Assembly: GCA_947168335.1 (NCBI GenBank)
Contig: CAMVLM010000007.1
Span: 1 to 49,873, forward strand
DNA: 49,873 nt
Reading direction: 5' to 3'
Source: an uncultured Butyrivibrio sp.
GTDB taxonomy: Bacteria > Bacillota > Clostridia > Lachnospirales > Lachnospiraceae
Shown here: positions 1 through 49,873 of the stretch, piece by piece
How the letters are laid out: each line of letters opens with the position of its first letter
How positions within the stretch are numbered: the stretch's first letter is position 1
Translations under genes and position numbers: made by a program
The notes under the pieces: model-generated
What the model saw: the letters and a program-made list of their open reading frames with translations, nothing else
What the model was told of the DNA's origin: nothing
Databases searched by the model: none

Positions 1-298
1 ATCCGATCTTTTTACTGGGATTCAGGGATGAATAAGGATCCTGAAAAACCATCTGGGCATCCGAATACTTCTGCACAAGCTCTCCCGTATAGTCCCTGTT
101 CATTCCGACAATGGTTTTTGCCAGGGTGGATTTTCCGCAACCAGACTCACCGGCAAGTCCCAGAATCTCCCCCTCGTACACATCAAGATTCACGCCCTTT
201 AATACATGATTCTTTCTTGTTTTACTGAAGGGTGACTTTTTATGATTTTTATAATAGACGTTAAGGTCCTTTATAGTAATAACCTTTTCCTTATCCAT
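1..298 (-). CDS. Oligopeptide/dipeptide ABC transporter ATP-binding protein, second ATPase (5' part only)
   Basis: The gene starts at 298 (MDKEKVITIKDL...) and runs off the left edge, so only about the first 99 residues are present; it was not in the ORF track. The fragment holds the Walker A motif GESGCGKST near residue 50 and a Q-loop region (MVFQDPYSSLNP) near residue 85, which is the hallmark of the OppF/DppF type of peptide-importer ATPase. It lies 48 bases after the OppD-type gene and would be the last member of the five-gene importer operon. It would form a heterodimer with that ATPase on the inner face of the membrane and drive import by ATP hydrolysis. The transported substrate cannot be told from this piece. 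Confidence 0.9.
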   Translation of the reverse strand, partial: MDKEKVITIKDLNVYYKNHKKSPFSKTRKNHVLKGVNLDVYEGEILGLAGESGCGKSTLAKTIVGMNRDYTGELVQKYSDAQMVFQDPYSSLNPSKKIG

Positions 299-346
299 TT
301 AACTCTCCGCTAGTTTTCAGCTTCTCTATCAGCTGAAATATTCCCT

Positions 347-1144
347 TTAAATATCAATCTGTGGAATCGCAGCAATAAGCTTACGGGTATAGCTCATCTT
401 GGGGGATCTGAAAATATCCTCAACGTCGCCTGTCTCAACAATATTACCCGACTGCATAACAATAACTCTCTGGCAGAGCTGCCTTATCAGTGACAGGTCA
501 TGGGAAATGAAAATTATAGCTGTCCCCTTTTCCCTGTTAAGTTTTCTCAAAAGTTCAACTATCTGCGCCTGAATAGTAACATCAAGGGCAGTTGTAGGCT
601 CATCAGCAATCAGTATCCTGGGTTCACCGATCATGGCTGCTGCGATCATGACTCTCTGGCGCATTCCACCGGAAAGCTCATGTGGATACATATTATAGAC
701 TTTTTCCGAGTCCTTTAATCCCACTGCATCCATAATATTTAATGCGCGCCTTTTTCTCTCCGCCTTATCAAGCTCCTTGTGATGAATCCTGAGCGATTCC
801 TCAACCTGCCAGCCAATCTTTTTTACAGGATTAAGGGACGTCATGGGTTCCTGGAAAATAATCGATATCTCATCACCCTGATATGACCTTAAAATATCTC
901 TGTCGCAGGTAAGAAGATCATGCCCGTCAAACATTATCCTTCCGTTTTTAGTAAGGGCATGTCTTTTAAGAAGACCGGCAATTGCCAGTGCGCTCATACT
1001 CTTACCGGAACCTGACTCACCAACGATTCCGACAATTTCACCCTCTTCAAGCATAAGGTCAAAATCCTCAACAACCGTCTCCGGCTTGTCATGATCATGG
1101 AACTCTATATGAAGATCAGTAACATCCAAAATAATCTCACTCAT
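347..1144 (-). CDS. Oligopeptide/dipeptide ABC transporter ATP-binding protein, first ATPase (OppD/DppD-type)
   Basis: A 265-residue ABC ATPase with all the usual landmarks: Walker A GESGSGKS near residue 42, Q-loop FQEPMTSLNP near residue 97, signature LSGGMRQR near residue 157, Walker B ILIADEPT near residue 177, and a switch His in FISHD. It lacks most of the roughly 60-residue C-terminal extension, with its Cys motif, found in longer OppD/DppD proteins, so it is a short version. A GGAG ribosome binding site stands 8 bases ahead of the ATG. It follows the two permease genes and precedes the second ATPase, so it belongs to the peptide-type importer operon. Nickel or another small solute is a possible alternative substrate. 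Confidence 0.93.
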   Translation of the reverse strand: MSEIILDVTDLHIEFHDHDKPETVVEDFDLMLEEGEIVGIVGESGSGKSMSALAIAGLLKRHALTKNGRIMFDGHDLLTCDRDILRSYQGDEISIIFQEPMTSLNPVKKIGWQVEESLRIHHKELDKAERKRRALNIMDAVGLKDSEKVYNMYPHELSGGMRQRVMIAAAMIGEPRILIADEPTTALDVTIQAQIVELLRKLNREKGTAIIFISHDLSLIRQLCQRVIVMQSGNIVETGDVEDIFRSPKMSYTRKLIAAIPQIDI

Positions 1145-1164
1145 CAGATCAACTCCAAAACGCT

Positions 1165-2004
1165 TTAATACTCGCCTATACGCTTGATTCCCTCACTAAG
1201 GAATGAAAAGCCAAGCACCATGACCACGATCACACAGCCAATGCTGATAACATATCCCGGTCTGTTAAAAAGATAGCCCTGCGCATCTGAAAGCATATTG
1301 CCAAGACTTGCATAAGGCGGCTGCGCTCCTATTCCAAGGAAGCTAAGTCCTGCCTCTGCCAGAACTGCATTATTAAAGCCTATCATCACAGAAGACATCA
1401 AAACTCCAAGTGTGTTGGGAAGTATATGCACAAAGATGATTCTCAGATCAGATACTCCCTGAAGCCTTGCAACTTCGACGTAATCCATATTTTTACATCT
1501 TAAAAATTCTCCCCTTACTATTCTTGCAAAGCTGGGGACAAAAGAAATTCCCAGGGCAATTGCCACCTGATAGGTTCCTGTTCCGAACAGACTGACAAAA
1601 ACCAGAGAAAGCAGAATGCTGGGAAATGCCAGCATGACATCAATAATTCTCATGCTGATCTCATCAAACATACCGCCAAAATAACCTGTTAATGCACCGA
1701 GAATGGTTCCTGCACCTGCTCCTATGAATATAGTTGATGCTGCGATTGCAAGCGTGACTCTGCTTCCGTACATTACCCTGCTGAAAACATCCCTGCCCAT
1801 ATGGTCCGTTCCCATTATGTGCTTTAAGGAAATTCCCTTAAGCTTTGATGAAGCGTCCATCTTTGTAGGAGAATAGGGCATATAGAAGAAGCCCAAAAGC
1901 ACGATAAGCAAAACAATACCGGTAAGAATCATTCCCAGAATAAGGTAATAATTTCTCTTACCGGTGGCTTTGTTTTTCTCAAAAAGAGATAAAAACTTTT
2001 TCAT
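1165..2004 (-). CDS. Peptide-type ABC transporter permease (OppC/DppC-type)
   Basis: A 279-residue inner-membrane permease of the binding-protein-dependent type. An N-terminal membrane segment (about residues 19-42, YLILGMILTGIVLLIVLLGF) is followed by the OppC N-terminal region and the motif GTDHMGRDVFSR near residue 65, typical of OppC/DppC proteins. The core then has further membrane segments and an EAA-type loop (EVARLQGVSDLRIIFVHILPN) near residue 178 that contacts the ATPases. Its start overlaps the end of the OppB-type gene by four bases, which indicates translational coupling. With that protein it would form the membrane channel of the importer. Confidence 0.94.
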   Translation of the reverse strand: MKKFLSLFEKNKATGKRNYYLILGMILTGIVLLIVLLGFFYMPYSPTKMDASSKLKGISLKHIMGTDHMGRDVFSRVMYGSRVTLAIAASTIFIGAGAGTILGALTGYFGGMFDEISMRIIDVMLAFPSILLSLVFVSLFGTGTYQVAIALGISFVPSFARIVRGEFLRCKNMDYVEVARLQGVSDLRIIFVHILPNTLGVLMSSVMIGFNNAVLAEAGLSFLGIGAQPPYASLGNMLSDAQGYLFNRPGYVISIGCVIVVMVLGFSFLSEGIKRIGEY

Positions 2005-2945
2005 TCCTCCACCTCGATTCTGGGATCAATTAATCTGTAAATAATATCAACCAGAAGGTTTATGATAAGCACCATAATGGCAACCCCCATTATGATTGCT
2101 TCTACAACCGGATAATCCCTATTGTTTATGGATGTAAGAAGTATTCTGCTTATTCCGGGAATTCCGAAAACCTGCTCTATAACAATACTTCCGGCAACCA
2201 TATCTGAAAGTGCCATTCCCATAAAGGTAACTACGGGTATCATGGCATTTTTAAGCACATGAAGATACAATACTGCATTTGTGGTATTGCCTCTGCTATA
2301 CGCCGTTCTTGTATAATCTTTTCCCGCTTCCTCTATTACGGAGCCCCTAAGAAGCTTCGTTGCCATGGCAGCCTTTGGCAATGCAATTGCAAAAGCCGGT
2401 GGAATAAGATATTTCAGAAAAGCTCCAAAATTCTTTGTATATGAAACGTATCCGCCCGGTGTGAAAAGTTTAAATATTATTCCGAAAACAAAGGTAATAA
2501 GAATACCTGAGAAAAAGGGCGGAATAGCCATTATTATCTGATTTATTACGGAAATAATATGATCCATTATTCCGTTTTCATGCTTGGCAATATAGATTCC
2601 AAGCGGAATAGACGTTACAACCATGATCAAAAAGCTCATCACTGCAAGCGTCAGTGTAATCGGTATTTTCTCAGCGATCATACCTTTTACGGGCACCTTA
2701 TAATCATAAGATGTTCCCATATCTCCTTTGAGGAAAGAAGAAAACCATCTGAAATACTGGACAAAGAAGGGATCATTCAATCCCATTTTTTCTCTGTAAG
2801 AAGCTATAAGCTCCGGTGTTGCCTCTGTCCCAAACATTCTGGTAACAGGATCACCGGGAATAAGACTGAAAGCTAAAAACACGCATATGGATACTACCAA
2901 TAAAGTCAGCGCCATGCTTAGTACTTTTTTCAGTATGTATCTCAT
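2001..2945 (-). CDS. Peptide-type ABC transporter permease (OppB/DppB-type)
   Basis: A 314-residue permease that starts MRYILKKVLSMALTLLVVSICVFL, the standard OppB/DppB first membrane helix, followed by the conserved IPGDPVTRMFG region. About six membrane segments are visible. The EAA-type loop (YTRTAYSRGNTTNAVLYLHVLKNA, near residue 215) is where the ATPases dock. It comes 48 bases after the binding-protein gene, with a small stem-loop in the gap, and overlaps the next permease gene by four bases. It is the first of the two channel subunits of the importer. Confidence 0.94.
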   Translation of the reverse strand: MRYILKKVLSMALTLLVVSICVFLAFSLIPGDPVTRMFGTEATPELIASYREKMGLNDPFFVQYFRWFSSFLKGDMGTSYDYKVPVKGMIAEKIPITLTLAVMSFLIMVVTSIPLGIYIAKHENGIMDHIISVINQIIMAIPPFFSGILITFVFGIIFKLFTPGGYVSYTKNFGAFLKYLIPPAFAIALPKAAMATKLLRGSVIEEAGKDYTRTAYSRGNTTNAVLYLHVLKNAMIPVVTFMGMALSDMVAGSIVIEQVFGIPGISRILLTSINNRDYPVVEAIIMGVAIMVLIINLLVDIIYRLIDPRIEVEE

Positions 2946-2976
2946 ATGCGTATTCCTCTTAGTTTTCTAAAAGATT

Positions 2977-2993
2977 TAGTAACTTAGTTACTA
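2977..2993 (-). other. Small intercistronic stem-loop after the binding-protein gene
   Basis: TAGTAAC-TTA-GTTACTA is a perfect 7-bp inverted repeat directly after the stop codon of the binding-protein gene and before the permease genes. It is AT-rich and has no clear U-run, so full termination is unlikely. Such a stem may slow decay of the upstream mRNA segment, which would favour high levels of the binding protein over the permeases. That role is inference. Confidence 0.4.
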
Positions 2994-4601
2994 TTACTGC
3001 GCAGGTTTAATCTTTGAGTAATCCTGTGCATAAAGCGGATAAAATTTATATCCTGCAAATTTCTTGTTAAGAACTACGAATTCAGGCAGATCCTGAATGT
3101 AAACATTTGCAGCGGTCTGTGAAAGTATTTTCTCACATTCCTTATATTTTGCAGTCTTTTCATTATCATCAACAGCTTCAATTGCTGCCTTAAGTGCTGC
3201 ATCATAATCATCATTCTTGTAGTTGATAAAGTTATTGTGTGCATCTGATGCAAATCTTGAGAGAAGTGCATAAGCTGTAAGTGTAGATGCATCAACACCA
3301 ACTACTGTTGACTGGAAGTTACGGTTTGTGTAAACATCATCAAGCCATGTATTCCACTCAACTTCCTGAATTGTTGCATTTACTCCGATTTCCTTGAACT
3401 GTTCAACAAGTACCTGTGCTGTATCAACGTGCTGTGTATAGTTTGAAGGAACAGTGATCGTGAAATCAAAACCATTGGGATATCCTGCCTCAGCAAGAAG
3501 CTCCTTAGCCTTAGCAACATCCTGGTTGTAAGTATCATTGAGGCTCTCATCAAAATACTTACCAAATGAAGGGAACATACTACTTCCAATCTCTGTACCC
3601 TTACCATCAGATACAAAATCCATTATTGTCTGAGGGTCAATCGCATAGCAGAGAGCCTGACGCACCTGTTCATTGTTAAAAGGCTCAACCGCATTGTTAA
3701 GGTACAGTGCCTGTACAAGATTCATGGTTCCTTCATATACTTCGAAATTATCTGAAAGCTGTGAAACCTGAGCACTTGTCACTCTTGCATACATATCAAT
3801 TGATCCGCCCTCAAGGTCCATAACCACTGAATCAGCGTTAGCCTCAACCTTAAGTGTAATATCTTTGATATATGCAGCCTCTCCCCAATATTCATCAAAC
3901 TTTGTCAGAATGATATTCTCCTGGGGTGAGCGTGATACAAACTTATAAGGGCCTGTTCCTATAGGATTACCTTCGGGGTCCTGATTGTTTGCAGGAATGA
4001 TAGCTACAGTCATATACGCAAGAAACTCAGTATTAGCTTCCTTAAGTGTAAGAACTATTGTAGAATCATCCGGTGTCTCAACACTTTCAATATTAGAAAA
4101 TGCCGATATCAATGGATCAGTTCCATCAGTACCGGCATTACGTTCAATTGAATATTTAACGTCTGCAACCGTAACCACTGACCCATCATGGAACTTAACT
4201 CCATCTCTCAAAGTGAATGTGTACACCTTTGCATCATCTGATATTGTGTAGTCACTGGCGATAGCAGGCTGAAGATTACCGTCTGTATCAGGCTTTACAA
4301 GTCCTTCATATACATTGAAAAGAACTTCACGGGTTCCCGCAGCTTTTGCAATGTGGGGATCCATGCTGTCAATGTCCTGAGGAATACCAATGGTAATCTC
4401 TGAAAGATCATCAGAAGTCTGGCTGCCTGCTCCTTCCGCTTTGCTGTCCGCTTCAGAACTTGCACTTTCGGTAGCGTTTGAGCTGCCTGCTCCATCATCT
4501 TCTGCCTTTTTACTTGAGCATCCGCCCAATGTAAGAGTCAGTGCCGTTAACACAACTAAAAGAGTTGAAAGGCTTCTCCTTCCGAAACTTTTCTTCATCA
4601 T
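2994..4601 (-). CDS. Peptide-type ABC transporter substrate-binding lipoprotein (SBP family 5)
   Basis: An extracellular solute-binding lipoprotein of family 5 (OppA/DppA-like), about 535 residues. The track ORF starts 13 codons earlier, but ATG at 4601 is preceded by AGAAGG at 8 bases, and the protein from there (MMKKSFGRRSLSTLLVV...) has a proper signal peptide with lipobox LTLGGC; the Cys becomes lipid-anchored. A Ser/Glu/Ala-rich linker follows, then the mature domain ITIGIPQDIDSMDPH. The family motif for a bound peptide-like ligand appears as DGVKFHDGS...DVKYSIER. It is the first gene of the importer operon, directly downstream of a strong promoter. The ligand could be oligopeptide, dipeptide or another small molecule; the sequence does not decide. 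Confidence 0.92.
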   Translation of the reverse strand: MMKKSFGRRSLSTLLVVLTALTLTLGGCSSKKAEDDGAGSSNATESASSEADSKAEGAGSQTSDDLSEITIGIPQDIDSMDPHIAKAAGTREVLFNVYEGLVKPDTDGNLQPAIASDYTISDDAKVYTFTLRDGVKFHDGSVVTVADVKYSIERNAGTDGTDPLISAFSNIESVETPDDSTIVLTLKEANTEFLAYMTVAIIPANNQDPEGNPIGTGPYKFVSRSPQENIILTKFDEYWGEAAYIKDITLKVEANADSVVMDLEGGSIDMYARVTSAQVSQLSDNFEVYEGTMNLVQALYLNNAVEPFNNEQVRQALCYAIDPQTIMDFVSDGKGTEIGSSMFPSFGKYFDESLNDTYNQDVAKAKELLAEAGYPNGFDFTITVPSNYTQHVDTAQVLVEQFKEIGVNATIQEVEWNTWLDDVYTNRNFQSTVVGVDASTLTAYALLSRFASDAHNNFINYKNDDYDAALKAAIEAVDDNEKTAKYKECEKILSQTAANVYIQDLPEFVVLNKKFAGYKFYPLYAQDYSKIKPAQ

Positions 4602-4644
4602 GTTACAATCCTTCTTTCTGTATTTAATTTTTGGGTGCACCTCA

Positions 4645-4673
4645 ACTATACGGAAAGAAGCGTGTCATGTCAA
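4645..4673 (-). promoter_or_regulatory. Sigma-A-type promoter of the peptide importer operon
   Basis: Read on the minus strand, TTGACA at -35 and TATAGT at -10 are separated by exactly 17 bases. The binding-protein ATG lies about 44 bases downstream of the -10 box. The near-consensus sequence suggests strong expression. Confidence 0.85.
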
Positions 4674-4741
4674 GTTACGGCTACGGTATATTCTCACGAA
4701 TCACACACTTGCTGCGTGATTCTGCTGTGAATAGTTACGTT

Positions 4742-5254
4742 TTATTCTTTTTTAAGTAAAGGTGTACTCTTATCCGTAGCATCGGTGATGACACCCTCTT
4801 CTTCCTTCTCAAGGACGATCTTTAATTCATCCATGAATGTATTTACGTCTTTAAATTCGCGATAAACCGAAGCAAATCTCACGTAAGCTACAGGATCAAG
4901 ATTCTTCATCTTATCCATGCAGAGCTCACCAATGATACGGCTGGGGATTTCCTTCTGCTCAAGGTTAAATACCTCAGTTTCAACAGCATCAACTATCTGT
5001 GTTATCTGTTCTGCACTGACAGGTCTCTTATGACATGCGCGAAGAACTCCCGCTTCAATCTTGGCGCGATTATAAGGTTCACGATTATTATCCTTTTTGA
5101 TAACGATAAGAGGGATGGTTTCAACCTTCTCATAGGTAGTAAACCTCTTGCCACAGGAATCGCATACACGCCTCCTTCTGATGGAAGTATTCTCATCAGC
5201 AGGCCTTGAATCGATTACACGAGTGTTGTCTTTACCGCAAAATGGACATTTCAT
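4742..5254 (-). CDS. nrdR: Transcriptional repressor NrdR
   Basis: NrdR senses nucleotides with an ATP-cone and represses ribonucleotide reductase genes through NrdR boxes. The N-terminus MKCPFCG...DSR...CDSCGKRFTTYE is the family zinc ribbon (two CxxC pairs), and the region from about residue 47 to 140 is the ATP-cone (VIKKDNNREPYNRAKIEAGVLRAC). I start it at 5254 because GGAAAGG lies 8 bases ahead and every NrdR begins with this ribbon; the track ORF adds ten unlikely residues. At 170 residues it is about 15-20 longer than usual, from an acidic tail rich in Glu and Lys. It stands alone, between the importer promoter and ftsZ, with its own likely promoter. Confidence 0.95.
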   Translation of the reverse strand: MKCPFCGKDNTRVIDSRPADENTSIRRRRVCDSCGKRFTTYEKVETIPLIVIKKDNNREPYNRAKIEAGVLRACHKRPVSAEQITQIVDAVETEVFNLEQKEIPSRIIGELCMDKMKNLDPVAYVRFASVYREFKDVNTFMDELKIVLEKEEEGVITDATDKSTPLLKKE

Positions 5255-5328
5255 ACTACAAACCTTTCCGTGTATTGCACACAATCAATGTCAATATTTT
5301 GGGGCATAAAAAATCACCCACACAATCT

Positions 5329-5357
5329 ATTGTAACATCATTTATCGTAATAATCCA
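5329..5357 (-). promoter_or_regulatory. Likely nrdR promoter (extended -10)
   Basis: On the minus strand TGTTACAAT forms an extended -10 box (5329-5337). The -35 region is weak (TGGATT at 17 bases). It is about 75 bases upstream of the chosen nrdR start. Confidence 0.5.
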
Positions 5358-5436
5358 CAAAAAAAAATCATATTTTGTACATATTTTCATAACATTTATA
5401 TGTTAGCCGGGACTGATGCACAAATGTATCCAGAAA

Positions 5437-5470
5437 GTAAAAAGGAACAGTCGCTATCTGCGACTGTTCC
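5437..5470 (-). terminator. Rho-independent terminator of the division cluster (after ftsZ)
   Basis: GGAACAGTCG and CGACTGTTCC form a perfect 10-bp stem closed by a 7-base loop, followed on the minus strand by TTTTTACTTT. It lies 25 bases after the ftsZ stop codon. Confidence 0.92.
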
Positions 5471-5494
5471 TGAATATTTCATAGCACTATCTGA

Positions 5495-6739
5495 TTATTT
5501 CTTCTGTAAGAAATCCGGAATTTTAAGGCTCTTAGCTTCTACTGAACTGCGAACCTCAGGTGGACGGTTAAGTCCTGAAACAGGTCTTGCTGTCTGAGGT
5601 GCAGGATTCACATTTGCAGGCTGTACAGTTTTCTGTGCAGGAGCCGACTGCAATGTGCTGATTGTAGGCTGAACTGTTGCTGTCTGAGCCGGCTGCTGAG
5701 GTGTAACAGTTACTGTAGGCTGAGGCTGAGGTGCGGGAGTAGGCTGTGCCTGCGCAACCTGCGGCTTAGGTGTCGGAACAGCATTGTGCTTATCCTCGAT
5801 ACCTGTTGCAATAACAGTAACATTACATGTATCAGACATGGTCTCATCATACATTGCACCGAAGATGATGTTTGCATCATCTCCTGCAAGATTACGAATG
5901 TAATCAGCAGCAAGTGAACCATCCATAAGTGAAATATCACCGGATACATTGATGATGACATTGGATGCACCATTGATCTTTGTCTCAAGAAGAGGTGATT
6001 CAACCGCCATCTTAACAGCGTCTGTAGCCTTGTCATCACCCTTACCGGAACCAATTCCGATATGAGCAATTCCCTTATCCTTCATGACAGTCTGTACGTC
6101 AGCGAAGTCAAGGTTGATTGCTGCAGGAACATTGATAAGATCAGTGATTCCCTGAACAGCCTGCTGAAGTACCTCATCTGCCTTCTTAAGGGCATCAGGC
6201 ATTGTTGTACGTCTGTCAACAATCTGAAGAAGCTTATCATTAGGAATAACGATAAGTGTATCTACATTGTTCTTTATTGTGTTAATTCCGTTGAGTGCGT
6301 TCTGCATACGTACTCTGGCCTCAAAAGCGAAAGGCTTGGTGACAACACCAACAGTAAGAATACCCATCTCTTTTGCAAGCTTAGCAACAACAGGAGCTGC
6401 ACCGGTACCTGTACCGCCACCCATACCACAGGTAACGAATACCATGTCTGCTCCCTTGAGAGCAGCAGAAATTTCCTCCATGCTCTCCTCTGCAGCCTTC
6501 TGACCGATTTCAGGCTTGGCACCTGCACCAAGTCCCTTAGTCAGTTTCTCTCCGATCTGTAAAAGCTTTGGTGCTTTACAGAGCTGAAGAGCCTGCTTAT
6601 CAGTATTAATTCCGATGAATTCAACACCGGAAATGTTTTCTTCTACCATTCTATTTACAGCGTTATTGCCTGCACCGCCAACCCCAACAACTATGATCTT
6701 GGCACCGGACTCTGCCTCGTTCGACTTAATTTCAAGCAA
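5495..6739 (-). CDS. ftsZ: Cell division protein FtsZ
   Basis: FtsZ is the tubulin-like GTPase that polymerises into the division ring. The 414-residue protein has the nucleotide-binding [13 protein letters not shown] near residue 19, the tubulin signature GGGTGTG at residues 108-114, the T7 loop NLDFADV with its catalytic Asp near residue 209, a Pro/Gln/Thr-rich linker from about 325 to 395, and the conserved C-terminal tail peptide [10 protein letters not shown] that recruits FtsA/SepF-type anchors. The start is a TTG at 6739, supported by AGGAGG 9 bases upstream; no ATG fits. It ends the dcw cluster and is followed by a strong terminator. A separate promoter just upstream allows expression apart from the rest of the cluster. 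Confidence 0.98.
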
Positions 6740-6778
6740 GATAGTGCTCCTCCTTCATAACTAAAACTCCTACAAGCT

Positions 6779-6807
6779 ATATTATAATTTTTTTAGCAAA
6801 TTTACAA
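6779..6807 (-). promoter_or_regulatory. Likely ftsZ promoter
   Basis: On the minus strand TTGTAA and TAATAT are 17 bases apart in the 78-base gap between ftsQ and ftsZ. The AT-rich context makes chance matches possible. Confidence 0.55.
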
Positions 6808-6817
6808 CCTAGAATTT

Positions 6818-7615
6818 TTATTTTTTCTCTTCAAAGGTAATGTTCTGAGTATTTGAATTATAGTCTGACATTTCTAAAATACCGCTCTTTCCCTCAAGTT
6901 TCGGTAATATGTACTGTAGCTGTATGATTTTCTCGTCGATGTTTTCGTTAGTTCCCAAACTCACCTCGACATCCTGAAAATACAGGTACATGCGATATTC
7001 GCTGTCAAAAAATATTTTATCCACTCCAATGTTATATTTGGTCAGAAGCTGTGTTATATCAAGAATTTCCGCAAAAACTTCCTGATTTTCCACCGGAAGC
7101 TTCTCATGGATCACAACATAATCAAATGTAAGCCCCAAAACAAGCGGGACATCAGATGACGCCTCAGAAGAGGTTTCAACAACTATGCCGTCTCTGTCAA
7201 AATAAATATACCGGTCAAGATACTTAACATATCCCGCAACCGCCTTTTCATAGACATTTATACGGATTGTATCAGGTGAAAGCACCTCCACATCCATCTT
7301 TTCCACAAACGGAATACCGGTAATATCCTTATCTCTGTATTTAAACGAAAGATAAAGCGAATTTTTACCAAGGCGTCCCGTCATGACCATATCAAGTATT
7401 TCCTGGTCGGTATAATGGGTATTCCCGTCAACATAGGCATTTACAACCGTATAGTTCCTGTAAATGTATATGCAGGCACTGAGAATGGCTATAAAAAGGA
7501 TAAAAACAAATGCGCCTATGATAAAAAGACTTTTATGTAAGCGAAGCAGCTCCCCGAAATCAATCCGGGGAGCGTATGCCCTTGTCCTTTTAGCACGCAT
7601 TCGTCTTCTAATCAT
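6818..7615 (-). CDS. divIB: Cell division protein FtsQ/DivIB
   Basis: A bitopic division protein of 265 residues. A basic cytoplasmic head (MIRRRMRAKRTRAYAPR) leads to one membrane helix at about residues 30-52 (LFIIGAFVFILFIAILSACIYIY). After it comes the POTRA domain (YTVVNAYVDGNTHYTDQEILDMV...) and then the FtsQ-type beta domain to about residue 240. It bridges FtsL and other ring components outside the membrane and helps time septal wall synthesis. It lies between ftsW and ftsZ, its normal place in the cluster. No strong ribosome binding site is visible at the first ATG; the ATG at codon 6 is an alternative start. Confidence 0.93.
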   Translation of the reverse strand: MIRRRMRAKRTRAYAPRIDFGELLRLHKSLFIIGAFVFILFIAILSACIYIYRNYTVVNAYVDGNTHYTDQEILDMVMTGRLGKNSLYLSFKYRDKDITGIPFVEKMDVEVLSPDTIRINVYEKAVAGYVKYLDRYIYFDRDGIVVETSSEASSDVPLVLGLTFDYVVIHEKLPVENQEVFAEILDITQLLTKYNIGVDKIFFDSEYRMYLYFQDVEVSLGTNENIDEKIIQLQYILPKLEGKSGILEMSDYNSNTQNITFEEKK

Positions 7616-7649
7616 CAGTAATAACCTATATAATCCTTTACGAAATCAC

Positions 7650-8798
7650 TCAAATTTCAATAGTTCTTGCAACGTTAAACACGATACCTATTTCTGTCAG
7701 AAGGAACAACGTAGCACTTCCTCCATAACTGATAAACGGCAATGTAATACCTGTGTTGGGTATAGTGTTGGTAACAACCGCAACATTAAGGATAACCTGC
7801 AGGGCAATATGTCCTATTATACCGATTACAAGAAGTGCACTGTACATATCAGGTGCGTTATTTGCAACGATTATCATACGCCACAAAAGAAGCACAAACA
7901 TGAAAAGTACAGCAATGGATCCAAACAGTCCCAGCTCCTCGCAGATTATGGAAAAAATCATGTCGTTCTGAGCTTCAGGAATAAATCCCAGCTTCTGCAT
8001 ACTCTCGCCAAGTCCCTTGCCGAATACTCCGCCGGAACCGATCGCATAAAGTGCCTGCAGCGTCTGATAGCCCTTACCATTGACATAAGCCTCAGGATCA
8101 AGCCATGCAAGAATACGAACAAAACGATAGTTAAGTTCGCTGTTATAACCAGCTTTTGCAACAACAAAAACCACAATTGCCGCAAATCCCAGAATTCCCG
8201 AGACGATAATAACAAATCTTCTGTAACCGGGAGTAGACACAAACAGCATGACAAAGGCTATTCCCATTATGATAATTGCAGAACTCAGGTTATCCGTACA
8301 TTTCAAAACCGCAAGTGCTATCGGAAGCGGAACAAGCATGACAGTCCAAAAGCCCCTGGGTGTGGCAATTTTCCTGTTAAGTCTGTCAATCAGTGTAGCA
8401 AGTGCAATGATCATACCAAGCTTTGCAATCTCAGCCGGCTGAATTGACAAGCCGCCAATTATAAGCCATCTTCTGGCACCATTAACCTCTTTTCCCAGCG
8501 GTGTTTCAACCAGCATAACCACTATCCCCGAAATAAAATAAATCGGTACCGCAAAACGCTTATAAATGCGCGTAGGGATCCTGGAAACCAGTGCCATAAC
8601 AAATAATCCGAATACTGTAAATGCAAGCTGTCTTTTAAAGTAATAAGCCGAATCCGAATAATCCAAAGCTGCCTCGTATGAACTTGTTGAATAAAGCATT
8701 ATAAGTCCGAAGGTAAGCAAAAACAGCACAATAAAAATCATACTGTAATCAACATAATATTCCTTCTCCGTCCGCTTAGCTGTTTTTACAGCCTGCAT
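7650..8798 (-). CDS. ftsW: Septal peptidoglycan polymerase FtsW (SEDS family)
   Basis: A 382-residue SEDS glycosyltransferase with about ten membrane segments. Family landmarks include GARRWLIIGGLSIQPAEIAKLGMI near residue 112, which carries the conserved WI..G...QPSE-like motif, YQTLQALYAIGSGGVFGKGLGESMQKLGFIPEAQNDMIFSIICEELG near residue 245, and the C-terminal LPFISYGGSA motif near residue 355. FtsW polymerises lipid II at the septum with its partner transpeptidase, here the PBP encoded upstream. RodA is the close paralogue; the position between murD and ftsQ favours FtsW. It starts 11 bases after murD ends. Confidence 0.95.
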   Translation of the reverse strand: MQAVKTAKRTEKEYYVDYSMIFIVLFLLTFGLIMLYSTSSYEAALDYSDSAYYFKRQLAFTVFGLFVMALVSRIPTRIYKRFAVPIYFISGIVVMLVETPLGKEVNGARRWLIIGGLSIQPAEIAKLGMIIALATLIDRLNRKIATPRGFWTVMLVPLPIALAVLKCTDNLSSAIIIMGIAFVMLFVSTPGYRRFVIIVSGILGFAAIVVFVVAKAGYNSELNYRFVRILAWLDPEAYVNGKGYQTLQALYAIGSGGVFGKGLGESMQKLGFIPEAQNDMIFSIICEELGLFGSIAVLFMFVLLLWRMIIVANNAPDMYSALLVIGIIGHIALQVILNVAVVTNTIPNTGITLPFISYGGSATLFLLTEIGIVFNVARTIEI

Positions 8799-8809
8799 AT
8801 AAATCCCCC

Positions 8810-10180
8810 CTACAGACTATTTACATAGTCTTTAAACTGTTTTCCCCTGACTTCATAGCTTGGGAACATGTCCCAGCTTGCACATGCAGGGGATAAAAGA
8901 ACCGCCTCTCCGTCCTTCGCATTTTTACTGCAGAACTCAAGTGCATCTTTATAAGAGTCCATAAACACATAGTCATGGAAGCCGTGTTTGTCTGCACAAT
9001 CAGCTATTTTCTGCTTTGTTGCGCCGATGAGTACAAGTTTTTTAACCTTGCCGTCAAAAGCCTCTATCCATTCATCATATTCGCTGCCTTTGTCATATCC
9101 GCCTCCGATAAGATAAGTAGGCTTATCCATGGCCTTTATACCCTGAATGGCAGCATCCGGGTTGGTTCCCTTGGAGTCGTTGTAGTAATCAACTCCGTTT
9201 TTTGTGGCAACGAATTCAATTCTGTGCTCAACCGCCTTAAAATCATGTACAACAGAAAGGATAGTCTCCATAGGTACATTCATGGCGCGTCCCATGGCAA
9301 TTGCTGCCATAACATTCTGTATATTACAGCTTCCCACAAGATTCATATCGTGGATATTCATAACTCTTGTGGCATTGCCGTTTTCTGCAAAGAATATCTC
9401 CTCTCCATCCTGGTAATAGCCGTTCTCAAGTTTATGTTCAGTTGAGAAAAATACGACTGTCGCAGGACATCTGTCCGCAAAATTCCTTGTATATTCATTA
9501 TCATAATTAAGAACACAGACATCATCCTTTGTCTGATTATTGGTGATATTCTCCTTCATGGCTGCATAGCATTCCATGGTATGATGTCTGTTCAAATGAT
9601 CGGGTGTAATGTTAAGAATAGCTGAAACACAGGCGTGGAAATTCTCCACAGCTTCAAGCTGGAAGCTGCTGATCTCACCGATTGAAACAGTATCATCAGT
9701 CATCTCCATGGCTCTCTCAGCATATGAATATCCTATATTTCCAACCACATAGGTAGAAGCAAAATGTGCTTTCATAATTTCTCCTACAAGCGTGGTTGTT
9801 GTGGTCTTGCCATTTGTTCCTGTGATGGCCACCATTCTTCCTTTTGCAAAATTATAAGCAAGCTCTATCTCACTCCAGACAGGAATACCGGCCTCCTTAA
9901 CGCGCAGCATTACAGGCGAGTCCATGGGAACTGCCGGACTTGGCACCACAAGTGCAATTTCTTTTAACTTCTCATCGGAAAGTTCGCCTATGATAATCTC
10001 GGGATTCTCACCCTTATAACCCTCGAGCTTTGTCCTTATTTCTCTTTCATATACTTTTGTATTTTCATCCAAAATTACCGGAATTGCGTGTGCTTTTCCC
10101 AAAAGCTTTGCACTTCCTATTCCGGAAATACCGGTTCCTATTACAAGTACTTTCTGTCCAACAATTTCACTTGCTTTCAT
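8810..10180 (-). CDS. murD: UDP-N-acetylmuramoylalanine--D-glutamate ligase MurD
   Basis: MurD adds D-glutamate to UDP-MurNAc-L-Ala in the cytoplasmic part of peptidoglycan synthesis. The 456-residue protein has an N-terminal Rossmann-like domain (VLVIGTGISGIGSAKLL), the central ATPase domain with P-loop ITGTNGKTTTT near residue 118, NHLD-type residues in ILNITPDHLNRHHTMECY near residue 190, and the C-terminal ligase domain containing YYNDSKGTNPDAA near residue 330 and LSPACASWDMFPSYEVRGKQFKDYV at the end. Length and order are normal. It directly follows the pbp gene; mraY, which is usually found between these two, is absent. Confidence 0.97.
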   Translation of the reverse strand: MKASEIVGQKVLVIGTGISGIGSAKLLGKAHAIPVILDENTKVYEREIRTKLEGYKGENPEIIIGELSDEKLKEIALVVPSPAVPMDSPVMLRVKEAGIPVWSEIELAYNFAKGRMVAITGTNGKTTTTTLVGEIMKAHFASTYVVGNIGYSYAERAMEMTDDTVSIGEISSFQLEAVENFHACVSAILNITPDHLNRHHTMECYAAMKENITNNQTKDDVCVLNYDNEYTRNFADRCPATVVFFSTEHKLENGYYQDGEEIFFAENGNATRVMNIHDMNLVGSCNIQNVMAAIAMGRAMNVPMETILSVVHDFKAVEHRIEFVATKNGVDYYNDSKGTNPDAAIQGIKAMDKPTYLIGGGYDKGSEYDEWIEAFDGKVKKLVLIGATKQKIADCADKHGFHDYVFMDSYKDALEFCSKNAKDGEAVLLSPACASWDMFPSYEVRGKQFKDYVNSL

Positions 10181-10200
10181 ATCCAGCTCCTTTTTTATAA

Positions 10201-12510
10201 TCAGTCACCATGACCGCTGTCAGAGGAATTTCCTCCCTCACCGACTGTGATATCAGGAAGCGGATCACCTCCGATAAGATGTCCGTCTTCAGGATCAATA
10301 AATCCGCCTGTCTCCGGGTCAATATAATACCCCGTTTCCGGATCAATTTCAAACGACTTCCATATAGGTTCTTTGTTTTCTTTTTCATCCTCAGGTATCT
10401 TTTCCCAGATTCCGTCAGCATCTTCAGAACCTTCTTCGCCTTCTTTATTTTCGGTCCCGTCTTCGGTACTGCCTTCTTCGCCCCCTGAAGAAGTTTCCCC
10501 GGAATCATCCGAAGTTTCTACTTCAGCTTCCTGAGCAGCGCTCATCATTATCTCTTTTTGTCTTAAGGCTTCAAGCTCTGCCTGTTCCTCTTCTGTTACT
10601 GGTTCTGTCATAGGGAAGTTCAGATAAGGAAGCGCTTCTGTCAGGACAGCCCTTACTATTCTGGTTGCAAACTTGGCATCAGCCTGATCTGCTGCATTGG
10701 GTCTGTCGACAACAACGTAAATTGCAATCTTCGGATCATTTGCCGGAGCATATCCCATAAAGGAAACTACATACTGCCTGTTTCCTCTCGGAACCGTCTG
10801 CGCAGTACCTGTTTTTCCACCTATCATATAACCTGCGGGTCTTGCAGTTTTACCTGTACCCTCATCTCCCGCAACTACAAGGTTACAATACTCAATGATT
10901 TTCTTTGAAGTGGACTCGGAAACTGTCTGTCTTAAAACTCTGGGTTCTATGCTCTTAACCGTTGAACCCGCTGAATTCTGAATTTTGCTGACAATATGAG
11001 GTTCATAAAAGTTTCCACCGTTTATCAGTGAGCTGAACGCAGTTATCATCTCTATCATATCCACGTTGTAGCCCTGTCCGAAGGTTCCTGTGGCAAGCTC
11101 TGTAGAACCCATATTGTTTACATCAAAGGTAAGGCCTTCTGTTCTGGCTTCTCCTGCCAGGTCAATGTTTGTTTTAAGTCCGAATCCGAACTGCTTCTGG
11201 AATTTGCAGAAGGTATCTGTTCCGATTGCCTGACCTATCTTCATCATTGCGACGTTACAGGAAATCTCAATACCTCTGGCTACAGAAACACTTCCGTCAC
11301 CATATCTGTTGTGGCAGTGAATCTTGTGACCGCCTATTTCCAGATAACCTCCACAATCGTAAACTTCATTTCCTGTTATATTTCCAGCCTCAAGTCCTGT
11401 GGCAACAGTAAACGGCTTGGCAACAGATCCGGGTTCATAGGTATCTGAAATGCAGAAGTTTCTCCACAGCGCGTTCAGATTGTACATAACCTCTTCATCG
11501 GTCATTGAATCAAGCATTTCCTGAGTTATGTAAACACCGCTGTCATACACGCTTTCGCCGGCAATTTTATTTCCCTTCTCATCAACACGTGGCATGCCAA
11601 TGAGGTTATCGGTATTACGTGTATCATTCAGATCAAATGTGGGATAGCTGGCCATTGCAAGAATATCACCGGAATGAATATCCATCATGATACATCCAAC
11701 GTTATTGGCAGCATTTCCCTCTCTGACATTATTTTTATATGTCTCGTTGAATTCCTTAAGGTATTTCTCCACAATTGACTGAAGGTTTCCGTCAATTGTT
11801 GTTACTATTGTATTTCCGTCTGTGGCAGGAATTGTTGTTCTTTCAAGATTGGAATCCTCATCAAGATAACCGTAGATTCTGCCGTTTGAGCCGCTCAGCT
11901 CATCATTGTAATACTCCTCAAGTCCAAATATTCCATTGTTATCACTGGTGGTAAATCCAACAACATCACTGGCCATTGAACCGTTAGGATATTTTCTTAT
12001 ATAGTTTTCTTCAAACCAGACACCCTGCACGTTTTTATTGTATGTATCACTACCGTAGGTTATCATTGCCTGGAAGTTGCTTATTTCATCATAGCTGAGC
12101 TGTTTTGCCAGCGTGTAATACTGGGATGAGGGATTGTCTGCTATATAATTTCTGATATCGCTCTCATTGAAACCAAAGCAGCTTACAAGTGCTGCCACAG
12201 TGGGTTCAAGAAAATCTTCGTCCGAAAGAATGATCTTCGCATCAAGGATTACGTTGTAAACCTTTTCACTGTATGCAAGGACCGTTCCGTTAGCATCAAC
12301 TATCTCCCCTCGTCTGAAAGGGATGGTTGTCGAATCGTATTTCTGCTGTGACAGAACCTGCCTTTCATACTCTTCACCGTTGTTTCTGGTAATCATTACA
12401 AGTCTTACACCAAGCAGTACAAAAGCTAGCAGTACTGTTCCAAACAATACTGCCAGCTTCTTTTTCATTGCAAATGTGAACTTTTGGGTGTTACTTCTCT
12501 TCTTTTTCAT
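10201..12510 (-). CDS. Division transpeptidase, class B penicillin-binding protein (FtsI/PBP2B/SpoVD-type)
   Basis: A 769-residue class B PBP that cross-links septal peptidoglycan as partner of FtsW. A basic head and one membrane anchor (about residues 14-38) lead to a dimerisation domain, then the transpeptidase domain with the three active-site motifs SVAK (EPGSVAKPFT, near residue 366), SCN (near 423) and KTGTAQ (near 575). The catalytic domain ends near residue 640. There is no PASTA domain, unlike Bacillus SpoVD/PBP2B; instead there is a roughly 130-residue acidic, Glu/Gly/Ser-rich tail ending in three IDPE[TD]G repeats. The gene sits between ftsL and murD in the cluster. Whether it serves vegetative division, sporulation or both is not shown by sequence. 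Confidence 0.95.
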   Translation of the reverse strand: MKKKRSNTQKFTFAMKKKLAVLFGTVLLAFVLLGVRLVMITRNNGEEYERQVLSQQKYDSTTIPFRRGEIVDANGTVLAYSEKVYNVILDAKIILSDEDFLEPTVAALVSCFGFNESDIRNYIADNPSSQYYTLAKQLSYDEISNFQAMITYGSDTYNKNVQGVWFEENYIRKYPNGSMASDVVGFTTSDNNGIFGLEEYYNDELSGSNGRIYGYLDEDSNLERTTIPATDGNTIVTTIDGNLQSIVEKYLKEFNETYKNNVREGNAANNVGCIMMDIHSGDILAMASYPTFDLNDTRNTDNLIGMPRVDEKGNKIAGESVYDSGVYITQEMLDSMTDEEVMYNLNALWRNFCISDTYEPGSVAKPFTVATGLEAGNITGNEVYDCGGYLEIGGHKIHCHNRYGDGSVSVARGIEISCNVAMMKIGQAIGTDTFCKFQKQFGFGLKTNIDLAGEARTEGLTFDVNNMGSTELATGTFGQGYNVDMIEMITAFSSLINGGNFYEPHIVSKIQNSAGSTVKSIEPRVLRQTVSESTSKKIIEYCNLVVAGDEGTGKTARPAGYMIGGKTGTAQTVPRGNRQYVVSFMGYAPANDPKIAIYVVVDRPNAADQADAKFATRIVRAVLTEALPYLNFPMTEPVTEEEQAELEALRQKEIMMSAAQEAEVETSDDSGETSSGGEEGSTEDGTENKEGEEGSEDADGIWEKIPEDEKENKEPIWKSFEIDPETGYYIDPETGGFIDPEDGHLIGGDPLPDITVGEGGNSSDSGHGD
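10276..10347 (-). repeat. Three 8-residue tandem repeats at the PBP C-terminus
   Basis: The codons for residues 722-745 of the division PBP encode IDPETGYY, IDPETGGF and IDPEDGHL, three copies of an eight-residue unit (24 bases each). They lie in the acidic external tail just before a Gly/Asp/Ser-rich end. Confidence 0.85.
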
Positions 12511-12533
12511 AACTTAACTGCGAATATTCCTTA

Positions 12534-12980
12534 TTAGTTTCCATCGGGTATTGGTGCGACCTGTCTTACATAGTCATTTCCACCACCGTCAGAATATGTA
12601 ACAATCTGACCTTCTGTAGCATAGGTCATGCCATATTCGCCAATAGCGATTCTTTTTATTTCCTCAAGATCAAGACTGCTAACTGCTTTATTATAAGCCT
12701 CATCATTGTCCTGTTTCAAACTATTTAATTTAGCCTCCATACTTGATACAGTTTTCACACTTGATTTAATATCTGCCTGAATTGAGATATACATTGAAAG
12801 AACACCACCTGCAAGTACTACTGCAAGAGTAAGCCCCAATAATGTTGGAAGGCTCATTCTATGCGCTCTTTTTCTGGCCTGAGCCCTTTTCTGGACATGA
12901 AGCGGAATTTCTTCACGATATCTTCTATCCGGCTCATACTGTTTTCTTACTGTATTTCCGTAAACATAATTCTTTTCCAT
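12534..12980 (-). CDS. ftsL: Cell division protein FtsL
   Basis: A 148-residue bitopic protein. A basic cytoplasmic region (KRAQARKRAHRMSL) precedes one membrane helix at about residues 47-68 (LLGLTLAVVLAGGVLSMYISI), and the outer part carries a heptad-like coiled coil (IKSSVKTVSSMEAKLNSLKQDND...) typical of FtsL/DivIC leucine-zipper partners. FtsL is poorly conserved, so the call rests on this topology and on its position between rsmH and the pbp gene. It would form a complex with DivIB and DivIC that activates the FtsW-PBP pair. Confidence 0.88.
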   Translation of the reverse strand: MEKNYVYGNTVRKQYEPDRRYREEIPLHVQKRAQARKRAHRMSLPTLLGLTLAVVLAGGVLSMYISIQADIKSSVKTVSSMEAKLNSLKQDNDEAYNKAVSSLDLEEIKRIAIGEYGMTYATEGQIVTYSDGGGNDYVRQVAPIPDGN

Positions 12981-13031
12981 AATTCCCCTCGTAAACCCTT
13001 CTTCTGATTTACTCTGTTTTTCTTTCCCTGA

Positions 13032-13970
13032 TTATTGTTTTTTCTCAAAAACTCTCAGCTTTGCGCTGCTGCTTCGTGAATTTTCTTCCAGTTCTTTTTC
13101 ACTTGGAAGTATTGGCTTTCTGGTGATCACTTTCCCCTGTGATACCTTACCGCATACACAAATCGGTATTTCCGGCGGACATGTGCAGGGATTTTCATTT
13201 TTCCTGAAATTGTTTTTAACAATTCTGTCCTCAAGTGAGTGGAATGTTATCACGCATATTCTTCCACCGGGATTTAAAAAATCAATCATACCATCCAGCG
13301 AATTTTCCAGTACATCAAGCTCTCTGTTACATGCTATTCGCAGTGCCTGATAGGTTCTCTTCGAAGGATGTCCTCCTTTTTCCCTCATTCTTGCAGGGAT
13401 TGCCGCTTTGATGATCTCATTCAGTTCAAAAGTTGTATCAATCGGCTTTTTCTGTCTGTTTGCAACTATATGTTTTGCAATGTTCTTGGCAAATTTGTCT
13501 TCACCATAATTCTTTATAATATGGAAGATTTCCATTTCAGAAAACTCATTAACAATCGTTCCTGCCGTGAGTTCCTGCCTTCTGTCCATTCTCATATCCA
13601 GCGGAGTATCAAATCTGTATGTAAACCCTCTCTCCTCGTTATCAAGCTGGAATGAAGAAACTCCCAGGTCCAGCAGAATACCGTCAACTCCGTTTATCCC
13701 CAGTTCCTTTATTCTGCTAACAGCATTCTCGTAATTGTCTCTTATGATGGTTATCTTGTCCCCAAAGGGTTCAAGTCTTTTACTTGCAGCTGCTATGGCA
13801 TCCTCATCCTGATCAATTCCGATAAGTCTTCCACCTACGCCGAGCTTTTCGGCTATATGACTGGAATGTCCTGCTCCGCCAAGGGTTCCATCCACATAGA
13901 TTCCATCCGGCTTAATATTCAGATTTTCAATTACTTCATTCAGAAGTACTGAATAATGCTTGAATTCCAT
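13032..13970 (-). CDS. rsmH: 16S rRNA (cytosine(1402)-N4)-methyltransferase RsmH (MraW)
   Basis: RsmH adds the N4 methyl group to C1402 of 16S rRNA near the ribosomal P site. The 312-residue protein starts [16 protein letters not shown], the conserved substrate-recognition start, then the SAM-binding [15 protein letters not shown] near residue 28, [33 protein letters not shown] near residue 100 and [22 protein letters not shown] near residue 205; [14 protein letters not shown] follows near 252. All are family hallmarks at normal spacing. It starts 14 bases after mraZ and is co-transcribed with it. Confidence 0.98.
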
Positions 13971-13984
13971 ATCACTCTCACCGA

Positions 13985-14425
13985 TTAAATGCTCAATCCG
14001 TATTCGCTCATCTTCGCTGCAATACTGTCAATATCATCAAATGTGGTAGCTTCTTCCCACTTGTCCTTACTCCAGATTTCAACTCTGTTTCCGACTCCGG
14101 CCACAACTGCTTCTTTTTCAATTCCGGCATGCTGTAACCAGTTCGCTTTCAGAAGAATTCTTCCCTGCTTGTCTACTTCTACATCATCGGCTCCTGCCAT
14201 GAAGAAACGTCCAAGCTGTCTGGCTCCTGGTATATCCATAGGTAGTGATCTCAGCTTCTCTTCAAAGGCATCCCATCCATTTTGGTCGAACACAAACAAA
14301 CATCCGTCAAAGCCCTTGGTAACCACGAACTGTTCTCCCAACAATTCACGGAACTTGGCCGGGATGATCAGTCGACCCTTAGCATCGATTGAATGACTGT
14401 ATTCGCCTTTGTACGCCTTTCCCAT
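13985..14425 (-). CDS. mraZ: Transcriptional regulator MraZ
   Basis: MraZ is a ring-forming DNA-binding protein with two SpoVT/AbrB-like halves; it controls its own dcw operon. The 146-residue protein has the first half [24 protein letters not shown] at about residues 7-30 and the second half [24 protein letters not shown] near residue 78, each with the D.KGR motif. It is the first gene of the cluster. The 50 bases just ahead of its ATG hold the 10-bp-spaced repeats expected for its operator, so negative or balancing autoregulation is likely. In the relatives studied MraZ is a repressor in Escherichia coli and an activator in mollicutes; the sign here is unknown. Confidence 0.97.
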
Positions 14426-14430
14426 GATTT

Positions 14431-14480
14431 TCTACCACTTGTTTACCATTTGTCACCACTTTGTGACACTTTTTACCACC
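14431..14480 (-). promoter_or_regulatory. MraZ operator: five repeats with a 10-11-bp spacing
   Basis: On the minus strand the repeats read GTGGT, GTGTC, GTGGT, ATGGT and GTGGT, spaced 10, 10, 10 and 11 bases, mostly in the context AAAGTGKN. They start near the transcription start and end just ahead of the mraZ ATG. The form matches the AAAGTG-type MraZ boxes described in mollicutes more than the TGGGN boxes of Escherichia coli. Confidence 0.82.
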
Positions 14481-14487
14481 TAAATGT

Positions 14488-14516
14488 ATAATAAACTATT
14501 TTTCACTTTTTCTCAA
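14488..14516 (-). promoter_or_regulatory. mraZ (division cluster) promoter
   Basis: On the minus strand TTGAGA and TATTAT are separated by 17 bases. The spacer contains a further AAAAGTGAAA half-match to the MraZ box, so a MraZ ring could cover the promoter as well as the downstream repeats. Confidence 0.8.
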
Positions 14517-14552
14517 CCTCAGGAAATGGCTTATTTACTGATTCCCCCGCTA

Positions 14553-14586
14553 AACAAGCACTCCCAATGCTGTGGGGGTACTTGTT
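14553..14586. other. Hairpin upstream of the mraZ promoter
   Basis: AACAAG..AC.CCC pairs with GGGGGTACTTGTT around a 9-base loop, with one mismatch and one wobble. A second CCCCC run just outside (14544-14548) could compete for the same G-run. No U-run follows on either strand, so it is not a clear terminator. Confidence 0.4.
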
Positions 14587-14976
14587 TAATACAAGATATT
14601 GTGTTTGTAATTGTTTCGTCTGGCATATATTGATTTTTATGGGATGTTTATTGGAAATATAATATTTTTCTAAAAAAATCTTCTTTTTTTATGGTTTTCT
14701 GCTATTTGTTTTTTTGGGGAAGCGGGGGATTTGGCTAAGGTGAATGAGCCAAGGGGGATTAGGACTTTTGCGGCGACTATCGGGATTATCTTGTTTTTCG
14801 TGATGGTTCCACACTGCCCGGCACCACGAATTTTATTTCTTTTAGTCTCTCCGAGGTAATACAATCATTTAAGCCGCAAATAGCCATACAATCTCTTCTT
14901 GCAAGAAAAAGCAACTTCTTTAATCTGCATAAATAAAGTAAACAGCTCCAATCACTCAAATATCCAGCTGTTGGCG

Positions 14977-15004
14977 TATCGCGCGCTCTACCATTTGAGA
15001 ATTC
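14977..15004 (-). pseudogene. tRNA-like D-arm remnant
   Basis: The minus strand reads TCTCAAATGGTAGAGCGCG, which matches the D-arm and following bases of many bacterial tRNAs (..GCTCA-AATGGTAGAGC..). No anticodon loop, T-arm or acceptor stem can be paired around it, so only this arm is left, or the match is due to chance. Confidence 0.4.
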
Positions 15005-15300
15005 AGCGGTTCACTTTTAGTTTCGAAAGTGTCATACACCAACAAAAACATTCAAAACCATTTTCAAAAGTGCCACTGCTCAGCGATCGCATTCCCAAAT
15101 GCATGTGAAGTACCGATGCAAATACTCTTTGTCCATAAAAATATGAAATCACAGTATGCAGAAAGCATACAGATTGCTTGAAAAACAATAGATGTATTTT
15201 TATCATGTAAATGATTTTTTGTCAATGTACAAATTTGTCATGACATGCTAAACTATTAAATGCTGTATTAGAATCTTCATATTAATAGAAGGAGTAAAAA

Positions 15301-16398
15301 ATGAAACTAGGTATAGTGGGATTGCCAAACGTTGGCAAGAGTACACTTTTTAATTCACTTACAAATGCAGGAGCGCTGGCTGCAAATTATCCTTTCGCAA
15401 CAATCGACCCTAACGTTGGTGTTGTTGCAGTTCCGGATGAAAGACTTACAAAGCTTGGAAACCTCTACAATTCCAAGAAAGTAACTCCGGCCACAATCGA
15501 ATTTGTTGATATCGCAGGACTTGTTAAGGGCGCATCAAAGGGTGAAGGACTTGGAAACCAGTTCCTTGCAAACATCAGAGAAACAGATGCTATTGTCCAC
15601 GTTGTAAGATGTTTTGAAGACACAAACGTTGTTCACGTTGACGGAAGCGTTGATCCTGTAAGAGATATAGAAACCATCAACCTTGAGCTTATCTTCGCTG
15701 ACCTTGAGGTACTTGAAAGACGTATTGCAAAGACCTCAAAAGCAGCAAGAATGGACAAGGATGCAGCAAAAGAGCTTGCTCTCCTCGAAAGAATCAAGGC
15801 TCAGCTCGAAGACAATAAACTGGCAAAAGAAATGGACATCGAGGACGAAGACGAACTCAAGCTCATGAACAGCTACGATCTTCTCACATGGAAACCCGTT
15901 ATCTTCGCAGCAAACGTAAAAGACGAAGATCTTGCAAATGACGGTGCTGACAACCAGTATGTCGCAGCAGTACGTAACTGGGCAAAAGACAATGGAAGCG
16001 AAGTTTTCGTAATCAGCGCTCAGATTGAGCAGGAGCTTGCTGAACTTGACGCAGAAGATAAAAAAGCTTTCCTTGAAGATCTTGGCCTTTCAAAGTCAGG
16101 TCTTGAAAAACTTATTGAGGCAAGTTACAGAACCCTCGGTCTTATGAGCTTCCTTACATCAGGTGAGGACGAAACAAGAGCCTGGACCATCAAGATTGGT
16201 ACAAAGGCTCCTCAGGCCGCAGGTAAAATCCATACAGATTTCGAGAGAGGATTTATCAAAGCTGAGGTTATCAATTACGAAGATCTCCTTCGCGAAGGCT
16301 CCCTGTCAGCAGCCAGAGAAAAAGGTCTTGTCCGCATGGAAGGTAAAGAATATGTGGTTCAGGACGGAGATGTAATCCTGTTCAGATTCAACGTATAA
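15301..16398 (+). CDS. ychF: Redox-regulated ATPase/GTPase YchF (Obg-like)
   Basis: A 365-residue TRAFAC-class P-loop protein. It has G1 [15 protein letters not shown] at residues 6-20, switch regions [14 protein letters not shown] near residue 31, G3 [20 protein letters not shown] near residue 70, and a helical insert from about 125 to 200. The specificity loop reads [10 protein letters not shown] instead of the classic NKxD, as is typical of YchF, which prefers ATP. The C-terminus is a TGS domain ([24 protein letters not shown]) near residue 300. YchF binds ribosomes and affects stress responses. AAGGAG lies 7 bases ahead of the ATG. It is transcribed alone, with its own terminator. Confidence 0.97.
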
Positions 16399-16401
16399 GA
16401 T

Positions 16402-16436
16402 AAAGACTCAGCCTCGTTAAAGGCTGAGTCTTTTTA
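16402..16436 (+). terminator. Rho-independent terminator of ychF
   Basis: AAAGACTCAGCC and GGCTGAGTCTTT form a 12-bp stem with an 8-base loop, followed by a T-run. It starts 4 bases after the ychF stop codon. Confidence 0.93.
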
Positions 16437-16563
16437 TATAGTAATTTCCCAGGCGAAATTCTTTCTTGCGCAGATACAAAAAACGTAACTACATCAGAAT
16501 TTTTAAGCCCTATCTGTTATATTCAATTTGCAGGCTGTTTAACAAACAAAGAAAGACAATAAT

Positions 16564-16947
16564 ATGAGCAACGATAAAAAGCTGACAAAATCCACAAATG
16601 AACATATACAAGGCGAATCACGTGCTAATGATTCACTCCATACTCAGCACGATCATGAACATTGTCACGAACATGGTCATGTCCACAGTCATACACATAC
16701 CAAAGCCGTACTGAACAGGCTTTCAAAGTCCATCGGTCACTTGGAATCTGTAAAGAAAATGGTCGAGGACGGCAGGGATTGTTCTGAAGTTCTGGTTCAG
16801 CTTGCTGCAGTCAAGGGATCTATTGATTCCTTAAGCAAAATAATACTCAAGGATCATATCGAGCACTGCATAGTAGATGCCATAGAGGAAGGCGACCAGG
16901 CAGCTCTTGATGAGCTTGGCAAGGCAATCGACAAAATCATCGGGTAA
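16564..16947 (+). CDS. Metal-sensing repressor of the CsoR/RcnR family with a His-rich N-terminal extension
   Basis: A 127-residue protein whose last 85 residues are a CsoR/RcnR/FrmR-type (DUF156) all-helical DNA-binding domain: LNRLSKSIGHLESVKKMVEDGRDCSEVLVQLAAVKGSIDSLSKIILKDHIEHC. The Cys in GRDC and the His and Cys in HIEHC match the three Cu(I) ligands of CsoR, so copper sensing is favoured. The first 46 residues are unusual: a hydrophilic head with ten His in HDHEHCHEHGHVHSHTHT, which could hold extra metal. An extended -10 box (TGTTATATT, 16515-16523) lies upstream; the ribosome binding site is weak. No copper exporter gene is adjacent, so the target is elsewhere or is the gene itself. 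Nickel or formaldehyde sensing is the main alternative. Confidence 0.85.
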   Translation: MSNDKKLTKSTNEHIQGESRANDSLHTQHDHEHCHEHGHVHSHTHTKAVLNRLSKSIGHLESVKKMVEDGRDCSEVLVQLAAVKGSIDSLSKIILKDHIEHCIVDAIEEGDQAALDELGKAIDKIIG

Positions 16948-16973
16948 TAACAGGTAAATAGCATCTCAAAAAA

Positions 16974-18431
16974 CTACAAGCTGATTATCTTACCATCCTT
17001 AATAAACATTCTTTCCGAAGCTACGTTATTGACAAAGGTCTTATCATGAGAAACAAACAATAACGTTCCTTCGTACTCTTTAAGAAGCCTCTCAAGTGCT
17101 TCAATCGAGGGAATATCCAGATAGTTTGTAGGCTCATCCAATATCAAAAGATTAACGTCCGACACAAAAAGCATTGCAAAGGACAGTTTCATTCTTTCGC
17201 CTCCGGATAATTCCGATGCCTTCTTCTGAATATCCCTTTCAGTCAAAAGAAGTCTTGCCAGAATAATTCGCGCAATGCTCTCCTTCTGGATACTCACATT
17301 CCTTACATTCTCAAGCACTGTTTTATTCAGATCTATCTGAGACATATTCTGTCTTGCATAACCTATTTTAGCTCCGGGTACAACATAAACGCCTTCTCTT
17401 TTATCAATCAGTTCTATCAGCGTTGTCTTTCCTGCTCCATTCTCGCCAACAAGAGCCACCTTTGATCCGTTCCGAATCATAAAATCAGCGTCGTCAAAAA
17501 TAAGCCTTTCATCATAACCAAAAGTAAGATGTTCACCTCTGATGACTATGGGATTTCTCGGCGGATTGGTCAGCCTGAAGTCAGGCCTTGCAACAGGTTC
17601 TTCCTTTGGCTTTTCCTTAACCTCCATGTGCTCAATGCGCTTCAAAACATTCTCCGCACTCTTCTCCATGCTTCGTGCCTTATCTTCAGGCTTTCTGTTT
17701 CCGCAAAGAGCAATTGTCTTAGCCTCACTTGCAGATATATTTCGCGGCTTTTTTGCAACGCTTTTAGCCTTGGCCTTTTTCTGACGATAGACACTCTCCA
17801 ACCTGCGTTTTTCTGACTGATAATTCTCGTATTCGGCATACTGACTTTTTCTTAATTGCTCTTTCTGTTCAAGATAGTCATCATAGTTGCCATTAAAAAA
17901 ATTCAGTTCTCCGAAAGACACTTCAACAATCCTGTCACACACCTCGTTCAATAAATCTCTATCATGGCTTATCAGAACCATTGATTCTATCTCTTTAAGT
18001 CGCTTCTTCAGAATCTCAACGCCTGCGCTGTCGAGATTTGAAGTTGGCTCATCCAGAAAAGCCACCGCACTCTGGCTTGAAAACAGTTCAGCCAGTCTTA
18101 TTCTCGTATCTTCTCCACCACTGACATTTTCCTGCCATAACTGGTCACCTACTCCCATTTTCCCGGCTTCGGCATAATCCGTTTCATAATATGAATCCCC
18201 GGTCCCAAACTGTTCAAAATAAAACGGTACGCAGTTAAGCTTCACTGTACCGGATGAAGGAGCAAGCTTCCCTGACAAAACTTTCAGAAGAGTTGTCTTT
18301 CCGGCTCCGTTTACGCCAACAAGCCCAACTTTTTCGCCTTCATACAGATAAAACCTGTCAAAATCCAAAACAATCTGCTCACCGTAAATCTGTTTTATAT
18401 TCTCTGCACTTATAAGTATTTTTCTGGCCAT
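16974..18431 (-). CDS. ABC-F family ATPase, ribosome protection (antibiotic resistance) type
   Basis: A soluble protein of 485 residues with two ABC ATPase domains and no membrane segment. Domain 1 has Walker A GVNGAGKTT near residue 38, signature VSGGEDTR and Walker B AVAFLDEPTSNLD; domain 2 has GENGAGKTT near residue 330, ELSGGERMK and LLILDEPTNYLD. Between them lies a long, basic coiled-coil linker (about residues 185-270) that in this class reaches into the peptidyl transferase centre. The truncated first domain and long linker resemble the Lsa/Vga/Msr resistance group more than housekeeping EttA/Uup. I start it at ATG 18431 because AAAGGAGG lies just ahead; the ATG at 18455 overlaps the stop of a leader ORF. 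The long leader suggests drug-inducible expression. Drug range cannot be read from sequence. Confidence 0.9.
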   Translation of the reverse strand: MARKILISAENIKQIYGEQIVLDFDRFYLYEGEKVGLVGVNGAGKTTLLKVLSGKLAPSSGTVKLNCVPFYFEQFGTGDSYYETDYAEAGKMGVGDQLWQENVSGGEDTRIRLAELFSSQSAVAFLDEPTSNLDSAGVEILKKRLKEIESMVLISHDRDLLNEVCDRIVEVSFGELNFFNGNYDDYLEQKEQLRKSQYAEYENYQSEKRRLESVYRQKKAKAKSVAKKPRNISASEAKTIALCGNRKPEDKARSMEKSAENVLKRIEHMEVKEKPKEEPVARPDFRLTNPPRNPIVIRGEHLTFGYDERLIFDDADFMIRNGSKVALVGENGAGKTTLIELIDKREGVYVVPGAKIGYARQNMSQIDLNKTVLENVRNVSIQKESIARIILARLLLTERDIQKKASELSGGERMKLSFAMLFVSDVNLLILDEPTNYLDIPSIEALERLLKEYEGTLLFVSHDKTFVNNVASERMFIKDGKIISL

Positions 18432-18454
18432 ACGCACCTCCTTTCCAAGAATCA

Positions 18455-18508
18455 TTATCCAAACAGAATCATCTTTTTCTTTAAATCATCTAAAATTACT
18501 TTTTCCAT
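18455..18508 (-). CDS. Leader ORF 2 (17 codons) just upstream of the ABC-F gene
   Basis: A short ORF, MEKVILDDLKKKMILFG, has a full AGGAGG ribosome binding site 9 bases ahead of its ATG, so it is very likely translated. Its stop codon overlaps an ATG in the ABC-F frame (TAATG) and lies 24 bases before the preferred ABC-F start. It resembles no protein I recognise; its likely role is as a leader peptide whose translation sets access to the ABC-F ribosome binding site. Confidence 0.65.
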   Translation of the reverse strand: MEKVILDDLKKKMILFG

Positions 18509-18599
18509 TATGTCTGTCCTCCTAAGCAAGTAAATATATTTCGAACGCGCATCCATAGCGGAACGCTTTTATCTTATAGGGAATCTGACGGATTTTCCT

Positions 18600-18637
18600 A
18601 TAAAAATAAAAAAATCCGAATGCATTGCGCATCGGAT
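18600..18637 (-). terminator. Intrinsic terminator inside the ABC-F leader (candidate attenuator)
   Basis: On the minus strand ATCCGA and TCGGAT close a stem that also contains TGC/GCA pairs, followed by TTTTTTTATTTTTA. It lies between the promoter at 18882-18910 and the ABC-F gene, so full-length transcripts must read through it. Confidence 0.85.
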
Positions 18638-18723
18638 CATCTGAAAAAGCATATTCTATTATCAGTTTGTAAGTACATAATTAAAGTGTGAAAGCCGCAC
18701 TAAAAAAAGGCAAACAAAAAGCA

Positions 18724-18813
18724 CTAATTCCACTGATATAAGAAATGCCATAGAATGATTGATCTACGCAACGCAAATAAATCCCTCTCGGGAAACTTTC
18801 TGCATTTACTCAT
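18724..18813 (-). CDS. Leader ORF 1 (29 codons) upstream of the attenuator
   Basis: An ATG-started ORF of 29 codons, beginning MSKCRKFPERDLF and ending LYQWN, lies 70 bases after the likely transcription start and about 87 bases before the terminator hairpin. An AGGTGA stretch 9-14 bases ahead could serve as ribosome binding site. Two shorter overlapping ORFs of four codons also have good sites just ahead (GGAGGTAAAGGAG). Translation is not proven; the position is right for a drug-sensing leader peptide. Confidence 0.45.
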   Translation of the reverse strand: MSKCRKFPERDLFALRRSIILWHFLYQWN

Positions 18814-18881
18814 AAATCATTATCACCTATTCCGCATCTCCTTTACCTCCGAATTATGTGCCTGGAAACTAACCATTAATA

Positions 18882-18910
18882 TTTGTAACACCTTTGCATA
18901 AATCCGTCAA
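18882..18910 (-). promoter_or_regulatory. Promoter of the ABC-F leader transcript
   Basis: On the minus strand TTGACG and TACAAA are 17 bases apart, with TG one base ahead of the -10 (TGTTACAAA, extended -10). It lies after the terminator of the glycerol operon and about 450 bases before the ABC-F start. Confidence 0.75.
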
Positions 18911-18927
18911 CATCAATTTCTGTAAAG

Positions 18928-18975
18928 TTTACAAATGCCCCCGGAATCGAAACTTCTTACGATTCCAAGGGCATC
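18928..18975 (-). terminator. Terminator of the glycerol 3-phosphate operon
   Basis: On the minus strand ATGCCC..GGAATCG pairs with CGATTCC..GGGCAT in a stem of about 15 bp with a central mismatch, followed by TTGTAAACTTT. It starts about 10 bases after the DUF1667 gene. Confidence 0.8.
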
Positions 18976-18985
18976 AGTTGGTCAT

Positions 18986-19351
18986 TTATACCGCTGCCAC
19001 TTCTCTTGTAGCAACAACATCAACTCCGGTTCCTGCAACGTTTTTAACCACAACATCACCGATATGAACAGGTGCTTTAACGCATGCTGCATCAATTTCC
19101 TTCATGCAATCAGCAATCTTATCCTTCGGAATATTGGACGCCGTCTTAACAGAAACTCTTGGCTTGTCACCACCTGTAATAACAGCAGTGCTTGTGACTG
19201 TGCGTTCCGGATGTGTCACTTCGTTTCTTGCATATTTATCACCTATGGCACAGGTGTAACCCTTTACGGATAATACCTCTCCATCTTCCATTTCTACTGT
19301 AATCTGGCAGCCCATCGGGCAGCCGATACATGTAAGTTCTCTTTTTTCCAT
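18986..19351 (-). CDS. DUF1667 family protein of the glycerol operon
   Basis: A 121-residue protein with an N-terminal cysteine cluster, CIGCPMGCQI, then GYTCAIGDKYA near residue 33; these four Cys suggest a metal or Fe-S site. It matches the DUF1667 family, which is found again and again after glycerol-3-phosphate-dehydrogenase-like flavoproteins in clostridia. The second part (VSVKTASNIPKDKIADCMKEIDAACVKAPVHIGDVVVKNVAGTGVDVVATR) is the conserved C-terminal half. It is the last gene of the operon, two bases after the NADH-type flavoprotein. By analogy with the GlpABC enzyme it could be a small electron-transfer subunit; this is inference. Confidence 0.88.
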   Translation of the reverse strand: MEKRELTCIGCPMGCQITVEMEDGEVLSVKGYTCAIGDKYARNEVTHPERTVTSTAVITGGDKPRVSVKTASNIPKDKIADCMKEIDAACVKAPVHIGDVVVKNVAGTGVDVVATREVAAV

Positions 19352-19353
19352 GG

Positions 19354-20667
19354 CTACTCCTTTATTTCAAAAAACCGTTTTGTCTTTATGCTCGGTTTTA
19401 GAAAAGCAAACCGGAGCGCCCAGGAGGCCAGAGACGCCTTAGGATCAGCTTCCTTCAGCTTGCTTTTCTGAAGAATTACCTGCTCCATCTCACCGGGCGC
19501 CATTATACGCTTCTGATTGTGCATTACGCGCTCATCATCAAAATAAACACTCACAAAGGAGTTCTTGAACACTGCTCCTACACGGAATCTTACAGTAAGA
19601 AGGTCATCCATACGATCAACATTTATTGTTGAAGGCACTGTATATCTGGCACCATCGGTTGCTGTAAGCTCAATAACTTTTCCGTTTTGCACAGCACCGT
19701 CTTTCACAAATCTGGCTGCATTGGCACCTGCTCTTGTTGCCTCCTCAGAAACATAGTCAACAAGGTCGTGAACATGAAGAACATTACCGCAGGCAAATAC
19801 CCCGGGAATGTTTGTCTCAAGACTCTCGTTAACAACAGGGCCGCTGGTTACCGGATTCATCTCAACTCCCGCATTCCTTGACAATTCATTTTCAGGAATA
19901 AGTCCGCAGGACAGAAGAAGTGTATCACAGGTATAGCGTTCCTCCGTTCCCGGAATAGGCTTCATCTTATCATCAACTTCAGCGATAGTAACAGCTGTTA
20001 AGTGGTCTTTACCCTCAATATCCACAACTGTGTGTGAAAGCTTAAGCGGTATTCCAAAGTCATCAAGACACTGAACTATATTTCTCTTAAGGCCTCCGGA
20101 ATATGGCATAAGCTCAGCCACAACCTTAACCTTAGCCCCTTCAAGAGTCATACGTCTTGCCATGATAAGACCTATATCACCAGATCCCAGAATAACCACT
20201 TCTCGTCCAGGCATATAGCCTTCCATATTTACCAGACGCTGCGCAGTACCTGCAGAAAAAATACCTGCGGGACGATATCCCGGAATATTAAGCGCTCCTC
20301 TTGGACGTTCCCTGCATCCCATTGCAAGGATTACTGCGCCCGCTTTTATCTGATACATGCCATCCTCGCGGCTCATTGCAGTAACCACTCGATCAGAGGA
20401 AATGTCCATAACCATTGTATGAAGCCTGTACTCTATCTTTTCAGCAAGAACCTGATCAATAAATCTCTGAGCATACTCCGGTCCTGTCAGCTCCTCTTTG
20501 AATGTATGAAGTCCAAATCCATTATGAATACACTGATTTAAGATTCCTCCAAGTTCTCTGTCTCTCTCAAGAATAAGAATTTTATCCACGCCCGCTTTTC
20601 TGGCGGAAATAGCAGCGGCAAGGCCCGCAGGGCCGCCACCTATGATTACAATATCGTAAGAAGTCAT
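19354..20667 (-). CDS. FAD/NAD(P)-dependent oxidoreductase of the glycerol operon
   Basis: A 437-residue flavoprotein of the pyridine nucleotide-disulfide oxidoreductase type. It has the FAD-binding GGGPAGLAAAISARKAG at residues 9-25, an NAD-binding VVILGSGDIGLIMARRMTLEGAKV near residue 157 and a second FAD motif VFACGNVLHVHDLVDYVSEEATRAGANAA near residue 290. No redox CxxC pair is seen, so it is not a thioredoxin reductase; it resembles the NADH-oxidase-like partner of clostridial glycerol-3-phosphate dehydrogenase. It would pass electrons between the dehydrogenase subunit and NAD. Its start overlaps the preceding gene stop (TAATG), which implies coupling. Confidence 0.88.
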   Translation of the reverse strand: MTSYDIVIIGGGPAGLAAAISARKAGVDKILILERDRELGGILNQCIHNGFGLHTFKEELTGPEYAQRFIDQVLAEKIEYRLHTMVMDISSDRVVTAMSREDGMYQIKAGAVILAMGCRERPRGALNIPGYRPAGIFSAGTAQRLVNMEGYMPGREVVILGSGDIGLIMARRMTLEGAKVKVVAELMPYSGGLKRNIVQCLDDFGIPLKLSHTVVDIEGKDHLTAVTIAEVDDKMKPIPGTEERYTCDTLLLSCGLIPENELSRNAGVEMNPVTSGPVVNESLETNIPGVFACGNVLHVHDLVDYVSEEATRAGANAARFVKDGAVQNGKVIELTATDGARYTVPSTINVDRMDDLLTVRFRVGAVFKNSFVSVYFDDERVMHNQKRIMAPGEMEQVILQKSKLKEADPKASLASWALRFAFLKPSIKTKRFFEIKE

Positions 20668-22118
20668 TACTGATTTCCTCCCTTCTGATTCTTAGTGCGC
20701 TCCATTACTATGTTGGAACGACCGCCGCTCTTGGTGATCTCTTCATAAGAAAGACCAAGCTCGCGATGCAGGATCTCCATTGTACGCGGTGAGCAGAATC
20801 CCATCTGGCATCTTCCCATACCTGCGCGGGTTCTTCTCTTTACACCATCAAGGGATCTTGCTCCCAGAGGTCTGTGGATTGCATCAAGTATTTCGCCTTC
20901 GGAAACCGACTCACATCTGCAGATGATATTTCCGTAAGCGGGATTCTTTTTAATAAGCTCATTCCTCTCTTCGATTGAAAGCCTGGAAGGATCAAGGATA
21001 TCTTTTCTCTTACTGATCCAGTTGTCTTTCTCCTGAAGCTTCATCATATCCTTGAGCATATTTCCTACCATCTCACCAACTGCGGGGCAGGCTGAAAGTC
21101 CGGGAGACTCTATACCGAGACAATCAATAAAGTGCGGAGCATCCTTAACCTCTTCAATAACAAAATCATGTTTCTCAAGATGGGCACGGAGACCCGAAAA
21201 CGAAGTAATAACCTTCTTAAGCGGAAGATTTTTCACATGATCATTTGCCTTGGCCTGAAGGTCTGCTAGTCCTGCTGCAGTTGTATTTGTACCCTCTTTA
21301 TCCTCTATATCCACTGCTGTAGGTCCGACAAGAAGATTTCCATGAACAGTAGGCGTTACAAGTACGCCCTTACCCAGACTGGTGGGCTGCGGGAAGATTG
21401 TATGACTGACATGATTTCCGGCTTCCTTATCAAGGAGGCAGTATTCTCCACGTCTTTCAATAATATGGACATTATCTGCGCTTACCATATTGTGGAGTTT
21501 ATCAGCGTAAACACCGGCTGCATTTACAATGTATCTGCTCTCATACTCTCCATTATTTGTTCTGATTTTCCAAGTACCGTTCTCGCCCTTCTTTATATCT
21601 TCAACGGTGGTATTAAACCTGAACTCAACACCGTTTTCGTTAGCGTTTTCAGCCATTGCTATCGTAAGTTTGAACGGACAGATGATTCCGCCTGTAGGAG
21701 CAAACAAGGCACCTTCAACATTATCAGAAAGATTGGGTTCCATCTCCAGAGCTTCCTCTCTGCTTAGAATCTTAAGCCCCTTAACCCCGTTTTTAATTCC
21801 TCTGTCATAAAGATCATTAAGCCCTCCAAGAGCTTCTTTATGAATGCAGACAACCATGGATCCGTTTCGTTTGAAAGGAATATCCAGATCCTCACAAAGC
21901 TCATCCATCATCTCATTCCCGCGTACATTCAGCTTCGCCATCAGTGAGCCTTCAGCGGCGTCAAATCCGGCATGGATGATAGCAGAATTTGCCTTTGATG
22001 TTCCTTCACACACATCTTCTGCTTTTTCCAAAACGCAGACACTCGCATTATATCGTGAAAGTTCCCGTGCTACTGCACATCCCGTAACACCTGCGCCAAT
22101 GACTATGACATCATACAT
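20667..22118 (-). CDS. Glycerol-3-phosphate dehydrogenase-type FAD oxidoreductase with a BFD-like Fe-S domain (GlpA-like)
   Basis: A 483-residue DAO-family flavoprotein. The FAD motif VIGAGVTGCAVARELSRY is at residues 6-23, and the GlpA/GlpO-like core includes KANSAIIHAGFDAAEGSLMAKLN near residue 44. From about residue 400 there is a BFD-like [2Fe-2S] domain with CRCESVSEGEI...GMGRCQMGFC, four Cys in the expected pattern. It would oxidise glycerol 3-phosphate to dihydroxyacetone phosphate. I start it at 22118 (MYDVIVIG), with AGGAG about 11 bases upstream; the track ORF starts 20 codons earlier without support. It follows glpK across a 215-base gap that holds a terminator-like hairpin. Confidence 0.88.
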   Translation of the reverse strand: MYDVIVIGAGVTGCAVARELSRYNASVCVLEKAEDVCEGTSKANSAIIHAGFDAAEGSLMAKLNVRGNEMMDELCEDLDIPFKRNGSMVVCIHKEALGGLNDLYDRGIKNGVKGLKILSREEALEMEPNLSDNVEGALFAPTGGIICPFKLTIAMAENANENGVEFRFNTTVEDIKKGENGTWKIRTNNGEYESRYIVNAAGVYADKLHNMVSADNVHIIERRGEYCLLDKEAGNHVSHTIFPQPTSLGKGVLVTPTVHGNLLVGPTAVDIEDKEGTNTTAAGLADLQAKANDHVKNLPLKKVITSFSGLRAHLEKHDFVIEEVKDAPHFIDCLGIESPGLSACPAVGEMVGNMLKDMMKLQEKDNWISKRKDILDPSRLSIEERNELIKKNPAYGNIICRCESVSEGEILDAIHRPLGARSLDGVKRRTRAGMGRCQMGFCSPRTMEILHRELGLSYEEITKSGGRSNIVMERTKNQKGGNQ

Positions 22119-22205
22119 ATCTTTTTCTCTCCTTCTGTAAATATTCTCTGAAAAATTTAATTCCTGATTTCTAAACACAATTTATATAAAACAGAATTTC
22201 CTTCT

Positions 22206-22260
22206 AAAAATGGAGTCCGTAAAGAAACGTATCTCATCATACGTTACATACCGACTCCAT
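22206..22260 (-). terminator. Terminator-like hairpin between glpK and the GlpA-like gene
   Basis: On the minus strand ATGGAGTC and GACTCCAT close a long stem that also holds ACGTAT/ATACGT, followed by TTTTA. It lies about 75 bases after the glpK stop and 88 bases before the next start. It may end part of the transcripts or serve as a second site for control by GlpP. Confidence 0.75.
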
Positions 22261-22333
22261 CCCTCAGTGTATCTTAATTAAATTTCTATAATTACATCAT
22301 AATTACGTAAAAAGTCTGCGTCAAGCACCGCCA

Positions 22334-23845
<1,512 letters not shown>

Positions 23846-23866
23846 TTACATGTCTTAATATATCAG

Positions 23867-24445
23867 CTATAGTTTCCACACCTCGGGATTGGTGCTGGAA
23901 ACAGCCATCGCTCCTCCATTAAGAGCGTTCATAACATCATCCCTGTCAGAAATAAGTCCTCCCGCAATAACCGGAACCCTGCTTATTCCATTAACCTTCT
24001 TTATAATCTTTGAGACAACAACCCCCGGAAGAATCTCTATAACATCCGGCTGACACACTCCCTGTTTTGACTGCTTCTCAATATTCACAAGCGCCATGTT
24101 ATCTATTACAAAATATCTTAATACAGTGTATAATCCCAGATCCCTGGCGTGCTGTATCATGTTTCCCCTGGTAGTTATGATTCCATCCGCTCTTGTATTT
24201 TTCTTGATATAATCAAGTGTCACCTCTTTACTGTTATTAAGCCCGACAACCAGATCTATATGGACCATTGCAAGTTTCCCCGCATCCTTTATCCGGTCCA
24301 CGATATTTCCGATAGTACAGATATCTCCATACAGAATAAAAATGATCGTAGCCTCGGTCTTAAGTGCAGTGGCAAGTCCTTCATCATCCTTAACCGCTGC
24401 GATTACCGGATTTTCTTCTATCTTATCTATAAAATCTCTATGCAT
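23867..24445 (-). CDS. glpP: Glycerol-3-phosphate-responsive antiterminator GlpP
   Basis: A 193-residue protein of the GlpP family, a TIM-barrel-like fold that binds leader RNA and allows read-through when glycerol 3-phosphate is present. Recognisable parts are NPVIAAVKDDEGLATAL near residue 10, ATIIFILYGDICTIGNIVDRIKDAGKLAMVHIDLVVGL near residue 30, KKNTRADGIITTRGNMIQHARDLGLYTVLRYFVID near residue 75, VIEILPGVVVSKII near residue 135 and PVIAGGLISDRDDV near residue 155. I start it at ATG 24445 (MHRDF); the track ORF adds eleven residues from the T-rich leader. It is the first gene of the operon, and its own leader can fold as a terminator, so it likely controls itself. Confidence 0.93.
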   Translation of the reverse strand: MHRDFIDKIEENPVIAAVKDDEGLATALKTEATIIFILYGDICTIGNIVDRIKDAGKLAMVHIDLVVGLNNSKEVTLDYIKKNTRADGIITTRGNMIQHARDLGLYTVLRYFVIDNMALVNIEKQSKQGVCQPDVIEILPGVVVSKIIKKVNGISRVPVIAGGLISDRDDVMNALNGGAMAVSSTNPEVWKL

Positions 24446-24477
24446 ATATATGTAAACCTTTTTCCTAAAAAAGAACA

Positions 24478-24537
24478 TAAAAAAAGAACATGGCTAAAAG
24501 AACAGGCTTCCCACCTGATATTACATACGCCACATTC
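24478..24537 (-). promoter_or_regulatory. glpP leader terminator with a competing stem (candidate GlpP target)
   Basis: In the transcript GAAUGUGGC pairs with GCCAUGUUC over nine positions (two G-U pairs), and seven U follow: an intrinsic terminator ahead of glpP. Inside it CAGG and CCUG form a smaller hairpin. Just upstream a GCCA (in AGUGCCAAUG) can pair with the UGGC of the same strand and break the terminator, which gives an antiterminator form. Confidence 0.65.
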
Positions 24538-24572
24538 ACTCGTCTCATTGGCACTCATTAACTTGCTATACT

Positions 24573-24601
24573 ATAATACCGCTATTTTACAAAATAATCA
24601 A
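24573..24601 (-). promoter_or_regulatory. Promoter of the glpP-glpK operon
   Basis: On the minus strand TTGATT and TATTAT are 17 bases apart. Transcription would begin near 24566, giving a leader of about 120 bases before glpP. Confidence 0.75.
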
Positions 24602-24655
24602 CAATAAATTCATTCTAATCCCATTTTTTCTGTGCAAATTTGACATTACAGAAGT

Positions 24656-24702
24656 AAAAAGAAAAGACTTTGCCCAGATGTTAATCCATCCAAAGCAAAG
24701 TC
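24656..24702 (-). terminator. Terminator after rsgA
   Basis: On the minus strand GACTTTGC and GCAAAGTC form the stem around a 21-base loop, followed by TTTTCTTTTT. It begins within 10 bases of the rsgA stop and ends the prpC-prkC-rsgA operon. Confidence 0.88.
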
Positions 24703-24707
24703 CTGTT

Positions 24708-25613
24708 TCATCTATAGTTTGGTTTTGCATTCTTTAGTTCTTCATAAATAACTCTGTAATTATCGTATCTGACTCTGGATATCTCTCCCTTTTCAAGAGC
24801 CTCCTTAACTCCGCAGTCAGGCTCAGCTATATGGCTGCACCCTCCAAATCTGCACAATGGCTCATAGGGTTCAAACTCAGGATAGTAATTAGGCAGATCT
24901 TCAAAAGTTACATCCTTAAGTGTCAAGGATGTGAATCCCGGCGTGTCAAAAATATATGTCTTGTCATTTTCATCCGACAGAGAAGAAATAAAAAACATCT
25001 CCGAATGCCTTGTAGTATTCCGTCCTCTGTGAATCTTTTTACTGAGCTCACCTGTTTCCATGTCTGCTTCAGGATGAAGCCTGTTCAAAAGAGAAGATTT
25101 TCCTACGCCGCTTGGTCCTGCAACTACAGAAGTTTTACCTTTTAGTTTAGCGCAAAGTTCATCAATACCCGCACCCTCATGAACACTTATGAACAGAACC
25201 TCATATCCGCACTTTTCATATGCGTCCATGAGTTCTTGCTGTTCCTCTTTTGTTGCTATATCCTGTTTGTTAAAACAGATGATTACCGGCAGGTCATATT
25301 TTCTCATCTGTATAAGAAACTTATCAAGAATATTGTAGTTGGGATCCGGTTTGACAATAGCAAAGAGAATAACCGCCTGGTCAACATTTGCAACCGGCGG
25401 TCTTACAAGCTGATTACGGCGGGGCAATATACTGATAATATTGCCTGTTCCCGCCTCCTCATCAATTATTTCTATTTCTACTTTATCGCCCACTAAAGGC
25501 TTAATGTTATCCTTACGAAAAACACCCTTGGCCTTGCACTCATAAACACGGCTGCTTCCCGTATTCACATAATAAAATCCTGCAATTCCTTTTACAATTC
25601 TACCCTGCATCAA
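24708..25613 (-). CDS. rsgA: Ribosome small subunit-dependent GTPase A (RsgA/YloQ)
   Basis: RsgA is a circularly permuted GTPase that checks late 30S ribosome assembly. The 301-residue protein has an N-terminal OB-fold (GRIVKGIAGFYYVNT...CKAKGVFRKDNIKPLVGDKVEIE), then the G motifs in permuted order: G4 FNKQD near residue 119, G1 GPSGVGKSSLLNRL near residue 166, G3 DTPGFTSL near residue 222. A C-terminal zinc site follows, CRFGGCSHIAEPDCGVKEAL near residue 253. Its start overlaps the end of prkC by four bases, the standard order in Firmicutes. Confidence 0.97.
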   Translation of the reverse strand: MMQGRIVKGIAGFYYVNTGSSRVYECKAKGVFRKDNIKPLVGDKVEIEIIDEEAGTGNIISILPRRNQLVRPPVANVDQAVILFAIVKPDPNYNILDKFLIQMRKYDLPVIICFNKQDIATKEEQQELMDAYEKCGYEVLFISVHEGAGIDELCAKLKGKTSVVAGPSGVGKSSLLNRLHPEADMETGELSKKIHRGRNTTRHSEMFFISSLSDENDKTYIFDTPGFTSLTLKDVTFEDLPNYYPEFEPYEPLCRFGGCSHIAEPDCGVKEALEKGEISRVRYDNYRVIYEELKNAKPNYR

Positions 25614-27643
25614 TTCTCCTGTGTGAAAGTCACAGCTCTTGTTACGGTGTATTCCTCAGTTGTTCCTTCGTGAACATTGCCATCAGCATCTGTAGTGGTA
25701 GGGCTTGTTGCTGTATACTTGAAAGTTATTACACCTGTTGATGATGAAAGCCCAGTCCTTGTAACCCCTGTTATGGGGAAGGATGCTGTCTCTGTATCAA
25801 GCAATGATGTTCCGTCTGCGGTCACAAATGAAACATGAACACTAATGCCTGATGTATAGTTCTCTCCCTCTGTAGGTGCTTCTATATTACCTGAAAAGCT
25901 GTAGGTTGTAGCAGCAACCGGTCCAATGGATTTCTCCATATTGATCTTGGTTCCCTTGTCAAGCAAAGTACCAACAGGCTGACTCTGTGCAGTTATTACA
26001 TCCACACCATAAGCGTCACTGTTAACATCAACAACCGTACCCTGTACAAGTCCGAGTTCAGCAATCTTGGCAATAGCTTCCTCTACAGACATGCCTACGA
26101 GATTTGGCATCTCAACTTTGCCTGTATCAACAGTTTCTTCTGATGATGCCTCTGAAGCTGAATCAGATGCACTGTCTGAAGCAGAACCGGACTCGTCTGA
26201 AGATGATTTTCCGCCTGTACTTACAGTGATGGTCACCGTAGATCCGCTCTCAGCAAACCTGCCGGCTTCGGGGCTCTGTGCAATAACAGTGTTTTTAGAT
26301 GCTGTACTGCTTGAATCTTCCACTTTGGAAACCTTAAATCCTTTTTCCTCAAGAAGTGATACAGCCTGTGCATAAGAAATATTACCGCTTACCACATCAG
26401 GCACTTCTATTCCATTATTGGCCGAACCGTTATCATCGATTCCGGGAATAGTCTCCGAGTATTCATAGGAATTATTTGAATCTCCAAATAATCCAAGACT
26501 CTTTCCCATAAGGAAGATAATTATGATACCGACAAGTACAGCTGCTATTATGGCCAAAGCTATTGTCAGCTTCTCAATTCTTGAGCCATACATGCCTGAT
26601 TTTCTGTCGTATTCATCCTCATCATCGTCATATCCGTCGCCTCTTCCGATTCCAAGCTCGCCGGATTCACGTCTCTTTTCTTCCTCATAACGTCTCATAA
26701 CATCAGCATTGAGACGCATCTGTTCTGTGTCGGATAAACCGTTTATGCTCTTTGCCTCTGCTTCTGTAGCAACTCTGGTCGCACTCTCCTCATCGGGATC
26801 TACAAGATTTACAAAATCCTCATAGGGAGTAATAAGTGATCTCTTAAGATCATTTATAAGCTCAGCAGCATTCTGATATCTTCTGTCAGGGCTCTTCTGG
26901 CAGCACTTCATGACAATCTTTTCAACACTGATCGGAATATCCTCATTGAATTCCACAGGAGAAGGCAAATCCTCCTGAATGTGTTTTATAGCGATTGCCA
27001 CAGTAGTATCTCCATTGAAAGGAAGTCTGCCTGTGAGCATTTCAAACAATGTAATACCGAGTGAATAAATATCACTCTTGGCATCAGAATATCCACCTCT
27101 TGCCTGTTCAGGTGATGTGTAATGAACTGATCCCATTACATTAGAGGTAATAGTGTTACTGGTGGCAGCTTTTGCAATACCAAAATCCGTAACCTTAACT
27201 TTTCCCTCTTTTGAAATAATAATATTCTGAGGCTTAATATCGCGGTGAATAATGTGGTTATTGTGCGCTGCCTCAAGTCCCATTGCAACCTGTATCGCAA
27301 TGCTGACAGCCTCCTTCACCGTAAGCCTTGATTTCTTCTCAATATATCTCTTAAGAGTTATTCCATCAACAAGCTCCATTACAATATAATGGATACCGTT
27401 CTCATCGCCTACGTCATAAACATTGACAATGTTAGGGTGCATAAGTCCTGCTGCAGCCTGCGCCTCAACTCTGAATTTGGAGACAAAGTTATCATTCTCC
27501 GAAAACTCCTGTTTAAGCACTTTGACCGCTACCGGCCTGTTCAGCTTATGATCTTTCGCTCTATAAACATCAGACATACCGCCGGTTCCTATTTTTTCAA
27601 GGATCTCGTAACGGTCTCCGATCATCATACCAATCTTAATCAT
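25610..27643 (-). CDS. prkC: Membrane Ser/Thr protein kinase with PASTA domains (PrkC/Stk1-type)
   Basis: A 677-residue receptor kinase. The cytoplasmic kinase domain (about residues 10-275) has the Gly loop GTGGMSDVYRA, VKVLK, HRDIKPQNI, DFGIA and SPEQARG. A juxtamembrane linker leads to one membrane helix near residues 360-385. Outside are two PASTA domains, about 413-480 and 513-580 (EVPDVVSG..., EMPNLVGMS...), joined by a Ser/Asp/Glu-rich linker, then a roughly 100-residue Thr-rich beta-type tail. PASTA domains bind peptidoglycan fragments. GGAGG lies 6 bases ahead of the ATG, and the start overlaps prpC (ATGA). Two PASTA units are fewer than the three or four common in relatives. Confidence 0.96.
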   Translation of the reverse strand: MIKIGMMIGDRYEILEKIGTGGMSDVYRAKDHKLNRPVAVKVLKQEFSENDNFVSKFRVEAQAAAGLMHPNIVNVYDVGDENGIHYIVMELVDGITLKRYIEKKSRLTVKEAVSIAIQVAMGLEAAHNNHIIHRDIKPQNIIISKEGKVKVTDFGIAKAATSNTITSNVMGSVHYTSPEQARGGYSDAKSDIYSLGITLFEMLTGRLPFNGDTTVAIAIKHIQEDLPSPVEFNEDIPISVEKIVMKCCQKSPDRRYQNAAELINDLKRSLITPYEDFVNLVDPDEESATRVATEAEAKSINGLSDTEQMRLNADVMRRYEEEKRRESGELGIGRGDGYDDDEDEYDRKSGMYGSRIEKLTIALAIIAAVLVGIIIIFLMGKSLGLFGDSNNSYEYSETIPGIDDNGSANNGIEVPDVVSGNISYAQAVSLLEEKGFKVSKVEDSSSTASKNTVIAQSPEAGRFAESGSTVTITVSTGGKSSSDESGSASDSASDSASEASSEETVDTGKVEMPNLVGMSVEEAIAKIAELGLVQGTVVDVNSDAYGVDVITAQSQPVGTLLDKGTKINMEKSIGPVAATTYSFSGNIEAPTEGENYTSGISVHVSFVTADGTSLLDTETASFPITGVTRTGLSSSTGVITFKYTATSPTTTDADGNVHEGTTEEYTVTRAVTFTQEN

Positions 27644-28383
27644 TCAGCTCCTCCGTCAGCAAAAGGTTCTATCAGGATAACGGCTATGTTGTCCTTACCG
27701 CCATGCTGGTTCGCCATATCCACCAACTTCTGTGCCTTCTCAATAATATCCCTCTGCCCACTTACAATCATACGAATCTCTTCATCCTCGAGCATATTTG
27801 TAAGCCCATCTGAACACATGAGCACAATATCCCCCTTCTCGAGTTCAACATTGAAGAAATCCACATCCACTGTGTCATCTGCTCCGATGGCACGTGTAAT
27901 GATATTTTTCTCTTTATGAGAACGAGCCTCATCCGGATCAAGTCCGCCGGCTCTGACCATCTCCTGGACAAGAGAATGATCTCTGGTGATCTGTTTTATT
28001 GTGTCGCCTATTACGTAAAGTCTGGAATCACCTACATTAGCAACCTGAAGATAACGTCCCATGACAGTTGCCGCAACTACAGTTGTACCCATTCCATATA
28101 AATGCTCATCTTCTGCCGCCTTGGCACGGAGCTTGATGTTCGCTCTTTTGATAGCATTTTCAAGAATGCGTACCGGGTTCTGTTCAAGAGATCGCTCTAT
28201 CTCCTCTACCATTGTATTAACCGTATACTTGGATGCGTAATCCCCGGCATTGTGGCCGCCCATACCATCAGCAACGATAAATACATTGGAAAGATTGCCT
28301 ATGCGTCTCTCGGAGGTGAACACGTAGTCCTGATTCAGTTTTCTTTTCTGACCTACGTCAGTTATGGAAAATGTTTTAAGCAA
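27640..28383 (-). CDS. prpC: PP2C-type Ser/Thr phosphatase PrpC/Stp
   Basis: A 247-residue PPM-family phosphatase that reverses phosphorylation by the kinase encoded next. Metal-binding and family motifs are VGQKRKLNQDYVFTSE near residue 8, VADGMGGHNAGDYAS near residue 37, VANVGDSRLYVIGDTIKQITRDHSLVQEMV near residue 114, IVLMCSDGLTNMLEDEEI near residue 190 and GGKDNIAVILIE near the end. The start is TTG at 28383, supported by GGAGG five bases ahead; there is no competing ATG. It overlaps prkC by four bases. An extended -10 promoter lies about 55 bases upstream. Confidence 0.96.
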   Translation of the reverse strand: MLKTFSITDVGQKRKLNQDYVFTSERRIGNLSNVFIVADGMGGHNAGDYASKYTVNTMVEEIERSLEQNPVRILENAIKRANIKLRAKAAEDEHLYGMGTTVVAATVMGRYLQVANVGDSRLYVIGDTIKQITRDHSLVQEMVRAGGLDPDEARSHKEKNIITRAIGADDTVDVDFFNVELEKGDIVLMCSDGLTNMLEDEEIRMIVSGQRDIIEKAQKLVDMANQHGGKDNIAVILIEPFADGGAE

Positions 28384-28437
28384 TGATGCCTCCGATTAGT
28401 TTTCATTTGGTGAAAAAGTAATATACACCAATAATCA

Positions 28438-28466
28438 AATATAGCATATATACCATATTTTTACAA
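28438..28466 (-). promoter_or_regulatory. prpC-prkC-rsgA promoter
   Basis: On the minus strand TTGTAA and TATATT are 17 bases apart, and TGC directly precedes the -10 (extended -10). Confidence 0.72.
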
Positions 28467-28502
28467 ATAAAACGCCGGACACGGCTTATTACCATATCCG
28501 GC
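28466..28502 (-). terminator. Terminator after the M42 peptidase gene
   Basis: On the minus strand GCCGGATATGG pairs with CCGTGTCCGGC around a short loop, followed by GTTTTATTTG. It lies 17 bases after the stop codon and just before the prpC promoter. Confidence 0.85.
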
Positions 28503-28518
28503 ATAAATACTACTGCTA

Positions 28519-29553
28519 TCAGGAAACATATTCCGCAAGAAGCTTATATGTACTTTTTATTGCATCAATATGAGTTCTCTCATATCCGTGACTTGCTCTG
28601 ACACCGGGTCCGATTGCTCCGTGTCTGATATCAAAACCTGCAACAAGCGCAGGATCTGCGTCTGTTCCATAATGAGGAGTAAATATATCAGGAACATAAT
28701 CAGCACCGGACTTCTTTGCAGCCTCCTCCAGTTCTCTTATCATATCAAGATTGTAAGGGAATCTGCTGTCCTTGCAGAACACTGAAACCTTGCGTTCGCT
28801 ACTTGTCTGTTCAGGTCCGATACAAGCGATATCAATCGCAAGGAAATCTTTAACATCTTCAGGTATCATGGAACCACCGTGTCCGATTTCCTCATAGAAA
28901 GAAATATAAACATATACTTTACGACTTAAGGTAAGCTTCTTTTCCTGAACATCATGCATCAGCTCCATGAGGACAGCAACCAAAGCCTTATCATCTATAT
29001 AATGAGATTTAATGTATCCATTTGAAACAGTGAATCTGGGATCCATGGCAATATAATCACCTATCTCGATTCCAAGTTTTCTGACATCCTCAGCTGATTT
29101 CACATCCTCATCAAGAACAACAAAGGAATTTGTCTCAAAACATGCTACCTCTTTATCAAGCTCATCCTCTGTTACGTGCACGGAAGCATTCTTTCTCTGA
29201 ACTGTTCCTGTAATAACTTTTCCCGAACGTGTATGAACTCTTACATTCTCCCTTTCAGTATGATACGCATAAAGTCCGCCAACTTTGCATACCTTGATTG
29301 TTCCATCATCATTTATGTGACGAACCATCATACCAATGGTATCTCCGTGTGCAGTAATAAGCAAAGGATTGCCCTCTCCGCCTATCTCAGCAATAATACC
29401 ACCCTTATGCAAAGTGGTTGTTTTAAAGCCCATTTTCCCAATTTCTTTTACCAAATAATCCTGAAGCTCATGATACTGCCCTGTAACTGAATCAATAGAT
29501 AACTCTTTTTCAAGTTCCTGAAGATAACGTTTTTCATTAATTTCGTAACTCAT
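28519..29553 (-). CDS. M42 family metallopeptidase (FrvX/aminopeptidase-like)
   Basis: A protein of about 344 residues of the M42 group, cytosolic two-metal aminopeptidases that form large tetrahedral shells. The metal-site segments are visible: LLITAHGDTIGMMV near residue 63 (His-x-Asp), SHYIDDKALVAVLMELM near residue 180 (Asp), YISFYEEIGHGGS near residue 213 (Glu pair), DIACIGPEQ near 234 and the last ligand near PHYGTDADPALVAG around 290. I start it at 29553 (MSYEINEKRY); the ribosome binding site there is only AAAGAAG. The track ORF adds 32 residues that include the promoter. It likely trims peptides, perhaps from the importer at the left end. Confidence 0.85.
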   Translation of the reverse strand: MSYEINEKRYLQELEKELSIDSVTGQYHELQDYLVKEIGKMGFKTTTLHKGGIIAEIGGEGNPLLITAHGDTIGMMVRHINDDGTIKVCKVGGLYAYHTERENVRVHTRSGKVITGTVQRKNASVHVTEDELDKEVACFETNSFVVLDEDVKSAEDVRKLGIEIGDYIAMDPRFTVSNGYIKSHYIDDKALVAVLMELMHDVQEKKLTLSRKVYVYISFYEEIGHGGSMIPEDVKDFLAIDIACIGPEQTSSERKVSVFCKDSRFPYNLDMIRELEEAAKKSGADYVPDIFTPHYGTDADPALVAGFDIRHGAIGPGVRASHGYERTHIDAIKSTYKLLAEYVS

Positions 29554-29619
29554 TTGAACACTTCTTTCTTTTATATTTTTCTGACCATGATATATTTTCC
29601 ACGATCCATTTTTCATTTC

Positions 29620-29649
29620 ATGATAGCATAGGATAACGACTTCTTTCAA
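29620..29649 (-). promoter_or_regulatory. Promoter of the M42 peptidase gene
   Basis: On the minus strand TTGAAA and TATCAT are 18 bases apart, with TGC ahead of the -10 (extended -10). Confidence 0.65.
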
Positions 29650-29727
29650 TTATCCCCAGCTTATTCCTATATCCCCGGATACATTTTCGCGTTTTAAAAT
29701 TTTTTCAAAAAATATCAAAAAATAATG

Positions 29728-29756
29728 TTGACAACATCCTTCTATCGAGATATACT
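29728..29756 (+). promoter_or_regulatory. tRNA-Met promoter
   Basis: TTGACA and TATACT are 17 bases apart, about 40 bases ahead of the tRNA. This is near consensus, as expected of a stable RNA gene. Confidence 0.88.
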
Positions 29757-29795
29757 ATCCAAGTCGGTCGACGAAAGACAGACACATAAAGATAT

Positions 29796-29869
29796 GGCGA
29801 GATAGCTCAGTTGGCTAGAGCACGCGGTTCATACCCGCGGTGTCGAGGGTTCGAATCCCCCTCTCGCTA
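29796..29869 (+). tRNA. tRNA-Met (CAT), probably the elongator
   Basis: All four arms pair: acceptor GGCGAGA/TCTCGCT (first pair G-U), D-arm GCTCAGTTGGCTAGAGC, anticodon stem GCGGT..ACCCGC with loop TTCATAC (anticodon CAT), and T-arm GAGGGTTCGAATCCCCC. CCA is not encoded. The initiator is excluded because the acceptor and anticodon stem lack its marks; tRNA-Ile2 with the same anticodon is a weaker alternative. Confidence 0.95.
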
Positions 29870-29872
29870 CTA

Positions 29873-29912
29873 AAAAGAAGTTGTGTACTTTAGTACATGA
29901 CTTCTTTTTTAT
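29873..29912 (+). terminator. tRNA-Met terminator
   Basis: AGAAGT..TGTACT pairs with AGTACA..ACTTCT around a short loop, followed by TTTTTT, directly after the tRNA. Confidence 0.88.
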
Positions 29913-29927
29913 TTCGAATATGTTGTT

Positions 29928-30046
29928 GATTTGAACCCGAGCCACTGCGGGCGCAGTGGTGAAGGTGCAAATCGTCCGGAAGGTGCTGCTTGTCCTGGGT
30001 TGCTGCTTGTCCTGGGGACAAGCGTTCAGCAACGACCGGAGCGAAG
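29928..30046 (+). other. GC-rich, highly structured element after tRNA-Met
   Basis: Two composite hairpins can be drawn. The first is closed by GATTTG/CAAATC and holds the perfect stem CCACTGC-GGGC-GCAGTGG. The second is closed by CCGG/CCGG and holds TTGCTG..CTTGTCC with GGACAAG..CAGCAA. A 16-base unit, TGCTGCTTGTCCTGGG, is repeated in tandem at 29984 and 30001. No ORF is convincing. It could be a repeated palindromic element or a structured RNA. Confidence 0.5.
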
Positions 30047-30052
30047 CGTAGA

Positions 30053-30074
30053 TCGAATTTCCCTCTCACTACTA
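30053..30074 (+). repeat. Degenerate copy of the tRNA-Met 3' end
   Basis: TCGAATTTCCCTCTCACTACTA matches the tRNA-Met 3' end and following bases (29851-29872) at 19 of 22 positions, 202 bases downstream. Such copies mark integration sites of mobile elements or small duplications. Confidence 0.6.
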
Positions 30075-30444
30075 TTATTATTTATAAATATTTGATACCC
30101 TGCTCTTCCACTTCTACTTTACAAATAAATCCATCATTTCAAAAAAATGTAATAGAATTCAATGTATTTATCCACTCATTCCAATATGTTTTGCAACCAA
30201 TCTCATCTCTACAAAAATATGTAATACATTTTCCTCAAATAAATATTACATTTTTTGCACAAATCATTCTCCCGGAGAAACATATATCCTTTTCACACTG
30301 ATATCCATATAAAAGTATTACATTTTTTCAAAATGATCCCCACAATAACATAATCTCCGCAAAGACATGATTCTCAAAACCATAATTCCTGTAAATCCAT
30401 ACTTCCCGGAAATAATGATTCTCAAAAACAAAACGCCCCATAAG
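30075..30444. other. AT-rich gap with dispersed short repeats
   Basis: No gene is seen. The motif ATGTAATA next to a run of A occurs twice on the plus strand (about 30148 and 30219) and twice inverted (about 30244 and 30316). ATGATTCTCAAAA occurs at about 30367 and 30415, 48 bases apart. None of these corresponds to a feature I can name. Confidence 0.45.
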
Positions 30445-30475
30445 CAAAAACAACGGAGCAGAAATCCTGCTCCGT
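30445..30475 (-). terminator. Terminator of argS
   Basis: On the minus strand ACGGAGCAG and CTGCTCCGT form a perfect 9-bp stem with a 5-base loop, followed by TGTTTTTGC. It lies 180 bases after the argS stop; the tandem repeats at 30483-30624 fall in between. Confidence 0.88.
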
Positions 30476-30482
30476 CATCCAA

Positions 30483-30624
30483 ATCAATATAAAACTAACT
30501 ATTATTCAAGCCAAATAAATCAGTAAAAATCAACTATTATCCAAGCCAAATAAATCAGTATAACCTAACAATTATTCAAGCTATATAAATCAATATAACT
30601 CCAGCAATTATTCAAGCTATATAA
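30483..30624. repeat. Four imperfect tandem repeats of 35-36 bp in the argS 3' untranslated region
   Basis: The units start ATCA[AG]TA and end TTATTCAAGC..ATAA (lengths 36, 35, 35, 36). Units 1 and 2 end in GCCAAATAA, units 3 and 4 in GCTATATAA. They are adjacent with no spacers, so this is a minisatellite and not a CRISPR array. Confidence 0.85.
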
Positions 30625-30655
30625 GCCCCTATAATAAGTATTTACCAAATACGAA

Positions 30656-32425
30656 TTACATTCTGTCCGGTGCACTGAATCCAAGAAGATCAATACCTGT
30701 TTCAAGCACTTTAAGTGTCACATTCAAAAGTGCAATATATCCGCTCTTCTTCTGCTCATCAGGTTCAGACAGAATCTTTGTTGAGTGATAGAAGCTGTTA
30801 AGAGCATTTGAAAGTTCATAAATATATGCACAGATTCTGTTGGGCATAAGATCTCTTGCTGCACTCTCAATGCTGTCAGCAAAACGTGTAATAAGCAGCA
30901 TCAGATTCTTTTCATCAGCAGATTCTGCATTTCTGAGAAGTGCATCCTTAACACTGCCGCCTTCCTTCTCGTAACGGGAAAGAATAGACTTAATTCTAAC
31001 CATTGTGTAAAGAATGTACGGGCCTGTATCACCTTCAAAAGATGTGAACTTATCAATATCAAAGATATAGTCCTTGGAAGGCTGGTTTGAAAGGTCACCA
31101 TATTTGATAGCAGCAAGCGCTACCTTGTGTGCTGTGTTCTTAGCCTCAGCATCATCTATTTCCTGATTACCCTCTTTAATGCGGTTGTACATCTGATCAT
31201 CAATTTCAGCAATGAGCTTTTCAAGACGCATTACGCCGCCTTCCCTTGTCTTGAAAGGCTTGCCGTCTTTACCGTTCATTGTGCCGAAGCCAACGAAATG
31301 AAGCTCTGTCTCAGGCAGCACCAGCTTTGTCTTTCTTGCGCAACGGAATACCTGAGTGAAATATAATTCCTGACGCTTATCAACGACATAAATAAGTCCG
31401 TCGGGTTTAAACTCTTCCATTCTCTGCTGAATTGTAGCAAGATCGGTTGTATTGTAAAGAGAAGCTCCGTCTGACTTAAGGATCATGCATGGCGGAATTT
31501 CCTTTGTATCTGTTTCTTCAGCAACGTCAACAACAAGTGCACCCTGGCTCTCATGCGCATAACCATGCTGCTTCATGTAATCAACCATTCCGGGAATAAC
31601 TTCATGAACGTCTGACTCACCTCTCCAAAGATCGAAATCAACATTCAGATTCTTGTAATTTTTCTTAAGGTCGTTAACAGATACATTCAGTATATGATGC
31701 CACAAAGCACGATATCCCTTATCGCCATCCTGAAGAAGCTTGGTTGCCTCCATAGCCTCAGCCTTGAACGCTTCATCTTCCTTGGATTTTGCACTTGCAG
31801 CAGGATAGATTTCCTCAAGCTCACTAATTGTAAAAGGAGCTTCCTTGGGGTACTGTCCTGTATGATTTTTATCAAAATAAGGAAGATCAGGCTGACGCTT
31901 TTTGAGCTCAGTAATGATAAGTCCCATCTGAAGTCCCCAGTCACCAAGATGAATATCACCGGTAACCTTGTATCCGGCATACTTGAGAATTCTCTTCAAA
32001 CTCTCTCCGATAACTGCAGAACGAAGATGACCAACATGAAGAGGCTTTGCAACGTTAGGTCCGCCGTAATCAATCATGAAATTAGGCGCATGCATAGGAG
32101 TCTGAAGTCCGAAATGATGCTCGTGAAGCATTTTTACAATATAGCTTCTTACGAACTCCTCACTGACTTTAAGATTCAAAAAGCCGGGTTTAACAGACTC
32201 TACTGATGAAAAAATCTCGCTGCCTTCAAGCTTTGCTGCAACTTCATCAGCAATCATAAAAGGAGCTTTGCCATATTTCTTGGCTCCTGCCATAGCACCA
32301 TTGCACTGATACTCGCAAAGATCAGGTCTGTTGGAAAGTGTAGCCTTACCAAGCTCTGCATCATAACCTGCTGCCTCAAACGCAGCTGATACTTCTTTTG
32401 AAATTAAATCTAAAATCTTTTCCAA
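30656..32425 (-). CDS. argS: Arginyl-tRNA synthetase
   Basis: ArgRS charges tRNA-Arg in the cytoplasm. The 589-residue class I enzyme has an N-terminal additional domain that recognises the tRNA D-loop, the HIGH signature as HVGH in GPNVAKPLHVGHLRSAVIG near residue 128, and DGKPFKTREGGVMRLEKLI near residue 395 in place of KMSKS, as is common for ArgRS. The C-terminal DALR anticodon-binding domain starts near residue 460 (FTSFEGDTGPYILYTMVRIKSIL) and ends with ETGIDLLGFSAPDRM. AAGGA lies ahead of the ATG. It follows queH by 77 bases. Confidence 0.98.
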   Translation of the reverse strand: MEKILDLISKEVSAAFEAAGYDAELGKATLSNRPDLCEYQCNGAMAGAKKYGKAPFMIADEVAAKLEGSEIFSSVESVKPGFLNLKVSEEFVRSYIVKMLHEHHFGLQTPMHAPNFMIDYGGPNVAKPLHVGHLRSAVIGESLKRILKYAGYKVTGDIHLGDWGLQMGLIITELKKRQPDLPYFDKNHTGQYPKEAPFTISELEEIYPAASAKSKEDEAFKAEAMEATKLLQDGDKGYRALWHHILNVSVNDLKKNYKNLNVDFDLWRGESDVHEVIPGMVDYMKQHGYAHESQGALVVDVAEETDTKEIPPCMILKSDGASLYNTTDLATIQQRMEEFKPDGLIYVVDKRQELYFTQVFRCARKTKLVLPETELHFVGFGTMNGKDGKPFKTREGGVMRLEKLIAEIDDQMYNRIKEGNQEIDDAEAKNTAHKVALAAIKYGDLSNQPSKDYIFDIDKFTSFEGDTGPYILYTMVRIKSILSRYEKEGGSVKDALLRNAESADEKNLMLLITRFADSIESAARDLMPNRICAYIYELSNALNSFYHSTKILSEPDEQKKSGYIALLNVTLKVLETGIDLLGFSAPDRM

Positions 32426-32502
32426 AGTTGTGTCCTTCCTTATTATTAATCCAATAATCTTTTAGCATTTTAACACACTTATAAAGAAAGTGTTAGCGCA
32501 TA

Positions 32503-33207
32503 TTATTCCTGCATATCTTTTGCCGCCAGATCAGCCTTTTCTTTTTCCCTCTGAAGCCTTGAAAACTCACAGCCGCAAAAGTCCTGTCTATAAAGATCAA
32601 ACATATGTGACAACTCTATTGACCTTTTATATCCCTCTTTTTTCTTAAAATCGGACGGTAAAAAGCTCACACCGTACTTATTACCCATTTCGTCACCGAT
32701 ACGATTGAGCCTCTCCGCATCTTTTAATGGTGATATTGTAAGTGTTGTCGTAAAAAATTCAAATCCATTCTCTTTGGCAATTCTGGCCGATTCCTCAAGT
32801 CTCAGCTCGAAGCATCTGGTGCATCTGTCTCCACCTTCAGAACAATTTTCCAATCCTCTGACCGCATTCAGATAATCAGAGACAATGTAATCTCCTTCTA
32901 TTATCTCAATTTTTCTTGCTGATGCATCAGAATTCATACCTTCAAAATTCTCAGTTTCAACCTGCTTGTTGTACTCAGCTATGAGTCGTTTTTCCTCTTC
33001 AACTCTTTTTCTGTACTCAGGCTCGTTCATGATATTGGGATTATAATAAAAAACCGTTATATCAAAATACTGCCTCAGATATTCAAGGCAATAGGACGAG
33101 CAAGGCGCACAGCAGGCGTGCAACAAAAGCGAAGGATATCTGCCTTCCTTCTGAAAGCAATCTATTTTCTTTTCAAGTTCTTTTGCATAATTTACTTTAT
33201 TACTCAT
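32503..33207 (-). CDS. queH: Epoxyqueuosine reductase QueH
   Basis: QueH (formerly DUF208) does the last step of queuosine synthesis in tRNA, reducing epoxyqueuosine without the cobalamin used by QueG. The 234-residue protein has the paired Cys of the family, LLHACCAPCSSYCLEYL near residue 25, CSEGGDRCTRCFELRLEESA near residue 125, TTTLTISPLKDAERLNRIG near residue 148 and DFCGCEFS near residue 210, which together supply ligands for the Fe-S cluster. The ATG at 33207 has no ribosome binding site, and the -10 box ends 8 bases ahead, so the mRNA looks leaderless. It is divergent from a GNAT gene. Confidence 0.95.
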   Translation of the reverse strand: MSNKVNYAKELEKKIDCFQKEGRYPSLLLHACCAPCSSYCLEYLRQYFDITVFYYNPNIMNEPEYRKRVEEEKRLIAEYNKQVETENFEGMNSDASARKIEIIEGDYIVSDYLNAVRGLENCSEGGDRCTRCFELRLEESARIAKENGFEFFTTTLTISPLKDAERLNRIGDEMGNKYGVSFLPSDFKKKEGYKRSIELSHMFDLYRQDFCGCEFSRLQREKEKADLAAKDMQE

Positions 33208-33215
33208 AATGCGCT

Positions 33216-33224
33216 ATTATAACA
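33216..33224 (-). promoter_or_regulatory. queH promoter, extended -10 set for a leaderless mRNA
   Basis: On the minus strand TGTTATAAT is a perfect extended -10 box; the -35 is weak. Only 8 bases separate the -10 from the queH ATG, so transcription would start at or one to two bases ahead of it. Confidence 0.7.
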
Positions 33225-33270
33225 TAAGTGAGTCAGCATTTAATCACGTAATTATTTCGGTACTGATACA

Positions 33271-33302
33271 TATGGATTTTCAAATAAATCCATAGCTATA
33301 AT
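33271..33302 (+). promoter_or_regulatory. GNAT gene promoter with a palindromic operator
   Basis: A perfect 9-bp inverted repeat, TATGGATTT-TCAAAT-AAATCCATA (33271-33294), ends two bases before a TATAAT -10 box (33297-33302). The palindrome covers the spacer and -35 region, the usual place for a repressor site. Confidence 0.6.
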
Positions 33303-33350
33303 CATATCGCTTAATAACAACGAATCACTCAGTGCAAACAGGAGGAAAAA

Positions 33351-33818
33351 ATGAATTTCAGACGCGCACAGGAAAAAGATATTCCGCAGATGCATGAACT
33401 TTTAAGACAGGTCAACCTTGTGCACCAGATTGGCAGGCCTGATCTTTTCAAGCTCGCAAATAAATACACAGATGAAGAGCTCATTCAGATTTTGAAAGAT
33501 GAAAAAAGGCCGATTTTTGCAGCGACAGATGAAAACGATACCATGCTTGGTTACTGTTTCTGCGTTCATCAGCAGCACATTAACGACAATCTTCTGACAG
33601 ATATTAAAACACTCTATATAGATGATCTGTGTGTTGATGAAAATGCAAGAGGCAAGCACGTCGGAAAAAGCCTGTACGACTATGTCATAAACTGGGCAAA
33701 AGAAAACGGCTATTACAACGTAACTTTAAATGTGTGGAGTTGCAATGAAAACGCAATGAAATTCTATGAAGCTCTCGGCATGACTCCATATAAGGTAGGC
33801 ATGGAACAGATTCTGTGA
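33351..33818 (+). CDS. GNAT family N-acetyltransferase
   Basis: A 155-residue GNAT protein. The start NFRRAQEKDIPQMHELLRQV is the typical first strand and helix, and the acetyl-CoA site is in IDDLCVDENARGKHVGKSLYDYVINWAKENG near residue 95 (R/Q-x-x-G-x-G/A as RGKHVG). The last strand has VTLNVWSCNENAMKFYEALGMTPYKVGMEQ, close to the RimI-like or small-molecule acetyltransferases. The acceptor is unknown. GGAGG lies 6 bases ahead of the ATG. It has its own promoter and possible operator and ends at a bidirectional terminator. Confidence 0.9.
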   Translation: MNFRRAQEKDIPQMHELLRQVNLVHQIGRPDLFKLANKYTDEELIQILKDEKRPIFAATDENDTMLGYCFCVHQQHINDNLLTDIKTLYIDDLCVDENARGKHVGKSLYDYVINWAKENGYYNVTLNVWSCNENAMKFYEALGMTPYKVGMEQIL

Positions 33819-33877
33819 TTTTAAAAAGTTTCTTTAGGGCTCAGAAAAAATCAGACCAGCCCTGTCCAATGACATGC

Positions 33878-33927
33878 AAAAAAGCCACATCTGACAAGCT
33901 CTCACAGCCATCAGATGTGGTTTTATT
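33878..33927. terminator. Bidirectional terminator between GNAT and GH25 genes
   Basis: CCACATCTGA and TCAGATGTGG form a perfect 10-bp stem around a 16-base loop, flanked by AAAAAAG on the left and TTTTATT on the right, so it can end both converging transcripts. Confidence 0.88.
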
Positions 33928-35221
33928 ATTTCTTTATCAGCTGTATATCAAGGTCAACTCTCTCCGGCACCCCCGGTACAAGACCGGTGTTTGAGTATTG
34001 CCAGAAACTGAAGTTATACGGTGTCTGCGGCAAAAGCTCATAATCCGCATACCAGACAGGTATATCCGCAAGCTTTTCCAAATCAAATTCAAAAGCTTCC
34101 CACAACATATTTGAATAAATCATCGGCTGATATCCCGCATCTTTTATCAAGTCACAGAAAACTCTTGTATTCTCAGTAAACTGCTCCCCTGTTACATAAT
34201 CAGTTCTCGCATTGGCATTGAGCACACTTTCCGGATCATATACAACTGGAAGCTCAAGTTTATAGTCCTTCAAAATTCCAAGCACAAGATCAGCTTCTTC
34301 TTTTGCTTCATCAGTATTTATTGCCTGCGAATAAATATAGCATCCCACGTCAAGTCCTGCCGCATGTGCTCCTTCTATAAAAGTCCTGAATTTCCTGTCC
34401 TCATTGAGGATTCCCTCAGCACCATAGCCTCTGTATCCTATCCTCAAAAAAACAAAATCTATTCCGGCGTTTTTTACCTGCTGCCAGTCTATATCACCGT
34501 TGTGATGAGAAACATCTATACCCATACGATAACTATATCTGTCATCACCTTCGTAAGTTGTAAAGTTTCCATCACTCTTGAAACAGGAAAGATCATAATC
34601 ATGTTTTTCCACATGAGGATTGATTTCCGTCTGATAAGTCTGTTTGTATACATCAACAAATACAAGAACCTTCTTTTCTTCAGAAGTTTTTTCTGTACTA
34701 TCCTCTGTATTAGAAGTATTTTTATTCTCTGCGGTTGAAGCATTACTGTTATCTACATCCAATGCATTCTTACTATCTGTGTCTGATGCATTCTTATTTT
34801 CTGTGTCTGGAGAATTCTTACTATCCGCATCAGATCCGTTTTCAGCTGCCTTAGCACTCTCTGAAGCAGCTTTTTCAGTGTTATTTCCGGAATCAGTTAA
34901 ATTCTCTCCCACTGGTTCAAGGCCGGTTTTCCCCTGCAAATTGTCTGTTCCACTTTTTTCTGAAAAATCAGAATTCCCTGCAGCAGATTTGTCTTTCCCT
35001 TCGTCATCAGTCTGCTTATCGGGCGTACTATCTAAATCCTGCACTGTATCAATATCATTTTGTGTATAATCATTCTGCGCTTCGGGAATCTCAGCTGATT
35101 CCTGCACTTCATCAATTGTAGTATCTTCTTTGTAACTCTTTCTGGCAGTATACTTTGATGTCTCAAATATCAGTATTGATGCCAATATACAAATCGATAT
35201 GATAAGTATTCCTTTTCTCAT
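33926..35221 (-). CDS. Membrane-anchored GH25 muramidase (lysozyme-like) with a repeat linker
   Basis: A 431-residue exported protein. An N-terminal helix (residues 5-20, ILIISICILASILIFE) acts as signal or anchor. Residues 30-180 are a low-complexity Asp/Asn/Ser/Thr-rich stalk with 8-residue repeats near 134-173. From about residue 230 the GH25 domain starts: MGIDVSHHNGDIDWQQVKNAGIDFVFLRIGYRGYG, then LELPVVYDPESV with the catalytic Asp and Glu near 315, and FWQYSNTGLVPGVPERVDLDIQ at the end. It would cut the MurNAc-GlcNAc bond of peptidoglycan at the cell surface, for remodelling. GGGGGG lies ahead of the ATG. The gene is alone. Confidence 0.93.
   Translation of the reverse strand: MRKGILIISICILASILIFETSKYTARKSYKEDTTIDEVQESAEIPEAQNDYTQNDIDTVQDLDSTPDKQTDDEGKDKSAAGNSDFSEKSGTDNLQGKTGLEPVGENLTDSGNNTEKAASESAKAAENGSDADSKNSPDTENKNASDTDSKNALDVDNSNASTAENKNTSNTEDSTEKTSEEKKVLVFVDVYKQTYQTEINPHVEKHDYDLSCFKSDGNFTTYEGDDRYSYRMGIDVSHHNGDIDWQQVKNAGIDFVFLRIGYRGYGAEGILNEDRKFRTFIEGAHAAGLDVGCYIYSQAINTDEAKEEADLVLGILKDYKLELPVVYDPESVLNANARTDYVTGEQFTENTRVFCDLIKDAGYQPMIYSNMLWEAFEFDLEKLADIPVWYADYELLPQTPYNFSFWQYSNTGLVPGVPERVDLDIQLIKK
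34703..34822 (-). repeat. Five 8-residue (24-bp) tandem repeats in the GH25 stalk
   Basis: Residues 134-173 read SKNSPDTE, NKNASDTD, SKNALDVD, NSNASTAE and NKNTSNTE. The DNA is repeated too, so the stalk probably changes length by slippage or recombination. Confidence 0.8.
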
Positions 35222-35248
35222 ATCCCCCCTCTTTTATAAAACCTCAAA

Positions 35249-35335
35249 TTTTTTTATTTTGAATCTTTTTTATTTTGAATCTTTTTTTATTTTGAATCTA
35301 TTCTCTATTGTACTCCGTTTTTTTAATTTGAATCT
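35249..35335 (-). repeat. Repeats of GATTCAAAATAAAAAA upstream of the GH25 gene
   Basis: On the minus strand three adjacent units of 16-17 bp read GATTCAAAATAAAAAA(A), and a fourth, diverged unit (GATTCAAATTAAAAAAAC) lies 18 bases further upstream. They lie between dtd and the GH25 start, within 90 bases of it, where transcription starts are expected. Confidence 0.75.
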
Positions 35336-35370
35336 CTTAAAAGCTTTAGAATAATATTATACAGGAATCT

Positions 35371-35805
35371 TTAAATATCCAGAACAATAGTAACAGGGCC
35401 GTCATTAACCGATTCAACCTTCATATCAGCACCAAATTCACCTGTCTGCACTTCAAAGCCTCTGTTTCTGCATTCAGATACAACAAGTTCATAGAGCGGA
35501 ACTGCAAGATCAGGCCTTGCTGCGTCTGTAAAACCAGGTCTTCTGGAACTGGTATCTGCATATAGAGTAAACTGACTGACGATCAGTATCTGTGCACCAG
35601 CATCCTTAGGGCCGATATTCATCTTGCCGTTCTCATCTTCAAATACCCTGAGGCCGCAAATCTTGTCAGCTATTTTCCTGGCCTTTTCTTCATTATCGCT
35701 TACATGAACTCCAAGAAGCACAAGAAAACCTTTCTTTATTTCTGAAACCACTTTCCCATCTATAGTTACAGATGCGGAATTTACACGTGTTACTACCGCT
35801 CTCAT
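35371..35805 (-). CDS. dtd: D-aminoacyl-tRNA deacylase Dtd
   Basis: Dtd removes D-amino acids (and glycine mischarged on tRNA-Ala) from tRNA. The 144-residue length is typical. It starts MRAVVTRVNSASVTIDGKVVSEI and has the active-site segments SQFTLYADTSSRRPGFTDAA near residue 78 and a C-terminal GAD..VESVNDGPVTIVLD near residue 125, which in the family reads MxVxLxNDGPVT; this holds the cross-subunit Gly-Pro motif equivalent. It overlaps the preceding small gene by four bases (ATGA). An NDGPVTI end confirms completeness. Confidence 0.96.
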   Translation of the reverse strand: MRAVVTRVNSASVTIDGKVVSEIKKGFLVLLGVHVSDNEEKARKIADKICGLRVFEDENGKMNIGPKDAGAQILIVSQFTLYADTSSRRPGFTDAARPDLAVPLYELVVSECRNRGFEVQTGEFGADMKVESVNDGPVTIVLDI

Positions 35806-35987
35806 TTGTCCTCCCTTTCAACAAAATGCACCATGGCCTTATAGTTTTCTTCAGAATCAGGTTCGTTCCAGCTCACCTGATATTCTTCGCTAGCAAATTC
35901 CAACAAAACCTGCCAACATCCACCGGTAGCTTTCTCAATCAAACTCCTATACCCTCCGTCAACATCCGCCGGTAGCTTCATTAACAT
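35802..35987 (-). CDS. Small protein of unknown function coupled to dtd
   Basis: I do not recognise this gene. The ORF is open from 36086 (94 codons, overlapping the end of carB) to its stop, which overlaps the dtd start as ATGA, so translation is coupled. The first 33 codons are the carB end and a hairpin in another frame and read poorly; the rest (KLPADVDGGYRSLIEKATGGCWQVLLEF..., 60 residues, acidic) looks like real protein. I place the start at ATG 35987, but no ribosome binding site is seen; TTG 35942, eleven bases after GGAGG, is an alternative. Function unknown; perhaps tied to dtd. Confidence 0.55.
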   Translation of the reverse strand: MLMKLPADVDGGYRSLIEKATGGCWQVLLEFASEEYQVSWNEPDSEENYKAMVHFVEREDK

Positions 35988-35990
35988 AAA

Positions 35991-36016
35991 TGCCTTTGGC
36001 GCTGGGGCCAAAGGCA
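35991..36016 (-). terminator. Hairpin after carB, possible terminator
   Basis: TGCCTTTGGC and GCCAAAGGCA form a perfect 10-bp stem with a 6-base loop, 15 bases after the carB stop. The following TTTATGTT is a poor U-run and overlaps the ATG of the small gene, so it may only pause or partly stop transcription. Confidence 0.55.
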
Positions 36017-36030
36017 CATTCTTACAATTA

Positions 36031-39000
36031 TTATATCTTTGCGATGTCAACCAGCTCCAGAGTATCTTCTTTGTAAGCATCCTCAAGACTGGTTACAAGA
36101 GCTTTAGCTGTGTCGAGTGCGGTGATTACATTAACACCGGTTTCGATAGCTGTTCTTCTGATAAGGAATCCGTCACGACTCTTATCGCGTCCCTGTGTAG
36201 GTGTATCGATTACCAGGTCTATTCTATGACCAAGGATAAGATCAATAACAGTAGGTGATTCCTGACTGATACGATTTACCTTACGTGCTTTTACACCGTT
36301 CTCATTAAGAGTATCTGCAGTGGATCTTGTTGCATAAATGATATAGCCAAGTTTTTCGAAACGTCTTGCTATATCAATTATTTCGCCCTTGTCGGAATCC
36401 TTAACGGTGATGATCATCTGCTTATGCTTTGGAAGCTTGATTCCGGCACCGATAAAGGCCTTGTACAAAGCTTCACTGTAGCTCTTACTGATACCAAGAC
36501 ACTCACCTGTGGACTTCATTTCAGGTCCTAGGCTTATCTCAGCACCTCTGATCTTCTCGAAGGAGAATACAGGCATCTTTATAGCAACGTGCTCAGCTTC
36601 AGGCTGAAGTCCGGGCTTGTATCCGAGATCCTTAAGTTTCTTACCCATCATTACCTGTGCAGCAAGATCTACGATCGGGATACCTGTTACCTTACTGATG
36701 TAAGGAACAGTACGTGAAGATCTGGGGTTAGCCTCGATGATATAAACCTCATCTCCAACTGCTATAAACTGGACATTTATAAGTCCGATTACATGAAGCG
36801 CTTTAGCAAGTCTTCTTGTATACTCGGCAATTGTCTCCTTTACTTTGTCAGATAATGACTGTGCAGGATATACGGAAATTGAGTCACCTGAGTGAATACC
36901 TGATCTCTCAATATGCTCCATGATACCGGGTATTACAATATCCTCACCATCACATACGGCATCAACCTCTGTCTCAACACCCTGAAGGTATTTATCTACA
37001 AGGATAGGATGATCCTGAGCAATTCTGTTTATTATGTTTATAAACTCTTCTATCTCATGATCGGAAAGTGCAATCTGCATTCCCTGTCCACCAAGGACAT
37101 AGGAAGGTCTTACAAGTACGGGATATCCAAGTCTGTTTGCGACTCCCTTGGCTTCCTCTGCAGTATAAACTGTTGCACCTTCTGCACGCTTGATTCCGGT
37201 CTCCTCAAGAATTCTGTCGAAGAGTTCTCTGTCCTCTGCGGCATCAACATCTTCGGCCTTTGTTCCGTAGATCTTAACGCCCATCTTCATAAGATCCTGT
37301 GTAAGCTTGATAGCTGTCTGTCCACCGAACTGAACAACTGCTCCATCGGGCTTCTCAAGTCTTACGATATTCTCAACATCCTCAGGTGTGAGAGGCTCAA
37401 AGTAAAGCTTGTCAGCTATATCGAAGTCAGTAGAAACTGTCTCGGGGTTGTTGTTTATGATGATTGTTTCATAGCCTTCTTTTTCAAAAGCCCATGTAGC
37501 ATGAACTGAGCAATAGTCAAACTCAATACCCTGACCGATTCTGATAGGACCTGAACCAAGGACAAGGATTTTCTTCTTTCCGGAGCCTTCGCTTAATGCC
37601 TCGTTCTCCTCATCTTCATCACCATATACTGAATAGTAGTAAGGAGTTTCAGCAGCAAACTCAGCTGCACATGTATCAACAAGCTTATATGCAGCCTTTA
37701 TTCCATAAAAATCTCTTAAGGCTTTGATAGTATCCTCTGAAAATCTTGTAAGTCTGCTGATTACTTTATCAGGATACTCAAGTTTCTTTGCCTGAAGAAG
37801 TGTATTCAAGCTGATAAGTTTCTTTGCCTCTTCAAATTCAGGTACATTTTCCTCCGAAACCTTATGACGTGCTATTGTGCTCTTCTCTCCGATTCTGAGA
37901 AGCTTAAGCTCCATCTTAACCAGGATATGAAGCTTATCTATGAACCAGTGATCGATCATTGTGATCTCATGAATCTCGTCGTGGCTCATACCTCTTCTCA
38001 AAGCCTCAGCAATAACCCAGATTCTCTGATCATCAACTACAGTGAGACGCTCTTTCAGCTCATCATCATCAAGCATTGAAAAATCATAGCTGGTAAGGCA
38101 GTCCACATGCTGTTCAAGTGAACGGATAGCCTTCATCATCGCACCTTCGAAATTGGTGCAGATACTCATAACCTCACCTGTTGCCTTCATCTGAGTTGTG
38201 AGTGTACGTTTTGCGGTTATGAATTTATCAAAAGGCAATCTCGGGAATTTAACAACGCAGTAGTCAAGTGCAGGCTCAAAGCTTGCATAAGTTTTTCCTG
38301 TGATCGCATTCTTAATCTCATCAAGTGTGTAACCAAGAGCTATCTTAGCTGCAACCTTGGCAATAGGATATCCTGTAGCCTTTGAAGCAAGTGCTGAAGA
38401 ACGGCTAACTCGGGGATTAACCTCAATTACACAGTACTCAAAACTTGTGGGATGAAGTGCAAACTGTACATTACATCCACCTGTGATCTGAAGCTCATCG
38501 ATGATGTTAAGAGCAGCACTTCTGAGCATCTGATACTCTTTATCCGTAAGTGTCTGTGAAGGAGCAACAACTATACTGTCACCTGTATGTACACCAACAG
38601 GATCGATGTTTTCCATGTTACAAACAGTGATGCAGTTACCTGCGCTGTCACGGATTACCTCGTACTCAATTTCCTTCCATCCTGAAATGCAGCGCTCAAC
38701 GAGAACCTCATTTGCTCTTGAAAGTCTGAGTCCGTTTTCAAGTATTTCTTCACATTCAAGTCTGTTATGTGCGATTCCGCCGCCGCTTCCGCCAAGAGTA
38801 AATGCAGGACGAAGAACAACCGGATAACCGATCTTTTCAGCAAAAGCCACACCATCATCAACATTATGGACAACCAGTGATGCTGCACAGGGCTCGCCGA
38901 TCTTTTCCATGGTATCCTTGAATTCCTGACGATCCTCAGCCTTCTTAATTGTTTCAGCTGTTGTTCCAAGAAGCTTTACACCATGAGAAGCAAGGAAACC

Positions 39001-39315
39001 GGACTCTGCAAGTTCCATACCAAGGTTAAGTCCTGCCTGTCCACCAAGTGTAGGCAAAACACTGTCCGGTTTTTCTTTCTCGATGATCTGCTCCAGAACC
39101 TTAACTGTAAGAGGCTCAATGTAAACTTCATCAGCAATATCTTTATCTGTCATAATAGTTGCAGGATTGGAGTTTACCAGTACAACTTCGATGCCTTCCT
39201 CCTTAAGAGAACGACATGCCTGAGTTCCTGCATAATCGAACTCCGCTGCCTGGCCGATAACTATCGGACCTGAACCTATGACTAAAACCTTTTTCACATC
39301 TTTATTCTTAGGCAT
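36031..39315 (-). CDS. carB: Carbamoyl phosphate synthase large subunit CarB
   Basis: CarB makes carbamoyl phosphate from bicarbonate, ammonia and two ATP, for pyrimidines and arginine. The 1094-residue protein shows the internal duplication of the family: the first half starts KKVLVIGSGPIVIGQAAEFDYAGTQA, the second KKILVLGSGPIRIGQGIEFDYCSVHA near residue 563. Each half has an ATP-grasp domain (VLRPAFTLGGSGGGIAHN near 170; VLVRPSYVLGGQGMQIA near 715). The C-terminal MGS-like regulatory domain begins near residue 950 (KQMIITVKDSDKGEIIDIARRF). It follows carA by 29 bases. Its last 20 codons are slightly longer than most. Confidence 0.98.
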   Translation of the reverse strand: MPKNKDVKKVLVIGSGPIVIGQAAEFDYAGTQACRSLKEEGIEVVLVNSNPATIMTDKDIADEVYIEPLTVKVLEQIIEKEKPDSVLPTLGGQAGLNLGMELAESGFLASHGVKLLGTTAETIKKAEDRQEFKDTMEKIGEPCAASLVVHNVDDGVAFAEKIGYPVVLRPAFTLGGSGGGIAHNRLECEEILENGLRLSRANEVLVERCISGWKEIEYEVIRDSAGNCITVCNMENIDPVGVHTGDSIVVAPSQTLTDKEYQMLRSAALNIIDELQITGGCNVQFALHPTSFEYCVIEVNPRVSRSSALASKATGYPIAKVAAKIALGYTLDEIKNAITGKTYASFEPALDYCVVKFPRLPFDKFITAKRTLTTQMKATGEVMSICTNFEGAMMKAIRSLEQHVDCLTSYDFSMLDDDELKERLTVVDDQRIWVIAEALRRGMSHDEIHEITMIDHWFIDKLHILVKMELKLLRIGEKSTIARHKVSEENVPEFEEAKKLISLNTLLQAKKLEYPDKVISRLTRFSEDTIKALRDFYGIKAAYKLVDTCAAEFAAETPYYYSVYGDEDEENEALSEGSGKKKILVLGSGPIRIGQGIEFDYCSVHATWAFEKEGYETIIINNNPETVSTDFDIADKLYFEPLTPEDVENIVRLEKPDGAVVQFGGQTAIKLTQDLMKMGVKIYGTKAEDVDAAEDRELFDRILEETGIKRAEGATVYTAEEAKGVANRLGYPVLVRPSYVLGGQGMQIALSDHEIEEFINIINRIAQDHPILVDKYLQGVETEVDAVCDGEDIVIPGIMEHIERSGIHSGDSISVYPAQSLSDKVKETIAEYTRRLAKALHVIGLINVQFIAVGDEVYIIEANPRSSRTVPYISKVTGIPIVDLAAQVMMGKKLKDLGYKPGLQPEAEHVAIKMPVFSFEKIRGAEISLGPEMKSTGECLGISKSYSEALYKAFIGAGIKLPKHKQMIITVKDSDKGEIIDIARRFEKLGYIIYATRSTADTLNENGVKARKVNRISQESPTVIDLILGHRIDLVIDTPTQGRDKSRDGFLIRRTAIETGVNVITALDTAKALVTSLEDAYKEDTLELVDIAKI

Positions 39316-39344
39316 TATCTATCCTTTCTTTAATCCGAAATGTC

Positions 39345-40550
39345 TTACTTTGACGCACACATCATATTTATAAATCTGTCAAACAGGTATCCGCTGTCCT
39401 GAGGGCCGCAGCACGCTTCCGGATGGAACTGAACTGTAAATATGTTTTTACCAACATATTTAAGTCCCTCATTTGTTCCGTCATTTACATTTACAAATGC
39501 AGGAACAGCAACATTAGGATCAAGCTTGTCAGTATCAACCACATATCCATGGTTCTGTGAAGAAATGTAAACCCTTCCGGTCTCAAGATCCTTAACCGGA
39601 TGGTTTCCTCCTCTGTGTCCGTACTTCATCTTATAAGTATCAGCACCTGTGGCAAGTGCCATAAGCTGATGACCAAGACAAATTGCAAAGATCGGAACAT
39701 CTGATGCGTAAAGCTTTTTGATTTCTTCTATAACACCAACACATTCTTTCGGATCACCGGGGCCATTACTGAGCATAATGCCATCAGGCTTATCTGCAAG
39801 AATCGTTTCAGCTGTTGTATCAAAAGGATAAACTGTAACATCGCATCCTCTTGCAGCAAGTGAAGCTGCAATGTTGTCCTTAGCGCCAACATCAAGAAGT
39901 GCAACCTTAAGTCCTTTTCCATTAAGCTCCTTAACAAGACTGGGACGTTTTTCTCTCTTTGAAAGATCTCCCTTAAGTGCTGCTTCATAATCTTCCTTCT
40001 TAAATACAGCGCTTCCGGAAAGAGGACCATTCTCTGAAAGTTCCTTGCTTCCTGCAATAAACTTTTTCTCCTTGCAGGAAACCTTCTCAACAACCTTACC
40101 TGTTGTGTAAGCCTTGAGCTTAGGAATGATAGCATCAACATTGTAGTTTTCATCCGTTGTTATCATTCCGTTCATTGTACCCTTCTCACGAAGAATTCTT
40201 ACGAGCTTTCTGGTATCGATACCCTGAATACCGGGAATATCATACTCTTCCAAAAACTCCTGTATAGTCATATCACAGCGGAAATTGGAGGCAACATCTG
40301 AAAGCTCTCTGACAATTACACCATCAAGCCAGATGCGCTCAGATTCCATGTCATCCCTGCAGACACCGTAATTACCGATAAGCGGATATGTCATGCAGAC
40401 TGCCTGTCCTGCATAGGACGGATCCGTGAAAACTTCAGTGTATCCTGCCATGGAAGTATTGAAAACTATTTCACTTATTACTTCCTTTTTGGCACCGATT
40501 GAGGATCCTTTAAAAACTGTTCCATCCTCTAAAATCAAAAATGCTTTCAT
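39345..40550 (-). CDS. carA: Carbamoyl phosphate synthase small subunit CarA
   Basis: CarA hydrolyses glutamine and passes ammonia to CarB. The 401-residue protein has the small-subunit N-terminal domain (AFLILEDGTVFKGSSIGAKKEVISEIVFNTSMAGYTEVFTDPSYAGQ) and from about residue 215 a class I glutaminase domain: GPGDPKECVGVIEEIKKL near 258, nucleophile Cys in IFAICLGHQLMALATGA near 290, and FTVQFHPEACCGPQDSGYLFDRFI with the catalytic His and Glu near the end. AGGAGG lies ahead of the ATG. It follows purL by 71 bases with no terminator between, so the three genes may share a transcript. Confidence 0.98.
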   Translation of the reverse strand: MKAFLILEDGTVFKGSSIGAKKEVISEIVFNTSMAGYTEVFTDPSYAGQAVCMTYPLIGNYGVCRDDMESERIWLDGVIVRELSDVASNFRCDMTIQEFLEEYDIPGIQGIDTRKLVRILREKGTMNGMITTDENYNVDAIIPKLKAYTTGKVVEKVSCKEKKFIAGSKELSENGPLSGSAVFKKEDYEAALKGDLSKREKRPSLVKELNGKGLKVALLDVGAKDNIAASLAARGCDVTVYPFDTTAETILADKPDGIMLSNGPGDPKECVGVIEEIKKLYASDVPIFAICLGHQLMALATGADTYKMKYGHRGGNHPVKDLETGRVYISSQNHGYVVDTDKLDPNVAVPAFVNVNDGTNEGLKYVGKNIFTVQFHPEACCGPQDSGYLFDRFINMMCASK

Positions 40551-40621
40551 TCACTCCTCCTGAAAAAATATATTATCAAGCAACAACAGACTCCTTAGCA
40601 CCTCGTGCCGTAGAAATCCAA

Positions 40622-43600
40622 TTACCTGAAGTAATTTACACCACTCTCAAATATCTTCATATCCTGCTCACCGAAGATATTAACTGCAACACCGTCGCCT
40701 CTTCTCTCAGAGTGACACATCTTACCAAGGCATCTTCCATCAGGTGATGTGATACCCTCAACTGCCATATATGAACCGTTTATGTTCCACTGGTTATCAA
40801 GATGAACCTGTCCCTGTGTATCGCAATACTGTGTTGCTATCTGACCATTCTCAAAAAGCTTTTTAAGAACATCAACAGGTGCTACAAATCTTCCTTCACC
40901 GTGTGAAGCAGGATTTACATAAACACCGCCAAGCTCTGCCTTCTGAAGCCAGGGTGACTTATTACTTACAACCTTAAGGTACGCCATTGTAGAAATGTGG
41001 CGACCGATTGTATTAAATGTAAGTGTAGGACTATCCTCTGTCTGTCCTGTAATCTGTCCGTTAGGCACAAGTCCAAGCTTTATCATAGCCTGGAATCCGT
41101 TACAGATACCAAGTGCAAGACCATCTCTGTTCTGAAGAAGGTCATTTACAGCTTCCCTGATTGCCTCATTCTGGAATGCTGTTGCAAAGAACTTCGCACT
41201 TCCGTCAGGCTCATCACCTGCAGAGAATCCACCGGGGAACATGATTATCTGTGCCTGCTCAATGCTCTTCCTGAACTCAGCAACAGAATCCTCAATATCC
41301 TTTGCATTCTGGTTTTTGAAAATCTTAACTATTGTATTTGCACCGGCTCTTTCAAATGCCTGAGCTGAATCATACTCACAGTTACTTCCGGGGAATACAG
41401 GAATGAAAACTGTGGGCTTTGCTGTTTTATTTTTGCAGACATAGATTTCAGAAGCATTGTATTCCTTTGTAAGTGCTCCGTCATCGAAGATGCTCTTCTT
41501 GTCTGCGCCTTCTGTATCATCCTCTGAAACCTTAGCTACAGAAGGGAATACCTTTTCAAGTTTGTTCTTCCAAGCCTCAAGAGCTTCTTCAACTGTAATC
41601 ACTGTGCTTCCTACTGTGAACTTGCCATCCTCTGTTACATAACCGATTTCTCTTGCTTCTCTGAGCGCAAGAACATCGCCTGCCTTGTCTGCAGGAACTT
41701 CCAGAAGGATATTACCCATTCTGTTTGTGAAAAGATCCTCATGCTTAACACACTCTGCAATCTTTACACCAAAGCCGTTACCGAATGCCATGCGGCTGAT
41801 TGCTGCTGCAACGCCGTAAGAATCTATTGCGTATGCAGCCTTAACATAACCCTTCTGCATAAGGTCATGAATCTCGTCATAACGCTGCATTACCTTTTCA
41901 TAATCAGGAAGATCAAACTCATCTCTGTCGATAGGAAGCTCGATCAGGTAATCGCCTGCTGCCTTAAGCTCAGGTGTTATTACATCTTTTCCCTCTGCAA
42001 CATCAACTGCGAAAGAAACAAGTGTCGGAGGTACGTTGATCTCACCTGATGCTCTCTTGTCATCACCTTCGTAGAAGAAGGAACCTGACATTGAATCCTT
42101 ACCACCTATTGAAGCAATTCCAAATCTGAGCTGTGCTTCAAATGATCCAAGAAGTGCTGTGAGAGGCTGACTCCATCTTGTCTTGTCAGCTGTCATTCTC
42201 TGGAAGTACTCCTGGAATGTAAGGTGAAGCTTCTTATAATCACCACCTGTTGCAACAATTCTTGCAACAGACTCTGTAACTGCGTAAGCAGCTCCGTGGT
42301 AAGGGCTCCATGATGACAGATAAGGATCAAAACCGTACGCCATCATTGTTACAGTATCGGTTTTCCCACCTAACACAGGAAGTTTTGCAACCATAGCCTG
42401 TGTCTCTGTAAGCTGGTTTTTACCACCGAAAGGCATTGTAACCGTGCCTGCTCCGATTGAAGAGTCAAACATCTCAACCAGACCCTTCTGTGAGCATACA
42501 TTAAGATCAGACATCTCTGAAATCCATGCCTTCTTTACATCGCCCTCTTCAAGAGCCTTTGCTGCATCTTTGCATGCATATTTATCAAAGTAGTTCTCTT
42601 CCTTCTTAGGAATCAGAACCTCTACCTCTGTCTCCTGATGTGCACCGTTTGTATCAAGGAAAGAACGCTTGATATCAACGATCTTCTTACCTCTCCACTT
42701 AAGAACAAGTCTGGGTTCTTCAGTTACAACCGCAACCTTAACAGCCTCAAGGTTTTCCTCTGCTGCATACTCAAGGAACTTATCTACCTGAGAAGGATCA
42801 ACAACTACTGCCATTCTCTCCTGTGACTCGGAGATAGCAAGCTCTGTTCCGTCAAGACCTGCATACTTCTTCGGCACCTTATCAAGATCTACATCAAGTC
42901 CGTCTGCAAGCTCACCTATAGCAACTGAAACACCGCCTGCACCGAAGTCGTTACATTTTTTAATAAGCTCGGAAACCTCAGGTCTTCTGAAAAGTCTCTG
43001 AAGTTTACGTTCTGTAGGTGCGTTACCCTTCTGAACCTCAGCGCCGCAGGTAAGAATTGAATCTGCTGTGTGAGCCTTGGATGAACCTGTAGCACCACCG
43101 CAGCCATCACGTCCTGTACGTCCGCCAAGAAGAACGATGATATCTCCGGGATCTGAGCTTTCTCTTATTACATGCTCCTGGGGAGCAGCACCCATAACCG
43201 CACCAATCTCCATACGCTTGGCAGCATAGTCAGGATGATAGATTTCTTTTACATAACCTGTTGCAAGACCGATCTGGTTACCATAGCTTGAATAACCGGA
43301 AGCAGCACCTCTTACAAGCTTCTTCTGTGAAAGCTTGCCCTTAAGAGTATCAGCTACAGGAACCGTAGGATCTGCTGCACCGGTAACACGCATTGCCTGA
43401 TATACGTAACCTCTTCCTGAAAGCGGATCTCTGATAGCACCACCAAGACATGTTGCAGCGCCACCGAAAGGCTCGATTTCTGTAGGATGGTTATGAGTCT
43501 CATTCTTGAAGAATACCAGCCAGTTTTCTTTTACAGGGCCGTTACCGTAATCAACATCTACAGGTACGACAACTGTACAAGCGTTGTTCTCCTCTGACTC

Positions 43601-44497
43601 TTCCATATCTGTAAGTTTGCCGTCTTTTTTAAGCTTCTTCATGCCCATGAGAGCAATGTCCATAAGTGAGATGAATTTCTCTTCTCTCTTCTTAGGATCA
43701 GCGTAAACCTGCTCTCTTGCCTCAAGATATTTGTCATAGGACTTCTTAATGGGTGTCTGATAAAAACCATCATCGAAGCTGACATTTTTAAGTTCTGTGC
43801 CGAATGTTGTATGTCTGCAGTGATCAGACCAGTATGTATCAAGCACGCGAATCTCTGTCATTGAAGGATCGCGGTTCTCATCATCATGGAAATAAGTCTG
43901 GATCCACTTGAAATCATTGAAGGTCATTGCAAGGCCAAAGGAATCATAAAGATCCTTCAGTTCCTTTTCCGGCATATCCTTAAAGCCGTCAAGAATCTTT
44001 ACATCTGCGGGCTCGTCATAAACCTCAACAAGTGTCTCAGGCTTTTCTTCTTTTGCAATTCTTGAATCAACAGGGTTCATTGTGTACTCTTTGATTCTTG
44101 TAAGCTCATCATCTGTCACATTACCGATAAGCATATATGTAACAGCTGTGCGGATCACAGGCTCTTCGTCACCTTTGATGAATCTCACACACTGTTCAGC
44201 AGAGTCAGCTCTTTGATCAAATTGTCCGGGAAGTGCTTCGATACTGAACACCTTTGCATCAGCGGGTATCTCAATCTCTTCACGATAAAGCATATCTACA
44301 GGGGGTTCTGAAAATACCGTAGTGCAGGCTTTTTCAAAAACCTCGTCCGATACATTCTCAACATCATAACGGATGAAAACTCTCACCTTGCTGATGCTGG
44401 TAATTCCGAGATAACTCTTAATCTCGGATCTGAGCTCCTTAGCCTTGCCGGCGTAGGGTGCTTTCTTTTCAACGTAAACTCGTCTGACCTTGCTCAT
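40622..44497 (-). CDS. purL: Phosphoribosylformylglycinamidine synthase, single-chain form (PurL with fused PurS- and PurQ-like parts)
   Basis: This enzyme turns FGAR, ATP and glutamine into FGAM, the fourth step of purine synthesis. At 1291 residues it is the large type: a PurS-like N-terminal part ([29 protein letters not shown]), the PurL core with [13 protein letters not shown] near residue 225, [28 protein letters not shown] near 330 and [23 protein letters not shown] near 515, and a C-terminal glutaminase with [15 protein letters not shown] near 1130 and SHGEGRFV near 1190. Many Firmicutes have three separate genes instead, so the fusion is a lineage mark. CCAGGAGGAG lies ahead of the ATG. 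It lies directly behind a TetR gene. Confidence 0.97.
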   Translation of the reverse strand: [1291 protein letters not shown]

Positions 44498-44511
44498 AAT
44501 CTCCTCCTGGG

Positions 44512-44546
44512 TAAAAAATGAGCTTCAAGACCATATTTCTTGAAGC
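44512..44546 (-). terminator. Hairpin and U-run between the TetR gene and purL
   Basis: On the minus strand GCTTCAAGA and TCTTGAAGC form a 9-bp stem, followed by TCATTTTTTACC. It starts two bases after the TetR stop, and its U-run ends a few bases before the purL ribosome binding site, which leaves no room for a purL promoter between them. Read-through or a promoter inside the TetR gene is therefore needed. Confidence 0.75.
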
Positions 44547-44547
44547 A

Positions 44548-45138
44548 CTAATTAACAGCGGGCACTAAGCCCTCTAATATGTATAAGAGTTCACGGTCTA
44601 CCGCTTCCTCATTAATACCGATAGTTTTAGCGGATACCTTAAGACCCTCAATCACATACATGAGATTGCGGGCACATCCACCTGGATTATTACACTGAAA
44701 TTCACCGGATTTAACACCATTATCGATAAGCGCAGTCACGATCTGAACTCCGGTGTCAAACTGATTCTTCAAAGGATTATTTGAAGAAGGAACACTATTA
44801 AGCGAGAAATACTCATATGAAGCAACAACAAGACTATTCTTCTTTCGAAGAATTTCTTTCTTCTGCTCTTTTAAGAAAAGAGCCAGCATATCGCCGGCAG
44901 TATTGTCACCATTAAGAGCATTTATTATCGTTTCATCGTCTTCCTCATCGACTTCATCAGACAGTACGGCAAGGAACAGTTCTTCTGTGGAAGAGAAATA
45001 AAGATAAAGGCCTCCACGACTGATGTCACAAGCTTCTACAACATCCTTCATGGTGACGTCCTTAAATCCCTTTTCTGCAAAAACCTCACGGGCTTTTTCC
45101 AGAATGTATTTTCTTTTCTGAGCAGATTTCTCACCCAT
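44548..45138 (-). CDS. TetR family transcriptional regulator
   Basis: A 196-residue regulator. The N-terminal DNA-binding domain is clear: KRKYILEKAREVFAEKGFKDVTMKDVVEACDISRGGLYLYFSSTEELFLAVL at about residues 8-60, the TetR helix-turn-helix plus the YxYF signature. The C-terminal ligand-binding domain (residues 70-196) is helical and not specific. The ligand and targets are unknown. It lies between an unknown gene (52 bases upstream) and purL. Since TetR proteins usually act on neighbours, the unknown gene and purL-carAB are the first candidates, but a role in purine control is only a guess. Confidence 0.92.
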   Translation of the reverse strand: MGEKSAQKRKYILEKAREVFAEKGFKDVTMKDVVEACDISRGGLYLYFSSTEELFLAVLSDEVDEEDDETIINALNGDNTAGDMLALFLKEQKKEILRKKNSLVVASYEYFSLNSVPSSNNPLKNQFDTGVQIVTALIDNGVKSGEFQCNNPGGCARNLMYVIEGLKVSAKTIGINEEAVDRELLYILEGLVPAVN

Positions 45139-45190
45139 TAAAAAAACTCCTGAAAAAACTATTGTTGAACGTACTTTCCAAAGCTGTCTG

Positions 45191-45652
45191 TCAGATTGAG
45201 CCCCAATAGTGAAGAAGCTCTCTCATCTTATCAACTACCTGGAACAGAACTCCGGTGTAAACACCCTCTGCCCACACAGTTCCTCTCACCTGGCCTTCCA
45301 ATATATATTTAGAAAGGATACCTGCAAGATCATCCATATCGGTAATCTCTGCATCGTCGATGAACATCAGCTCATCCTTCCAGGTATTTAAGTGGTTACG
45401 TGTGAAAACGTAGGTGTAATTGCGGTTCATCATTCCGGTTTGCTGAGCCTCTTTTACAAAGCTAAGAAGCGTTGAATCGTAAACTGGAAATGGCATGGAA
45501 TGAGAAAGCTCGCTGTTGGAGTAACTCTCAGCCACCTGTTTTTGTGTATGTTCCTTAAGCCATGTAAGATAAGGAACAAGTTTCTGGACATCATCCTTGT
45601 ATCTTGCGATAATGTCTTCTACGCTGTTTTCGCCATCTTTTGCTTCAAACAT
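45191..45652 (-). CDS. Hypothetical protein
   Basis: I do not recognise this 153-residue protein with confidence. It is soluble (no signal or membrane segment), acidic, and rich in aromatic residues. It reads as a compact alpha/beta fold: KDDVQKLVPYLTWLKEHTQKQVAES, then SMPFPVYDSTLLSFVKEAQQTGMM, RNYTYVFTRNHLNTWKDELMFIDDAEITDMDDLAGILSKYILEG and a helical end. GGGGAG lies 9 bases ahead of the ATG, and an extended -10 promoter lies 40 bases upstream, so it is a real gene. It is likely co-transcribed with the TetR gene and may be its partner or target. Confidence 0.8.
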   Translation of the reverse strand: MFEAKDGENSVEDIIARYKDDVQKLVPYLTWLKEHTQKQVAESYSNSELSHSMPFPVYDSTLLSFVKEAQQTGMMNRNYTYVFTRNHLNTWKDELMFIDDAEITDMDDLAGILSKYILEGQVRGTVWAEGVYTGVLFQVVDKMRELLHYWGSI

Positions 45653-45690
45653 AAAATCACTCCCCTCATCGGAATAATTTACCTCAATGC

Positions 45691-45699
45691 ATTATAGCA
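45691..45699 (-). promoter_or_regulatory. Promoter of the unknown gene and TetR gene
   Basis: On the minus strand TGCTATAAT is a perfect extended -10 box. The -35 region is weak. Confidence 0.65.
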
Positions 45700-45727
45700 A
45701 TAAGATAAAAAAAAGTATAGATACAAA

Positions 45728-45756
45728 TTGTTAATAAAAATCTTTTGATGTATACT
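45728..45756 (+). promoter_or_regulatory. Promoter of the vanZ-like operon, set for a leaderless mRNA
   Basis: TTGTTA and TATACT are 17 bases apart. Only seven bases separate the -10 box from the vanZ-like ATG, so the transcript should start at the A of the start codon. Confidence 0.78.
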
Positions 45757-45763
45757 TCCTTTT

Positions 45764-46321
45764 ATGAAATATTTTCTTCTATATATAAAGCAAACATTGC
45801 GTTTTGTACTTAAGCCCCTGTCTTTTGTACCCGCAATCATAATGATGTGCCTGATTTTCAACTTTTCCGGACAGGATGCGGATACCAGCTCGCAGCTCAG
45901 TTACAAAGTAGGTGTGGAAGTTTTGACTATGACCAATGATGTGCTTGACAGAGGCTGGTCACCTTCACATATTAGAGAGCTCAGTTCGCTTTACCAGTTA
46001 TATATAAGGAAGGCGGCCCATTTTTCAGAGTATCTGCTCCTTGCAATTACCGTTGCTTTCCCATTGTATGTTTACGGACTCAGAGGTTTTCCTCTGGTGA
46101 TTTTCGCCGGAATGATCTGCGTGGGCTATGCGTACCTGGATGAATACCACCAGTCCTTTGTATCAGGGCGTTCACCCTCTTACAAAGACGTTGCAATTGA
46201 CAGTGCAGGTGCGCTTACTGGAATAATAATAACCAGAATTGTAAGCTGGACAGGAATGAATACCATTTTCAGACCTCTTGCAAATAAAAAAACACCCAAA
46301 AACAAAAAGCACAAAAAATAA
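45764..46321 (+). CDS. VanZ-like family membrane protein
   Basis: A 185-residue protein with about four membrane helices (near residues 20-35, 85-105, 108-125 and 145-160). It carries the VanZ-like signature: Ser/Gly near the first helix (NFSGQDADTSSQLS), IRKAAHFSEYLLLAI near residue 82, and DEYHQSFVSGRSPSYKDVAIDSAGALTGI near residue 125. VanZ of enterococci gives low-level teicoplanin resistance by an unclear route; homologues are common in clostridia without vancomycin genes, so resistance should not be assumed. There is no ribosome binding site, and the promoter position predicts leaderless translation. It is followed at 11 bases by the amylase gene. Confidence 0.9.
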   Translation: MKYFLLYIKQTLRFVLKPLSFVPAIIMMCLIFNFSGQDADTSSQLSYKVGVEVLTMTNDVLDRGWSPSHIRELSSLYQLYIRKAAHFSEYLLLAITVAFPLYVYGLRGFPLVIFAGMICVGYAYLDEYHQSFVSGRSPSYKDVAIDSAGALTGIIITRIVSWTGMNTIFRPLANKKTPKNKKHKK

Positions 46322-46332
46322 GCGAGGAATGT

Positions 46333-47982
46333 ATGAAAAAAAAGAGAATTCTAAGTCTGGGGTTAGCAGTTCTATTTCTGATTTCTGGATGCGGCAGCAA
46401 AAAATCTGATTTAAATGTCATCGATGATGATTACAGAACCACTTATGAAATTTTCGTCTACTCCTTCTGTGACAGTGACGGAGACGGAATCGGTGATCTG
46501 AAGGGCGTCATTCAGAAGCTTGACTACATAAATGACGGCAATGACAAAACAGATGATGATCTTGGCTGCAATCAAATATGGCTTATGCCAATCTGTCCCT
46601 CTCCCACTTATCACAAATATGACGTGACCGATTACTGTGATATTGATCCCCAGTACGGTTCAATTGATGACTACAAAGAACTACTGACAGAAGCTCACAA
46701 AAGAGGCATCAGGGTTATAAACGATATGGTAATGAACCACACTTCGTCATCCCATCCCTGGTTCAGGGAAGCCACTGAATATTTAAAAAGCCTCCCTTCA
46801 GGAACCGAGCCAAATTCAGCCGAATGCAAATACTTTGATTATTACAACTTTTCAAAAGAAAATCAGACAGGCTATACAAAATTAGCCGGAACTGACTGGT
46901 ACTATGAATCCCGCTTCTGGTCTGAAATGCCCGACCTGAATCTTGATAATACCGATGTTCAGAATGAATTCAGGGACATTGCAAAATTCTGGCTCGATCT
47001 GGGATGTGACGGTTTCAGAATGGATGCCGTTACCAGCTTTACCACCGATAATACTGAAAAGAGTGTCGCTGAACTTAAAGTCTTCAATGACAATGTAAAA
47101 GAACTGAAATCCGACGCATATATAGTAGCTGAAGCCTGGGAGAGTTCAGCTGTATATTCCAAATACTACGGAAGCGGTATAGAATCCCTCTTCGACTTTG
47201 ATTTTTCAGGAAGTGAAGGATACATTGCAAAATGTGCCCGCGGAAAGATGGCACCTGCAAGATACCTTGAAGCACAGACTTCCGAAGCCGAACTGTTTTC
47301 TTCTTATAATAATGAATATGTAAACGCTCCTTTTTATACCAATCATGATATGGCCAGAAGTGCCGGATATTACACAGGAAAGACAGCAAAAACAGGCACT
47401 AAATTTGCAGGCGCTCTTAATCTTCTTATGAGTGGAAACGCATATATTTACTACGGCGAAGAGCTTGGAATGAAAGGTTCTGGAAAAGATGAAAACAAAA
47501 GAGCTCCGATGATCTGGTCAGATGATTCCTCAGCTGAAGGTATGTGTAAAGGCCCCCAAGATATGGATAAGATTGAAATGTCCAACGGATCTTACGAAAC
47601 GCAGAAAGACGATCCCGATTCAATCTACAACTATTATAAAAAGGCCATAAAACTCAGAAACAAATACCCTGCTATCGCAAGAGGAAATATTCAGATACTG
47701 GACGGACTCACGCAGGATCGCAGCGCTGTCTGGATAAAAGAAATCCCTGATGATATGATTGCAGGTATCAAAGAATCAACAAAAAAAGACTTAAGCAATT
47801 CTTCTGTAATGCTTGCAATAAACAATTCATCTGAAGACATACAGATTGATCTTAGCGCTGACAGCGCAGCTTCAGGATACAGAACACTGGCTGACAGTCT
47901 TGAAACAGGCGAAACAAAGACACAGCTTGATGGAGATACTCTTACACTTCCTGCATTTGGAATCGCTGTCATTACAAAATAA
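46333..47982 (+). CDS. GH13 alpha-amylase family lipoprotein
   Basis: A 549-residue exported enzyme. The signal peptide ends in a lipobox LISGC (Cys 20). The GH13 barrel shows YEIFVYSFCDSDGDGIGDLKGVIQKLDYI near residue 37, VINDMVMNHTSSSHPWF near residue 130 (region I), CDGFRMDAVTSF with the nucleophile Asp near 230, IVAEAWE with the acid/base Glu near 266 and FYTNHDMARS with the third acid near 338. A C-terminal beta domain ends near residue 549. It would cut alpha-glucans or oligosaccharides at the cell surface; oligo-1,6-glucosidase or amylase activity cannot be told apart. A GAGGA site lies ahead of the ATG. It follows the VanZ-like gene and precedes a HAD gene. Confidence 0.95.
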   Translation: MKKKRILSLGLAVLFLISGCGSKKSDLNVIDDDYRTTYEIFVYSFCDSDGDGIGDLKGVIQKLDYINDGNDKTDDDLGCNQIWLMPICPSPTYHKYDVTDYCDIDPQYGSIDDYKELLTEAHKRGIRVINDMVMNHTSSSHPWFREATEYLKSLPSGTEPNSAECKYFDYYNFSKENQTGYTKLAGTDWYYESRFWSEMPDLNLDNTDVQNEFRDIAKFWLDLGCDGFRMDAVTSFTTDNTEKSVAELKVFNDNVKELKSDAYIVAEAWESSAVYSKYYGSGIESLFDFDFSGSEGYIAKCARGKMAPARYLEAQTSEAELFSSYNNEYVNAPFYTNHDMARSAGYYTGKTAKTGTKFAGALNLLMSGNAYIYYGEELGMKGSGKDENKRAPMIWSDDSSAEGMCKGPQDMDKIEMSNGSYETQKDDPDSIYNYYKKAIKLRNKYPAIARGNIQILDGLTQDRSAVWIKEIPDDMIAGIKESTKKDLSNSSVMLAINNSSEDIQIDLSADSAASGYRTLADSLETGETKTQLDGDTLTLPAFGIAVITK

Positions 47983-48009
47983 GCAAGAATCACTTTTACG
48001 AGGATTATT

Positions 48010-48852
48010 ATGAAAAAAGAAACTGGAAAGCTTTTCAACACATACATTTTTGATCTCTACGGTACACTGGTTGATATTCATACCGATGAAAGCAAAGATG
48101 TACTTTGGGATACACTGGCAGGTATCTACGCAGCATATGGCTCAGACTACACTTCTTCCGAGCTGCATGAAGCTTATGACAAAGTCTGCAAAGATGAGGA
48201 ACACCACCTTATAAAACTCATGAAGGTCTGGCACCCGGAAATGGAACTAAAACATCCGGAAATAGATCTTACCCGGGTTTTTGCCAGACTTCTTTTGGAA
48301 GCAGAGAATATCCACGATACAGATACCACAATCAGCGGAAAAGACATCCGGACATTATCAATAGTAGAAATTGCCCAAAGCGACTGGGCTCACTTTGTAA
48401 GCAACACCTTCAGAATCATTTCCCGCGACAGACTTAAATGCTATGAAAATACCGTAAAAACATTGCAGCACTTAAGAGCATGCGGATGCAAAACATATCT
48501 TTTATCCAACGCACAGGGGAGCTTTACAAGAAGCGAGCTTGAAATGACCGGGCTTTTACCTTATCTTGACGGTGTATACATATCTTCTGAAAAGCAGATC
48601 AAAAAGCCACAGCCGGAATTTCTTGAAAAACTGATCAAAGAATACTCTATAGATAAAAGTACTGCTGTCATGGTTGGAAATGATATGTTCAGCGACATGT
48701 CAATTGCCACTGCCTGCGGTGTAAATGGGGTTTATCTTAATACTTTTGAACTTGACCGCAAGACCATTAACAGCCAGATGAAACAGATCGGCGCTGTAAA
48801 AGAAAACATCAAAATCGTAATGGATGGAGATATCATTCATCTGATCAAATAA
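48010..48852 (+). CDS. HAD superfamily hydrolase (phosphatase)
   Basis: A 280-residue HAD protein. Motif I is FDLYGTLVDIH near residue 14 (nucleophile Asp; the second position is Tyr where Asp-x-Asp enzymes have Asp, and the acid is replaced, as in dehalogenase-like and some phosphatase members). Motif II is YLLSNAQG near residue 162, motif III the Lys in KQIKKPQPEF near residue 198, and motif IV GNDMFSDM near residue 223. A large helical cap (residues 30-140) is inserted. The substrate is unknown. It follows the amylase gene by 27 bases with a GAGG site ahead of the ATG, so it is the last gene of the three-gene operon. Confidence 0.92.
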   Translation: MKKETGKLFNTYIFDLYGTLVDIHTDESKDVLWDTLAGIYAAYGSDYTSSELHEAYDKVCKDEEHHLIKLMKVWHPEMELKHPEIDLTRVFARLLLEAENIHDTDTTISGKDIRTLSIVEIAQSDWAHFVSNTFRIISRDRLKCYENTVKTLQHLRACGCKTYLLSNAQGSFTRSELEMTGLLPYLDGVYISSEKQIKKPQPEFLEKLIKEYSIDKSTAVMVGNDMFSDMSIATACGVNGVYLNTFELDRKTINSQMKQIGAVKENIKIVMDGDIIHLIK

Positions 48853-48858
48853 CAGAGT

Positions 48859-48894
48859 AAAAGAAAATCCCGAGGTATTCAATACCTCGGGATT
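48859..48894. terminator. Terminator shared by the HAD operon and tRNA-Trp
   Basis: AATCCCGAGGTA and TACCTCGGGATT form a perfect 12-bp stem with a 5-base loop. The minus strand gives the better U-run (TTTTCTTTT), so it mainly ends tRNA-Trp; on the plus strand AAATATTGTT is a weak tail. Confidence 0.88.
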
Positions 48895-48906
48895 AAATAT
48901 TGTTAA

Positions 48907-48978
48907 CAGAGGAAGAGGGACTCGAACCCCCATGAACGGTTTTGGAGACCGCAATACTAGCCATTGTATGATTCCTCT
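48907..48978 (-). tRNA. tRNA-Trp (CCA)
   Basis: On the minus strand the acceptor AGAGGAA pairs with TTCCTCT (discriminator G), the anticodon stem GCGGT/ACCGT closes the loop CTCCAAA (anticodon CCA), and the T-arm reads GGGGGTTCGAGTCCCTC. CCA is not encoded. Confidence 0.95.
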
Positions 48979-49009
48979 ATGACAACCACAAGGGCCGTCA
49001 ACGAATGAA

Positions 49010-49038
49010 ATTATATCATGGAGAAATTACAATGTAAA
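49010..49038 (-). promoter_or_regulatory. tRNA-Trp promoter
   Basis: On the minus strand TTTACA and TATAAT are 17 bases apart, about 30 bases ahead of the tRNA and just after the end of the AMMECR1 gene. Confidence 0.88.
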
Positions 49039-49065
49039 TACCTTTTTTTGAATTAAATTAAAAAA

Positions 49066-49873
49066 TCAAATATGCCTTACAACCTCAAATCTCTGAAGCT
49101 CTATTTCCTCTCCTGCAGGAATTCCTGCTTTCTGACAGGCGATGTTTATCTGCTGATTTACGCTGTCCACTCCGTCAAGGTTTGGCAGAAGAAGTCCCCT
49201 CTTATATCCACTTGTTACTATAACTCCGTATTTTTTAACATCCAGAAGATCTGTTGAGGATATAGGTTCCGGCCCTCCCATGACATCTACGTTTATTTCA
49301 AGCCATTTTAGTTCATCTGCCGTTATCATCGGAAATCTCGGATCATTAGTTCCGGCGCTTATTGCATTTTGCAATATTTCCTCGGCGACGCAGTCACATG
49401 TCGGACTTATCGTACCAATACAGCCTCTGAGTGCTCCATTTTTATGAATTGATACAAACGCCCCTGCCGTCTCATCGAAAAGTTCAGATGGAAGGTCAGC
49501 CCACTCATCTCCTTTAAGGTCTCTTACATGGATTGTCCGTCCGGCAGTCACATAATTTTCCAGAGAATATCTTGCAAGTCTTACATATGGATCCTCTTCT
49601 GCCTGCCTTTCTTTGAGCTCTGACAGTTTTTCCTCTCTCCATTGTTCAAGAAAATGTCTGTTTTCATCAGTTCCATTAACCTCGAATGTGCATACACCAT
49701 AGCCCACTCCGAAGGTTGCTTCATGAGACAGCTGCTTAGCCTTAACTGCCAAACCATCCAGCGCTCCGGCCATCATCACAAATGATCTGTGCCCGCACTC
49801 TGCTGCCTTTGAACAGAAATCATCATCAAACTCAAAAAGCTTCTTTCGATGTTCCTTCTCTGCAAATACAGGC
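49066..49873 (-). CDS. AmmeMemoRadiSam-type fusion protein: MEMO1-like end plus AMMECR1 domain (5' part missing)
   Basis: The frame is open to the right edge, so the track start at 49779 is not the true one. Reading from the edge, PVFAEKEHRKKLFEF...SFVMMAGALDG...FGVGYGVCTFEV is the end of a MEMO1/LigB-like (extradiol dioxygenase-type) domain. After a charged linker an AMMECR1 domain starts near DPYVRLARYSLENYV and contains GAFVSIHKNGALRGCIGTI, with the conserved LRGCIG motif, then NAISAGTNDPRFPMITADEL and a C-terminal ELQRFEVVRH. Proteins of this type occur with a radical SAM partner as the AmmeMemoRadiSam set; the partner would lie beyond the window. Function is unknown, possibly a modification of a small molecule or protein. 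Confidence 0.9.
   Translation of the reverse strand, partial: PVFAEKEHRKKLFEFDDDFCSKAAECGHRSFVMMAGALDGLAVKAKQLSHEATFGVGYGVCTFEVNGTDENRHFLEQWREEKLSELKERQAEEDPYVRLARYSLENYVTAGRTIHVRDLKGDEWADLPSELFDETAGAFVSIHKNGALRGCIGTISPTCDCVAEEILQNAISAGTNDPRFPMITADELKWLEINVDVMGGPEPISSTDLLDVKKYGVIVTSGYKRGLLLPNLDGVDSVNQQINIACQKAGIPAGEEIELQRFEVVRHI

Follow-up and report, generated by a model that had tools for sequence, protein, structure and literature searches.

Transcription attenuation through an anti-antiterminator, an antiterminator, and a terminator has been described experimentally for the ABC-F gene vmlR of Bacillus subtilis, whose uORF encodes MIN (PMC9226507). The same logic was described experimentally for cplR of Clostridioides difficile, with the uORF consensus MR[I/M] (PMC10201436), and the uORFs MK[L/Q] and MAGN are listed for VmlR2 and LsaA, respectively (PMC9226507, PMC10201436). 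In vmlR, a hairpin that sequesters the SD serves as a second gate (PMC9226507). The mef/msr(D) operon places an MFS gene and an ABC-F gene behind the leader peptide MTASMRLR (PMC4335068, PMC10314930). Here, we analyzed an ABC-F gene and its leader in a 49,873-nt stretch of Butyrivibrio DNA (hereafter, the window), which corresponds to contig C7 of the genome. Its features are collected in Table 1.

Results

The protein encoded downstream of the leader scored 459.6 bits against NF000355 (ribosomal protection-like ABC-F, NCBIfam), for which the cut-off is 380, while it stayed under the NCBIfam cut-offs of the named subfamilies Vga (466.6/725), Msr (439.1/680), and CplR (392.7/780). By profile score, the gene is a ribosome-protection-type ABC-F with a predicted role in resistance, in agreement with the original prediction made from the same DNA. 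The nearest solved chain is 7nhl, which is annotated as a lincosamide-streptogramin A resistance protein. The ORF is full length, and a close homologue was detected in 26 of the 79 genomes of the genus, including the window's own. Translation is predicted to start at 18431, where ATGGCC follows AAAGGAGG. The orthologues begin at this same position, and not at the ATG of the upstream TAATG that the original prediction placed in the ABC-F frame. Another close ABC-F orthologue (L046) carries a different leader, in which the ORF MSSMRIEVVTENSWMTSVCAF precedes a GGCCGTG/CACGGCC terminator within ~300 nt upstream of the start (3001). This observation suggests leader turnover among the ABC-F orthologues.

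Table 1. Features of the ABC-F locus in window coordinates, listed in the direction of transcription.
Feature	Position	Strand	Evidence
Promoter TTGACG, 17-nt spacer, extended -10 TGTTACAAA	18882-18910	-	Kept in seven relatives
SL-1, predicted long hairpin (anti-antiterminator); 5' side holds uORF SD, start, and stop	18721-18862	-	z -3.43; RNAalifold; model R1
uORF ATG CGG AAT AGG TGA (MRNR*), SD GGAGG at 18846-18850	18823-18837	-	Reading frame, SD, and final Arg codon conserved
Predicted antiterminator 5' strand GCGTTGCGTAGATC, inside SL-1 3' side	18761-18774	-	Masked folding, shuffle control
Predicted inner antiterminator helix, 5' strand GCATTTCTTATATCAGT	18732-18748	-	Folding
Predicted inner antiterminator helix, 3' strand ACTGATAATAGAATATGC	18649-18666	-	Folding
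GATCCGATGCGCAATGC, 5' arm plus loop of terminator; also predicted antiterminator 3' strand	18622-18638	-	Masked folding
Intrinsic terminator, hairpin and U-tract	18602-18637	-	Folding; kept in relatives
Dispersed Butyrivibrio repeat at terminator U-tract, 67 bp	18547-18613	-	DNA search (leader query 288-354)
17-codon ORF, SD AGGAGG at 18518-18523	18455-18508	-	blastn to relatives' MFS start
ABC-F ribosomal-protection-type protein, 485 aa	16974-18431	-	NF000355; start matches orthologues

An alignment of the regions upstream of ABC-F was uninformative because several relatives carry an MFS gene there, and the leader was therefore searched as DNA. Among the 79 genomes of the genus, 48 gave any match, many of which were matches to a dispersed repeat, and leaders of 74-77% identity were obtained from six other genomes. 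Adding L064 to these six gave an alignment of eight leaders (the window and seven relatives), in which the promoter, GGAGG, a tiny uORF, and the terminator are kept, while the flanks diverge. The promoter, composed of TTGACG at 18905-18910 and TACAAA at 18882-18887 preceded by TG, is present as originally predicted and is kept in all seven relatives; a simple promoter scan missed it. The terminator hairpin (18614-18637) and its U-tract (18602-18614) fold at -11.5 kcal/mol with a z of -2.66, and this score together with the conservation in the relatives makes the terminator more than a chance structure. It was also missed by a simple scan, probably because of a one-base bulge. This hairpin with a U-rich tail had likewise been predicted, and every string listed there was located in the window.

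In the window the uORF reads MRNR*, and the aligned relatives have MLNR*, MLRR*, MRR*, or MLIR*. More distant leaders carry MRNR* (L006 and L056, the same peptide as in the window but with a different stop codon), MLNR* (L062), and MSNR* (L119 and G036), with MRISRI* of L011 as an exception. It is a conserved leader ORF, which is presumably translated. The uORF ends 9 nt upstream of a 29-codon ORF (ATG at 18811-18813, stop at 18724-18726), to which the sensing had been attributed. This longer ORF is absent from seven of the seven aligned relatives, which have GTAAGTAATAG there, with no ATG and with in-frame stops, and it was rejected as the leader peptide.

For the window and its relatives alike, the ribosome-free leader folded as a single long hairpin, denoted SL-1, with z values of -3.43 for the window and -4.71 for L066. 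RNAalifold assigned 57 pairs to SL-1 over the eight sequences, and 94.0% of its cells were paired, compared with 38.5-48.1% when the partners were slid. Its covariation score exceeded all 500 shuffles, and the two-sided changes were few (4 pairs). A covariance model of the window-type leader, denoted R1, matched 12 of the 79 genomes in the genus, and among 397 Lachnospiraceae genomes it matched only that of the window.

A ribosome on the uORF was modelled by masking the stretch that it would cover. When the complete terminator was present, most leaders still favoured it despite the masked uORF, so that the switch would depend on the order in which its parts are transcribed. Folding was therefore carried out on transcripts that stop within the terminator loop, and the results are equilibrium thermodynamics at these chosen ends. 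Masking raised the expected pairs of the window's 17-nt terminator arm from 3.7 to 12.1, and a rise was obtained for eight of the eight leaders. No dinucleotide shuffle matched this change in the window (0/200) or in L066 (0/200), whereas the masked level of the window, as distinct from the change, was reached by 32 of 200 shuffles. When only long-range pairs were counted, 10 of 11 window-type leaders shifted, and L056, which did not, already had a fully paired terminator arm when free. Hence, in these models, the leader sequence can switch under masking. The original prediction had proposed a search for an antiterminator using the 5' arm ATCCGATGC, and such a structure exists in silico, with GCGTTGCGTAGATC (18761-18774) as its partner. 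Although their sequences differ, L066 and L064 preserve the pairing of the inner antiterminator helix. The antiterminator of the window is weaker than those of the relatives, and extra sequence lies before its terminator. In a whole-leader fold of the window, computed on this single leader, the ABC-F SD pairs with U-rich leader sequence.

The leaders of the relatives (the six and L064) precede a gene of MFS transporter type. In four fully read loci, this gene encodes 424 or 428 aa and is followed, after a short spacer, by ABC-F; the contigs of G009 and G031 end near the MFS gene, and the adjacency to ABC-F rests on the other four loci. The MFS protein reached 39.9 bits against a Mef(A) cut-off of 675. 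By blastn, the SD and start region of the 17-codon ORF matched the start of the relatives' MFS gene with E ~1e-4 to 1e-8 in most loci compared, and the N-terminal alignment pairs MEKVILDDL of this ORF with MEKTVLNDL of the L048 transporter. The stretch from its stop into the ABC-F SD (TAATGATTCTTGGAAAGGAGG) is similar to the end of the L064 transporter gene (TAATCAGATTCCTTCGAAAGGAGG), and its stop is written TAATG, where the MFS stops of the relatives read TAATCC or TAATCA. Because it aligns with the start of the MFS gene, the 17-codon ORF is most likely a deletion scar rather than a designed gate. The ORF matches the start, and probably also the stop, of the MFS gene, nearly all of which was most likely taken from the window's operon by the deletion. 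The exact breakpoint of the deletion is ambiguous, and a frame change may also be involved at the end of the ORF. In the protein tree, the window's ABC-F groups with L010 (support 96/95), which is on the same contig as L064 and whose operon has the transporter; this grouping fits a derived loss of the transporter.

These comparisons bear on the scheme of the original prediction, which assigns sensing to the 29-codon ORF and treats the 17-codon ORF as a second, translational gate linked to ABC-F by TAATG. The window does contain both ORFs, the latter with its full AGGAGG, but none of the seven aligned relatives has the first, and the second coincides with the MFS gene start. Since TAATG is also not conserved and ABC-F has its own AAAGGAGG and start, the scheme is highly improbable, and the 17-codon ORF was rejected as a designed gate. 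A two-layer arrangement would moreover not be new, as the SD-sequestering hairpin of vmlR has already been reported (PMC9226507).

An intact MFS transporter, 74% identical, was found elsewhere in the same genome (L152, contig C52), with AGGAGGACATAATA before its start. No leader of the window type was recognizable upstream of it, where R1 gave only weak matches with the filters off. The host genome is incomplete, with some estimated contamination, and hence no weight was put on this transporter.

The dispersed repeat at the U-tract (window 18547-18613 and loci L095-L107) begins in a T-run and contains the hairpin ATAGGAAATTCC..GGATTTCCTAT, followed by AAAAAGCGCTCCGCTATGGATGCGC. Each of the 13 aligned copies has a T-run on its 5' side, and several of these T-runs clearly end a terminator hairpin. 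The repeat looks like an element sitting at terminators.

It could be considered that the leader has decayed in the window genome through loss of the transporter and insertion of the repeat, which would leave ABC-F constitutive or not expressed. The R1 score of the window, 116.9 bits compared with 167-182 in the six closest relatives, points in this direction, as do the deletion scar, the repeat at the U-tract, and an orphan decayed leader elsewhere in the same genome. Decay is nevertheless quite unlikely, given that the window retains an intact promoter, uORF, terminator, and predicted switch together with a full-length ABC-F ORF.

Other Butyrivibrio ABC-F genes are preceded by a different leader, denoted type A, in which the uORF reads MIIR* in 11 of 14 aligned sequences. 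RNAalifold predicted 52 pairs for this type, 10 of which had at least one two-sided change, and, with only long-range pairs counted, the masking shift was seen in eight of eight type-A leaders to a varying degree, being weak in L034. At an E threshold of 0.05, a covariance model of the type-A sensor hairpin (R2) matched 38 of the 397 Lachnospiraceae genomes, which belong to 36 of the 334 genera. The uORFs read at the R2 loci are mostly MxIR* or MxNR*; they were called automatically, and a few miscalls could be recognized by eye. The next gene has an ABC-F-like start in most cases. Three of these next genes, each cut by the end of its locus, were scanned and gave Lsa-type and general ABC-F models as the best matches, below the curated cut-offs. 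R2 gave no match to the window leader at E up to 5, which means that the two leader types share a design but not a demonstrated origin; their common descent is plausible. Rfam families gave only tRNA matches in the window and no leader match in nine loci at a relaxed threshold. No description of a Lachnospiraceae MxxR* leader was found in the open literature searched, outside which most subscription papers lie.

The window's genome also contains a type-A leader (L134, G000:C30:21014-21111) with the uORF ATG ACG ATT AGA TAA (MTIR*). Its terminator is present and no long ORF lies directly downstream; it is classed as an orphan or decayed leader. In more distant ABC-F relatives (L067, L068, L069, L071, L072, L074-L077, L079, and L084), a hairpin of the type ATCCCTC..GGAGGGAT is followed immediately by a T-run and the start codon. 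The SD of the gene thus seems to double as the 3' arm of the terminator, as in cplR.

Discussion

The leader of the window is very probably a ribosome-stall transcription attenuator of the ABC-F gene. This explanation is well supported because the promoter, uORF, and terminator are conserved and the masked folding shifts; the parts, their conservation, and the in silico switch were all observed here. RNA polymerase would start just after 18882 and transcribe the MRNR* uORF. When a ribosome finishes this uORF and leaves, SL-1 (~18721-18862) would form and sequester the uORF region, leaving the terminator 5' arm free, so that the terminator would form and transcription would stop at ~18602. A ribosome held on the four-codon uORF by a ribosome-targeting drug would occupy the 5' side of SL-1 and release the 3' side for pairing with downstream RNA: 18732-18748 would bind 18649-18666, and 18761-18774 would bind the terminator arm at 18622-18638. 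This would block the terminator and allow ABC-F to be transcribed. In the close relatives, the same leader would drive both the MFS transporter and ABC-F. That the uORF is translated and that a drug induces expression by stalling a ribosome at a given position on it are inferred here. The read-through logic of the original prediction is well supported by comparison and by ribosome-masked folding, although its leader peptide was wrongly assigned; of its 17-codon ORF, the presence with a full AGGAGG stands, and the role as a translational gate is unsupported, given the MFS alignment and the absence of TAATG in the relatives.

A refinement of the attenuator explanation is that the stall is specific to the peptide or the stop codon (e.g., macrolide arrest with Arg as the acceptor, or at termination), making the final Arg-stop the sensor. 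Most uORFs seen retain the last Arg, whether encoded by AGA, AGG, or CGA; MRLR occurs within or at the end of macrolide leaders (PMC4335068); MsrDL stalls at its own stop codon (PMC10314930); and the operon of the relatives pairs an MFS transporter with ABC-F, like mef/msr(D). Against this, several uORFs lack a final Arg (MRI*, MFI*, MRY*, and MRISRI*), and the MFS protein is far under the Mef(A) cut-off. The Arg codon also adjoins a conserved GATAAT or GGTGATA helix that could explain its conservation, and the conservation may partly reflect the helix beginning there. An Arg-stop sensor is hence possible but doubtful. It is rather unlikely that M-x-[I/N]-R-stop is an undescribed peptide-specific arrest motif with a drug-dependent stall at Arg/stop, acting family-wide and, in Butyrivibrio, also controlling an MFS and ABC-F operon.

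The recurrent Arg-stop ending of the uORF is nonetheless the part that could go beyond known attenuators, and a possible role of the conserved last Arg codon in stalling becomes testable. The uORF consensus and the two covariance models make the leader class searchable. The distribution suggests that, in rumen and gut Lachnospiraceae, control of ribosome-protection genes by drug-sensing RNA leaders would be widespread. The 17-codon ORF further illustrates that the reading of a single sequence can take a gene-deletion scar for a regulatory ORF.

The type-A leaders resemble that of the window in their four-codon uORF pattern, in silico switch, and host family, and differ in that R2 has no match to the window. 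The mef(E)/mel(msr(D)) system is alike in that a single attenuated promoter serves both an MFS and an ABC-F gene, as in the window's relatives, and in that its leader ends in Arg; it is unlike in its eight codons, MTASMRLR, compared with the four of MRNR*, and the MFS protein of the relatives is not Mef(A) by cut-off. The vmlR leader of B. subtilis shares the tiny uORF in a 5' anti-antiterminator hairpin, the antiterminator, the terminator, and the downstream ABC-F gene, while it uses MIN where the window type uses MxxR*. To our knowledge, the vmlR operon has no MFS gene. An SD-sequestering SL-4 and a NusG-dependent pause are described for vmlR (PMC9226507). In cplR of C. difficile (uORF MRI), also of the Clostridia, a short uORF is sequestered in a 5' hairpin, with a terminator and an antiterminator before ABC-F; its terminator sequesters the gene's SD, whereas that of the window lies ~170 nt upstream of the ABC-F start. 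The window leader has a short uORF with an SD in a 5' hairpin, a terminator between uORF and gene, and, in silico, an antiterminator that is favoured with a ribosome on the uORF. Its assignment to the attenuators of the vmlR and cplR kind, from which drug sensing would follow, is well supported by these models.
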